This document shows, one piece after another, positions 1 to 47,393 of a stretch of 47,393 bases of DNA. The DNA is from Frankiales bacterium. GTDB taxonomy: Bacteria; Actinomycetota; Actinomycetes; Mycobacteriales; SCTD01. Every line of letters starts with the position of its first letter. Position 1 is the stretch's first letter. The stretch lies in assembly GCA_025965475.1 (NCBI GenBank), contig JAOPWV010000119.1:1-47393 (forward strand), written 5' to 3'. The notes under the pieces were generated by a model, which saw nothing but the letters and a program-made list of their open reading frames with translations, was not told the origin of the DNA and ran no database searches. A program made the position numbers and the translations under genes.

Positions 1-376
1 TGTCACCGGGGGCAACGGCAAATTTGATTTTGAAGCCACCGCCCGTGAACCGCTGATCTTCGTTGCGGAGCGTCGTGATCGAGTCGATGTAGAGCTTGCA
101 GGTCTTGCAGGTCGGCAGACTCAGTGCCGACACGGTCTGGGGATCCCGCTCCTGAAAGCCGCGCGTGATCTCGGAGTAGAAGAACCTCACGAACTCGGCC
201 GCGCCCTGCGCAGTCGGCGCCTGGATCCCCGACGGCACCGGACTCGGCGAAGGACTCGCGGACGCAGCAGGCGACAAGCTCGGCAGCGCCTGCGGCGACC
301 CCGCAGAGCCTCCGCAACCGACAACGCCGGCCGTCACCGTCAGAGCAGCCGCTGCGAAGACCACGCCCGTGCGCAT
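1..376 (-). CDS. DUF6318-family lipoprotein, 3' end cut off by the window
   Basis: The minus-strand frame opens at the ATG at 374-376 and is still open at the left edge, so about 125 codons are visible and the C-terminus is missing. The N-terminus is a short lipoprotein signal with lipobox V-V-G-C (Cys21). A Ser/Pro/Ala-rich linker follows (about residues 24-50), then a folded domain containing TAQGAAEFVRFFYSEI and LSLPTCKTCKLY, the pattern I associate with DUF6318, a secreted actinobacterial family of unknown function. No good ribosome site precedes the ATG. A TAGGGT hexamer lies 7 nt upstream, compatible with a leaderless transcript. Base composition is less GC-rich than the neighbours. Family assignment is from memory of the pattern; function is unknown. 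Confidence 0.7.
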   Translation of the reverse strand, partial: MRTGVVFAAAALTVTAGVVGCGGSAGSPQALPSLSPAASASPSPSPVPSGIQAPTAQGAAEFVRFFYSEITRGFQERDPQTVSALSLPTCKTCKLYIDSITTLRNEDQRFTGGGFKIKFAVAPGD

Positions 377-464
377 AGTGCGGACCCTATTCGCCGGAGC
401 GTGACCGGTTCCTCCCTTTCCACAGGGTGCAAATCGACTTGAACCACCTGCGAGGCTGACGCCC

Positions 465-1748
465 GTGACCCAGACCCAGCCCGAGGCGGACCCACAGCCG
501 GTGGGCGCTGTAGGCAGCACCGCGCTCCTGCGCGAGCGCGAGTTCGGGCTGCTGTTCGCCGGCCAGGCCGTCTCGACCCTGGGCGACCGGCTCGTCATGG
601 TCGCGATGCCGTTCGCCGTCCTGTCCATCCCGGGCGCGGGCCTCGGCGATGTCGGCCTCGTCCTCGGCGCGAGCGCGCTGACCATGGCGCTGTTCGTCCT
701 CGTCGGCGGCGTCTGGGCCGACCGGCTCCCCCGCCAGTACACGATGCTCGCCAGCGACATCGTCCGCGGACTCACGCAGGCCCTCGCGGCGATCCTGCTG
801 CTCACCCACAGGGCCACCGTCCCGGAACTGATGGCCTTGCACGCGGTCTACGGCGCGGCCGAGGCGTTCTTCCGGCCGGCCGCACTGGGCCTCGTCCCCC
901 AGCTGGTCCGCCGCGACCAGCTGCAGGCCGCCAATGGCTGGCTGTCCCTGAGCATGAACGTGGCGCTCGTCGGCGGCCCGGCGCTGGCCGGCGTCCTCGT
1001 GGCCGTGGCCGGTCCGGGCGGCGCGCTGGCCGTCGACGCCGGCACCTTCGCCGTCAGTGCCATCGCCCTCGCCCTGCTCCGACCGCGACCCATGGAGAGC
1101 GACGGGCCGCGCACCAGCTTCCTCAGCGAACTGACCGGCGGCTGGCGCGAGGTGCGCTCCCGCACCTGGGTCTGGTCGCTGATCCTCACGTTCTCGGCGT
1201 ACCACGCCCTCGTGCTGCCGGCCCTGTTCATCCTCGGCCCGGCCGTCGCACAGAGCGACCGGGGCGGCGCCGCGGCCTGGGGAATCATCAGTGCCGGGTT
1301 CGGCATCGGCGCGGTCGCCGGCAGCCTGCTGGCCCTGCGCTGGAAGCCGAGCCGGCCCGGCCTCGTCGTCGCCGGCGCGCTCTGCATGGGGGCCACCCAG
1401 AGCGTCATCGTCGTGAGCCCGCTCCCGACCCTGGGCGTGGCAGCCCTCGAGGCCGTCACCGGCCTCGGCGTCGCGGTCTGCTTCGCCGTCTGGGAGACGG
1501 CCCTGCAGGAGCGGATCCCGGAGCAGGCGCAGTCCCGGGTCAGCTCGTTCGACTACCTCGGCTCGCTGACCCTCATGCCGCTGGGCTTCCTCATCATCGG
1601 CCCGCTCACGCACGCCCTGGGTACGACGACGACCGCTGTGGTGGCCACCGCACTCACCCTGCTGGTCGCGGCGCTGGTCGCCGCCGGACGCGACGTACGC
1701 GCCCTGCCGGCCCACCATCCGGAGCCCGCGAGGGCCCCGGCCGGGTAG
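465..1748 (+). CDS. MFS drug/siderophore-type exporter (EntS-like, DHA3 class)
   Basis: This 427-residue integral membrane protein has about 12 hydrophobic segments. The first helix carries FGLLFAGQAVSTLGDRLVMV, typical of the DHA3/EntS-like major facilitator branch, which exports drugs or siderophores by proton antiport. The loop between helices 2 and 3 contains the MFS signature-like GGVWADRLPRQ. The substrate cannot be read from sequence. The GTG start at 465 is the first codon of the frame with a purine-rich stretch upstream. The stop is followed 30 nt later by the acyltransferase-3 gene and then, after a further 25 nt, by the CoA-transferase/GNAT gene, so the three are probably co-transcribed. 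Confidence 0.85.
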   Translation: MTQTQPEADPQPVGAVGSTALLREREFGLLFAGQAVSTLGDRLVMVAMPFAVLSIPGAGLGDVGLVLGASALTMALFVLVGGVWADRLPRQYTMLASDIVRGLTQALAAILLLTHRATVPELMALHAVYGAAEAFFRPAALGLVPQLVRRDQLQAANGWLSLSMNVALVGGPALAGVLVAVAGPGGALAVDAGTFAVSAIALALLRPRPMESDGPRTSFLSELTGGWREVRSRTWVWSLILTFSAYHALVLPALFILGPAVAQSDRGGAAAWGIISAGFGIGAVAGSLLALRWKPSRPGLVVAGALCMGATQSVIVVSPLPTLGVAALEAVTGLGVAVCFAVWETALQERIPEQAQSRVSSFDYLGSLTLMPLGFLIIGPLTHALGTTTTAVVATALTLLVAALVAAGRDVRALPAHHPEPARAPAG

Positions 1749-1778
1749 TCCACAGGTATCCAGGGCAGGATCTCCCCG

Positions 1779-2939
1779 GTGACCGACGCCCCCGTGACCC
1801 CGCGCCGCGGCCTGCTCGGACACTCCCCTGCCCTGGACGGGCTCCGCGGCGTCGCCGTCCTCCTCGTCCTCGTCTTCCACTTCACCGGGGTCAACGGCCC
1901 GCTGCCCGGCGGCTGGGCGGGCGTCGACGTGTTCTTCGGGCTCAGCGGGTTCCTCATCACCGCGCTGCTCCTCGACGAACGCCGGGTGCACGGCCGGGTC
2001 GCCCTCGGCCGGTTCTACGCCCGCCGGGCGCTGCGCCTCATGCCCGCGCTGCTGGCCATGCTGATCGTCTGGTGCCTGCTGCTGCTCGCGTTCCACGACT
2101 CGCCCTGGCTGGCGGCCACGCCGAACGGCGACAAGCGGGGCGACCCGGTCGCCGTACTGCCCGCGCTCGGGCACGTCGCCCTCGTCATGACGTACGGCAT
2201 CAACTGGCTGCACGCCTTCGAGCACAGCTACGCGCCACTCGGCCACCTGTGGTCGCTGGCCGTCGAGGAGCAGTTCTACCTCGTGTGGCCGGGCCTGCTG
2301 CTCGCCCTCCTGGTGCTCCCCCCAGCGCGTCGGGTGTGGCCGGTGATCGCCCTCGCTGGGGTGTCCGCGGCGCTGCCGTGGCTGCTGTTCAACGGCGGCG
2401 ACGGGCAGAACCGCACCTACTTCGGCACCGACACCCGCGCGGTCGGGCTGCTCCTCGGTGCAGCGGCGGCCCTGATCTGGCACCGCCGCCGCGAACTCGG
2501 CCGGGCGACCCGCCTGGCCGGAGCGCGGGCCTGGGCCGGCGTGGCCGTCGTCGCCGGCATCGCGGTCTCGATGGACAACATGCCGGCGAAGTTCGTCGTC
2601 GCGCCGACCCTGCTCGGCCTGTCCGTCGCGCAGATCGTGCCGTACCTCGTCGACCAGCCGGGCGGGCTCATGGCCCGGCTGCTTCGCCCGCGGTGGCTGG
2701 TCTGGGTCGGCTGCCGTTCGTACGCGCTCTACCTCTGGCACTACCTGTGGGCGACCTGGACGCACCCGCTGCCGCTGGCGGTCGGCTTCCCGCTCGGCGT
2801 CCTCGGGGCGCTCGCCTGCACGGTCCTGTCCTGGCGGCTGGTCGAGGCGCCCTGCCTGCGGTACGCCGCGCGGTTCCGCCCGGGCATCCCGCGGAACGCC
2901 GGACACGCAGCCCGGCAGACCGCGGTCGCTCCGGCCTGA
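1779..2939 (+). CDS. Acyltransferase family 3 integral membrane protein (OafA/YrhL-like)
   Basis: The 386-residue protein has about ten membrane segments and the hallmarks of Acyl_transf_3: LDGLRGVAVLLVLVFHF near the N-terminus with the conserved His34, GVDVFFGLSGFLI at about residues 48-60, and FYARRALRLMPAL shortly after. Members move acetyl or other acyl groups from the cytoplasmic side onto sugars, peptidoglycan or secreted metabolites. There is no extracellular SGNH domain, so it is the short form. The GTG start has a GCAGGA ribosome site about 9 nt upstream. It sits between an MFS exporter and an acetyl-CoA-handling enzyme, which suggests, but does not prove, acylation coupled to export. 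Confidence 0.85.
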   Translation: MTDAPVTPRRGLLGHSPALDGLRGVAVLLVLVFHFTGVNGPLPGGWAGVDVFFGLSGFLITALLLDERRVHGRVALGRFYARRALRLMPALLAMLIVWCLLLLAFHDSPWLAATPNGDKRGDPVAVLPALGHVALVMTYGINWLHAFEHSYAPLGHLWSLAVEEQFYLVWPGLLLALLVLPPARRVWPVIALAGVSAALPWLLFNGGDGQNRTYFGTDTRAVGLLLGAAAALIWHRRRELGRATRLAGARAWAGVAVVAGIAVSMDNMPAKFVVAPTLLGLSVAQIVPYLVDQPGGLMARLLRPRWLVWVGCRSYALYLWHYLWATWTHPLPLAVGFPLGVLGALACTVLSWRLVEAPCLRYAARFRPGIPRNAGHAARQTAVAPA

Positions 2940-2964
2940 CCTCTGGCCCGCTTTCTGGAGGCGG

Positions 2965-4758
2965 GTGTGCTCGACTGCGGTCATGCCCGAGGAGATGACC
3001 GCGGCCGAGGCCGTCGCCCTCATCGACCCGGGTGACCGCGTGTTCGTCGGCTCCGCCTGCGCCACGCCCCGGGCCCTGCTCGACGCCCTCGACGCACGCC
3101 GTCCACCGGTTCCCGGCCTGCGGCTGGTGCACTTCCTCGCCGACGGCACCGGCACCCGCTACCCGCAGGAGGTCTTCTTCGTGGGCAGCGGCCTGCGCGG
3201 GCACGTCCGGGCCGGCCACATCGACTACGTGCCGCTGTCCTCGGCGGACCTGCCGGCGCTGATCGCGTCCGGCCAGCACCGGGTGGATGTCGCGCTCATC
3301 CAGGTCTCCCCGCCGGACGAACACGGCAACTGCAGCCTCGGGGTGTCCGTCGACGTCACCCGGGGTGCCGCACTGGCCGCGCACGTGGTGATCGCCGAGG
3401 TCAACCCGGCGATGCCACGCACCGGACCCGCGTCGGTCATCCCCTGGTCGTGGATCACGGCGTTCGTGCCGGTCCCCGCGATGGTGGCCGAGTACGTGCA
3501 CGAACCGGTCGGCGACGCGGCCGAGCGGATCGCGCCGTACGTCGCCCGGCTGGTCCCGGACGGCGCCACGCTGCAGATCGGCCTGGGCCGGGTGCCCAAC
3601 GAGATGCTGCGCCACCTCACCGGCCGGCGCGGTCTGCGCGTGCACTCCGACGTGGTCACCGACGGGCTGGTCGACCTGCTCGACGCCGGGGTCGTGCTCG
3701 ACGAGCCCGGCGCGATCGTGGCGTCGATGGCGGTCGGGACCAAGCGGCTGTTCGACCGGCTCGAGGACCCCGTCGTGGACTTCCGGCCGATCGAGCAGGT
3801 CTGCTCGTTCCAGGCGCTCACCTCGGTGCAGCGGCTGGTCTCGGTGACCCAGGCGTTCGCCGTCGACCTGACCGGCCAGGTGTGCGCCGACACCGACAGC
3901 GGGGAGCTGTACGGCGGCGTCGCCGCGCAGCCGGTGATGCACTACGCCGCATCACGGTCGCCGGGCGGACGGGCCGTCGTGTGCCTCGCGACGGAGTACC
4001 CGGACGGGTCGTCCCGGATCAAGGGGGCGCTCGCCTCCGACGAGGCGGTGGCGATCCCGCGGGCCGACGTGCACTACGTGACCACGGAGTACGGCACCGC
4101 GTACCTGTTCGGCCGGTCGCTGCGGGACCGGGCGATCGCGCTCATCGAGGTGGCCCACCCGCGGCACCGCGCGGACCTGCTGACCGCGGCGGTGGCACGC
4201 GGCCTGGTGCCGGCCGGGCAGACGCTGCGCTCGCGGGGGGCCTATCCGGGCGGCGAGGAGCGGACGGTGACGCTCACGGACGGCTCGCCGGTGCTGCTGC
4301 GGCCGGCCCGGACCGGCGATGCCCCGGCACTGCAGGACCTCTTCTACCGAATGCCGCCCGAGGACGTGTACACCCGGTTCTTCCGTCACCTGACGACCCT
4401 GCCGATGTCGACCGCCGAGCACCTGACGAGCGTGTCGTTCGAGGACGAGGTGACGTTCCTCGCTGTGATCGGCGACTGGGGCACCGAGCAGATCGTCGGC
4501 ACCGCGTCGTACTACCTGGACCGGGTCACCGGCACCGCGGACGTGGCGTACATGGTCGACCCGGACTGGAAGGGCAAGGGACTGGGCGCCGCCCTGCAGC
4601 AGCGGCTGGTGTCCTACGCCCGGTCCCGCGGCGTGCGGACCCTCACGGCCGACGTGCTGATGGACAACGTCCGGATGCTGCGGCTGTTCCGGTCGAGCGG
4701 GCTACCGCTCACCACCCACACGCTGCAGGGCGTGACCGAGGTCGTGCTGACGCTGTAG
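2965..4758 (+). CDS. Acetyl-CoA hydrolase/CoA-transferase fused to a GNAT acetyltransferase
   Basis: Residues about 10-435 match the acetyl-CoA hydrolase/transferase (4-hydroxybutyrate CoA-transferase-like) family: an N-terminal Rossmann-like half with HVVIAEVNPAMPRT, and a C-terminal half with the characteristic TTEYGTAYLFG and EVAHPRHRADLL. Residues about 440-597 form a GNAT domain, with ADVAYMVDP and the acetyl-CoA pyrophosphate loop DWKGKGLGAALQQRL. The protein therefore joins thioester transfer to an acetyltransferase, a fusion known in actinobacteria. GGAGG at 2957-2961 is only 3 nt from the GTG at 2965. The ATG at 2983 is an alternative start, but then the spacing would be long. Expected to be cytosolic and to act in acetate or short-chain acyl-CoA metabolism; the GNAT target is unknown. 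Confidence 0.88.
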   Translation: MCSTAVMPEEMTAAEAVALIDPGDRVFVGSACATPRALLDALDARRPPVPGLRLVHFLADGTGTRYPQEVFFVGSGLRGHVRAGHIDYVPLSSADLPALIASGQHRVDVALIQVSPPDEHGNCSLGVSVDVTRGAALAAHVVIAEVNPAMPRTGPASVIPWSWITAFVPVPAMVAEYVHEPVGDAAERIAPYVARLVPDGATLQIGLGRVPNEMLRHLTGRRGLRVHSDVVTDGLVDLLDAGVVLDEPGAIVASMAVGTKRLFDRLEDPVVDFRPIEQVCSFQALTSVQRLVSVTQAFAVDLTGQVCADTDSGELYGGVAAQPVMHYAASRSPGGRAVVCLATEYPDGSSRIKGALASDEAVAIPRADVHYVTTEYGTAYLFGRSLRDRAIALIEVAHPRHRADLLTAAVARGLVPAGQTLRSRGAYPGGEERTVTLTDGSPVLLRPARTGDAPALQDLFYRMPPEDVYTRFFRHLTTLPMSTAEHLTSVSFEDEVTFLAVIGDWGTEQIVGTASYYLDRVTGTADVAYMVDPDWKGKGLGAALQQRLVSYARSRGVRTLTADVLMDNVRMLRLFRSSGLPLTTHTLQGVTEVVLTL

Positions 4759-4860
4759 CACGTCGACGGGGCAGTACGGCTGACTCGTTGACTCCCCCAC
4801 TCCGGCGCGACGAGCATCGGTGTTGTTGCCGGCGCCACGCCCAGACCAACGGAGGCAGCG

Positions 4861-5685
4861 GTGAGCACTATCACCACGACGGACGGCACGGAGATCTTCT
4901 ACAAGGACTGGGGCTCAGGCCAGCCGATTGTCTTCAGCCACGGCTGGCCGCTCTCGGCCGACGACTGGGACACCCAGCTGTTGTTCTTCCTCCAGCACGG
5001 CTACCGCGTCATCGCCCATGACCGGCGCGGGCACGGCCGCTCCACACAGACCAGCGACGGTCACGACATGGATCACTATGCCGATGACCTGGCTGCGCTG
5101 ACCGCCCACCTCGATCTCCAGGACGCCGTCCACATCGGGCATTCCACCGGCGGCGGCGAAGTCGTGCACTACATCGCTCGACACGGTCAGAGCCGGGTGG
5201 CCAAAGCGGTACTGATCAGTTCGGTGCCGCCGCTCATGCTGCAGACCGAGGCCAACCCCGACGGCCTGCCGAAGAGCGTGTTCGACGGCTTCCGGGACCA
5301 ACTGGCCGCCAACCGGTCAGAGTTCTACTGGGACCTGGCGGCGGGGCCGTTCTACGGCTTCAATCGGCCTGGCACGAAGTCCTCGGAAGCTATCGTCCAC
5401 AACTGGTGGCGCCAGGGAATGATGGGCGGCGCAAAGCCACATTACGACGGCATCGCCGCCTTCTCCGAGACCGACTTCACCGACGACCTCAGGAAGATCA
5501 CGCTCCCCGCCCTCGTCCTGCACGGCGACGACGACCAGATCGTGCCCTACGCCGACTCAGGACCCCTGTCCGCGCAGCTCTTGCCGAACGGGACGCTCAA
5601 GACCTATTCCGGATTCCCGCACGGCATGCCGACCACGCAAGCCGGAACCATCAACGCCGACCTGCTGGCGTTCATACGGTCCTGA
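4861..5685 (+). CDS. Alpha/beta hydrolase, cofactor-free haloperoxidase/esterase type
   Basis: The 274-residue protein matches the non-heme chloroperoxidase (bromoperoxidase) branch of alpha/beta hydrolases. The nucleophile elbow GHSTGGGE places the catalytic serine at Ser95. The acid is probably Asp225 in HGDDDQIVP and the base His254 in FPHGM. The oxyanion loop [11 protein letters not shown] is typical of the branch. Such enzymes act as esterases or lactonases, and as perhydrolases in the presence of acetate and peroxide. There is no signal peptide, so it is cytosolic. The GTG start follows GGAGG with 5-nt spacing. More A/T-ending codons than neighbouring genes hint at recent acquisition. 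It stands alone, about 100 nt after the upstream gene. Confidence 0.88.
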
Positions 5686-5814
5686 CGCCTCGGGCGTTCT
5701 ACGAGACCACGCCGCAGATGGCGCTACTCCTGCCTCTGTCCTCGACATGCGGGTCCTTCGGCGCGAGGAGCAGGACAGGATCGCTGCGCTGCGACCATGC
5801 CACGATGCCCTCGG

Positions 5815-5833
5815 CCGGGCGCCGCTCGCCCGG
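5815..5833 (-). terminator. Possible terminator hairpin after the LysM gene
   Basis: A perfect 7-bp GC stem (CCGGGCG/CGCCCGG) with a 5-nt loop lies about 27 nt beyond the LysM stop codon. There is no U-run, as is common for actinobacterial terminators. Confidence 0.4.
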
Positions 5834-5859
5834 GATCGCGACCGGCGTCGGCATCCGGG

Positions 5860-6252
5860 TCAGGCCGCCACGGGGAGCAGCAGCTGCTGGCCGGCCCGCA
5901 GGCCCGCCTGCTCGAGGTGGTTGATCCGGCGGATCTGGTCGATGACCTCGCGCGGGTCGTTGTCCGGCGCGATCCGCAGGGCGACCGACCACAGGGTGTC
6001 CCCCGGCTGCACGGTCGTCTGGGTCAGCGCGGGCCCGGCCTGGGCGGTGCCGGCGGCGTGGCTGGCCGTCCGGCCCACCGAGAACCCGACGACGAGCAGC
6101 GCGACGGCGACCAGGAGCAGCACGAGCCGGCCGCGACGCGTCAGCCGCACCGGGCCACGGCCGGCGGCGGTCACGGGGGCGACCGGCGCGCCGAACGCAC
6201 CGAAGGGAGCAGCGATCGTCGTACCCGTGGCGGTGATGGTCATCGCGGTCAT
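5860..6252 (-). CDS. Small membrane-anchored LysM protein divergent from lexA (ChiZ/Rv2719c-like position)
   Basis: The 130-residue protein has a cytoplasmic N-terminus, one transmembrane helix at about residues 42-60 after the basic LTRRGR, a short linker, and one C-terminal LysM domain (about 79-127, from [15 protein letters not shown] to [10 protein letters not shown]) that should bind peptidoglycan outside the membrane. The ATG has AGGAG 6 nt upstream. The gene is divergent from lexA, and the shared intergenic DNA carries LexA boxes at 6282-6297 and 6351-6366. In mycobacteria the same position is held by the damage-induced LysM protein ChiZ/Rv2719c, and in Corynebacterium by the SOS division inhibitor DivS. 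By analogy this is a candidate SOS-induced cell-wall or division modulator; that role is inferred. Confidence 0.85.
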
Positions 6253-6281
6253 GTCTGGCTCCTCGTACTCGTACGGCCCGG

Positions 6282-6297
6282 TCGAACGGCTGTTCGA
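6282..6297. promoter_or_regulatory. LexA (SOS) box, LysM-proximal
   Basis: TCGAAC-GGCT-GTTCGA is a perfect palindrome and an exact match to the actinobacterial SOS consensus TCGAAC-N4-GTTCGA. It lies 30 nt upstream of the LysM start codon, just downstream of a likely LysM promoter, and so is well placed to block it. Confidence 0.9.
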
Positions 6298-6314
6298 TCG
6301 AACGTCTGAGCGAT

Positions 6315-6337
6315 GTTGTACCCCATCGGGCCGACAA
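6315..6337 (-). promoter_or_regulatory. RecA-NDp/PafBC-like promoter element facing the LysM gene
   Basis: On the minus strand this reads TTGTCGGCC-N8-TACAAC. The mycobacterial LexA-independent damage promoter is TTGTCRGTG-N8-TANNNT, so 7 of 9 upstream positions match and only the last base of the -10 differs. The same 9-mer recurs in the opposite direction at 6369-6377. Confidence 0.5.
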
Positions 6338-6350
6338 AAACGAGACGCGA

Positions 6351-6366
6351 TCGAACATGTGTTTGA
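6351..6366. promoter_or_regulatory. LexA (SOS) box, lexA-proximal
   Basis: TCGAAC-ATGT-GTTTGA matches the actinobacterial LexA consensus with one substitution in the right arm. It sits directly upstream of the probable lexA promoter, consistent with autoregulation. Confidence 0.88.
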
Positions 6367-6368
6367 AC

Positions 6369-6391
6369 TTGTCGGCCGGAACAGTTACCTT
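6369..6391 (+). promoter_or_regulatory. RecA-NDp/PafBC-like promoter element for lexA
   Basis: TTGTCGGCC-N8-TACCTT matches TTGTCRGTG-N8-TANNNT at 7 of 9 upstream positions, with the exact 8-nt spacer and a full TANNNT. It ends about 52 nt before the lexA start codon. Confidence 0.55.
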
Positions 6392-6443
6392 TCGCCCGTC
6401 GATCGAGGGCCGTCACCGGCTCTTTTGCGAGGCGGGAGGCACC

Positions 6444-7187
6444 ATGGGCAGCGGGTCAGCACGCGGTACGGAGGGCTCCGCCGAGGCGGCTGACTCCGGG
6501 CGGAGCAACGTCCGTGACTTCCCGGACGGGCCGCCTGACGAGTCGGGCCTGACGCCTCGCCAGCGCAAGGTGCTCGAGGTCATCCGCGAGTCCGTCGAGC
6601 GGCGCGGCTACCCGCCCACCGTCCGGGAGATCGGCGAGGCCGTCGGCCTGACCAGCACCAGCAGCGTGTCGCACCAGCTGATGACGCTGCAGAAGAAGGG
6701 CTTCCTGCGCCGCGACCCGTCGCGCCCGCGCGCCGTCGACGTGCGGAGCCCGAGCGATGCGGCGGCCGCCGAGACGGCCCACGACGAGGCAGCCGAACGG
6801 GCCGCCCACCCGCAGCCGGCGTACGTCCCGGTTGTCGGACGCATCGCTGCCGGTGGGCCGATCCTGGCCGAGCAGGCCGTGGAGGAGGTCTTCCCGCTCC
6901 CCCGTGAGCTGGTCGGCAGCGGGACGCTCTTCCTGCTCAAGGTGGTCGGCGACTCGATGATCGACGCCGCCATCGCCGACGGCGACTGGGTCGTCGTGCG
7001 CCAGCAGCCGAACGCCGACAACGGCGACATCGTCGCCGCCATGATCGACGGCGAGGCCACGGTGAAGACCTACAAGCGCCGCGACGGGCACGTGTGGCTC
7101 ATGCCGCACAACCCGGCGTACGCGCCGATCCCTGGCGACGAGGCCGTCATCCTCGGCCGGGTCGTCACGGTGCTGCGCAAACTCTGA
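6444..7187 (+). CDS. lexA: LexA, SOS response repressor
   Basis: This is the transcriptional repressor of the SOS regulon, inactivated by RecA-stimulated self-cleavage. Counting from the ATG at 6444 (247 residues), it has an N-terminal winged helix ([20 protein letters not shown] and the recognition helix near [10 protein letters not shown]), a variable Ala/Glu-rich hinge, and the S24 peptidase-like domain. The cleavage bond is Ala136-Gly137 in GRIAAGGPI, the nucleophile Ser171 in VGDSMID, and the general base Lys208 in EATVKTYKR. The frame is open back to an ATG at 6357, but that codon lies inside the LexA box. The start at 6444 has GGGAGG just upstream. An Asp/Ser-rich 34-residue extension precedes the winged helix, as in several actinobacteria. 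Confidence 0.97.
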
Positions 7188-7214
7188 CGGGCAAGCTCCG
7201 AGAGCTCCTCAGAG
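7182..7214. terminator. Nested dyad between the convergent lexA and VOC genes
   Basis: Outer arms CTCTGA/TCAGAG enclose an inner AGCTC-CGA-GAGCT hairpin. The element spans both stop codons and could terminate transcription in both directions. There is no U-run. Confidence 0.4.
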
Positions 7215-7877
7215 CGGAACGGCAGCCACGACGACCCGGCGGCCGTCCGGGTCGAGGAAGGTCGCGCCCCAGCGGTCCCAGTACGGGTTCTCCGCCGTGA
7301 CCTGCTCCGCCCCCGCGACCCGGAGCACCCGCGCCGCGTCCTGGACATCGTCGGGCGTCGGCAGGTACAGCACGAGCAGGTCGTCCCCGGTAGCCGGTAG
7401 TGGCAGCGGCCCGCCGGCCGTCAGTTCGAGCTGACCGCCGCCGGGCAGCGCGAAGAACGCGCCGTCGTACCCGTCGTGGTCGATGAAGCCGCCCGTCTCG
7501 GTCAGGCCGAGCAGTTCGCCGTAGAAGGCCCGGCAGGCGGCCAGCGACCCGGACGTGTACGCCACGCGGGTGCGGATCCAGCGCTGCCCGTCCAGTTCCT
7601 CCAGCTCCCCGATCCGGACCCGGCCGTCGGCCAGCTCCTCCACCGGCTCGGCGCCGGATCCGGTGGCCGCGCTGCCGTCGACGCGTTCTTCCGCGGAAGA
7701 CCAGCGCAGCACGCCGTCGCGCAGCCGGCCGACGAGCGTGCCCGACAGCACAGCGCCGCCGTCGTACGACGCGGTCACCACGTCGTCCGGACCGGCGCGG
7801 AAGCGGTAGACGACGTCCCCGGCCCGCAGCGTGCGCCCGTCGAGTGTCACGCGTCCGATCCTGTCAGGTCCGGACAC
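7209..7877 (-). CDS. VOC (glyoxalase-fold) protein with an extra beta-rich N-terminal domain
   Basis: The C-terminal half of this 222-residue protein (about 100-222) is a vicinal-oxygen-chelate domain: TRVAYTSGSLAACRAFYGEL, GGFIDHDGYDGAFFALPGG, and the closing WGATFLDPDGRRVVVA typical of this fold. The first 95 residues (DVVYRFRAGPDDVVTASYDGG, LSGTLVGRLRDGVLRW, DGRVRIGELEELDG) resemble small actinobacterial lipocalin-like proteins often mislabelled N-acetylglutamate synthase. The substrate is unknown; relatives include isomerases, dioxygenases and antibiotic-binding proteins. Start choice is uncertain: the GTG at 7877 has GGAG very close, while the GTG at 7850 has AGGA about 9 nt upstream. 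It is convergent with lexA. Confidence 0.8.
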   Translation of the reverse strand: MSGPDRIGRVTLDGRTLRAGDVVYRFRAGPDDVVTASYDGGAVLSGTLVGRLRDGVLRWSSAEERVDGSAATGSGAEPVEELADGRVRIGELEELDGQRWIRTRVAYTSGSLAACRAFYGELLGLTETGGFIDHDGYDGAFFALPGGGQLELTAGGPLPLPATGDDLLVLYLPTPDDVQDAARVLRVAGAEQVTAENPYWDRWGATFLDPDGRRVVVAAVPL

Positions 7878-7926
7878 GGCTCCGCCCGGGACCAGAGCGG
7901 TCCCGGGCGGGTCGGTGGAGCAGGGA

Positions 7927-9423
7927 TCAGGCGACGGCGTACGAGGTCAGCTCGGCGGCCAGCCCCGGGCCGACGCGCGCCTCCAGGCGGGTGCCCTCGT
8001 CCAGGTGCTCCTCGACGAGGACCTCACCTTCGGAGTGGATCCGGGAGACGAGCGACCCCTCGGCGTACGGCAGCACCACGTGCACGTGCGTGTCCGGGTG
8101 CGGTACCTCGGCCTCGAGCAGCGCCAGCAGGTCGTTCAGACCCTCGCCGGTCTTCGCGGACACGAGCACGCAGTGCTTCTCGCGGCGCTGCAGCCGGCCG
8201 AGCACCAGCGGGTCGGCGATGTCACTCTTGTTGACCACGACGACCTCGGGGATCCCGGTCGCGCCGATGTCGGCGAACACCGCGCGCACCGCAGCGAGCT
8301 GCGACTCCGGGTCGGGGTGCGAACCGTCGACCACGTGCAGGATCAGGTCGGCGAACTGCACCTCCTCCAGCGTCGAGCGGAACGCCTCGATCAGCTGGTG
8401 CGGCAGGTGCCGGACGAACCCGACGGTGTCGGCCAGGGTGAAGTCGCGGCCGGACGGCGTAGCCGCCTTGCGGACCGTCGGGTCGAGGGTGGCGAACAGT
8501 GCGTTCTCCACCAGGACCCCGGCGCCGGTGAGGCGGTTGAGCAGCGAGGACTTGCCGGCATTGGTGTAGCCGGCGATCGCCACCGACGGCACCTTGTGGC
8601 GCTCGCGTTCCTGCCGCTTGGTGTCGCGGGCGGTCTTCATGAGCTTGATCTCGGCGGCGAGCTTGGCCTTGCGGGTGCGGATCCGCCGGCGGTCGGTCTC
8701 GATCTTGGTCTCACCGGGACCACGTGTGCCGACGCCGCCGCTTGAGCCACCGGCGCCACCGCCCTGCCGGGACAGTGACTCACCCCAGCCGCGCAGGCGC
8801 GGCAGCATGTACGTCATCTGGGCCAGCTCGACCGGCGCCTTGCCCTCTCGCGAGGAGGCGTGGGTGGCGAAGATGTCGAGGATCAGCCAGGTCCGGTCGA
8901 TGACCTTGACCTTGACGATCTCCTCGAGCTTGCGCAGCTGGCCGGGGCTCAGCTCGCCGTCGCAGATGACGGTGTCGGCGCCGGTCTCGACGACGATGTC
9001 GCGCAGTTGCTTGGCCTTGCCCGAGCCGACGAACGTCGCCGGGTCCGGCTTCTGGCGGCGCTGCATGAGGCCGTCGAGCACCTCGGCGCCCGCGGTCTCG
9101 GCCAGGGCGGCGAGCTCACGCATCGAGTTCTCGGCGTCCACGACGTCGCCGCCGGTCCACACGCCGATGAGGACGACGCGCTCGAGGCGCAGCTGGCGGT
9201 ACTCGACCTCGGTGACGTCCTCGAGGTCGGTCCGGATGTTGGCGACCCGCCGGAGCGCCTGGCGCTCCTCGAGGTCGAAGCCCTCGCCCTCGAGCTCGTG
9301 AAAGCCATCGATGGCGGGCAGCAGGTCGTCGTCGAGGACGACGGCATCGTCGAAGGAGGTGATGGGTGTGGGAGCGGTTACTGAAGTCATCGCTGACACA
9401 ACGCTCCGGGTGGCTTTCGTCAT
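7927..9423 (-). CDS. hflX: HflX, ribosome-associated GTPase
   Basis: HflX binds the 50S subunit and splits stalled or damaged ribosomes after stress. The 498-residue protein has the N-terminal HflX nucleotide-binding domain (about 80-215), the family signature GPGETKIETDRRRI at 235-248 with the helical linker, and a GTPase domain with G1 GYTNAGKS (285-292), G3 DTVGF (332-336) and G4 NKSD (398-401). A Gly-rich tract (GGGAGGSSGG, 221-230) precedes the signature. The 80-residue acidic N-terminal extension is longer than in E. coli but common in actinobacteria. Starts at Met1 and Met12 are both possible; neither has a strong ribosome site. It is a single gene, 42 nt from its upstream neighbour's stop. 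Confidence 0.96.
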   Translation of the reverse strand: MTKATRSVVSAMTSVTAPTPITSFDDAVVLDDDLLPAIDGFHELEGEGFDLEERQALRRVANIRTDLEDVTEVEYRQLRLERVVLIGVWTGGDVVDAENSMRELAALAETAGAEVLDGLMQRRQKPDPATFVGSGKAKQLRDIVVETGADTVICDGELSPGQLRKLEEIVKVKVIDRTWLILDIFATHASSREGKAPVELAQMTYMLPRLRGWGESLSRQGGGAGGSSGGVGTRGPGETKIETDRRRIRTRKAKLAAEIKLMKTARDTKRQERERHKVPSVAIAGYTNAGKSSLLNRLTGAGVLVENALFATLDPTVRKAATPSGRDFTLADTVGFVRHLPHQLIEAFRSTLEEVQFADLILHVVDGSHPDPESQLAAVRAVFADIGATGIPEVVVVNKSDIADPLVLGRLQRREKHCVLVSAKTGEGLNDLLALLEAEVPHPDTHVHVVLPYAEGSLVSRIHSEGEVLVEEHLDEGTRLEARVGPGLAAELTSYAVA

Positions 9424-9465
9424 CCCGCTCAGCGTGACACGGACAGGGGGTGCCTGTCGCCCCGG

Positions 9466-10203
9466 TTAGGCCCCGAGGACCGCTTTGTGCAGCGCACCGA
9501 GCAGATCGGCGAGCTCGATCCGCTCGTCCGGGCTCAACGCGTCGTACGGCAGGGCAGCCCCAACGGCGGTCAGATCCTCGGCCGCGTCCCAGCGCGCCTT
9601 GTGCGGCGCCGGGTCCGGATAGGGCTCCGGCCACTCGAAGAAGGCGGCGTTCGCGGCGCCGTACGTGCCGGCCACGATCGCCTCGAGCGGGCCGAGACCG
9701 ACCGCGGTGACCGCCGCGACGTGCACCGCGCCGCGGTGCTCGCGCATGACCATGAGGAGCTGGGCCAGTCGGCCCGGGAGGTCCTCCGGCAGCGGCAGAG
9801 CCCGCCAGCCGGCGAACAGCGGCAGTCCGGCGGGCTCGGCGTACCGGACGACCCGCTCCAGCAGTTCGGCGGCCCGCTCGATGCCGGGCTGGCCGGTGAG
9901 GTGCTTGCGGCCCCAGGCGTTGCACAGCCCGGCGTAGGCCCGCGCGGCCGCGGGCGGCGGCATGACCTCACGGCCCTGGTCCCAGGCGGCCGTGACGACG
10001 GCCGGCGGGAAGAACGCGAACGCCGCGACGACGACCTCGGCGGGTACGTCGCCGAGCGCGCCGCCGCGACCGAGGTGGTAGAGCGGGCGGGACCGCAGGC
10101 CGAGGTCGCGACCCTTGGCCCGCGTGTCGGCGCTGAGCATGAAGCCCTCGCCGAGCCGCAGGATCGGCTCCTTGACGGCAGCGGCTGCCTCGGCGGGGGT
10201 CAC
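9466..10203 (-). CDS. SCO6745-family protein of unknown function
   Basis: The 245-residue, mainly helical cytosolic protein carries the pattern of the SCO6745 family: an opening PAEAAAAVKEPILRLGEGFML, then GRGGALGDVPAEVVVAAFAFF, then PAGLPLFAGWRALPLPED, and FFEWPEPYPDP near the end. Members are restricted to actinobacteria, and I know of no established activity. The start codon overlaps the dapF stop by 4 nt, so it is translated from the same mRNA as miaA-dapF. It ends the operon. The family name rests on motif recognition. Confidence 0.8.
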   Translation of the reverse strand: MTPAEAAAAVKEPILRLGEGFMLSADTRAKGRDLGLRSRPLYHLGRGGALGDVPAEVVVAAFAFFPPAVVTAAWDQGREVMPPPAAARAYAGLCNAWGRKHLTGQPGIERAAELLERVVRYAEPAGLPLFAGWRALPLPEDLPGRLAQLLMVMREHRGAVHVAAVTAVGLGPLEAIVAGTYGAANAAFFEWPEPYPDPAPHKARWDAAEDLTAVGAALPYDALSPDERIELADLLGALHKAVLGA

Positions 10204-11012
10204 GGGCTCTCCAGCCTGTCGCAGCGGACCTCGCCGGAGGCGAGGAGGACGGCCGGGCCGGCCAGCAGTACGTGGCCGTCCTCCCGCCAGGTCACGCTGA
10301 GCCGACCGCCGGGCACGTCGACCGTGTAGGTCGTGCCGAGCGGCGCCTCGTCCCGGAGCACCGTGGCCACGACGGCGGCGCAGGCTCCGGTCCCGCAGGA
10401 GCGGGTCTCGCCGACGCCCCGCTCGTGGACGCGCATCCGAATGTGCCCGGGCCCGACGTCCTCGACGTACTCGACATTGAGGTCCTTGCGCGACGGGTCG
10501 AGCACGCCGAGCGCCGCGACCGAGGCGACCGGCACGACCGCATGCGGGTTGCCCATGTCGACGAAGGTGCCAGGCACCCCGTCGATGTCCACGGACTCAC
10601 CGACGACCGCGCGGCCCATGTCGACCGTCACGTCGCCGTCGAACTCGACGTCGACCTCCTTGACGCCGCCGCGGGTGGCGAGGCGCAGGTGGCCAGGCCG
10701 AGCGAGGCCGGACTCCACGAGGTAGCGGGCGTAGACCCGCACCCCGTTGCCGCACATCTCGGCGATCGAGCCGTCCGCATTGCGGTAGTCCATGAACCAG
10801 CGGGCCTCGTCGGCGTACGGCGCACCGTCCTGGACGTGGGCGGCCTGGACGACGCGGAGCAGCCCGTCGGCGCCGATCCCGGCCCGGCGGTCGCACAGCC
10901 GGCGGACGTCGTCCGCCGTCAGGTCGAGCAGGCCGTCCGGGTCGGGCACGACGACGAAGTCGTTCTCCGTACCGTGGCCCTTGACGTAGCGCAGGCGGGT
11001 TCCGGGAGTCAC
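10200..11012 (-). CDS. dapF: Diaminopimelate epimerase
   Basis: DapF interconverts LL- and meso-diaminopimelate, the last step before meso-DAP is used for peptidoglycan or decarboxylated to lysine. The 270-residue protein has the two-lobed fold with the cofactor-free cysteine pair: Cys87 in IAEMCGNGVRV and Cys206 in ETRSCGTGACA. FVVVPDPDG and WFMDYRNADGS line the substrate pocket. It starts with GTG inside the end of miaA (4-nt overlap), and its own end overlaps the SCO6745-family gene, giving a tightly coupled miaA-dapF-SCO6745 operon, an arrangement frequent in actinobacteria. Confidence 0.97.
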   Translation of the reverse strand: MTPGTRLRYVKGHGTENDFVVVPDPDGLLDLTADDVRRLCDRRAGIGADGLLRVVQAAHVQDGAPYADEARWFMDYRNADGSIAEMCGNGVRVYARYLVESGLARPGHLRLATRGGVKEVDVEFDGDVTVDMGRAVVGESVDIDGVPGTFVDMGNPHAVVPVASVAALGVLDPSRKDLNVEYVEDVGPGHIRMRVHERGVGETRSCGTGACAAVVATVLRDEAPLGTTYTVDVPGGRLSVTWREDGHVLLAGPAVLLASGEVRCDRLESP

Positions 11013-11905
11013 GGCACGAGCCTATGCCGGGCCTGGGCCAGGAGATCGCCGCCGACATCGAGCCAGTGGATGCGCGGGTCGCGGCGGAACCACGCTCGCT
11101 GGCGCCGGACGAACCGCCGGGTGGCCACCTTGGTCGCCGCCCTGGCCGCCGGCTCGTCCCAGGTCCCGTCGAGCATCGCGAGCACCTGCCCGTAGCCGAG
11201 CGCCCTGCTCGCGGTGACGCCGCCCCGCAGGCCGGCATCCCGCTCGAGCCGGCGTACCTCCTCGACCAGCCCCTGCTGCCACATCCGGTCGACCCGCAGG
11301 TCGGTGCGCTCGGCCAGCTCGGGGCGGTCGAGCCCCAGGTAGGTCGTCGGGTAGTGGGCGTCGTACGCCGTCATGGCGCCCGGCATCGAGCCGGTCAGCA
11401 GGACCACCTCGAGCGCGCGCACGATCCGCCGCCCATTGGTCGGCTCCATCCGGCTCGCCGCGTCCGGGCTCAGCCCGGCGAGCCGCTGGTGCAGGCGCAG
11501 CGGCCCGTACTCGGCGAGCTCGGCCTCCAGCTCCGCCCGCAGCGCCGGGTCGGTGCCGGGGAACTCCAGGTCGTCGAGCGCGGCCCGTAGGTACAGCCCG
11601 GAGCCGCCGACCAGCACCGGCGTCACACCGCGGGCCAGGAGGTCGTCGATCACGGCGCGCGCGAGCTGCTGGTACTCGGCAGCGGTCGCGGTGTGCGTGA
11701 CGTCCCAGACGTCGAGCAGGTGGTGCGGGATGCCGAGCCGCTCGGCCTCGGTGAGCTTGGCGGTGCCGACGTCCATGCCGCGGTAGAGCTGCATCGAGTC
11801 GGCGTTGACGACCTCACCGCCGAGCTCGCGGGCCAGCACGACGCCGAGGTCGGACTTGCCGGTGGCGGTGGGGCCCACGACGGCGATCACCTGGGGCTGC
11901 TGCAC
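11009..11905 (-). CDS. miaA: tRNA dimethylallyltransferase MiaA
   Basis: MiaA transfers the dimethylallyl group from DMAPP to N6 of A37 in tRNAs reading UNN codons; MiaB then methylthiolates the product. The 298-residue protein opens with the P-loop VVGPTATGKSDL (Walker A at 11-18). DSMQLYRGMDVGTAK and IPHHLLDV (conserved prenyltransferase motifs) follow, then GGSGLYLRAALD and the tRNA-contact segment TKVATRRFVRRQRAWFRRD. Length is normal. It lies downstream of miaB with an 86-nt gap and heads the miaA-dapF-SCO6745 overlap operon. Confidence 0.97.
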   Translation of the reverse strand: MQQPQVIAVVGPTATGKSDLGVVLARELGGEVVNADSMQLYRGMDVGTAKLTEAERLGIPHHLLDVWDVTHTATAAEYQQLARAVIDDLLARGVTPVLVGGSGLYLRAALDDLEFPGTDPALRAELEAELAEYGPLRLHQRLAGLSPDAASRMEPTNGRRIVRALEVVLLTGSMPGAMTAYDAHYPTTYLGLDRPELAERTDLRVDRMWQQGLVEEVRRLERDAGLRGGVTASRALGYGQVLAMLDGTWDEPAARAATKVATRRFVRRQRAWFRRDPRIHWLDVGGDLLAQARHRLVP

Positions 11906-11991
11906 AGGAGCGGACTGTACGGAGGCGGCGGCGGGGTGCCGCGCGCGAGGTGCGGCTGGCGAGGTAGTGGACGGGCGGGCGGGGCCCCCGG

Positions 11992-13422
11992 TCAGGCGGG
12001 GGCGCCGACGCGCGGCATCCCGAGCAGTACGCCGGGGGTACGCGGCGCGCGGCCGCCCGCCCAGGCGTCACCCGCGGCCGTCCGCCGGTGCGAGAGGACC
12101 GGCCCCTCGGAACGCAGGTAGTGCGGTGCCGCGCCGGTCACGACGGCCGTCACCACGTCGCCCGGCCGGGCCCCGTCGGCGCGGGTCAGGTGCACGAGCC
12201 GGTTGTCGCGGGCCCGCCCGGTCATCCGCTCGGCGGTGTCCTTGCGGCCCTCACCCTCGGACAGCAGCACCTCGACGGTGCGCCCGACCTGGGTCTGCAT
12301 CCCGGCGTACGTCATCCGCTCCTGGAGCTCGACGAGGCGCTCGTACCGCTCCTGCACCACCTCGCGCGGCACCTGGTCGGGGTAGGTGGCGGCGGGGGTG
12401 CCGGGGCGCGGGGAGTACTGGAAGGTGAAGGCGCCGGCGAACCGGGAGGCCTCGACGACCCGCAGCGTCTGGGCGAAGTCGGCCTCGGTCTCGCCCGGGA
12501 ACCCGACGATGATGTCGGTGGTGATCGCGGCATCCGGGATCTGTGCGCGCACCCGGTCGATGATCCCGAGGAACTTCTCGCTGCGGTAGCTGCGGCGCAT
12601 CGCCTTGAGGACGGCGTCGCTGCCGGACTGCAGCGGCATGTGCAGGCTCGGGCACACCGCCGGCGTCGCGGCCATCGCCTCGATCACGTCGTCGGTGAAG
12701 TCGCGCGGGTGCGGGCTGGTGAACCGGACCCGCTCCAGGCCGGTCTGCCCGACGGCCCGTAGCAGCTGCCCGAACGCGTCCCGCTCGCCGAAGGAGCGGC
12801 CGTAGGAGTTGACGTTCTGGCCGAGCAGGGTGACCTCGAGGACGCCCTGCGCCACGAGCATGTCGACCTCGCGCAGGATGTCGCCGGGCGTGCGGTCCTT
12901 CTCCTTGCCGCGCAGGCTCGGCACGATGCAGAAGGTGCAGGTGTTGTCGCAGCCGACGCTGATCGAGACCCAGGCGCTGTACGTCGACTCCCGGCGCGCG
13001 GGCAGCGTGGACGGGAAGACCTCGAGCGCCTCGAGCAGCTCGACCTGGCTCTCCTGCTCGACCCGGGCGCGTTCGAGCAGGACCGGCAGCGAGCCGACGT
13101 TGTGCGTGCCGAACACGACGTCGACCCACGGCGCCTTGGTCGTGATCAGGGCCTGGTCCTTCTGGGCGAGGCAGCCACCGACCGCGATCTGCATGCCCGG
13201 CGTGCTGTCCTTGACCGGCTTGAGGTGCCCGAGGTTGCCGTAGAGCCGGTTGTCGGCGTTCTCCCGCACCGCGCACGTGTTGAACACGACGACGTCCGGC
13301 GTCTGGTCGGGCTGCACGGGCACGTAGCCGGCCTCGTCGAGCAGCCCCGAGATGCGCTCGGAGTCGTGCACGTTCATCTGGCACCCGTAGGTGCGGACCT
13401 CGTACGTCCGGGCGTCAGTCAT
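11992..13422 (-). CDS. miaB: tRNA-2-methylthio-N6-dimethylallyladenosine37 synthase MiaB
   Basis: MiaB is a radical-SAM methylthiotransferase acting on i6A37 made by MiaA. In 476 residues it has the N-terminal MTTase domain with auxiliary [4Fe-4S] cysteines Cys14 (TYGCQMN), Cys50 (FNTCAVRE) and Cys84 (GGCLAQ), the radical-SAM core with Cys158, Cys162 and Cys165 in [20 protein letters not shown], and a C-terminal TRAM domain. The last 30 residues are a Gly/Ala/Pro-rich tail. The ATG overlaps the downstream end of the preceding nuclease-lipoprotein gene by 4 nt, so the two are translated as a pair. Confidence 0.96.
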
Positions 13423-13970
13423 GGCAGGTCAACTGTAGATCGAGGCCCGGCCGGACAGGCGCCCCACAGCCCGCGGCCGCCCGCCCGGGCCCGCTCCTCG
13501 ACGGCCCGGAGAGGCGCGAGATGCCGCGAGTTGGGCGGCACGTGCAGCACCCGCGCATACCCCTCCCGCAGCAGCAGCTCCTCGACGCTGGCGCCGTCGG
13601 CGGTCCAGACGTAGAGCAGCAGCCGCCCGTACCGGTCGCGCAGCTCCCGGTCCGGCTGCACGCGCACGCGGGCGCCGACGGGCAGCAGCGCGGCGGTCCG
13701 GCGGGACGCCTCCCGACCGAAGCAGCCCGGCATGCCGAACGTCTCCGGGGCGTCGATAGCCAACAGGCGGACCCGGGTCGGCCGGGCAGGCAGCGGGCCG
13801 GAGCCGGTCCCCCGCAGCCACACCGTGTCGCCGTCGACGTGCCGGGAGACGACCGCCTCCTGGGCCGCGGCGGGGACGGCCAGCGCGGTCGGGTCGGAGG
13901 CCGGGGCGCTCGTGCAGCCGGCGAGGAGCAGCCAGGCGACCGCCGGCGAGGCGAACAGGAGTCGACGCAT
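13419..13970 (-). CDS. Thermonuclease-family (SNase-like) lipoprotein
   Basis: The 183-residue protein has a lipoprotein signal ending in LAGC (Cys19), so it is probably anchored outside the membrane. The rest is a staphylococcal-nuclease OB-fold: [32 protein letters not shown], and [18 protein letters not shown], with the Arg and Glu/Asp residues expected for a calcium-dependent nuclease. It could degrade extracellular DNA or RNA for nutrition or defence. Its stop overlaps miaB by 4 nt, an odd partnership for a secreted nuclease. A weak RecA-NDp-like element lies 6 nt before the ATG (13977-13999). Confidence 0.88.
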
Positions 13971-13976
13971 GACCGG

Positions 13977-13999
13977 ACTGTCGCGGAGGGCACCGACTG
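13977..13999 (-). promoter_or_regulatory. Weak RecA-NDp-like element before the nuclease gene
   Basis: On the minus strand CAGTCGGTG-N8-GACAGT matches 7 of 9 upstream positions of TTGTCRGTG and has one mismatch in TANNNT. It ends 6 nt before the ATG. In GC-rich DNA this could be chance. Confidence 0.22.
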
Positions 14000-14019
14000 T
14001 CCGGCGCGCCCGTCCACAG

Positions 14020-15141
14020 CTACAGGGCGAGGACCTGCACGAGGTCGCGAGCGGCCTGGCCGCCCTCCTCGATGGCGATGTCGAGCGCTCGGGTCACGTC
14101 GAGGTCGTCGACAAGCGCGGCCAGCACGGCGGACTCCGCGGCTGACGAGCCCGAGCCGGGCTGCCCCGCGGCGGCGTGCAGGGCGTCGAGCCGATCGGCC
14201 GCCCGGGTCAGCAGGTCTGGCGTGTAGTCCCACGGGGTGTTCCACGGCCGGTCGAGCAGCAGGGTGCGCACCACCCGGCCATTCGTCTGCGACACCAGGT
14301 CGGAGGCGAACACGAGATTGCCGGTGGACTTGGCCATCTTCTCACCGTTGATCCGCACGGTGCCGACGTGCATCCAGGCCCGGGCGAACGGCGTGACGCC
14401 CGTCGCCGCCTCGGCCTGCGCGGCCTCGTAGGCGTGGTGCGGGAAGCGCAGGTCGGCACCGCCCGCGTGCAGGTCCAGTGCCGAGCCGTACGTCGACAGC
14501 GCCATCGCCGTGCACTCGGCGTGCCAGCCGGGCCGGCCAGGGCCCCACGGGCTCGGCCAGGCCGGCTCCCCCTCGGCGCTGGCCTGCCACACCGCCTGGT
14601 CGAGCGGGTCCTGCTTGGCCGGGTCCTCGACGCGGCCGCCATTGGCGGCGAGCAGCTTCAGGGCGTCCTCGCGGAACAGCCCCGCGCGGTCGGCCACCGC
14701 GGCTCCCCGGAAGTAGACGCTGCCCTGGGACACGTAGGCCGCGTCGGCCTCGAGCAGTGCGGCGGCCAGCTCGACGACCTGCGGCACGAACGAGTGGGCG
14801 CGCGGCTCGTGGGCCGGCCGGCGTACGCCGAGGGCGTCCATGTCCCGCTCGAAGTGGAACTGCTGCACCGCCGCGAACCGGTCGTAGTGCGCCCCGGCGC
14901 GGCTGGCCGCCTCGAACAGCACGTCGTCGACGTCGGTGATGTTGCGGCAGACCTCGGTCTGCACCCCGAGCCGGCGCAGTACCCGCTCGGCCGCGTCCGC
15001 CCAGACGAACGTCGCCGCGTGACCGAGGTGCGTGACGTCGTACGGCGTCACGCCGCACACGTAGATCCGGGCGCGCCCGACGACGGACAACGGCGAGCCG
15101 CCGAGGCGCAGGCGGGGCGGGCTGGTCGGGGCGGTGGTCAC
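14020..15141 (-). CDS. MshC-like cysteine ligase (class I CysRS-type catalytic domain)
   Basis: MshC joins cysteine to GlcN-inositol in mycothiol synthesis. This 373-residue protein has the Rossmann fold with YVCGVTPYD (zinc ligand Cys29 and Thr32), the HLGH form of the HIGH motif at 38-41, WHAEC (Trp206, zinc ligand Cys210), GGADLRFPHH (Asp230, zinc ligand His235) and KMAKS at 268-272 instead of KMSKS. The spacing of these residues matches the cysteine-binding and zinc residues I recall for mycobacterial MshC (Cys43, Thr46, Trp227, Cys231, Asp251, His256). It is shorter than classical MshC (about 410), has no anticodon-binding domain, and lies beside recX rather than in the usual mshC neighbourhood. 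It may be the cell's MshC or a paralogue with another amine acceptor. GAGGAG precedes the GTG. Confidence 0.8.
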   Translation of the reverse strand: MTTAPTSPPRLRLGGSPLSVVGRARIYVCGVTPYDVTHLGHAATFVWADAAERVLRRLGVQTEVCRNITDVDDVLFEAASRAGAHYDRFAAVQQFHFERDMDALGVRRPAHEPRAHSFVPQVVELAAALLEADAAYVSQGSVYFRGAAVADRAGLFREDALKLLAANGGRVEDPAKQDPLDQAVWQASAEGEPAWPSPWGPGRPGWHAECTAMALSTYGSALDLHAGGADLRFPHHAYEAAQAEAATGVTPFARAWMHVGTVRINGEKMAKSTGNLVFASDLVSQTNGRVVRTLLLDRPWNTPWDYTPDLLTRAADRLDALHAAAGQPGSGSSAAESAVLAALVDDLDVTRALDIAIEEGGQAARDLVQVLAL

Positions 15142-15188
15142 GGTGCTCCTCGGGGTGGTGCGGCGGGACCCGCTCAGCCTGCCATCAC

Positions 15189-15806
15189 TCAGCCGAGTGG
15201 GCCGTCCAGGTCCGCGAGCTGCTCGAGCAGCCGCTCGTCCTCACCCTCGGCGGCGAGCGCCTCGCGGACGACCGCGAAGGCCAGCCCGGCGGAGTAGCCC
15301 TTGCGGGCGAGCAGCCCGGCCAGCCGGCGCACCCGGGCGTCCACGGGCAGGCCGCGGGTGGTGCGCAGCTTGCGGTCGACCAGGGCGCGGGCGGTGGCCC
15401 GCTCCTGCTCGGGGTCGAGGGTGCCGACCGCGGCAGCGGCCACCTCGTCCTCGACACCCTTGCGCCGCAGCTCCTGCGACAGGGCGCGGCCGGCCAGCCC
15501 GCGGCCGTTGTGCCGCGAGGCCACCCACATCTGCGCGAACAGCGCGTCGTCGATCAGCCCGACCTCGGCGAACCGGCTCAGCACCGTCTCGGCGGCCTCC
15601 TCGGACACGCCCTTCCTGGCCAGCACGGCGGCCAGCTCCGCCCGCGTGCGCGGGGCGAACTCCAGCTGCTGCAGGCAGATCTGCCGGGCCACCGACTCCG
15701 GATCGGCGAGCGGCTCCGCGGGCCCGTCCTGGGGCGGCTCGGCGCCCCGTCCCCAGCGCCCACGGCCGCCCGTCCCACGGGAGGAGGGCCGGGACGCCTC
15801 TCTCAC
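15189..15806 (-). CDS. recX: Regulatory protein RecX
   Basis: RecX binds RecA filaments and limits recombinase activity. The 205-residue protein consists of three-helix RecX repeats: ARQICLQQLEFAPRTRAEL, VGLIDDALFAQMWVASRHNG, GRALSQELRRKGVEDEVAAA, and a C-terminal repeat ending in GEDERLLEQLADLDGPLG. A 35-residue disordered N-terminus rich in Arg, Gly and Pro precedes them. The GTG lies 8 nt after the recA stop, so the genes share a transcript as in other actinobacteria. Confidence 0.95.
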   Translation of the reverse strand: MREASRPSSRGTGGRGRWGRGAEPPQDGPAEPLADPESVARQICLQQLEFAPRTRAELAAVLARKGVSEEAAETVLSRFAEVGLIDDALFAQMWVASRHNGRGLAGRALSQELRRKGVEDEVAAAAVGTLDPEQERATARALVDRKLRTTRGLPVDARVRRLAGLLARKGYSAGLAFAVVREALAAEGEDERLLEQLADLDGPLG

Positions 15807-15814
15807 CGCCGTAC

Positions 15815-16870
15815 CTACAGGTCGACCGGGACCGGCGCGACCATGTCGGCGGCGGCATCGGCGTCTGCGTCGATGACCACGCCGATCCCGAGCTTCTCCT
15901 TGATGCGCTTCTCGATCTCGTCGGCGAGGTCGGGGTTGTCCCGCAGGAACGCGCGGGCGTTCTCCTTGCCCTGGCCGAGCTGGTCGCCCTCGTACGTGTA
16001 CCAGGCACCGGACTTGCGCACGATGCCCTGGTCGACACCGACGTCGATGAGCGAGCCCTCGCGGCTGATCCCCTGGCCGTAGACGATGTCGAACTCCGCC
16101 TGCTTGAACGGCGGTGCCACCTTGTTCTTGACGACCTTGGCGCGGGTGCGGTTACCGACGGCGTCGCCGCCGTCCTTGAGCGTCTCGATGCGCCGGACGT
16201 CGATGCGGACCGACGCGTAGAACTTCAGCGCCTTGCCGCCCGTCGTCGTCTCGGGCGAGCCGAACATGACGCCGATCTTCTCGCGCAGCTGGTTGATGAA
16301 GATCGCGGTCGTGCCGGTGTTGGACAGCGCGCCGGTCATCTTGCGCAGCGCCTGGCTCATCAGGCGGGCCTGCAGGCCGACGTGACTGTCGCCCATCTCG
16401 CCCTCGATCTCGGCGCGCGGCACGAGGGCGGCCACCGAGTCGATGACGATGATGTCGAGCGCGCCCGAGCGGACCAGCATGTCGGCGATCTCCAGCGCCT
16501 GCTCCCCCGTGTCGGGCTGGGAGACGAGGAGCGCGTCGGTGTCGACGCCGAGCTTCTTCGCGTAGTCGGGGTCGAGGGCGTGCTCGGCGTCGATGAACGC
16601 CGCGATGCCGCCAGCCGCCTGCGCGTTGGCCACGGCGTGCAGCGCGACCGTCGTCTTGCCGCTGGACTCCGGGCCGTAGATCTCCACGACCCGGCCGCGC
16701 GGGAGACCGCCGATGCCGAGGGCGACGTCCAGCGCGATCGAGCCGGTCGGGATGATCCCGATCGGGACGCGCACCTCGTCGCCGAGCCGCATCACCGAGC
16801 CCTTGCCGAAGTTCTTGTCGATCTGCGCAAGGGCCATCTCGAGGGCCTTCTCGCGGTCCGGTCCTGCCAT
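15815..16870 (-). CDS. recA: RecA recombinase
   Basis: RecA forms filaments on single-stranded DNA, drives strand exchange and triggers LexA cleavage. The 351-residue protein has Walker A GPESSGKT (66-73), Walker B IIVIDSV, DNA-binding loop L1 around [20 protein letters not shown], and L2 following [12 protein letters not shown]. There is no intein, in contrast to M. tuberculosis RecA. GGAG lies 6 nt before the ATG. Upstream are a LexA box (17005-17020) and a RecA-NDp-like promoter (16929-16951), so dual LexA and PafBC-type control is likely. recX follows after 8 nt. Confidence 0.99.
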
Positions 16871-16928
16871 GAGCTTCTCCGTGGGTTCGACGAGCGGGCG
16901 GCTCGTTGCGGCTGTCCGATCGGCGGTG

Positions 16929-16951
16929 ACGTTAGGAGCGCCCTGCGACAG
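16929..16951 (-). promoter_or_regulatory. RecA-NDp/PafBC-like promoter of recA
   Basis: On the minus strand CTGTCGCAG-N8-TAACGT matches 6 of 9 positions of TTGTCRGTG, has the exact 8-nt spacer, and has a complete TANNNT. It ends about 58 nt before the recA ATG, comparable to the LexA-independent mycobacterial recA promoter. Confidence 0.45.
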
Positions 16952-17004
16952 GAACGGCCTGTCGGGAACACCCTGTGGACACCCGGACAGGACGAGACGC
17001 TAGA

Positions 17005-17020
17005 CCGAACACCTGTTCGA
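17005..17020. promoter_or_regulatory. LexA box upstream of recA
   Basis: CCGAAC-ACCT-GTTCGA matches the SOS consensus TCGAAC-N4-GTTCGA at all positions but the first. A TAGCGT hexamer (16997-17002 on the minus strand) follows immediately and can serve as the -10 of the LexA-controlled promoter. Confidence 0.88.
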
Positions 17021-17069
17021 AGCCACCCGACACGCCGGTGTGGGAAACGTCAGCGGCCGGGGAGGACCG

Positions 17070-17264
17070 TCAGCGATCGGCCGGCGGCACTGCGACCGCG
17101 GCGCACACGGCCCGCCAGACCAGCTTCGCGTCGTCGCCCTCGTCGAGCGCCTGGTGGACGGTCCGGCCGCCGAGCGTGGCGAGCACCTGGTCGCGGGCGT
17201 ACGAATCCGCATAGGCAGCCCCGAACTGCTTCTCCATCCGGGACCAGAACTCCGTCAGACGCAC
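17070..17264 (-). CDS. DUF3046 small protein
   Basis: The 64-residue protein begins MRLTEFWSRMEKQFGAAYAD and continues ARDQVLATLGGRTVHQALDEG, the whole-length pattern of DUF3046, an actinobacterial family of small soluble helical proteins of unknown role that is regularly found next to recA. It is transcribed in the same direction as recA, 200 nt upstream, with the recA LexA box lying between them. The MFS gene upstream ends 16 nt before it. Confidence 0.9.
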   Translation of the reverse strand: MRLTEFWSRMEKQFGAAYADSYARDQVLATLGGRTVHQALDEGDDAKLVWRAVCAAVAVPPADR

Positions 17265-17279
17265 GCGACCCAGGCTAGG

Positions 17280-18617
17280 TCAGCGGCCGAGCCTGTCGCG
17301 GGCCACCCGCGCGACCGCCCGGTGGAACGGGTCCACGTCGATCCCGCGCAGCCTGCGGAACCGGCGCCGGGCGCGGATCACGCCGAGGAGGCCGACGCCC
17401 CAGGTGAGGTACTGCACCGACATCGCGATCCGGAAGTCCGTCAACGTGTAGGTGTCCCGGCCGCCCGGCGCCAGCAGGTCGAGGACGAGCCCGATCATCA
17501 GGATCGTGACCAGCGCGGCGACGAAGCCCCCGACGTTGACGATGCCGGTGGCGCTGCCGATGCGGGTCGGCGGGTTCTCGGTCCGGGCGAAGTCGAACCC
17601 GACCATCGCCCCGGGGCCGTTCGCGGCCAGAACGACGACCAGCAGCACGAGCAGCGCCATCGGCGCCGGGCCCGGCCAGGCGAGCACGAGCGCCCACGCA
17701 CCCGCGCTGGACAGCACGATGGCGAGCACCGGTACCGACCGGCGGTACGGGAACCGGCCGACGAGGTGTCCCAGCACCGGCCCGACGACCATCGCGACCA
17801 CGACCAGCAGGGTGAGCAGCAGACCCGCCTCGGCCGGCGTACGGCCCTCCCCCACCACGAGGAACGGATAGCCCCACAGCAGCGCGAACACCGTCCCGGG
17901 GAACTGCACGACGAAGTGCATCCAGAGCCCGAGCCGGGTGCCCGGCTCCTGCCATGCCTCCTTCAGCCGGCGCAGCACCTCGGCCGTGTTGGCCGGCGGC
18001 ACGACGACCCCGGTGCCGGGCGGCATGTCCCGCACCCCGAGCGCCACCACCAGCCCGACGACGAGCCCGACGGCTCCGGCCAGCTCGAACGTGCGGGTCC
18101 AGCCGAAGGTGTGCAGCAGCGCGACCAGGGGGTACGCCGCCGCGACCTGGCCGAGCTGCCCGACGAGCCCGGTGATCTGGCTCATGACCGGCACGCGGCG
18201 CGGCGCGAACCACAGCGCCACCAGCCGCAGGACGCTGGTGAACGTCAACGCGTCGCCGGCCCCGACGAGCACGCGCGCGAGGACCGCCAGGCCGACCGAG
18301 TGCGAGGTCGCCAGCAGCAGCTGCCCGAGCCCCATGACGACCGCGCCGGTCGCGATGAGGCGGCGCGAGCCGACCCGGTCCAGCAGCGCGCCGACCGGGA
18401 CCTGCAGCCCGGCGTACACCGCCAGCTGGAGGACGCCGAACAGGCTGAGCACCGCGGCGGTCGCACCGAAGCGCTGCTGCGCCGTGACGCCGGTGACGCC
18501 GAGGGAGGAGCGGTGGAAGACGGCGACCGCGTACGCCAGGGCGCCGATGCCCCACACGAGCCAGGCCCGCGTCGGTGTGCGCAGGACGACGTGTCCGTCT
18601 GCTGTCTCGGCGCTCAC
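17280..18617 (-). CDS. MFS transporter
   Basis: This integral membrane protein has 12 predicted helices in two halves. The first helix reads AWLVWGIGALAYAVAVFHRSSLGV, the loop 2-3 signature VGALLDRVGSRRL is clear, and the second half opens around LGLWMHFVVQFPG. This branch (FHRSSLGV) is common beside recA in high-GC actinobacteria; its substrates are not established. I place the start at the GTG at 18617 (MSAETADGHVVLR, 445 residues); the frame stays open to a TTG at 18659, which has no ribosome site. It is divergent from the sigma-factor gene, with a 6-N11-6 dyad between them, and ends 16 nt before DUF3046. Confidence 0.87.
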   Translation of the reverse strand: MSAETADGHVVLRTPTRAWLVWGIGALAYAVAVFHRSSLGVTGVTAQQRFGATAAVLSLFGVLQLAVYAGLQVPVGALLDRVGSRRLIATGAVVMGLGQLLLATSHSVGLAVLARVLVGAGDALTFTSVLRLVALWFAPRRVPVMSQITGLVGQLGQVAAAYPLVALLHTFGWTRTFELAGAVGLVVGLVVALGVRDMPPGTGVVVPPANTAEVLRRLKEAWQEPGTRLGLWMHFVVQFPGTVFALLWGYPFLVVGEGRTPAEAGLLLTLLVVVAMVVGPVLGHLVGRFPYRRSVPVLAIVLSSAGAWALVLAWPGPAPMALLVLLVVVLAANGPGAMVGFDFARTENPPTRIGSATGIVNVGGFVAALVTILMIGLVLDLLAPGGRDTYTLTDFRIAMSVQYLTWGVGLLGVIRARRRFRRLRGIDVDPFHRAVARVARDRLGR

Positions 18618-18666
18618 CCCCACGACGGTACGGCGTACCCCGTGCACTCTGGGAGGCAACCGAACC

Positions 18667-18689
18667 GGTCCCGCATGCGTCCTGGGACC
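18667..18689. promoter_or_regulatory. Inverted repeat between MFS and sigma-factor genes
   Basis: GGTCCC-N11-GGGACC is a perfect 6-bp dyad in the divergent intergenic region, 23 nt before the sigma-factor ATG. It could be an operator; no regulator is identified. Confidence 0.3.
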
Positions 18690-18712
18690 GACGGTGTCCG
18701 AGGGGGAGCGTG

Positions 18713-19210
18713 ATGGACCAGGCGCAGGGCGAGGCGTTCGACGCCTTCGTGCGGTCCCGGCACTCCGCGCTGCTCCGGTACGGCCACGTGCTCACCGGCA
18801 ACCCGCACGCGGCGGCCGACCTGGTGCAGGACGCCCTGGAGCGCACCGGCCTGGCCTGGTCGCGGGTGCAGCGCCAGGACGACCCGGAGGGCTACGTACG
18901 CCGGGTCATGACCAACCGGCACATCAGCATGTGGCGGCGGCTGCGCCGGGAGCGGCTGGTCGCCGACGCCCCCGAAGCGGCGTACGACGAGCCGGCGCCG
19001 CGCGCGGAGGACGCGATCTGGGCCGCCCTGGCACAGCTGCCGCGCCGGCAACGCGCCGTGCTGGTCCTGCGCTACTACGAGGACCTCAGCGAGGCACAGA
19101 TCGCGCGGGTCCTGGACTGCGCTCCGGGGACGGTCAAGAGCCAGGCGTCGAAAGGTCTCGCGACGTTGCGGGCCCATCTCGCCGACAGGGAGGCGTCATG
19201 GACGAGCTAG
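18713..19210 (+). CDS. SigE-family (ECF-type) RNA polymerase sigma factor
   Basis: The 165-residue protein has region 2 (FDAFVRSRHSALLRYGHVLT through PEGYVRRVMTNRHISMWRRL) and region 4 (LAQLPRRQRAVLVLRYYEDL followed by VLDCAPGTVKSQASKGLATL), joined by a short linker with no extra domain. This is the SCO/SigE-family group of ECF sigma factors in Streptomyces-like actinobacteria. The ATG at 18713 has GGGGGAG upstream. The last 13 nt overlap the next gene, a membrane-anchored Asp-box protein, so the pair is translationally coupled. There is no canonical zinc anti-sigma gene next to it. The target regulon is unknown. Confidence 0.92.
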   Translation: MDQAQGEAFDAFVRSRHSALLRYGHVLTGNPHAAADLVQDALERTGLAWSRVQRQDDPEGYVRRVMTNRHISMWRRLRRERLVADAPEAAYDEPAPRAEDAIWAALAQLPRRQRAVLVLRYYEDLSEAQIARVLDCAPGTVKSQASKGLATLRAHLADREASWTS

Positions 19211-20538
19211 AGCAGGACCTGCGGCGGACGCTGCACGACCCGGCCCGCGAGGTGATCGCCGACCACGACCCGGTCGCGACGGTCCGGACCGGCATGCACC
19301 GCCGACGGAGGGACCGCGCGATCGTGGGCTCCGCGGCCACGGTGACGGCGCTGGTGGCGGCGGTGGCCCTGCTCGTGCTGCCCTCCTCCGGGAGCTCGCG
19401 TGGCATGGTCGCCGACCCCAAGGCGTCGGCGACCGACACGGCCTCCACCCCCGCGCCCTCCCGCGCGGCGACCCCCATCGCCCGGCCCCCCGGCGGACCG
19501 GTCCCCACCGGATTCACGGCCACCGACCTGTCCTTCGTCTCCGCGACGCGGGGCTGGGCGCTCGGCACCGCCCCGTGCACGACCGCGCCCTGCACCTCAC
19601 TGCTGCGTACCGCCGACGGCGGCGCGAGCTGGACGGGCGGCCCCGCGCCCAAGGCGTACCTGCCCGACGGCACGACCGACTGCTCGCTCCTGCCCTGCGT
19701 CACCGGGATCCGGTTCGCCGACGGCCTGCACGGCTACGCCTACGGCGGCGCGCTGTTCACCACCGGCGACGGCGGGTCGACGTGGACCCGCGAGACCGCG
19801 CCGTACGTCGAGGCGCTCGAGCCCTCCGGCAACGACGTCGTCCGGGTGGTGCGGACGATGGACGGCTGCCCGCCCGGCTGCTCCTACCTCGTGGAGCGGG
19901 CGACGGTCGGGTCGACGACCTGGGCGCGCTCGGCCTCGCCGGCCCTGCGGGGCAACGCCGCGCTGCTCCGGCGCAATGCGGAGGACGCGTACCTGTTCCT
20001 GCCCAAGAACCCGGCCGGCGGCGCCGGCGACGCGCACGCGCAGGTCGCGGTCAGCCACGACCGGGGCCGCACCTGGACCGACCGGCCGGACCCGTGCGGG
20101 CCGGTCCAGCAGGACAACCCGGCGGAGACCGACGCGGCCGACGCGACCACGACCCCCGACGGCACGCTGGTCGTGCTGTGCAAGGCCCGGTCGGCGGGCC
20201 GGCCGGACGCGCTGCGCGTCTCCACCGACCGCGGCGCCACGTTCGGCCCCGCGCTCGGCCTGCCCACCGGAGCCACCGCGTTCGCCGTGGCCGCGGCCTC
20301 CCGCGACTCTGTGGTCGTGCGGACGAGCCGGGCCGGGTCCACCGCCGAGCTGGTCCGGACCGCCGACGGCGGCCGCACCTTCACGACCGTCCTGCGGACG
20401 GCGGAGGCGGACGTCCCGACGCGCGGCTTCCTGGCCTTCACCACCAGCACCGTCGGGACCTGGAGCGACCCGCGCGGCGCATTGGTCTGGCGCACCGCCG
20501 ACGCCGGCGCCACCTGGACGCCGTACGCCTACCGCTGA
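19198..20538 (+). CDS. Membrane-anchored Asp-box beta-propeller, probable sigma-factor partner
   Basis: The 446-residue protein has a 40-residue cytoplasmic N-terminus (MDELEQDLRRTLHDPAREVI onward, ending in a basic stop-transfer RRRRDR), one transmembrane helix at about 41-62, a Ser/Thr/Pro linker (about 63-105), and an extracellular propeller. The propeller carries repeated Asp-box motifs such as RTADGGASW, TTGDGGSTW, SHDRGRTW, STDRGATF, RTADGGRTF and RTADAGATW, as in BNR/sialidase and Ycf48-like proteins. Several Cys pairs suggest disulphides. The ATG, with GGGAGG upstream, overlaps the sigma-factor gene. The layout is that of a transmembrane anti-sigma or sensor, but the short cytoplasmic part has no recognisable anti-sigma motif. 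No sialidase active-site residues are evident, so binding rather than catalysis is likely. Confidence 0.82.
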   Translation: MDELEQDLRRTLHDPAREVIADHDPVATVRTGMHRRRRDRAIVGSAATVTALVAAVALLVLPSSGSSRGMVADPKASATDTASTPAPSRAATPIARPPGGPVPTGFTATDLSFVSATRGWALGTAPCTTAPCTSLLRTADGGASWTGGPAPKAYLPDGTTDCSLLPCVTGIRFADGLHGYAYGGALFTTGDGGSTWTRETAPYVEALEPSGNDVVRVVRTMDGCPPGCSYLVERATVGSTTWARSASPALRGNAALLRRNAEDAYLFLPKNPAGGAGDAHAQVAVSHDRGRTWTDRPDPCGPVQQDNPAETDAADATTTPDGTLVVLCKARSAGRPDALRVSTDRGATFGPALGLPTGATAFAVAAASRDSVVVRTSRAGSTAELVRTADGGRTFTTVLRTAEADVPTRGFLAFTTSTVGTWSDPRGALVWRTADAGATWTPYAYR

Positions 20539-23391
20539 CTAACGGTGACTGGTGAAGTGCACCGCCTGCTGGAAGGTGGGGCGGTTCTGCCAGTCGATGC
20601 CACGCACGCCGACGATGCCGGCCGTCACGTGCCGGATGAAGTCGTCGCTCTTGTCGTAGGTCAGCCCGGTCACGTCGCTCCTGCTCTGCGCGGCGAGCGA
20701 GGCCTGCACCGCGGCGTGCAGCGACGCCCGCAGCCGGCTCCGGCAGACGTCCAGCCGGCCGCCGCCGCAGTAGGTGCGCGAGTACCGGCCGGCGACCGGC
20801 TTGCCGAGCGCCTGGCGCAGGTCCTTGCTGACGTACCCGTACCAGGGCACGCCGTTGAACGCCGAGCCTCGGCCGAGGCGCGGGTGGTCGTCCACGTCGG
20901 CGGGCAGCTCGTCGGTCAGGCCGCCCAGCGTGCCGCGCAGCACGTCCTTCGGCAGCGAGAAGGACGGGCTGCCCGCGACCCCCGCACCGGCCGGGTCCCA
21001 CCAGGTGTCGAGCAGGTCGATCGCGGCGGGGTGCGCGTACGCGCCGGTGCGCGCCCGGTCGACGCGTTGCGCGCCGGCCTTCACCCAGGCCCGCAGCAGG
21101 GCGACGGCCTTGCGGTCCTGCGGATCGGTGGGCGTACCGATCACGTCCAGGGCGTACGGCAGGTCGTACTTCGCGCGCACGTCGACCGTGCCGCCGGCCA
21201 TCATCGCGTCGACGAGCTGCGGGCGGGTGACCTTGCGGCCGCCCGCGATCCGCGCCTTCACCTCGTCCTCGAGGGCGAGTGACCGGTAGACCGGCCCGTA
21301 CCCCCAGCTGTTGTCGGCCGCGGAGAAGCCGGGCGCGGGCTTGTTGTTCCACGAGACGAGGTAGCCCTGCGGCGGGTTGACCGCCCGGACGTGCTTGTCG
21401 AACGGCAGGACGCCCTTGGCGTCGTACGCCGCGTCGCCCCAGCGCGGCAGGTCCCAGTCGTAGCCGGTGGGCCGGTTCGGCAGCAGGCCCGAGGAGAAGT
21501 ACGCGATGTCCCTGGAGTCCGTGTAGAACCAGTTGAACGTGTAGTCGATCGCGTTCACGGCCTTCTGGAAGCTCGCCGCGTCCTTCACGTACGACGGGTC
21601 CTGCAGCCGCGCGAACCCGACCACGGAGTCGACCTCGTGGTTGTAGGTCGTGCGCTCGGTGACGACGGCGACCGGCTTGCCGCCGACCGTGGTGCGTAGC
21701 TGGACGACGCCGTGCCGGGTCTTCAGGACGAGGAAGTTCAGCGTCTGCGGGGCGGCCGGTGCCGCGGCATCGGGGTTGCCGCTTTCGGTGTGGGTGTACT
21801 GCTCCATCGGCGTGCACCTCCCGCCGACGAGGTACGACGTCGAGCGGACCGTCGCCGTGCTGCCGTCGGTGTTGCACAACCGCTCGACGACGGTGTCGAC
21901 GATGTCGTTGGACGCGCTCGTCGCCGACCACGCGTAGTCGACCCCGTGGCCGAGCTCGACGACCAGGTTGGTGCCGGCGAACGAGACCCCGCGGGCCGAG
22001 ACCCCCGGCCCCTGCAGGTCCTGTTCCACGAGCAGCTGCGGGGTGTAGTAGCCGGTCTGCGGGCCGAACACGACGGTCGGGTGGCCGCCGTCCGAGTGCC
22101 TGGCGTCGACGAGCAGGGCGTTGCTCATGCCGTGCTGCTTGAGCCCCAGGTCCATCGGCCCGAACGGCCCGTCGATGACGCCGAACGACGGCACGGCGAG
22201 CGGCACCGGTACCGGCGTGGTCGAGCCGCCCGCGTCCGAACCGGTCCCCGGTGCGGTCGCGGTGGGCCTGAGGTCCGGGAGGGCGACGCCGGGCAGCTTC
22301 GGGTTCACCTTGCCGCCGCCGTACGCCTGCACCGCCGGGCTGGTGGTCGGCGCCTCCGGGTCGTTCTTCGCGCGCAGGTCGTCGAAGATCTGCCGGGCCG
22401 TCGCATCCCCGTACTTCGCCGCGAGCTGCTGGTACCAGCGGGCGTTGTCGGCCTCGCCGCCGCCGCCCTTGCCGAAGATGCCGCCGACGAGGGAGGCGAT
22501 GTAGACGATGTCGGCGCGGGTGTACGGCACCGGGGCCTTCTGCAGGGCGGCGTACTCCGCCGGGCAGTTCGGGCCGAGTCCGCTGCCCGGGTTGCCGGGC
22601 ACCGGCACCGAGCCGGCCGCCGGGCAGAGCGCCGCCTGCGCGGCGTTCATCCCGGCCAGCATCGCGTCCAGCCCCGCGAGCAGCTTGCGGCCCTCCGCGC
22701 CGTACCGCGTGACGACGTTGCTGACCTGCTGTTCCGCCTGCTCAGGGGTGTACGGCGCGATCCGCAGCTGGGCCTGGTCCATCGCGATGTTGGCCGGCGT
22801 CGGGCCGACGAACTCGGCCATCCGGGCCGCACCGGTGTGCCGCAGCACGTCGGTGAGGAACATCCGGTCCTGGATGTTCGCGTAGCCGGCGCCGAACTCG
22901 ACGTTCTCGAAGGTGCTGCCGGTGATGTGCGGGACCCCGAACCTGTCGCGCTCGATGGTCACGCCCGGCCGCGGCGTCTCGGTGCTCACGACGTCGGCGG
23001 CCGCGACGCCGAGGCGCGCGTCCTTGTAGTAGCGGGTCAGCGCGGCCTCGTCGAGCTGCCCGGGCTTGGTCTTGGCCAGGGCGTCGTACATCTCGAGCTG
23101 ATCGGCGAAGTTCTTGGGGTTGGAGCCGTCGGCCGTCGTGAGCGCGCCCTTCGGGTCGCCGGGGGTCGAGACGGCGCCCGGCAGCGCGGTCAGCCCGAGC
23201 TGGGCCAGCGTCGGCACGTCGACGTTCCCGCGTGACCCCGGTGGCAGGATGTCGAGCACCTCGCCGTGCCGGCTGTACGCCGTCGGGTCGAGGGCGGCGC
23301 CGGCGGCCGGCGCCGCCGCGAGCGCGGCCCCCAGTACGGCCAGGCCGGCAATTGCGCCGAAGGCGGCACGACGGGCGGGGGCGCTGCGCAT
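20539..23391 (-). CDS. Secreted penicillin acylase-family (Ntn) amidohydrolase
   Basis: The 950-residue protein has a Sec signal peptide (residues 1 to about 32, ending AAG-A). It belongs to the penicillin/acyl-homoserine-lactone acylase family, made as a precursor that cleaves itself into alpha and beta chains. The alpha-chain marker TIERDRFGVPHITGSTFENV lies at 145-164. The new beta-chain N-terminus, the catalytic nucleophile, is Ser423 in KQHGMSNALLVDA, followed by GHGVDYAWSATSASNDIVDT. A Pro/Thr/Gly-rich spacer (about 345-400) precedes the cleavage site. Substrates could be beta-lactams, homoserine lactones or other acyl amides. The stop directly abuts that of the propeller gene with no spacer. 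Confidence 0.92.
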   Translation of the reverse strand: MRSAPARRAAFGAIAGLAVLGAALAAAPAAGAALDPTAYSRHGEVLDILPPGSRGNVDVPTLAQLGLTALPGAVSTPGDPKGALTTADGSNPKNFADQLEMYDALAKTKPGQLDEAALTRYYKDARLGVAAADVVSTETPRPGVTIERDRFGVPHITGSTFENVEFGAGYANIQDRMFLTDVLRHTGAARMAEFVGPTPANIAMDQAQLRIAPYTPEQAEQQVSNVVTRYGAEGRKLLAGLDAMLAGMNAAQAALCPAAGSVPVPGNPGSGLGPNCPAEYAALQKAPVPYTRADIVYIASLVGGIFGKGGGGEADNARWYQQLAAKYGDATARQIFDDLRAKNDPEAPTTSPAVQAYGGGKVNPKLPGVALPDLRPTATAPGTGSDAGGSTTPVPVPLAVPSFGVIDGPFGPMDLGLKQHGMSNALLVDARHSDGGHPTVVFGPQTGYYTPQLLVEQDLQGPGVSARGVSFAGTNLVVELGHGVDYAWSATSASNDIVDTVVERLCNTDGSTATVRSTSYLVGGRCTPMEQYTHTESGNPDAAAPAAPQTLNFLVLKTRHGVVQLRTTVGGKPVAVVTERTTYNHEVDSVVGFARLQDPSYVKDAASFQKAVNAIDYTFNWFYTDSRDIAYFSSGLLPNRPTGYDWDLPRWGDAAYDAKGVLPFDKHVRAVNPPQGYLVSWNNKPAPGFSAADNSWGYGPVYRSLALEDEVKARIAGGRKVTRPQLVDAMMAGGTVDVRAKYDLPYALDVIGTPTDPQDRKAVALLRAWVKAGAQRVDRARTGAYAHPAAIDLLDTWWDPAGAGVAGSPSFSLPKDVLRGTLGGLTDELPADVDDHPRLGRGSAFNGVPWYGYVSKDLRQALGKPVAGRYSRTYCGGGRLDVCRSRLRASLHAAVQASLAAQSRSDVTGLTYDKSDDFIRHVTAGIVGVRGIDWQNRPTFQQAVHFTSHR

Positions 23392-23499
23392 GCGGGCTCC
23401 AGGAACGTACGTGGGGTACGGGTCGCCGTTCGTGTTCGCCGTGTTACGCCCGGATCCTGCCGCGAATCAGAACGCCGTTCGGCGGGCAGGGACCGGGCC

Positions 23500-23637
23500 A
23501 TGACCGAGAGGGAAGGCCACGGGGTGGGCGGAGCGTTGGTACGAGAGGCTGTGGGGTGGGCCCGCGGCGAAGGACTCGAGGTGGTGCCGCTCTGCCCGTT
23601 CGCCGCGTCATGGCTGGAGCGGAATCCGGACGTCTGA
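23500..23637 (+). pseudogene. Remnant of a YjdJ-type GNAT acetyltransferase (C-terminal third)
   Basis: The 45-codon frame encodes GHGVGGALVREAVGWARGEG followed by LEVVPLCPFAASWLERNPDV. This is the conserved C-terminal third of the small (about 95-residue) YjdJ-like GNAT family, whose members normally have a strand-rich N-terminal part ending in an EGQG-like loop. Here that upstream part is absent; the DNA before the ATG is the promoter region of the divergent acylase gene. The acetyl-CoA loop is only partly kept, so it is probably non-functional, although a short ORF with an ATG remains. I favour a truncated leftover after deletion or rearrangement. Confidence 0.6.
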
Positions 23638-23645
23638 CCCCGATC

Positions 23646-23668
23646 CTGTCGGGGGCCGGCTGGAGACT
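23646..23668 (+). promoter_or_regulatory. Weak RecA-NDp-like element before lhr
   Basis: CTGTCGGGG-N8-GAGACT matches 7 of 9 upstream positions of TTGTCRGTG with one mismatch in TANNNT. It ends 6 nt before the GTG start of lhr, implying a leaderless or near-leaderless mRNA. Chance cannot be excluded. Confidence 0.25.
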
Positions 23669-23674
23669 GGAGCC

Positions 23675-26600
23675 GTGAGCGCCCTCGACCGCTTCTCGCC
23701 CGCGACCCGGGCCTGGTTCGAGGGCGCCTTCGCCCGGCCCACCGCCGCGCAGGAGGGCGCCTGGGACGCGATCAGCAGTGGCCGCGACACCCTCGTGGTC
23801 GCCCCCACCGGATCCGGCAAGACCCTGTCCGCGTTCCTGTGGTCGCTCGACCGGCTCGCCTCCGCTCCCCCGCCGGAGGACCCGCGCCACCGCGCCCGGG
23901 TCCTCTACATCTCCCCGCTGAAGGCGCTCGCCGTCGACGTGGAGCGCAACCTGCGCGCGCCGCTCACCGGCATCCGGCAGGCCGCCACCCGGCTCGACCT
24001 GCCCGTGCCCGACCTGCGCGTCGGCATCCGGTCCGGCGACACCCCGGCGGACGAGCGGCGCGCCTTCGCCCGGACGCCACCGGACATCTTCATCACGACG
24101 CCGGAGTCGCTGTTCCTGGTGCTCACGTCGGCCGCCCGCGAGTCGCTGCGCGGCATCGAGACCGTCATCATCGACGAGGTCCACGCGGTGGCCGGCACGA
24201 AGCGCGGGGCCCACCTCGCGCTGTCCCTCGAACGCCTGGACGCCCTCCTGGAGCGTCCCGCCCAGCGCATCGGGCTCTCGGCGACGGTCCGCCCGCTGGA
24301 CGAGGTCGCCCGTTTCCTGGGCGGCTCGCGCGAGGTCACCGTCGTACAGCCGGCCACCTCCAAGACCATCGAGCTCGAGGTCGTCGTGCCCGTCGAGGAC
24401 ATGGGGGAGCTGGGCGAGGTCGCGGGGGCGGTGCGAGGCGGCTCGGCCGCCGGCAACGAGCCGCGCTCGTCGATCTGGCCCGCGGTCGAGGAGAAGATCG
24501 TCGATCTGATCTCCGCGCACCGGTCGACCATCGTGTTCGTCAACTCCCGGCGGCTGGCCGAGCGGCTGACCAGCCGGCTCAACGAGATCGCGACCGACCG
24601 GGCGTACGACGGTCCGGTCGAGGTGCAGGACCTGTCACGACCCGACGGCTCCAGCGGCGTGCGCCCCGGCGGCTTCCCGGTCGTGCTGGCCGGAGCGGCC
24701 GGCATCGGCCGTCCCGACGACGCGGGTGACGTCGTGATCGCGCGCGCCCACCACGGCTCGGTGTCCCGCGAGCAGCGGTCCGAGATCGAGGAGGCGCTGA
24801 AGGCCGGCCGGCTGCCCGCGGTCGTCGCGACCTCGTCACTCGAACTCGGCATCGACATGGGCGCGGTCGATCTCGTCGTGCAGGTCGAGTCGCCGCCGTC
24901 GGTGGCCTCCGGGCTGCAGCGCGTCGGCCGGGCCGGCCACCAGGTCGGCGCCGTGAGCCGCGGCGTGATCCTGCCCAAGTACCGCGGCGACCTCGTGCAG
25001 GCCGCGGTCGTCGCCGAGCGCATGGTCATCGGCGGCATCGAGGCGATCACCTACCCCCGCAACCCGCTCGACGTGCTCGCCCAACAGATCGTCGCGATGC
25101 TCGCGATGGAGACCTGGACCGTCGACGAGCTCGCCGCGGTCGTACGCCGCGCCGCGCCCTTCGCCGGTCTGCCGCAGTCCGCCCTGGACGGCGTGCTGGA
25201 CATGCTGTCCGGCCGCTACCCGTCGGACGAGTTCGCCGAGCTGCGGCCGCGCATCACCTGGGATCGCGTCACCGGGGTGCTGGCCGGACGGCCCGGCGCG
25301 CAGCGGCTGGCCGTCACCTCCGGCGGGACCATCCCCGACCGCGGCATGTTCGGCGTCTTCCTGGTCGGCGAGAAGGGCTCACGCGTCGGCGAGCTCGACG
25401 AGGAGATGGTCTACGAGTCGCGGGTCGGCGACGTGTTCCTGCTCGGCTCGTCGGCCTGGCGCATCGAGGACATCACCCACGACCGGGTGCTCGTCACGCC
25501 CGCCCCGGGTCAGCCGGGAAAGATGCCGTTCTGGAAGGGCGACGCGCCCGGCCGGCCGATCGAGCTCGGCAGGGCGCTCGGCGCGTTCCTTCGGGAGCTG
25601 TCCGCCCAGGACGACGCCGGCGCCCGTCAGCGGCTGACAGAGGCCGGCCTCGACGAGCTGGCCGCCACCAACCTGCTGGCCTACCTCGCCGAGCAGCGCG
25701 CGGCGACCGGCCGGCTGCCCGACGACCGCACGATCCTCGTCGAGCGGTTCCGCGACGAGCTCGGCGACTGGCGCATCGCGATCCACTCGCCGTTCGGCGC
25801 GCAGGTCAACCAGCCGTGGTCGCTCGCCCTGTCGGCCCGGCTGCGTGAGACGTACGGCGTCGACGTGCAGGCCATGCACGCGGACGACGGAATCGTCCTG
25901 CGGCTGCCGGAGACCGAGGACGTGCCCTCCGGTGCGGCCGTGATCTTCGAGCCCGGCGAGATGGAGGCCGCGGTGCAGGCCGAGGTCGGCGGGTCGGCGC
26001 TGTTCGCGGCCCGCTTCCGCGAGGCCGCCGCGCGCGCCCTGCTACTGCCGCGGCGCAACCCGGGCCGCCGCAGCCCGCTGTGGCAGCAGCGCCAGCGGTC
26101 CGCCCAGCTGCTGCAGGTCGCCGCCCAGTACGGCAGTTTCCCGATCGTCCTGGAGACGATGCGCGAGGTGCTGCAGGACGTCTTCGACGTGCCCGGCCTC
26201 GTCGAGCTCATGAAGGACGTCGAGGCGCGCAAGGTCCGGCTCGTCGAGGTCGAGACCTCCTCGCCGTCGCCGTTCGCGCGCTCGCTGCTGTTCGGCTACA
26301 TCGGCGCGTTCATGTACGAGGGCGACGCTCCCCTGGCCGAGCGGCGCGCCCAGGCCCTCTCGCTCGACTCGGCATTGCTCGCCGAGCTGCTCGGGCAGGC
26401 CGAGCTGCGCGAGCTGCTGTCGGCCGAGGCGCTCGACGAGGTCGAGGCCGAGCTTCAGCGGCTCGCCCCCGACCGGCACGTGCGGGACGCCGAGGGCGTG
26501 GCCGACCTGCTGCGGGTGCTCGGTGACCTCACGACCGCGGAGGTGATCGCCCGCGGCGGCACCCCCCAGATGCTGGCCCTGCTGGAGGAGACGCGCCGGG

Positions 26601-28288
26601 TCATCCGGGTGCGCATCGGCGGCGGGGAACGGTGGCTGGCCATCGAGGACGCCGGCCGGGTCCGCGACGCGCTCGGCGTGCCCCTGCCGGTCGGCATCCC
26701 GGAGGTGTTCCTCGAGCCGGTTCGCGACCCCCTGGCCGACCTGGTCGCCCGGTTCGCCCGCACGCACGGGCCCTTCCACGCCTCCGAGGTGGCCGTCCGG
26801 CTCGGGCTCGGCATCGCCGTCGTCGACACCACCCTGGCCCGGCTGTCCGGGACCGGGCGGGTGGCGCACGGCGAGTTCCGCCCCGGGGGCACCGGGCTCG
26901 AATGGGCCGACGCCGAGGTGCTGCGCATGCTGCGCCGCCGCTCCCTGGCCAAGCTGCGCAAGGAGGTCGAGCCGGTACCACCCGAGGCGCTGGCCCGCTT
27001 CCTGCCGCAGTGGCAGGGGCTCGGCACCGCCGCCGGGCGCGGTGCGGACGGCCTGATGCGCGCGATCGAGCAGCTGCAGGGCGTCTCGGTCCCCGCCTCC
27101 GCGCTGGAGTCCCTGGTGCTCCCCTCGCGGGTCGCCGGCTACACCGGTGCGCTGCTCGACGAGCTGACGGCCTCCGGCGATGTGCTGTGGGCCGGCCAGG
27201 GTTCGCTGCCGGGAAACGACGGGTGGGTGTCGCTGCAGCTCGCCGAGTCCGCCGAGCTCCTTCTCCCGCCGTACGGCGACCTGACGCTCAGCCCGCTGCA
27301 CACCGCGGTCCTGGAGGCGCTCGACGGCGGCGCCGCGCTGTTCTTCCGCGCGCTCGCCGACCGCACCGGCAACCTCGACGACCCCGCCCTGGCCGCCGCG
27401 CTGTGGGACCTGGTGTGGGCCGGCTACGTCACCAACGACACGATCGCCCCACTCCGGACGCTGCTGGGCAGCGGACGGACCAGCCACTCGTCCCGCCGGG
27501 GCCCGACCCGGCAGCGGTCGCGGTACGGCCGGCCGGTGATGCCGACCCGCAGCGGCCCGCCGACCGTGGCCGGCCGCTGGTCCCTGCTGCCGGAGCGCGA
27601 CGCGGACCCGACCCGGCGTACCCACGCGCTGGCCGAGGCGCTGCTGGACCGGCACGGCATCGTCACCCGCGGAGCGGTCATGGCGGAGCGGGCGCCGGGC
27701 GGGTTCGCCGCGGTCTACACGGTGCTCAAGGCCTTCGAGGAGGCCGGCAAGGTGCGGCGCGGCTACTTCGTCGAGGGGCTCGGCGCGGCGCAGTTCGCTG
27801 CCCCTGGCGCGGTGGACCGGATGCGGGCGCTCGCCGCCGTCGAGCAACCGGACGCCGAACCGACCTGGACCACGCCGATCCCCGGTGGCTGGGACCTCGC
27901 CCCGCAGCGCAAGCGCCGCGACGACGCCCGCGCGGTGGTCCTCGCCGCCACCGACCCGGCGAACCCGTACGGCGCAGCCCTCCCCTGGCCGGCCACCGAC
28001 GGCGGCCACCGGCCCGGACGCAAGGCGGGCGCGCTCGTCGTCCTCGTCGACGGCGTGCTGGTGCTCTACGTCGAGCGCGGCGGCAAAACGCTGCTGTCGT
28101 TCCACGAGGACGACGTCAGCCTCGCTCCCGCCGTGGACGCACTGGCGCTGGCGGTCCGCGACGGCGCTCTGGGCCGCCTGACCGTGACCAAGGCCGACGG
28201 CGAGCCCGCGCTCACCTCTCCGCTCGGGCTGGCGCTGGAGGCTGCCGGGTTCCGCCCGACGCCCCGCGGTCTGCGTCTGCGCGCCTGA
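23675..28288 (+). CDS. lhr: Lhr, large ATP-dependent DNA helicase (superfamily 2)
   Basis: The 1537-residue protein is full-length Lhr, a 3'-5' translocase that unwinds RNA:DNA hybrids and is linked to DNA repair in mycobacteria. The N-terminal core has Walker A APTGSGKT (43-50), DEVH box Asp167-His170, SAT-like motif GLSATVRPLDE, and motif VI QRVGRAGHQ, followed by a winged helix, a beta-barrel and the Lhr-core domain. The C-terminal half (about 870-1537) is the Lhr-CTD with tandem winged-helix units and a final beta-rich domain. The GTG start has GGAG close by. It stands alone on the plus strand among secreted hydrolases. No frameshift was seen over 4.6 kb. Confidence 0.96.
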   Translation: MSALDRFSPATRAWFEGAFARPTAAQEGAWDAISSGRDTLVVAPTGSGKTLSAFLWSLDRLASAPPPEDPRHRARVLYISPLKALAVDVERNLRAPLTGIRQAATRLDLPVPDLRVGIRSGDTPADERRAFARTPPDIFITTPESLFLVLTSAARESLRGIETVIIDEVHAVAGTKRGAHLALSLERLDALLERPAQRIGLSATVRPLDEVARFLGGSREVTVVQPATSKTIELEVVVPVEDMGELGEVAGAVRGGSAAGNEPRSSIWPAVEEKIVDLISAHRSTIVFVNSRRLAERLTSRLNEIATDRAYDGPVEVQDLSRPDGSSGVRPGGFPVVLAGAAGIGRPDDAGDVVIARAHHGSVSREQRSEIEEALKAGRLPAVVATSSLELGIDMGAVDLVVQVESPPSVASGLQRVGRAGHQVGAVSRGVILPKYRGDLVQAAVVAERMVIGGIEAITYPRNPLDVLAQQIVAMLAMETWTVDELAAVVRRAAPFAGLPQSALDGVLDMLSGRYPSDEFAELRPRITWDRVTGVLAGRPGAQRLAVTSGGTIPDRGMFGVFLVGEKGSRVGELDEEMVYESRVGDVFLLGSSAWRIEDITHDRVLVTPAPGQPGKMPFWKGDAPGRPIELGRALGAFLRELSAQDDAGARQRLTEAGLDELAATNLLAYLAEQRAATGRLPDDRTILVERFRDELGDWRIAIHSPFGAQVNQPWSLALSARLRETYGVDVQAMHADDGIVLRLPETEDVPSGAAVIFEPGEMEAAVQAEVGGSALFAARFREAAARALLLPRRNPGRRSPLWQQRQRSAQLLQVAAQYGSFPIVLETMREVLQDVFDVPGLVELMKDVEARKVRLVEVETSSPSPFARSLLFGYIGAFMYEGDAPLAERRAQALSLDSALLAELLGQAELRELLSAEALDEVEAELQRLAPDRHVRDAEGVADLLRVLGDLTTAEVIARGGTPQMLALLEETRRVIRVRIGGGERWLAIEDAGRVRDALGVPLPVGIPEVFLEPVRDPLADLVARFARTHGPFHASEVAVRLGLGIAVVDTTLARLSGTGRVAHGEFRPGGTGLEWADAEVLRMLRRRSLAKLRKEVEPVPPEALARFLPQWQGLGTAAGRGADGLMRAIEQLQGVSVPASALESLVLPSRVAGYTGALLDELTASGDVLWAGQGSLPGNDGWVSLQLAESAELLLPPYGDLTLSPLHTAVLEALDGGAALFFRALADRTGNLDDPALAAALWDLVWAGYVTNDTIAPLRTLLGSGRTSHSSRRGPTRQRSRYGRPVMPTRSGPPTVAGRWSLLPERDADPTRRTHALAEALLDRHGIVTRGAVMAERAPGGFAAVYTVLKAFEEAGKVRRGYFVEGLGAAQFAAPGAVDRMRALAAVEQPDAEPTWTTPIPGGWDLAPQRKRRDDARAVVLAATDPANPYGAALPWPATDGGHRPGRKAGALVVLVDGVLVLYVERGGKTLLSFHEDDVSLAPAVDALALAVRDGALGRLTVTKADGEPALTSPLGLALEAAGFRPTPRGLRLRA

Positions 28289-28493
28289 CACGACGACGGG
28301 CGGTCACGACGGGGCAGACGGCCGGCTTCCTCAACCTGCTCCAAGGCTGATCCCAGGCTCGAGCCGCGGGAGTGAACGCATCCACCCCCGGTCCGGTGGC
28401 CGGCCCCCCCTACGACCCGGCCCCGACCTGGATGCCTCTGCTCCCGGCCGCATGGTGGCCGGCAGGCGCGGGAGGCTGGGCCGCCGAACGCGG

Positions 28494-28525
28494 GATGGCC
28501 CCCGGCGGCAACACCGGGGGCCATC
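28494..28525 (-). terminator. Terminator hairpin after the M36 peptidase gene
   Basis: A perfect 12-bp stem (GATGGCCCCCGG/CCGGGGGCCATC) with an 8-nt loop begins 18 nt beyond the stop codon of the peptidase gene. There is no U-run, but the stem is strong. It may also stop transcription arriving from lhr. The remaining bases between 28289 and 28493 show no convincing gene. Confidence 0.8.
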
Positions 28526-28542
28526 GTCGTGAGCAGGTGCGC

Positions 28543-31500
28543 CTAGCGGCTGTACGCCTCGAACTCGGTGACCGTCACCTTGTACGCGTTCGCTGAGGAC
28601 GGGCAGTCCGCGTTGTTGGTCGGGTCGTTGTCCTGGTCACCGCTGAACGCCTTCGTCCCGGTGCACGTGTTGCTCCGCACCACGAGACGCAGGTGGTCGG
28701 CGACGACCGCGGTCGGCAGCGTCACCGTCCGCAGCGTCAGGTCGGGCGCGACCGCCCTCGGTGCCCGCGTCGGGAAGAAGTTCTCCGGGCTCGTGTAGAC
28801 GGTCCGGTAGGTCTTCCCGCCGTCGCTGCTCGCCTGTACCTCGAACTGGTGCAGCCCGAGCAGCCGACCTTGGAAGTCGGTCTTGTCGGTGGTGCTGACC
28901 GGGTGGTGCAGCGCGCTGACCGCGATGCGGGCGACCCGCTGCCTGCCGGCCAGCTGCACCGTGAAGCTGCGGCCGTTGACGGCGGTCTTCGCGGCGCTGC
29001 CGTCGACACCGCCGTTGGTCGCCTCCGTGTCGTCGATGATCTGACCGAGGCGGATCCAGTCGGTGCCCTGGATGACGGCACCCTGGCTGGCGGAGGCGAC
29101 GTTGGGCTCCAGCGCGATCCGCTTGGTCGCGGTGCTGCCCGCGGCCACGGCGAGTGAGAACCGCTGCAGGCCGTAGCCCTTGGCCTGCACCAGCAGCGGG
29201 TACGTCCCGGTCACGAAGTTGGCCACCGAGGCGATCTTGGTCGCCGGGTCGGTCGAGGCGATCGGGGTGGTGCGGGCCTGGAACTGTCCGACGAACACGT
29301 CGCCCTTGACCGCCTTGTTGGTCTTGGCGTCGACGAGGGTGAAGGTCACCTTGCCGTTCCGCGCGGCGGTCGGGGCCGCGAAGCTCGGCGTCGGGTGGGT
29401 GTCGTCGCCGTTCTTCGCGCTGCTGCCGGTCCCCAGGCCGCGCTTGGCGAAGGCCTCGGCCATCGCCTGCTGGTCGGCGCCGCCGGTCCGCAGCATGTCG
29501 GCCGCGAGCTGGGCGTTCTTCATGTCCACCATGCTCGGCGCGCCGTTGGCCTGCAGGATCATCGCGTCGAACAGGAAGGTCACCCAGCGGCGGTTGCCCG
29601 GGCAGCCGTCGAACGAGGCGTGCTGGCCGCCGGCCGAGGTGCGGCCCAGCGCACAGGACGCCTGCAGCGCCGCATCCTGCGGGTTGTAGCGGCTGCGGTA
29701 CTTCTCGACGAGCGCCTGCCGGACGGCGATCTGCACGCCGTTCCAGATCTCGCCGTCGGCGTGCACCTCCGGGCCGGTGGTGTCGAAGCCGAAGTCGCCG
29801 TAGTTCAGCGGGTTGTCCCGCAGGTTGTAGTCGCGGATCCCGCGCTGCTTGTCACCCGTCGCGTAGGCGCCCAGGGCGAACGGGTCCTCACCGCGCTTGC
29901 CGGCCAGCCCGAACGCGTTGAGGTACTCGATGGCGACAAGGTCGCTCCAGCTCTCGCCCATGGAACCGCCCTGTGCGCCGGACAGGCCGGTGTCGGGGCC
30001 GGCGATGAGCCGGTTGCTGATGGCGTGCGTGTACTCGTGCAGGAAGATCGTGGCGTCCATGCCACCGTCGGCGCAGGGCGAGTAGAAGCCGAGCTGCGGC
30101 TGGAACAGGTACTGGTTCGTGATGCCGGGGACGCCGTCCTGCAGCGTGATCTGGTTGGCGTTGTTACGGCCGGTCAGGCCGCCTTGGGCGACGACCGTGT
30201 TGGTCAGCGCGGCGTTCTGGGCGTTGCCCAGCTCCGGGTCGCCCTCGGCGCCGCCCTTGCCGAAGTTGGTGACCTGCATGGCGCCGCGCGGCTCGGTCAA
30301 GCCGAGCCGGTAGGCGAAGTCGTGGATCCGGTTGTGACCCACGAACAGGTTCACGATCGAGGCGTCGATGTCGGCCCGGCGCGTCGGGTCGGCGATCGCT
30401 GCCGGGTCGCACGTGCTGGTGTGCCAGGCGTCCGTGAAGGCGGGGGCGTAGTCACGCGTCGGGCTCGCCGGCGGGAGGAACGGGCCGCCCGGCGTGAGCG
30501 AGCTCGAGGCCTGGGCGTTGCTCGTCAACGCGTTGTTGCCCATGGTCGTGAACGTGGGCAGGCCGGTCACCGCGTCCACGTCGTACGCGAACGGGCTCTG
30601 GTCGAAGTACGTGAAGCCGTTCGCGCTGCAGCCCTTCGCCTTGTCGCTCTTGTCGGCGGGCGTGGTGGCGCAGATCTTGTCCCGGTCGTCCGGGCTGGCC
30701 TTCGACGAGGTCGGCAGGTCCGGGTTGGACGAGAAGGCGCGCCAGGTGGCGGGACCCTGGACCGCCGCGCCTCCAGGGACGAGGCCGGACGGCAGCCCCG
30801 GTGCTGCGGGGGTCGTCTGGTCGCTGGCGGCGTAGCTGCCCAGGAAGTCGTACGGCGCGGTCACGGTCGTCGCGCTGTAGGGGCAGACCTGGGCCGCGAA
30901 CACGTCGGTGGCCTTGGCCGCCGGGCTCACCGTGACCACAGTCGCCTCCGGCGTCGTCGCGGTGTCGGAGGAGCCCACCGCGGCGCCGTTGCGCAGAACC
31001 TTCAGGACGATGTCGTTGTTGGGGTTGGTGGCGGTCGCACCGACGGCGAGGCTCTGGGTCCCGGCCGGGACCGCCAGCGGCAGCGCCGGCGAGCAGGACG
31101 TCGGGGTGAACGTCCCCTGGAAGCTGCCGTTGGTCGGCGGGGCCGGCAGCGTCATGACGCTGCGCATGGCGGCGTTGCTCCGGCTGCCCTGCGCGAGGGT
31201 GTCGACGGCGTCCCGGCGCAGCAGGACCGCGCCGTCCGCCGCGTCGACGTACGTCATGGTCGCGAGCGCCTTGGCGCCGGCGACATCGAGGACGTCGGTC
31301 TCCCAGACCAGCCGGGTCCCGCGGTCGGTGGTGGCCAGCGCGCGCAGCCGGGCCCGCTGCTGCTGGGCCAGCCCGTTCGCGGCGACGAGGGTGAAGCCGG
31401 CGCCGTCGGTCTTGCCGGCCAGAGCCAGGTCGCCGAGGGTGAGGTCCTTGATGCCGGCGTCCCGCGCCGCGGCGAGCACGGCGTCCAGCGGCGTGAGCGC

Positions 31501-32097
31501 CGGCGTGGTGCCGTTGAACCGGGCCAGGGTCGCGGCCGGCACCGCCGAGCCGGTGACGATGGCGACGTCATGACCCCGCACACCGACGGACAGCAGGCCG
31601 TCCTGCGCGAGGGGCAGGCCGCCGGCCTTCTGCCGGAGCAGCACCACGTGGGCCTGGGTGGACTCCGGCAGCGGCAGGGCGCTGACCAGCTCCAGCTGCC
31701 CGACCTGCGCCGCGGTCAGGCCGAACATCGCGGCGGAGCGGGCGAGGAAGGTCCGTGCGACCGCCTCCGGGGTGGCGCCGGCGACGCCGGAGGCCAGGTA
31801 GCCACCAGCACGGGTCGCGCTGAGCACCGTGCCGTACTGGGTCCAGGAGACGGCCGTACCGGCGCCGAGCGCGGCGACCGCGCTCCGGGCCGCGGCGAGC
31901 GGCGCCAGTCGCGGGCCGCGATGGTCGACGTCACCGATCCCCTGCTCGGCGCCCGGGAACCCCGCGGCATCGGAGCCGGCCAGCGGCCGGGCCGTCGAGG
32001 CGGTCGACGTGGCGCCGGCACTGGGCAACGTGCCAACGATGACAGGGCCGGCCGCCAACAAGGCGAGGCCGGCGAGGACGGGCTTGCGCAGACGCAC
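28543..32097 (-). CDS. Secreted M36 (fungalysin) zinc metallopeptidase
   Basis: Counting from the GTG at 32097 (1184 residues), which has GAGGAG 4 nt upstream, there is a signal peptide (RLRKPVLAGLALLAAGPVIV), a long N-terminal prodomain with fungalysin/thermolysin propeptide features, and the M36 catalytic domain with zinc motif His687-Glu-x-x-His691 (FLHEYTHAISN) and the third ligand in GGSMGESWSDLVAIEY. After it come a beta-sandwich like carboxypeptidase-regulatory domains (KVTFTLVDAKTNKAVKGDVF) and a C-terminal discoidin-like domain (FEVQASSDGGKTY) probably binding a surface or polymer. The frame stays open upstream to 32220, but that extension lacks a ribosome site and a signal peptide. 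It is probably a nutrient-acquiring exoprotease. Confidence 0.92.
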   Translation of the reverse strand: MRLRKPVLAGLALLAAGPVIVGTLPSAGATSTASTARPLAGSDAAGFPGAEQGIGDVDHRGPRLAPLAAARSAVAALGAGTAVSWTQYGTVLSATRAGGYLASGVAGATPEAVARTFLARSAAMFGLTAAQVGQLELVSALPLPESTQAHVVLLRQKAGGLPLAQDGLLSVGVRGHDVAIVTGSAVPAATLARFNGTTPALTPLDAVLAAARDAGIKDLTLGDLALAGKTDGAGFTLVAANGLAQQQRARLRALATTDRGTRLVWETDVLDVAGAKALATMTYVDAADGAVLLRRDAVDTLAQGSRSNAAMRSVMTLPAPPTNGSFQGTFTPTSCSPALPLAVPAGTQSLAVGATATNPNNDIVLKVLRNGAAVGSSDTATTPEATVVTVSPAAKATDVFAAQVCPYSATTVTAPYDFLGSYAASDQTTPAAPGLPSGLVPGGAAVQGPATWRAFSSNPDLPTSSKASPDDRDKICATTPADKSDKAKGCSANGFTYFDQSPFAYDVDAVTGLPTFTTMGNNALTSNAQASSSLTPGGPFLPPASPTRDYAPAFTDAWHTSTCDPAAIADPTRRADIDASIVNLFVGHNRIHDFAYRLGLTEPRGAMQVTNFGKGGAEGDPELGNAQNAALTNTVVAQGGLTGRNNANQITLQDGVPGITNQYLFQPQLGFYSPCADGGMDATIFLHEYTHAISNRLIAGPDTGLSGAQGGSMGESWSDLVAIEYLNAFGLAGKRGEDPFALGAYATGDKQRGIRDYNLRDNPLNYGDFGFDTTGPEVHADGEIWNGVQIAVRQALVEKYRSRYNPQDAALQASCALGRTSAGGQHASFDGCPGNRRWVTFLFDAMILQANGAPSMVDMKNAQLAADMLRTGGADQQAMAEAFAKRGLGTGSSAKNGDDTHPTPSFAAPTAARNGKVTFTLVDAKTNKAVKGDVFVGQFQARTTPIASTDPATKIASVANFVTGTYPLLVQAKGYGLQRFSLAVAAGSTATKRIALEPNVASASQGAVIQGTDWIRLGQIIDDTEATNGGVDGSAAKTAVNGRSFTVQLAGRQRVARIAVSALHHPVSTTDKTDFQGRLLGLHQFEVQASSDGGKTYRTVYTSPENFFPTRAPRAVAPDLTLRTVTLPTAVVADHLRLVVRSNTCTGTKAFSGDQDNDPTNNADCPSSANAYKVTVTEFEAYSR

Positions 32098-32201
32098 GGG
32101 TCTCCTCAGGGTCGCCGCGCCGGAGCGCGGCCTTGCATGTGTGGGCACCCTGTTCGCCGCCCCGCCACCGCTTCCTGCCGGGACCGCCGGTCTTTCTCGC
32201 G

Positions 32202-34148
32202 CTACCGGATCGGCGGGCACTCCCCCGCCGCCGGCGGCGGGTAGGCCGTGCTCCCGCTCTGCGGCTGCGGGTAGTGCAGGCAGGTCAGGTTGTTCGGGTC
32301 CGCGATCGGTACCTCGAAGAGCGCCGGGTTCGGGTTGATCACCGTCGCGCCCCCGGACTTCAGGAACGCCGTGAGCTGCGCCTGGCCGAAGAAGCGGCCG
32401 GCCAGCGTCGGGTCGGCGAGGAAGCCGTGCGGGTCGCTGCCGTTCGTGGGGGTCCGGTCGTTGCGGTAGTAGGTCACCCGGTCGAACAGCTGCCCGGCCC
32501 GGTAGATCTGGCCGGCCGTGCCGTTGGGCACCGTGTGGTCGCCGAACGCCGTCTGGAACAGCACCGTCTTCGCGCCGTACCTCGGCCGCAGGCGCAGCAG
32601 CGGCGCGTACGTCTCCGGCCCGCCGGACCGCTCGAGCCAGATCGCCTGGTACAGGTAGCGCTGCAGGGTGACCGCGCCCTTGCGCGGACGGGTCACCGGC
32701 GGGTCGGCCGGCATCGGGATGTCCTCGGTGAAGCCGTTCAGGCCGGGGCCGCCGTTGAGGAGGTTCGGCCGGCTGACGCGGAGCTGGTCGGCCAGCAGCG
32801 ACCGGAAGCCGGACAGCCGGGCGACGTCGACGATCGGGCCGCCGGGGACGTTCAGCAGGCCGACCTTCACGTGCGGGTCGGTGCCCATGAGCATCGTCCC
32901 GTAGATGCCACCGAAGCTGAGTCCGTAGTACTGCACGCCGGTCTTCGCGACCGGCACGTCTTGTCCCTCCTGGCAGGACGGCACGGTGATGCCGTGCTCG
33001 ACCGCGCGCACCAGCGCCATGTTGTCGGCCGCGGACTGCAGGAGCCCGTCGCGCAGGCCGACGAGCGCGTACGGCGACGGTTCGTCCTTGACCACTGTGC
33101 CGTTGACGACGGTCTTGCGGTCCGACGGCTGGACGCCCTCGGAGTCACCGATGTCACCGTCACCGTCGGTGTCGCGCCCCCGGCCGTACGCCAGGAAGGT
33201 CGTCTGCTGCCCCGGCGCTCCGACCGTGACCTTCGACTGCGGCCCGTAGCCATGGCCGAGCGGGTCGGTGGCGATCGTGGCGATGCCCGCGGCCGCGTTG
33301 TTGTCGGCCGTGACGAACAGGTCGAAGTAGCTGCGGGTGAACCCGGGCCCGTAGACGGCCACCGGCCAGCCGCCGGCCGGTGGGATGCCGGCCGGGACGA
33401 TGAGCGCGAAGCCCAGGCGGGCCTTGCCCTGCGGGGGCGGGGTCGTCCCGGTCGGGACAGCGGGGATCACCGCGTCGGAGGTGACGAACTGCGGGCTCTC
33501 GAAGGAGCCGAACGCGACGCAGCCGGCGGCGAGCGGCGCGAGGTTGGGCACCTGCGACGAGACCAGCGGTGCACCCGGGTCGGCGGAGCGCTGGTCGAGC
33601 CGGGTGATGAGCCCGGCATCGGTCGGCGGGAAGACCGTCGTCGCGCTCCCCTGCGTGAAGCTCACGCCGGTGGCGGCCCGGGCGGCCGCGTAGGCCGTCC
33701 CGTCGTCGAGCGAGCGGCGGATCCGGTCGAGCTGCGTGGTCGCGGACAGGGTCGTGAACGGGACGCGTACGCCGGCGGCGACCGGGCGGCCGGCGCTGCC
33801 GAGCACGCCGCGGGTGACGACGACCGCATAGTGGCCCTGCTCGCGCAGGAAGGCCTCGGTCGTGCCGTACAGGGTGTTCGTCGCGGGATCCCAGACGAAC
33901 TGGATGAGCCGCGTGCGGCCGCCAGGCCCGTCGACGTACACCGTGCCGGCTGTCACCGACGACAGCCGGATCGGCGCGGTGAACGGGATGGCGACCCGGG
34001 GCTGCAGGTCGAAGCCGTCGAGCGTGTTCAGCAGCGCGGTCCCGTCGCAGATCGACCGGGTGGCGTCGGTGCAGGCCGGCGCCGGCAGTTGGATGCGGCG
34101 GCCGGTCAGCTGCCGGGAGTCGGCCACGGTGAACCGGTCGTTCGGCAT
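32202..34148 (-). CDS. Large alpha/beta hydrolase resembling VolA-type lipases
   Basis: In 648 residues the N-terminal 150 (NDRFTVADSRQLTGRRIQLP, then LLNTLDGFDLQPRVAIPF) resemble the Ig-like N-domain of VolA/bacterial virulence lipases, which marks predicted surface or secreted lipases. An alpha/beta-hydrolase domain follows with nucleophile elbow GLSFGG (Ser411) and candidate histidine in FGDHTVPNG. A DTDGDGDIGDSEG loop looks like an EF-hand calcium site inserted in the catalytic domain. No signal peptide is visible at the only in-frame start (ATG at 34148), and there is no clear ribosome site, so the 5' end may be damaged or wrongly placed. It is co-directional with the M36 gene, about 100 nt upstream of it. 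Substrate is unknown. Confidence 0.75.
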   Translation of the reverse strand: MPNDRFTVADSRQLTGRRIQLPAPACTDATRSICDGTALLNTLDGFDLQPRVAIPFTAPIRLSSVTAGTVYVDGPGGRTRLIQFVWDPATNTLYGTTEAFLREQGHYAVVVTRGVLGSAGRPVAAGVRVPFTTLSATTQLDRIRRSLDDGTAYAAARAATGVSFTQGSATTVFPPTDAGLITRLDQRSADPGAPLVSSQVPNLAPLAAGCVAFGSFESPQFVTSDAVIPAVPTGTTPPPQGKARLGFALIVPAGIPPAGGWPVAVYGPGFTRSYFDLFVTADNNAAAGIATIATDPLGHGYGPQSKVTVGAPGQQTTFLAYGRGRDTDGDGDIGDSEGVQPSDRKTVVNGTVVKDEPSPYALVGLRDGLLQSAADNMALVRAVEHGITVPSCQEGQDVPVAKTGVQYYGLSFGGIYGTMLMGTDPHVKVGLLNVPGGPIVDVARLSGFRSLLADQLRVSRPNLLNGGPGLNGFTEDIPMPADPPVTRPRKGAVTLQRYLYQAIWLERSGGPETYAPLLRLRPRYGAKTVLFQTAFGDHTVPNGTAGQIYRAGQLFDRVTYYRNDRTPTNGSDPHGFLADPTLAGRFFGQAQLTAFLKSGGATVINPNPALFEVPIADPNNLTCLHYPQPQSGSTAYPPPAAGECPPIR

Positions 34149-34303
34149 GACCGTCGTGTCCGGCGTACTCCCGGCGCGGGATCTGAGTCGCGCGGCTCGG
34201 ATTCCCGGTGAAGCTGCTGCTCGGCGGCTGGGAGTACCGGGTGCGGGCCGGCCAGACCACCGCCTCAGGCACCATGGAGGGGTGAACGCGTCGTTGGCCC
34301 GCC

Positions 34304-35167
34304 GTGCCCGAGGGTGACACCGTCTGGCTCGCCGGCCGCCACCTGCACGAGGCGCTGGCCGGGCGGGTGCTGACGACGACCGACTTCCGGGTGCCCCAGC
34401 TGGCCACCACAGACCTCACGGGCCGGCGGGTGCTGGAGGTGGTGCCGCGCGGCAAGCACCTGCTGACCCGCGTCGAGGGCGGCCTGACGCTGCACACGCA
34501 CTTCCGGATGGACGGCAGCTGGCACCTCTACAGGCCAGGGGACCGGTGGAGCGGCGGACCCGCCTGGCAGGTGCGCGTGGTCCTGGCCAACGAGGACTGG
34601 CAGGCGGTCGGCTACCGGATGCCGGTCGTGGAGCTGCTGGAGACCGCCTCCGAGGACGAGGCCGTCGGGCACCTCGGGCCCGACCTGCTCGGCCCGGACT
34701 GGGATCTGGACGAGGCGGTACGACGACTGCGCGCCGAGCCCGACCGGGAGATCGGCATGGCCCTGCTCGACCAGCGCAACCTGGCCGGCCTCGGCAACCT
34801 GTACCGGCTCGAGACGCTGTTCCTGCGCGGGCTGACCCCGTGGGTGCGGGTCGCCGACGTGCCCGACCTGCCGGCCGTCGTCGAGACGGGCCACCGGCTG
34901 CTGTTCGCGAACCGCGACCACTGGCAGCAGACGACCACCGGGTCCCTGCGCAGGGGCGAGGACCACTGGGTCTTCGAGCGCTCGGGCCGGCCCTGCCGGC
35001 GCTGCGGGACACGGATCGCCTCGGCCGAGCAGGGCGAGGCGACGGCCCCCGCGGCGGCCCGCCTCACCTACTGGTGCCCGAGCTGCCAGCAGGGGCCGGC
35101 ACCCGAGCCGTCCCGCGCCCCGGCCCGCAAGGACCGCCCGGTCGGCCGCACGCGGTACGTCCCGTGA
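34304..35167 (+). CDS. Fpg/Nei-family DNA glycosylase-AP lyase (Nei2-like)
   Basis: This base-excision repair enzyme removes oxidised pyrimidines and nicks the abasic site. The mature protein begins Pro-Glu-Gly-Asp (Pro2 nucleophile, Glu3), followed by RHLHEALAGRVL, LTHTHFRMDGSW-like substrate-pocket residues, a helix-two-turn-helix near QRNLAGLGNLYRLETLFLRG, and the C-terminal zinc finger with CRRCGTRI and WCPSCQ. The GDTVW opening points to Nei2/endonuclease VIII rather than Fpg. At 287 residues the length is typical. The GTG lacks a good ribosome site. The stop overlaps the trmB start by 4 nt. Confidence 0.93.
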   Translation: MPEGDTVWLAGRHLHEALAGRVLTTTDFRVPQLATTDLTGRRVLEVVPRGKHLLTRVEGGLTLHTHFRMDGSWHLYRPGDRWSGGPAWQVRVVLANEDWQAVGYRMPVVELLETASEDEAVGHLGPDLLGPDWDLDEAVRRLRAEPDREIGMALLDQRNLAGLGNLYRLETLFLRGLTPWVRVADVPDLPAVVETGHRLLFANRDHWQQTTTGSLRRGEDHWVFERSGRPCRRCGTRIASAEQGEATAPAAARLTYWCPSCQQGPAPEPSRAPARKDRPVGRTRYVP

Positions 35168-35832
35168 CGGCGACCCGCGGGGAGATCCGCAGCTACCGGA
35201 TCAGGCGGGGCCGCCTCGGGGCGACCACCGCCGAGGCGCTCGACCGGCTCGGCGAGCTGATCGTCGCCGTCGACGGCACCCCGGTGGACGTTCCGGCGCT
35301 GTTCGGCCGGGACGCGCCACTCGTGGTGGAGATCGGCAGCGGGATGGGCGAGGCCACCGCGGCGATGGCGGCGGCCGACCCTGCTCGCAACGTGCTGGCC
35401 GTCGATGTGCACGTGCAGGGGCTGGGCCGCCTGCTCCGCCGGGCCGAGGACGGCGCCCTGGCCAACGTCCGCGTGGCGCAGGGCGACGCGAACGTCCTGC
35501 TCCGCGACATGCTGCTGCCCGGCTCGGTCGACGAGGTGCGGGTGTTCTTCCCGGACCCGTGGCCCAAGGCCCGGCACGCCAAACGCCGGCTCGTGCAGCG
35601 CCCGTTCACGGATCTGGTGGCCAGCCGGCTGCGGGCGGGCGGGCGGCTGCACGTCGCCACGGACTGGGCGCCGTACGCCGAGCAGGTGCAGGCCCTGCTG
35701 CATGCGCATCCGGCCTACGAGGTCGTGCACGAGGGCGAGCGCCCGGAGCACCGGCCGGTCACGCGGTTCGAGCAGCGCGGGCTCGACGCGGGCCGGGCGG
35801 CGTACGACGTCGTGGCCCGGCTGCGACCCTGA
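35164..35832 (+). CDS. trmB: tRNA (guanine-N7-)-methyltransferase TrmB
   Basis: TrmB methylates N7 of G46 in the variable loop of tRNAs. The GTG at 35164 overlaps the stop of the glycosylase gene (GTGA), giving 222 residues. The SAM-binding motif is VVEIGSGMGEATAAMA, and the family signature VRVFFPDPWPKARHAKRR follows, with the C-terminal HRPVTRFEQRGLDAGRAAYD. Length and motif order are normal. The frame extends further upstream only as a shadow of the glycosylase. The stop is 1 nt from the convergent pspM stop. Confidence 0.95.
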   Translation: MTATRGEIRSYRIRRGRLGATTAEALDRLGELIVAVDGTPVDVPALFGRDAPLVVEIGSGMGEATAAMAAADPARNVLAVDVHVQGLGRLLRRAEDGALANVRVAQGDANVLLRDMLLPGSVDEVRVFFPDPWPKARHAKRRLVQRPFTDLVASRLRAGGRLHVATDWAPYAEQVQALLHAHPAYEVVHEGERPEHRPVTRFEQRGLDAGRAAYDVVARLRP

Positions 35833-35833
35833 C

Positions 35834-36529
35834 TCAGCGGACCTCGCGCATGCCCTGCGCGAGGCCGTGCAGCGCGTCGGTCGCCTCCTGGAGCCGGCGG
35901 CTCGCCAGCGGGTCGACGCTGGCCGACACCAGGTCGGCGAGGCCGGCCACCAGCCGCTCCTGGGCGACCACGCCCGAGTAGAGCTGATCGACGAGTGCCG
36001 GTTCGGCGCCGCGGTGCGGCTCGACCCCGGCAAGCCGCGCCGCCTGCCAGCGCAGGGCGAGGTCGGCCTCGGCTGCGGCCCGCCAGGCCTCCTCGGCGAC
36101 GTCGCGACCGTGCGGCGCGACCAGCGGCAGCAGCCGCAGGAACGCGATGCGCGCGTCCTCGAGCCGTCGCACGGCGGGCAATGCCGCGCTGCCGCGTGGC
36201 GGGGCGGGCGGCGGGGTGAGCGTCGCGCCCGGCGGGAGCGCGGGCACCGTCGGCGGCCGGCGCAGTGTCCGGAGGGAGCGCAAGGTGGCCAGCGCGGCGC
36301 CGACGCTGAGGACATACCACCAGGAACCCAGACCGAGGACGACGACGCCGGTCGCGGACCCGGCGGCGGTCACGGCCTGCACCGGCATCGCCTTCCGCGC
36401 CCGGCGCAGCATCCGCTCCCGGCGGGCGGCGGCCTTGGTGTGCAGCCGGAGGACCCGCGCGTTCGCGCGGGCCGCTGCCCGCGAATCGCGGTCCAGCCGC
36501 CGGGCCGACCACCAGTCGTCGGGCGTCAC
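35834..36529 (-). CDS. pspM: PspM, phage-shock envelope-stress membrane partner of PspA
   Basis: The 231-residue protein has a basic N-terminus (DRDSRAAARANARVLRLHTK), a hydrophobic hairpin (about 49-84, AVTAAGSATGVVVLGLGSWW then YVLSVGAALATL), and a C-terminal helical cytoplasmic domain (RRLEDARIAFLRLLPLV to the end). It starts 7 nt after the pspA stop, the same order as pspA-Rv2743c in mycobacteria, where PspM links PspA to the membrane stress response. The actinobacterial envelope-stress unit usually also contains clgR directly upstream; here clgR is 3 kb away. Confidence 0.85.
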   Translation of the reverse strand: MTPDDWWSARRLDRDSRAAARANARVLRLHTKAAARRERMLRRARKAMPVQAVTAAGSATGVVVLGLGSWWYVLSVGAALATLRSLRTLRRPPTVPALPPGATLTPPPAPPRGSAALPAVRRLEDARIAFLRLLPLVAPHGRDVAEEAWRAAAEADLALRWQAARLAGVEPHRGAEPALVDQLYSGVVAQERLVAGLADLVSASVDPLASRRLQEATDALHGLAQGMREVR

Positions 36530-36536
36530 GACGAGG

Positions 36537-37349
36537 TCAGGGCGTCTTCTCGGCGGTGTTGCCGCCCTCGTCCTTCGTCCCGGCAGTCAAGGGCGTCGCC
36601 GGAGCCGACGGGTCCAAGGTCTTACCCGCGAGGGACGCCCGGATCTCGTTCAGGCGGGCGTTGCCGGCCATGTCGAGGGTGGACTTCTGCACCTCGAGCA
36701 TCCGGCCCTCGACGCTGTTGGAGGCCAGCTCCGCCGCGCCCAGCGCGTTCGCGTAGCGCTTCTCGATCTTGTCGCGCACCTCGCCCAGCGACGGGGTGTT
36801 CCCGGGGGCCGCAAGTTCGGACATCGAGCTCAGGCTCTTGGAGACCTGTTCCTGCATCTTCGCCTGCTCGAGCTGGCTGAGCAGCTTGGTCCGCTCCGCG
36901 AGCTTGGTCTGCACGGTCATCGCGTTGGTCTCGACAGCCTTCTTCGCCTGGTCGGCGGCCTGCAGCGCGGAGTCGTGGAGCGCCTTGAGGTCCTCCATGC
37001 CCTGCTCGGCAGCGACCAGCTGCGTGGCGAACGCCTGCGCGGTGCCCTCGTATTCGGTGGCCTTGGCCTCGTCACCCGCGGCCCGCGACTGGTCCGCCAG
37101 CACGAGAGCCTGCCGGGCCGACGCCTGCAGCCGCTCGACGTCGCCGAGCTGCCTGGAGAGCTTCATCTCCAGCTGACGCTGGTTGCCGATGACCGCGGCG
37201 GCCTGTTGCGTCAGCGCCTGGTGCTGGTGCTGCGCGTCCTCGATGGCCTGCTGGATCTGGATCTTGGGGTCCGCGCGCTCGTCGATCTTGCCGGACAGCG
37301 CGGCGAGGAAGTACTTCCAGCCCTTGATGAAGGGGTTCAAGACCCTCAC
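36537..37349 (-). CDS. pspA: PspA/IM30-family envelope stress protein
   Basis: The 270-residue, almost entirely alpha-helical protein starts with the membrane-binding amphipathic helix [20 protein letters not shown], followed by [20 protein letters not shown] and long coiled-coil segments typical of PspA/Vipp1 (ESCRT-III fold). It ends in a disordered tail rich in Ala, Thr and Gly. PspA coats damaged membrane patches and blocks proton leakage. The GTG has AGGAG just 2 nt upstream, an unusually tight spacing. It is co-transcribed with pspM. No ClgR-like site is obvious in the 145 nt upstream. Confidence 0.92.
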
Positions 37350-37494
37350 GACTCCTCAGCGTCGGGTAGAGCACGTGATCGGCTACTGGACGTCCACGTT
37401 ACGCGGCCCGGCGCCGCTGGACGACGGGATGAACGGTCCTGCCGCGCGTAGCGTGGCGTGGCCGGGGTGTCCCGGGGTTCCGGAGGTGGACGAC

Positions 37495-37752
37495 GTGGAC
37501 GAGCACAACGGTCGCGACGACTACCACGACCCGACCGCCGGCATCGGCGGCGCTCCGCCGGCCCGCAGCGCCCTCACCCTGCGGTTGTGGCTCGCCGGCT
37601 TCGGGATGGTGGTCTGTGTGACGGCCGCGCTGGTGCTCGGCGCCATGGGGGCCCCGCCGCTCGCCGTCGCACTGCTGGGACTTCTCGCGGTGGTGGCCGC
37701 GGTCGACCTGGTGATCGTCGTACGCCGGAAGGCTTCCGGCGAGCCGGGCTGA
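37495..37752 (+). CDS. DUF6343 small membrane protein
   Basis: This 85-residue protein starts at the GTG at 37495, chosen because GGAGG (37482-37486) lies 8 nt before it. It has a charged N-terminus (MDEHNGRDDYHD) and two closely spaced membrane helices (about 30-50 and 53-77), ending in a basic VRRK. SALTLRLWLAGFGMVV and AVDLVIVVRRK match the pattern of DUF6343, an actinobacterial family without known function. It is divergent from pspA and lies inside the segment separating pspA from clgR. Confidence 0.72.
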   Translation: MDEHNGRDDYHDPTAGIGGAPPARSALTLRLWLAGFGMVVCVTAALVLGAMGAPPLAVALLGLLAVVAAVDLVIVVRRKASGEPG

Positions 37753-37754
37753 CC

Positions 37755-37790
37755 GGTCAGCCGACTCGCGTCGGTCAGCCGACTCGCGTG
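37755..37790. repeat. Tandem duplication of an 18-bp unit
   Basis: The unit GGTCAGCCGACTCGCGTC occurs twice in direct succession (37755-37772 and 37773-37790, one mismatch at the last base). It lies between two convergent genes and repeats the last codons and stop of the minus-strand gene. Confidence 0.9.
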
Positions 37791-38047
37791 GCGGGCCCCT
37801 CGGGCGCGGTCCGTGGCCGCCGGAGTTCGAGGACGGCAGCCAGCCGGGGGCTCGGCTCGGGGCTCAGCCCGTGCTGCACCGCGAACTCCCGGGCCCGATC
37901 GAGATCGGCGCGGGCACGCCGCTCCAGGTCCACGTCGCCGGCGTCCAGGGCGTGGTGCAGTTCCTCGAGCGCGTACCGGACCATCGCCTGCAACTCGTAG
38001 CGGAGCATCCCTGCCGCTTCTGCCGTCGTACGGCCCTGGCTTCCCAC
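37775..38047 (-). CDS. Small helical protein of unknown function
   Basis: The 90-residue soluble protein is chosen to start at the GTG at 38047, which has AGGAGG at 7-nt spacing; a GTG two codons earlier is too close to it. The sequence TAEAAGMLRYELQAMVRYAL followed by EELHHALDAGDVDLERRARA predicts two or three amphipathic helices, and the end is Pro/Arg-rich. I recognise no family. The last codons are duplicated by the tandem repeat at 37755-37790, so the present stop may be a recent rearrangement. Confidence 0.55.
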   Translation of the reverse strand: MGSQGRTTAEAAGMLRYELQAMVRYALEELHHALDAGDVDLERRARADLDRAREFAVQHGLSPEPSPRLAAVLELRRPRTAPEGPATRVG

Positions 38048-38053
38048 GGGCAC

Positions 38054-38398
38054 CCCTCCTGAGCGATGTCACAGGCCCGCGCGTCCTGCAGGCCCGATGT
38101 CTCTCCTGCCGATCCGGGACCCGTTCCAAACCCGGTAGAACGGTGTCTTCCTGCGCGGGCGGTCCGGTCCCGCGGACCTATCCGCCGCGGGACACTTGCG
38201 CAGCCGTTCGGCATTGGCCGCTCGTTGACCACCACCTGGCCTACCGTGGCCCCCGTGGGCGAGTGCGGACGATTCCGGCGCACACTGCGGGACGCCCGTG
38301 CCGACAGCATCACCGGCCCGCAGCCCGGCCTCCTGGACTGTGTCGCGACAACTCCCGCTGTGCCCGCCACCCGCCCACTCGCCCTGCCTAGAGGACCC
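38054..38398. other. Intergenic region with two inverted repeats
   Basis: This 345-bp stretch between divergent genes has no convincing ORF. It contains CCGTTC-N11-GAACGG (38121-38143) and a perfect 9-bp dyad GTCCCGCGG-N9-CCGCGGGAC (38167-38193). Because the flanking genes diverge, neither serves as a simple terminator; operator or RNA-structure roles are possible. No clear -35/-10 pair was found. Confidence 0.5.
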
Positions 38399-39607
38399 GT
38401 GCGCCCCCTCCACCTGCTGGCCCTGTCCCTCGCCGTCTCGGCGCTCGCCGCCTGCGGAGCCTCGTCGGCCCCAGCCGCCACCCCTCCCAGCGCCCCCAGC
38501 GCCATGCCCAGCATGGACATGGGGGGCGCCACCGCGGACGGCAGCAAGCTGCCGGCCGGCGCTGCCGCGACCGGGCCGCCGGCCGCCGGGACCATCCCGC
38601 CCCTGATCGACCCGCACGACATCTACGCGGCCGGCCGGCCCGGCCTGCTCGCCCCGGAGGCCAAGCGGGCCCGCTCCCTGGTCTACGTCCCGAACGGCGA
38701 GGACGGCACCGTGTCCGTCATCGACCAGGCGACCTACAAGGTCATCCAGGTCGTGAAGACCGGCCGGGTCCCGCAGCACGTGACGCCGTCGTACGACCTC
38801 AAGACCCTCTGGGTCTCCAACAACACCGGCAACTCGGTCACGCCGATCAACCCGCGCACGGGGGCGTTCGGGAGGAACATCCCGGTCGACGACCCGTACA
38901 ACGTCTACTTCACGGCCGACGGCACGTCGGCGATCGTCGTGGCCGAGGCGTTGCGCCGGCTGGACTTCCGTGACCCGCACACGATGAAGCTGCAGCAGTC
39001 GCTGCAGGTGCCCTGCCCGGGCGTCGACCATATGGACTTCTCCGCGGACGGCACGCATGCGCTGGCATCCTGCGAGTTCTCGGCGAAGATGATCTGGCTC
39101 GACATCGTGCACCGCCGGGTGATCAAGGAACTGCCGCTGCGGCAGGGCGCGATGCCGCAGGACGTGAAGCTCAGCCCCGACGGCAAGACCTACTACGTCG
39201 CCGACATGATGGGCAACGGGGTCTACCTGATCGATGCCGCGACCATCAAGGTCATCACCTTCCTCCCGACCGGCCGCGAAGCGCATGGCCTCTACCCGAG
39301 CCGTGACTCGAAGACCCTGTACATCTCGAACCGCCGCGACAGCTCGGTGTCCCTGCTGAACTTCGCGACGCGGTCCCTCGTCGGGAAGTGGCGGATCCCC
39401 GGCAACGCGACCCCCGACATGGGCGGCGTCAACGCGGACGGCACCATCCTCTGGCTGTCCGGCCGCTACAGCGGCGAGGTCTACGCCATCGACACCCGCA
39501 CGGGTGCCCTGCGGGCCCGGATCCGGGTCGGGCGCGGCCCGCACGGGTTGTCCGTCTGGCCGCAGCCGGGCCGCTACTCGCTCGGCCACACCGGGATCCT
39601 GCGCTAG
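38399..39607 (+). CDS. YVTN-type beta-propeller lipoprotein with a Met-rich linker
   Basis: The 402-residue protein has a lipoprotein signal ending SALAAC (Cys19), then a Ser/Pro/Met linker containing SAMPSMDMGG, then a YncE/YVTN-like propeller. Repeating blade pieces include SLVYVPNGEDGTVSVIDQAT, KTLWVSNNTGNSVTPI, VKLSPDGKTYYVADMMGNGV and SKTLYISNRRDSSVSLLNF. Such propellers usually bind proteins or ligands on the cell surface; the Met/Asp linker could bind copper, which is an inference. GAGGA lies 3 nt before the GTG. The stop codon overlaps that of the convergent TetR gene (CTAG). Confidence 0.85.
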   Translation: MRPLHLLALSLAVSALAACGASSAPAATPPSAPSAMPSMDMGGATADGSKLPAGAAATGPPAAGTIPPLIDPHDIYAAGRPGLLAPEAKRARSLVYVPNGEDGTVSVIDQATYKVIQVVKTGRVPQHVTPSYDLKTLWVSNNTGNSVTPINPRTGAFGRNIPVDDPYNVYFTADGTSAIVVAEALRRLDFRDPHTMKLQQSLQVPCPGVDHMDFSADGTHALASCEFSAKMIWLDIVHRRVIKELPLRQGAMPQDVKLSPDGKTYYVADMMGNGVYLIDAATIKVITFLPTGREAHGLYPSRDSKTLYISNRRDSSVSLLNFATRSLVGKWRIPGNATPDMGGVNADGTILWLSGRYSGEVYAIDTRTGALRARIRVGRGPHGLSVWPQPGRYSLGHTGILR

Positions 39608-40332
39608 CTGGGCCAGCCCACCCCGGGGCGGAGCGGCGCCGGCGGCGGTTCGGTGGGCTCGATCGGCGGGACCGGCGCCGGGGCTCGGTCGGGAACGGCG
39701 GCCGGGGCCTCGCCCAGTGCCTGTTCGAGCGCCCGGGCCCCGAGGGCGACCTCCTGCGGCGTGCCGGGCCACATCGCGTGCGCGACCACCCAGCGCAGGA
39801 CGAGGTCCACGGCGGTCCGGTCCGTCGGCGCGCCGGCGCTGGTGAGTACGGCGGTGACCGCAGCGCGCACCGCGTCCCACAGGCGGCCCTCGCCGGGCGT
39901 ACCGAGCAGGGCCAGCAGCGCCGGCTCGTCGGCCGCCACGCGGCGCAGCGGCCGGGACGACCCGAGCTGGTGCGCGGCATGGGCGAGCGCCGCGGCCAGA
40001 CCGGCACCGGGGTCGGGCATCGCCAGCCCCGGCACCGGCGCGGCGAGCGGCCGGCCCGCCGCGACGTGGGCGCACTTCGCACCGAGCGCGGCGACCTGCG
40101 TCTCCACGAGCGCGCCGAGCACGTCGTCCTTGGTCCGGAAGTGGTTGTACAGGGTCGCCTTGGCGACTCCCGCGCGCGAGGCCACGTCGCTCATCGTCGT
40201 CTTACGGACGCCGTAGCGCTCGACGCACCCGGCCGCCGCGTCGAGGATCGCGGACCGGGTGCGCAGCATGGCGTTGCCCGAGCGGGTGCGGGTTCCGGCC
40301 TCGCGTACCGGGGCGTCGGAGGGGCTGCTCAC
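39604..40332 (-). CDS. TetR/AcrR-family transcriptional regulator with a Pro-rich tail
   Basis: The 242-residue protein has an N-terminal TetR helix-turn-helix (about 25-70; SAILDAAAGCVERYGVRKTT followed by SDVASRAGVAKATLYNHFRT) and an all-helical ligand-binding domain. The last 35 residues (PAAVPDRAPAPVPPIEPTEP and on) are proline-rich and unusual for the family. It starts 34 nt after the clgR stop in the same direction and so may be read through from clgR. Its stop overlaps the convergent propeller-lipoprotein stop. Ligand unknown. Confidence 0.9.
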   Translation of the reverse strand: MSSPSDAPVREAGTRTRSGNAMLRTRSAILDAAAGCVERYGVRKTTMSDVASRAGVAKATLYNHFRTKDDVLGALVETQVAALGAKCAHVAAGRPLAAPVPGLAMPDPGAGLAAALAHAAHQLGSSRPLRRVAADEPALLALLGTPGEGRLWDAVRAAVTAVLTSAGAPTDRTAVDLVLRWVVAHAMWPGTPQEVALGARALEQALGEAPAAVPDRAPAPVPPIEPTEPPPAPLRPGVGWPS

Positions 40333-40366
40333 CGGAGCAGCCTGTCAGACGCGGGTCGCGGAGAGC

Positions 40367-40723
40367 TCAGGCGGCGGCTACGACGTCGCGCATGCGGTCC
40401 AGCGTGCGCGGCCGCGGGGCGTCTGCCCCGACCGGCTCCACGCTCGCCAGTCCGACCGGGATCGTGTTGGGCACGGGCAGCGGATCGGGCTCGATCACGG
40501 ACAGGGTGTCGCTGACATCGCGCAGGACGTCAGAGAGCCGTACGCCGAGGGCGCGGCAGATGCTGGCGAGCAGTTCGGAGGAGGCCTCCTTCTGCCCGCG
40601 CTCGACCTCGGACAGGTAGCCGAGGGACACCTGAGCGGCGCCGGAGACCTCACGCAGGGTTCGGTGCTGGCGCAGTCGGGTCGTGCGGAGCGCCTCGCCG
40701 AGCAGCGTACGGAGAACCGCCAT
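40367..40723 (-). CDS. clgR: ClgR, Clp-protease gene regulator (XRE-type HTH)
   Basis: The 118-residue protein starts at the ATG at 40723, which has AGGAGG at 7 nt spacing; the longer open frame upstream has no ribosome site. The Cro/C1-type helix-turn-helix lies at residues 5-60: [54 protein letters not shown]. This is the recognisable ClgR sequence, an activator of clp protease genes and, in mycobacteria, of the clgR-pspA-Rv2743c operon under envelope stress. Its usual partners pspA and pspM are here 3 kb downstream. A ClgR-like site lies just upstream (40742-40755). Confidence 0.92.
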
Positions 40724-40741
40724 GTCAGCTACCTCCTGTCC

Positions 40742-40755
40742 GTTCGCTCGTCTCG
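40742..40755 (+). promoter_or_regulatory. Possible ClgR operator upstream of clgR
   Basis: GTTCGC-N5-TCG differs by one base from GTTCGC-N5-GCG, the Streptomyces ClgR motif as I recall it. The position, 19 nt before the start codon, would fit autoregulation. Confidence 0.3.
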
Positions 40756-40852
40756 TACGGACAACGGTACCCGTCTGCTGCGACGTAAGCCTCCTGGTGA
40801 CACACACGCTCCGCTCAGAGGACAACGCCTCGCGGGTCGGTCACCTTCCGCG

Positions 40853-42067
40853 TCAGGGCGTGACGTGCCGGCGCAACAGATCCAGCGCGGCGGTCACCGT
40901 CAGCAGGCGGATCCGCTCGCGGTCGCCCGGCAGGCGCAGCGCGCGCACATCCGTCTCGTTGGGCCCCGCCACGGCGACGTACACCGTCCCGACCGGGTTG
41001 CCGTCCTGCTCGTCCGGCCCCGCGACGCCCGTAGCCGCGAGCCCGTACGTCGCGCCGAGCCGTTCGCGAATGCCGCTGGCCAGCGCGCTGGCGGTCTCGG
41101 CCGCCACCGGCCCGGCCGCGGCGAGCAGCGGGGCAGGCACCCCGGCGAGCGTGTGCTTGAGGTCGGTCGCATAGACCACCGCGGCGCCGCGGAAGGTGCG
41201 CGACGAGCCGGGCATCCGGGAGAGCGTCGACCCGATCAGCCCGCCGGTCAGCGACTCGGCGACGGCGACGGTCGCCTCGCGGGCGGCCAGCGCCTGGTGG
41301 ACGACCTCGTCGAGCCGGTCGTCGTCGCGGCCCCACACAGCGTCGCCCAACGCCGCGGCGACGCTGTCCGCGAGGGGCCGCAGCAGCGCGTCGTCGGGGC
41401 CGGTGAAGCGCACCCGGACGATGCCGCCGCCGGCGAGGTAGGCGAGCGCCACCCCCGGCGGAACCTGGACGGTCCGCTCGACGATCTCGGCCACGGACGG
41501 CTCCCCGAGGCCCGCGGTGTGCACGGTCCGGGTGTGCAGCACGCTGCCCGACCGCTCCCGGAGCTCGTCGAGCACCGGCGCGGCCACCGCGGCCAGCTCG
41601 TGCGGGGGGCCGGGCAGGGCGTAGAGCAGCCGCTCCCCCACCTCGAGCCGCAGGCCGGGCGCGGTGCCGACCGGGTTGGGCAGCACGGTCGCGTCCCGCG
41701 GTACGTCGGCCTGGCGCAGCACAGGCCCGGTGAGCGTGGCCCCGTAGGCGGCGTACCGCTCGCGCAGCTGCCCCTCGAGGACCGGCACCCGGTCGAGCGG
41801 GACGCCCGCGGCGGCCGCCACCGCCTCGCGCGTGATGTCGTCGGTGGTCGAGCCCAGCCCGCCGGTCACGAGCACGACGTCGGCGTCCTCGAGCGCCCTG
41901 GCCAGCACGACGGCCAGGCGGGGCAGGTCGTCGCCGACCATCACCGACACCACGACCTCGACCCCGACGGCGGCGAGCTCGGTACCCAGCCAGGCGGCGT
42001 TGGTGTTGATCGTGTCGCCCAGCAGCAGCTCGTCGCCCACGGCGACCACCGCCGCCCTGAGCGTCAC
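40853..42067 (-). CDS. cinA: CinA, competence/damage-inducible protein A
   Basis: The 404-residue protein has an N-terminal MoCF/COG1058 domain (AVVAVGDELLLGDTINTNAA, LVTGGLGSTTDDITREAVAA) and the C-terminal CinA domain (about 250-404; TVAVAESLTGGLIGSTLSRM, YGLAATGVAGPDEQDG, GTVYVAVAGP). CinA proteins have NMN deamidase and ADP-ribose pyrophosphatase activities, recycling pyridine nucleotides. Its GTG overlaps the pgsA stop by 4 nt, and with rimO it forms rimO-pgsA-cinA, the common actinobacterial order ending beside clgR. Both domains and full length are present. Confidence 0.95.
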   Translation of the reverse strand: MTLRAAVVAVGDELLLGDTINTNAAWLGTELAAVGVEVVVSVMVGDDLPRLAVVLARALEDADVVLVTGGLGSTTDDITREAVAAAAGVPLDRVPVLEGQLRERYAAYGATLTGPVLRQADVPRDATVLPNPVGTAPGLRLEVGERLLYALPGPPHELAAVAAPVLDELRERSGSVLHTRTVHTAGLGEPSVAEIVERTVQVPPGVALAYLAGGGIVRVRFTGPDDALLRPLADSVAAALGDAVWGRDDDRLDEVVHQALAAREATVAVAESLTGGLIGSTLSRMPGSSRTFRGAAVVYATDLKHTLAGVPAPLLAAAGPVAAETASALASGIRERLGATYGLAATGVAGPDEQDGNPVGTVYVAVAGPNETDVRALRLPGDRERIRLLTVTAALDLLRRHVTP

Positions 42068-42717
42068 TGCCCGCCCGCCGCCCGCGCCGCCTTGCGCGCG
42101 CGCTTCATGGCGGCCCGGTCGCTCGTCCGCCGCAGGGTCACCGCGCGGACGACGTAATCAAGCCCGGTCACCACGGTGACGACGACCGCGAGGGCCATCA
42201 CCCAGGCCCGGGAGCTGGCGAACACGCCGCTGAGCGGCAGGACGTACAGACCGATCGCCAGGGCCTGCAGGAGCGTCTTGACCTTGCCGCCCCGGCTCGC
42301 CGGGATGACCCCGTGCCGGATCACCCAGAACCGCAGCAGCGTGACGCCGACCTCGCGCACCAGCACGACGACGGTCACCCACCAGGGCAGCAGGGCGAGG
42401 ACGGACAGGCCGATCAGCGCCGTGCCGATCAGGGCCTTGTCGGCGATGGGGTCGGCCAGCTTGCCGAACGAGGTCACGAGCCCGCGGCTGCGGGCCAGCT
42501 GCCCGTCGATCCGGTCGGTGTACGACGCCACCGCGAAGACGGCCCAGGCCCCGATCCGCCAGGCCGTGCTGTGCCCGTCGTCGTACAGGAGGCAGAACGC
42601 GAAGACCGGCACCAGCACGAGGCGCAGGATCGTGAGCTGGTTGGCGATGTTGAGGTTGCTGACGCGCGCCGACGTCGGGTCGGTCAGCGGGTCGCCGGGA
42701 CCCGCAGCCGTGCTCAC
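42064..42717 (-). CDS. pgsA: CDP-diacylglycerol--glycerol-3-phosphate 3-phosphatidyltransferase
   Basis: PgsA makes phosphatidylglycerol phosphate, the precursor of phosphatidylglycerol and cardiolipin. The 217-residue membrane protein carries the CDP-alcohol phosphotransferase motif as [20 protein letters not shown] followed by IAD, within about six membrane helices starting [20 protein letters not shown]. The C-terminus is strongly basic ([18 protein letters not shown]). The start GTG overlaps the rimO stop and its stop overlaps cinA, so translation is coupled on both sides. Confidence 0.95.
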
Positions 42718-44147
42718 GCCGGAACCGCGACCAGTGCTGCAGGGACGAGGACCTCCACCAGCTCGGCGACCAGGTCGACGCCCGCGGTGTCCACGACGAC
42801 GGCCCGGACGATGTCGCCGGCCCGCAGGCCCGTCCCGGTGACCAGGGTGGACCCGTCCACGTCGGGCGCCTGGTGCGCGGCCCGTCCCTCGAAGACGCCG
42901 TCGCCCTCGTCGCTCTCGATGAGCACGTCGAGGGTCTCGCCGATGCGCTCCTCGGCCCGCTGGGCGGTGAGCTCCTCGGCCAGCGCCGTCAGGCGCATCA
43001 CCCGGCGCGCGACCTCGTCCTCGTCGACCTTGTCCGGCAGCGACTCGGCCTCGGTACCGTCCTCGTCGGAGTAGCCGAACACCCCGATCGCGTCGAGCCG
43101 GGCGGCCGTGAGGAAGCGCTCGAGCTCGACGACGTCGGCCTCGGTCTCCCCGGGAAAGCCGACGATGACGTTGGAACGCACCCCGGCCGTCGGCGCCGCC
43201 GCCCGGATCTGGCCGAGCAGGTCCAGGAAGCGGTCGGTGTCGCCGAAGCGGCGCATCCGCCGGAGCACCGGCCCGGAGGAGTGCTGGAAGCTCATGTCGA
43301 AGTACGGCGCGACGCCGTCGGTGCCGGTGAGCGTCCGCACGAGGGTCGGGCGCATCTCGGCGGGCTGCAGGTAGGACAGGCGCACCCGCTCGATGCCCTC
43401 GAGCGCGGCCAGCTCCGGCAGCAGCGTCTCCAGCAGCTTGAGGTCGCCCAGGTCCTTGCCGTACGACGTGGAGTTCTCGCTGACGAGGACCAGTTCACGC
43501 ACGCCGTGCTCTGCCAGCCAGCGGGCCTCGGCCATCACGTCGGACGGCCGTCGCGACACGAACGCGCCGCGGAACGACGGGATCGCACAGAACGAGCAGC
43601 GCCGGTCGCAGCCGGAGGCCAGCTTGAGCGGGGCCACCGGGCCGGACTCGAGCCGGCGGCGCAGCACGGTCGGCCCGCCGGCGTGGCCGGGGATGCCGAT
43701 GTCGATCGCGCCGGGCTCCACGGCGGCGGCCCGCTCGACCGGGGAGATGGGGAGCAGCTTGCGGCGGTCGCCGGGCGTGTGGCTGGCCACCTCGACGCCG
43801 TCGAGGACGGATTGCAGGTGTCCGGCGAGGTCGCCGTACGCGTCGAACCCGAGCACGGCGTCGGCCTCGGGGAGCTGGGCGGCGAGCTCGCTGCCGTAGC
43901 GCTCGGCGAGGCAGCCCACCGCGACGACCTTGGCGCCGGTGTCGGAGGCGGCGAGCAGGGTGTCGATCGAGTCCTTCTTGGCCGACTCGACGAAGCCGCA
44001 GGTGTTGACGACGACGACGTCCGCACTGTCCTCGTCCACCAGCTCCCAGCCGGCTGCGTCCAGGCGGCCGGCCAGCTCCTCGGAGTCGACCTCGTTGCGG
44101 GCGCACCCGAGCGTGACAAGGGAGACGCGGCGGCGGGAGGGGGTCAC
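42714..44147 (-). CDS. rimO: Ribosomal protein S12 methylthiotransferase RimO
   Basis: RimO is a radical-SAM enzyme that methylthiolates the conserved Asp of ribosomal protein S12. In 477 residues the auxiliary cluster cysteines are Cys15 ([10 protein letters not shown]), Cys50 (VNTCGFVE) and Cys79 (VGCLAER); the radical-SAM cluster uses Cys180, Cys184 and Cys187 in [22 protein letters not shown] domain closes the protein. CARNEVDSE distinguishes it from MiaB. It starts with GTG 10 nt after the RodZ-like gene and overlaps pgsA by 4 nt. Confidence 0.96.
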
Positions 44148-44157
44148 CCGCCCGAGT

Positions 44158-44988
44158 CTAGGCGGGCACGATCCCGTCGGCGTTGCACGTGAACTGGCGC
44201 ACAGCGCCGTTCCCGCCGGCCGTGCCGAGGTCGCGTCCGCTGCAGACGAGGTTGACGGCGCCGGCGTTGCCGACGCGGACCTGCAGCTGCCGGGCGTCCT
44301 TGAAGTCCTTGACCCAGCCGCTGTTGACGACGCCCTCGAACAGGGTGCCGGCGCTGTTCTTGACCAGGATGTACGACGCCCCGCCGAGCAGGCGGACCCG
44401 CAGGTCGGCGCCGGTCGGCGGCGGCACGGCCGCGGTCAGGTCCTTGGGCGGTGCCGACGGGCTCGGGGCGGGACTGTGCGGCGCCACCGACGCGCGCGGC
44501 TGCGCCGTGTCGAGCGAGCTGCCGGACGGCTTGCTGAAGAACTGCCCCACGACGAACAGCGCCACGATCACGCCGAGTGCGGCGGCACCGGCGGCGAGCC
44601 AGTTGGGCCCGCGCCGCTCCGGACGCGCCGCGGTGGGCACGTGCAGGGACTCCGTGACGGCGACCGGCCGGCGGTCGACGGGTTCCACGGCGGCGGCGAC
44701 CGCCGAGGCGGCGGGCTGCTCCGTGCCGACCTGGCGGGAGAACAGCGCGACGTACGGCGCCGGGTCGGCCCCGGCGGCGAGGGCCAGTGCCCGCACATGC
44801 CCGCGGGCGTAGACGGTGCCGCCGCTGGACTCGAACCGGTCGTCCTCGAGGTCACGGATGAGGGTGCTGCGGATACGCGTGGTGGCCGACGCCTGCTCGA
44901 CACTGTGGCCGCTGGCCTCACGGGCGGCGCGCAGCGCCTCACCCACGGTCGTGCCCTCGGGCAGCGCGGAGGTCTCACCGGTGCTCAT
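44158..44988 (-). CDS. RodZ-like helix-turn-helix membrane protein
   Basis: The 276-residue protein has an N-terminal HTH_25 domain (about 13-80; [53 protein letters not shown]), a variable linker, one membrane helix (about 129-151), a Pro/Ser linker and a C-terminal beta-rich DUF4115-like domain. This is the plan of RodZ, which connects cytoskeletal and cell-shape proteins to the wall machinery; in rod-shaped bacteria it binds MreB. It lies between ftsK and rimO, the standard actinobacterial location. GGGAGG is 7 nt before the ATG, and a sigma-70-like promoter lies at 45024-45053. Confidence 0.9.
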
Positions 44989-45023
44989 GGCTCGACCTCC
45001 CGTCGGCTCGCCGGATGTACGGA

Positions 45024-45053
45024 AGTCTAGGACCGGGCCCGCGCAGTCACCAA
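45024..45053 (-). promoter_or_regulatory. Candidate housekeeping promoter for the RodZ-like-rimO-pgsA-cinA run
   Basis: On the minus strand TTGGTG-N18-TAGACT resembles a vegetative promoter, with TAGACT a good -10. It lies in the short gap between ftsK and the RodZ-like gene, 35 nt before the ATG. Confidence 0.35.
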
Positions 45054-45066
45054 GTCGGCTCTCCGA

Positions 45067-47393
45067 TCAGCCGCGCAGGGTCACGATGACGGACTCGAGC
45101 TCCTCGGGCCGGATGAGCACGTCGCGGGCCTTGGAGCCCTCCGACGGGCCCACGATGCCGCGGCTCTCCATGAGGTCCATCAGGCGCCCGGCCTTGGCGA
45201 ACCCGACCCGCAGCTTGCGCTGCAGCATGCTCGTGGAGCCGAACTGCGTCGACACGACGAGCTCGACCGCCTGGAGCAGTACGTCGAGGTCGTCGCCGAT
45301 CTCCTCGTCGACCTCGCGCTTGGTCTCCGGCGCGACCGCCACGTCCTCCCGGAACGCCGGCTGGCGCTGCCCCTTGCAGTGCGCGACGACCGCGGCGACC
45401 TCGGCGTCCGAGACGTACGCCCCCTGCACGCGCACCGCCTTGCTGGCGCCCATCGGCAGGAACAGGCTGTCGCCCTTGCCGATGAGCTTCTCGGCGCCGG
45501 GCTGGTCGAGGATGACCTTGGAGTCGGTGCCGCTGCTCGTCGCGAACGCCAGGCGGCTGGGCACGTTGGCCTTGATGAGGCCGGTGACCACGTCGACGCT
45601 CGGACGCTGCGTGGCGAGCACCAGGTGGATGCCGGCGGCCCGGGCGAGCTGGGTGATGCGGACGATCGCGTCCTCGACGTCACGCGGCGCGACCATCATG
45701 AGGTCGGCGAGCTCGTCGATGATCACCATGAGGTACGGGTACGGCTGGTAGACCCGCTCGCTGTTCTCCGGCGCGACGAGCTTGCCGGCGCGTACGGCGG
45801 CGTTGAAGTCGTCGACGTGGCGGAACCCGCTGGCCGCGAGGTCGTCGTACCGCATGTCCATCTCGCGGACGACCCACTGCAGCGCCTCGGCCGCCTTCTT
45901 CGGGTTGGTGATGATCGGCGTGATCAGGTGCGGCACGCCCTCGAACGCCGTGAGCTCCACCCGCTTGGGGTCGACGAGGATCAGGCGGACCTCGTCCGGC
46001 GTCGCCCGGCTCAGGATGCTGACCAGCAGCGCGTTGATGCAGGTCGACTTGCCGGCGCCGGTGGCGCCGGCGATGAGGATGTGCGGCGTCTTGGCGATGT
46101 TCGCGCAGACGAAGCCGCCCTCGATGTCCTTGCCGAGCGCGACGAGCATCGGGTGGTGGTCGCTGGTCGCCGCGTGGCTGCGCAGGACGTCGCCGAGGCT
46201 GACGTTCTCGCGGTCGGTGTTGGGGATCTCGATGCCGATCGCGGACTTGCCCGGGATCACGTCGATGATGCGGACGTCCGGGCTCTTCACGGCGTATGCG
46301 ATGTTGCGCGCCAGCGTCTTGATCCGCTCGACCTTGACCGCCGGGCCGAGCTCGATCTCGTAGCGGGTGACCGTCGGGCCCCGGCTGAATCCGGTCACGC
46401 GCGCGTCGACCTGGAAGTCCTCGAGCACCTGGGTGAGCGCCCTGATGATCTCGTCGTTGGCCGGGCTGCGCTTCTTGGGCGGGCTGCCGGTGCCGAGCAG
46501 GTCGGCGGGCGGCAGGACGTAGTCGCCCTTGAGCACCAACTGCTCGGACTTCGGCGGCATCGGGGTGTGCGGCGGCGGCTCGGCGGCTGCCTCCGGCTCG
46601 GGGGCGGGCTCCACGACGAGCGGATTGAGGTCGACCGGGTCGTCCTGCAGCGCGACGGCCTGCCGGCGGCGGGGCCGGTTGCGGGTGAGCGGCTCGGGCC
46701 GCGGGCCCTGCTCGGCCACGGTCTCCGGCTCGGACTGCCCCGGTCCGGCCTGCGGGTGCCGGAACAGCAGCGTGTCCTTGAGCAGTCGCAGCCGCTGCGG
46801 GATCTGGTGGACCGGGGTGGCCGTGACCACGAGCAGGCCGAAGATGGCGAGCAGGAGCAGGACGGGTACGGCGAGCCAGACCGTGACAGCGGCGGACACC
46901 GGGTCGCCGAGCAGGAAGCCGAGCAGGCCGCCGGCGTTGGTCCGGTCGGCCGGGCGCCCGGCCAGGTCGTGCACGACACCGAGGCTGCCGAGCGAGAGCG
47001 CCGCCCAGCCGACGACGAGCCGGCCGCGGCCGCCCGGGCTCACCGGATGGCGCAGGACGCGCCAGGCGCCGAGGGCCAGCAGGAGCGGCAGCAGCAGGGC
47101 GCCTCGGCCGGCCAGGCCGGTGAGCAGGTTCGCGACCGCGTCGCCGGCCGAGCCGGCGTGCCACCAGGCGCCGCCCGCGGCGACGAGAGCTGCCGCCAGC
47201 AGCAGCAGGCCGACCCCGTCACGACGGTGGGCGGGGTCCAGGTCCTTCGCGCCGCCACTGACCGCGCGGGTCACCCCGCCGATGCCGTGCGCCAGCCCCC
47301 GCAACAGCGCGCCGACGGCGTGACCGGTCCCGCTGGCCAGCCGGCTGGTCGCCGACGGGCCTGAGCGGACGGGCCTGCGCGGGGTCGACGTGC
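45067..47393 (-). CDS. ftsK: FtsK/SpoIIIE DNA translocase, 5' end beyond the window
   Basis: FtsK pumps chromosome ends through the division septum. About 775 codons are visible and the frame is open to the right edge: the sequence before the internal TTG at 47304 still reads as FtsK (SGTGHAVGALLRGLAHGIGG), so the real start lies outside. Four or so membrane helices follow (LLLLAAALVAAGGAWW, LLLPLLLALGAW and others), then a short linker, the motor domain with Walker A GATGAGKST and the conserved LVDPKRVELTAFEG and DELADLMM, and a C-terminal gamma winged helix (LRVGFAKAGRLMDLMESRGI) that reads KOPS-like polarity sites. The linker is short compared with E. coli. Confidence 0.96.
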   Translation of the reverse strand, partial: TSTPRRPVRSGPSATSRLASGTGHAVGALLRGLAHGIGGVTRAVSGGAKDLDPAHRRDGVGLLLLAAALVAAGGAWWHAGSAGDAVANLLTGLAGRGALLLPLLLALGAWRVLRHPVSPGGRGRLVVGWAALSLGSLGVVHDLAGRPADRTNAGGLLGFLLGDPVSAAVTVWLAVPVLLLLAIFGLLVVTATPVHQIPQRLRLLKDTLLFRHPQAGPGQSEPETVAEQGPRPEPLTRNRPRRRQAVALQDDPVDLNPLVVEPAPEPEAAAEPPPHTPMPPKSEQLVLKGDYVLPPADLLGTGSPPKKRSPANDEIIRALTQVLEDFQVDARVTGFSRGPTVTRYEIELGPAVKVERIKTLARNIAYAVKSPDVRIIDVIPGKSAIGIEIPNTDRENVSLGDVLRSHAATSDHHPMLVALGKDIEGGFVCANIAKTPHILIAGATGAGKSTCINALLVSILSRATPDEVRLILVDPKRVELTAFEGVPHLITPIITNPKKAAEALQWVVREMDMRYDDLAASGFRHVDDFNAAVRAGKLVAPENSERVYQPYPYLMVIIDELADLMMVAPRDVEDAIVRITQLARAAGIHLVLATQRPSVDVVTGLIKANVPSRLAFATSSGTDSKVILDQPGAEKLIGKGDSLFLPMGASKAVRVQGAYVSDAEVAAVVAHCKGQRQPAFREDVAVAPETKREVDEEIGDDLDVLLQAVELVVSTQFGSTSMLQRKLRVGFAKAGRLMDLMESRGIVGPSEGSKARDVLIRPEELESVIVTLRG

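Follow-up and report, generated by a model that had tools for sequence, protein, structure and literature searches.

A probable bidirectional SOS control region between lexA and a divergent LysM gene, with a PafBC-type LysM promoter, in a Frankiales bacterium

Our goal was to understand which DNA damage signals act on lexA, and on a LysM gene transcribed away from it, in a Frankiales bacterium. A preliminary description of the region had proposed that LexA-dependent and LexA-independent signals converge on both genes, through two LexA boxes and two inverted PafBC-like promoters. The region is part of a 47,393 nucleotide stretch of DNA, referred to here as the window. The sequence was read directly, and all coordinates in that description proved correct. 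The LysM gene starts at position 6252, on the minus strand, and lexA starts at position 6444, on the plus strand. Hence, the two are divergent. From left to right, the intervening DNA holds LexA box 1, LexA box 2, the minus strand sequence TTGTCGG-N10-TACAAC (6337-6315), LexA box 3, and the plus strand sequence TTGTCGG-N10-TACCTT (6369-6391). The genes and LexA boxes are as follows.

5860 to 6252, minus strand: LysM gene, an open reading frame of 130 amino acids encoding a hydrophobic segment and a C-terminal LysM domain
6282 to 6297, unstranded: LexA box 1, TCGAACGGCTGTTCGA, perfect, at a position conserved in relatives
6298 to 6313, unstranded: LexA box 2, degenerate (core CGAACGTCTGAGCG, 6299-6312, 2 mismatches), overlying the predicted LysM transcription start
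6351 to 6366, unstranded: LexA box 3, TCGAACATGTGTTTGA, near-perfect, with its GTTTGA half serving as the predicted lexA -35 element
6444 to 7187, plus strand: lexA, 247 amino acids, matching TIGR00498 (1.5e-75), with Peptidase_S24 and LexA DNA-binding domains

The LysM gene product matches the Pfam LysM model (2.7e-8) and, below the model cut-off, the NCBIfam YneA model (8.5e-11). Viral relatives of the protein were sought and none were found. Rv2719c (ChiZ), DivS and YneA suppress division and are induced by damage, and DivS is reported to have no significant homology to YneA (PMC3989709). By analogy with these proteins, we infer that the LysM gene encodes a division suppressor of the ChiZ/DivS/YneA type. 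Among relative loci with enough flanking sequence, 94 of 97 have a divergent LysM gene next to lexA. Elsewhere in the window, an open reading frame of 597 residues (2965-4758, plus strand) resembles, on visual inspection of its translation, an acetyl-CoA hydrolase/transferase with a GNAT-like acetyltransferase domain fused at its C-terminus.

The LexA boxes are more than chance. Thus, CGAACNNNNGTTYG has five strand matches, at three places in the window, where 0.12 are expected. The two boxes already described are real, and the view that LexA boxes serve both genes is supported; the third, degenerate, box (6298-6313) had been missed. Its position is conserved in relatives, where the match is often better. 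Box 3 keeps the form CGAACNNNNGTTTG in nearly all relatives. Note that box 3 departs from the palindrome, with GTTTG in place of GTTCG, and therefore provides the TTGA of the lexA -35 element.

The PafBC-like elements are two copies of TTGTCGGCC in opposite orientation. The inverted 9-mer, as such, is not beyond chance; 11% of Markov-simulated regions of 191 bp have a 9-bp inverted repeat somewhere (P about 0.11). Since such repeats are not rare, and the window holds six copies of TTGTCGGCC, it is conservation, rather than the repeat, that carries the argument. The pattern TGTCRG-N10-TA is found exactly twice in the 47 kb, both times in the lexA-LysM region. With 0.59 matches expected, and 11% of shuffles reaching this result, the coincidence is only suggestive.

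The element facing the LysM gene consists of two parts.

6329 to 6337, minus strand: PafBC-type -26 element TTGTCGGCC, with the core TGTCGG at 6336-6331
6315 to 6320, minus strand: predicted LysM -10 element, TACAAC, separated from TTGTCGGCC by 8 nucleotides

Conservation was measured in a comparison set of 80 named loci plus about 70 more drawn from the genomes of 121 relatives, anchored on box 3. Removal of near duplicates left 120 actinobacterial lexA upstream regions. An exact minus strand TGTCRG-N10-TA is present in 76 of the 120, and in 94 if up to one mismatch is allowed. Control patterns with other spacers gave 0-2 exact matches, and those with other dinucleotides 0-7. The motif accompanies 82 of the 94 divergent LysM genes; in the other 12 relatives the LysM gene lacks it. 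Hence, when the lexA upstream region is aligned across relatives, as the preliminary description had suggested, the LysM-side element is strongly conserved. At the level of sequence, the minus strand element gives the LysM gene a conserved promoter of the PafBC type. In a separate observation, the element mostly lies either 14-18 or 24-28 nucleotides from box 3 in the 120 regions, mainly at 15-16 or 25-27. These distances differ by about one helical turn, and few intermediate distances occur.

Single-stranded DNA is the activator of PafBC. In the initiation complex, PafBC is inserted between sigma domain 4 and promoter DNA, and PafB recognises the -26 motif (PMC11804915). Promoters that depend on PafBC, called RecA-NDp, combine a TGTCRG core, 10 nucleotides from the -10 element, with TANNNT as the -10 sequence. 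The LysM side has the core and the spacing. However, TACAAC departs from TANNNT at the last base, and relatives, which usually have TAGACA or TACAAC, depart alike. Hence, we call the promoter PafBC-type, and not a proven member of the class. Of the earlier claim that a TANNNT-like hexamer follows each 9-mer at 8 nucleotides, the spacing holds on both sides, and the hexamer holds for TACCTT but not for TACAAC. Aside from its poor -10 element, the LysM promoter has no good -35 element.

The genome encodes pafB-pafC, the absence of which would have spoken against the earlier account. On another contig of the same assembly (C41) there are two tandem WYL-WCX proteins, with tatC downstream, and the second matches the PafC HTH model (1.2e-39). 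This order resembles pafB-pafC-tatA-tatC of M. tuberculosis. PafC scores above cut-off in 118 of the 121 relatives. A test for joint loss of PafC and the motif was uninformative, because PafC is nearly universal. Genome scans gave a mixed picture. The exact published consensus, TTGTCRGTG-N8-TANNNT, which had been put forward as a search pattern, has no match in the whole genome. With 2 mismatches, the same consensus has 128 matches and is too unspecific. A strict 7-mer pattern shows no excess in the organism's own genome (3 matches versus 4 in the control); in 31 relatives it has 138 matches, versus 34 for the reversed control.

Three further observations concern the motif elsewhere. In the same window, recA pairs a LexA box with a PafBC-like promoter, like the two-promoter recA of mycobacteria.

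16930 to 17020, minus strand: recA upstream region, with a perfect LexA box (17019-17006) and, downstream, the PafBC-like TGTCGC-N10-TAACGT

Another strict match in the genome, TTGTCGGAGGTGCCGCTTATCGT, lies directly 5' of a DUF222 gene (L085 1501-1523; G000:C148:3953-3975). The DUF222 family often carries HNH nucleases. By its upstream motif, the gene is a candidate for PafBC-type damage induction. Finally, repeated promoters resembling TTGTCAGTG-N8-TAGCCT occur in a genus with large genomes of 6-11 Mb (G137, G174, G297, G422 and others; f33 g66), which is probably Streptomyces. In a published search, S. venezuelae yielded no conserved PafBC motif, and the existence of a PafBC response in Streptomyces was left open (PMC9380542).

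On the lexA side, the preliminary description had missed an ordinary promoter, TTGAAC-N17-TACCTT, that encloses the second 9-mer.

6363 to 6368, plus strand: predicted lexA -35 element, TTGAAC, overlapping box 3 and 17 nucleotides from the -10 element
6369 to 6377, plus strand: PafBC-type -26 element TTGTCGGCC facing lexA, with the core TGTCGG at 6370-6375, inside the promoter spacer
6386 to 6391, plus strand: predicted lexA -10 element, TACCTT, which is also the -10 element of the lexA-side PafBC-type element, 8 nucleotides after TTGTCGGCC

Here, the TGTCRG core, the 10 nucleotide spacing and TANNNT are all present (TGTCGG-N10-TACCTT). The ordinary promoter is the rule; TTGANN followed by TANNNT occurs in 115 of the 120 regions, with a spacer of 17 (106 regions) or 18 nucleotides (9 regions). 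Conversely, TGTCRG at position -16 from the lexA -10 element is found in 5 of these 115 (the window, L008, L131, L137 and L142), and occurs at no other offset. Three congeners were sampled, and none has the full TGTCGG core at this position. Two retain TGTC, in TGTCGC (L005) and TGTCCT (L001), and the last has neither (L119). As to conservation of the 9-mers in relatives, named earlier as a check, the LysM-side core is conserved, and the lexA-side picture is mixed.

Shorter forms of the lexA-side element are more frequent. When the class-wide promoters listed were added, 197 distinct promoters with a 17 nucleotide spacer were available. Of these, 21 carry TGTC at -16, where column shuffling predicts 2.6 (8-fold), and no other 4-mer in the lexA spacer is as strongly enriched by position. 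Exact TGTCRG occurs 6 times, against 0.5 expected. Clustering by similarity leaves 11 of 136 (1.8 expected) or 5 of 83 (0.7 expected), with some relatedness remaining in both sets. Both elements were read directly in the window and in L008, L131, L189, L190, L191 and L219. Class-wide, the pattern of CGACA, box 3 and TGTC is present in 12 of 395 genomes, mostly from two families, within which several species have it; 2 of the 12 (G387 and G416) may be without a true minus strand element. A different word, TGTGACCT, is shared one base earlier in the lexA spacer of L004, L122, L127, L128, L157 and L173; it occurs in 7-8 lexA promoter spacers, where about 0.2 are expected.

Judged by these patterns, the mirrored layout recurs, in a minority of relatives. 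Since TGTC recurs at an exact position, and two further families have mirrored loci, the double arrangement is unlikely to be accidental; it is a minority variant in which PafBC action on lexA is putative. It had been put forward as new. That claim stands, because no published description was found, yet it applies only to this minority variant.

The remaining question is whether one or both genes respond to PafBC. We give somewhat better than an even chance to the LysM side alone being PafBC-dependent, with TTGTCGG in the lexA spacer due to chance or neutral, and lexA under LexA alone, as in M. tuberculosis. Transcript traces from that organism assign the PafBC motif to the rv2719c operon only, and not to lexA, in agreement with the direction of the motif (PMC8151990). 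The full motif is in just 5 of 115 lexA promoters, and absent from the congeners, while lexA already has a complete -35/-10 promoter. What speaks against neutrality is the 8-fold enrichment of TGTC at a single offset, which stays at 11 versus 1.8 after clustering, and the mirrored loci that several species of two further families have in common. Alternatively, with a chance that falls a little short of even, PafBC may also activate lexA through the second -26 element, in which case the LexA-independent response would increase the SOS repressor. This would fit the exact TGTCGG-N10-TACCTT placed on the sigma promoter's own -10 element, its reappearance in several families with the distance to the -10 element unchanged, and the loci where both elements were read directly. 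In addition, the two loci with 18 nucleotide spacers (L008 and L131) keep the distance between the element and the -10 sequence. The M. tuberculosis result, the rarity of the element and the lack of the full motif in congeners argue the other way. So does the outcome of an idea drawn from these two loci, that PafBC sites compensate for the non-optimal 18 nucleotide spacer; it was rejected, since no class-wide 18 nucleotide lexA-type match has TGTCRG at -16. As for the proposal that damage signals converge on both genes, the LysM half is upheld, and the lexA half is plausible but weaker, given the ordinary promoter in 115 of 120 regions, the scarcity of TGTCRG within it and the M. tuberculosis traces.

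Two other readings concern the nature of the 9-mers. The conserved minus strand element might be read by another regulator, ClgR, instead of PafBC. For M. smegmatis, a report cited in PMC5656591 names ClgR as recognising this class of promoter. However, deletion of pafBC in M. smegmatis blocks P1-driven recA transcription (PMC5656591), and PafB itself contacts the -26 motif (PMC11804915). Hence, we regard a role for ClgR in place of PafBC as unlikely. It is less probable still, to the point of being very improbable, that the two copies of TTGTCGGCC act together as a palindromic operator or as an RNA hairpin. They do belong to a 12 nucleotide imperfect inverted repeat, with 31 nucleotides between the arms. 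However, both arms are upstream of both predicted transcription starts, and thus in neither mRNA; such repeats are common by chance, and the distance between arms varies among the other mirrored loci. We rejected this reading because only one arm is conserved.

The closest known counterpart is the Rv2719c/lexA region of M. tuberculosis, in which a single SOS box serves lexA, alongside three more SOS boxes and a PafBC motif (PMC8151990). As there, the present region has lexA divergent from a LysM gene for a likely division suppressor, SOS boxes on both sides, and a PafBC motif pointing towards the LysM gene. On the LysM side, two LexA boxes were found, compared with the three reported in M. tuberculosis. 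Furthermore, unlike M. tuberculosis, where the PafBC motif serves only rv2719c, a second PafBC-type element faces lexA. The evidence supports convergence of LexA and PafBC on the LysM gene, which is already known from the same design published for M. tuberculosis (PMC8151990). Mycobacterial RecA-NDp or P1 promoters, such as recA P1, share TTGTCGG at -26, 10 nucleotides to the -10 element, the presence of pafBC, and pairing with a LexA box at recA. Unlike them, both copies here have CC in place of TG at consensus positions 8-9, and the LysM-side -10 element has no final T. The C. glutamicum divS and B. subtilis yneA regions similarly encode an SOS-induced division suppressor near lexA (PMC3989709). 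In the texts consulted, no PafBC element is described for either, in contrast with the PafBC-type element here. Taken as a whole, it is very probable that the region provides bidirectional SOS control of lexA and a divergent LysM division suppressor, with an activated LysM promoter of the PafBC type; the binding, direction of regulation and transcription starts within this scheme are predictions.

From the sequence parts, and mycobacterial work, regulation may proceed as follows. LexA at box 3 would cover the lexA -35 element, causing autorepression, and LexA at boxes 1 and 2 would cover the LysM transcription start, predicted at about 6308. On damage, cleavage of LexA would free both promoters. 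Single-stranded DNA would switch on PafBC, permitting RNA polymerase to use the LysM promoter via the -26 element TGTCGG. Because damage removes LexA and activates PafBC, the LysM gene would be both released and activated. The poor LysM -10 element would fit an activator-dependent promoter. In this organism, the additional -26 element within the lexA promoter might let PafBC boost lexA too, a step to which we give slightly less than an even chance.

The LysM-side element is strongly conserved over many families, which is evidence for PafBC-type promoters operating well beyond mycobacteria. For lexA, we suggest, tentatively and with some doubt, that PafBC directly activates the gene in a minority of actinobacterial lineages, from a -26 element within the LexA-repressed promoter. 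If true, the LexA-independent response would raise the SOS repressor and speed SOS shut-off, and mirrored PafBC sites would drive the division brake and the repressor together. The two actinobacterial damage responses are generally described as running in parallel. With a PafBC site on lexA, one of them would control how much of the other's repressor is made.
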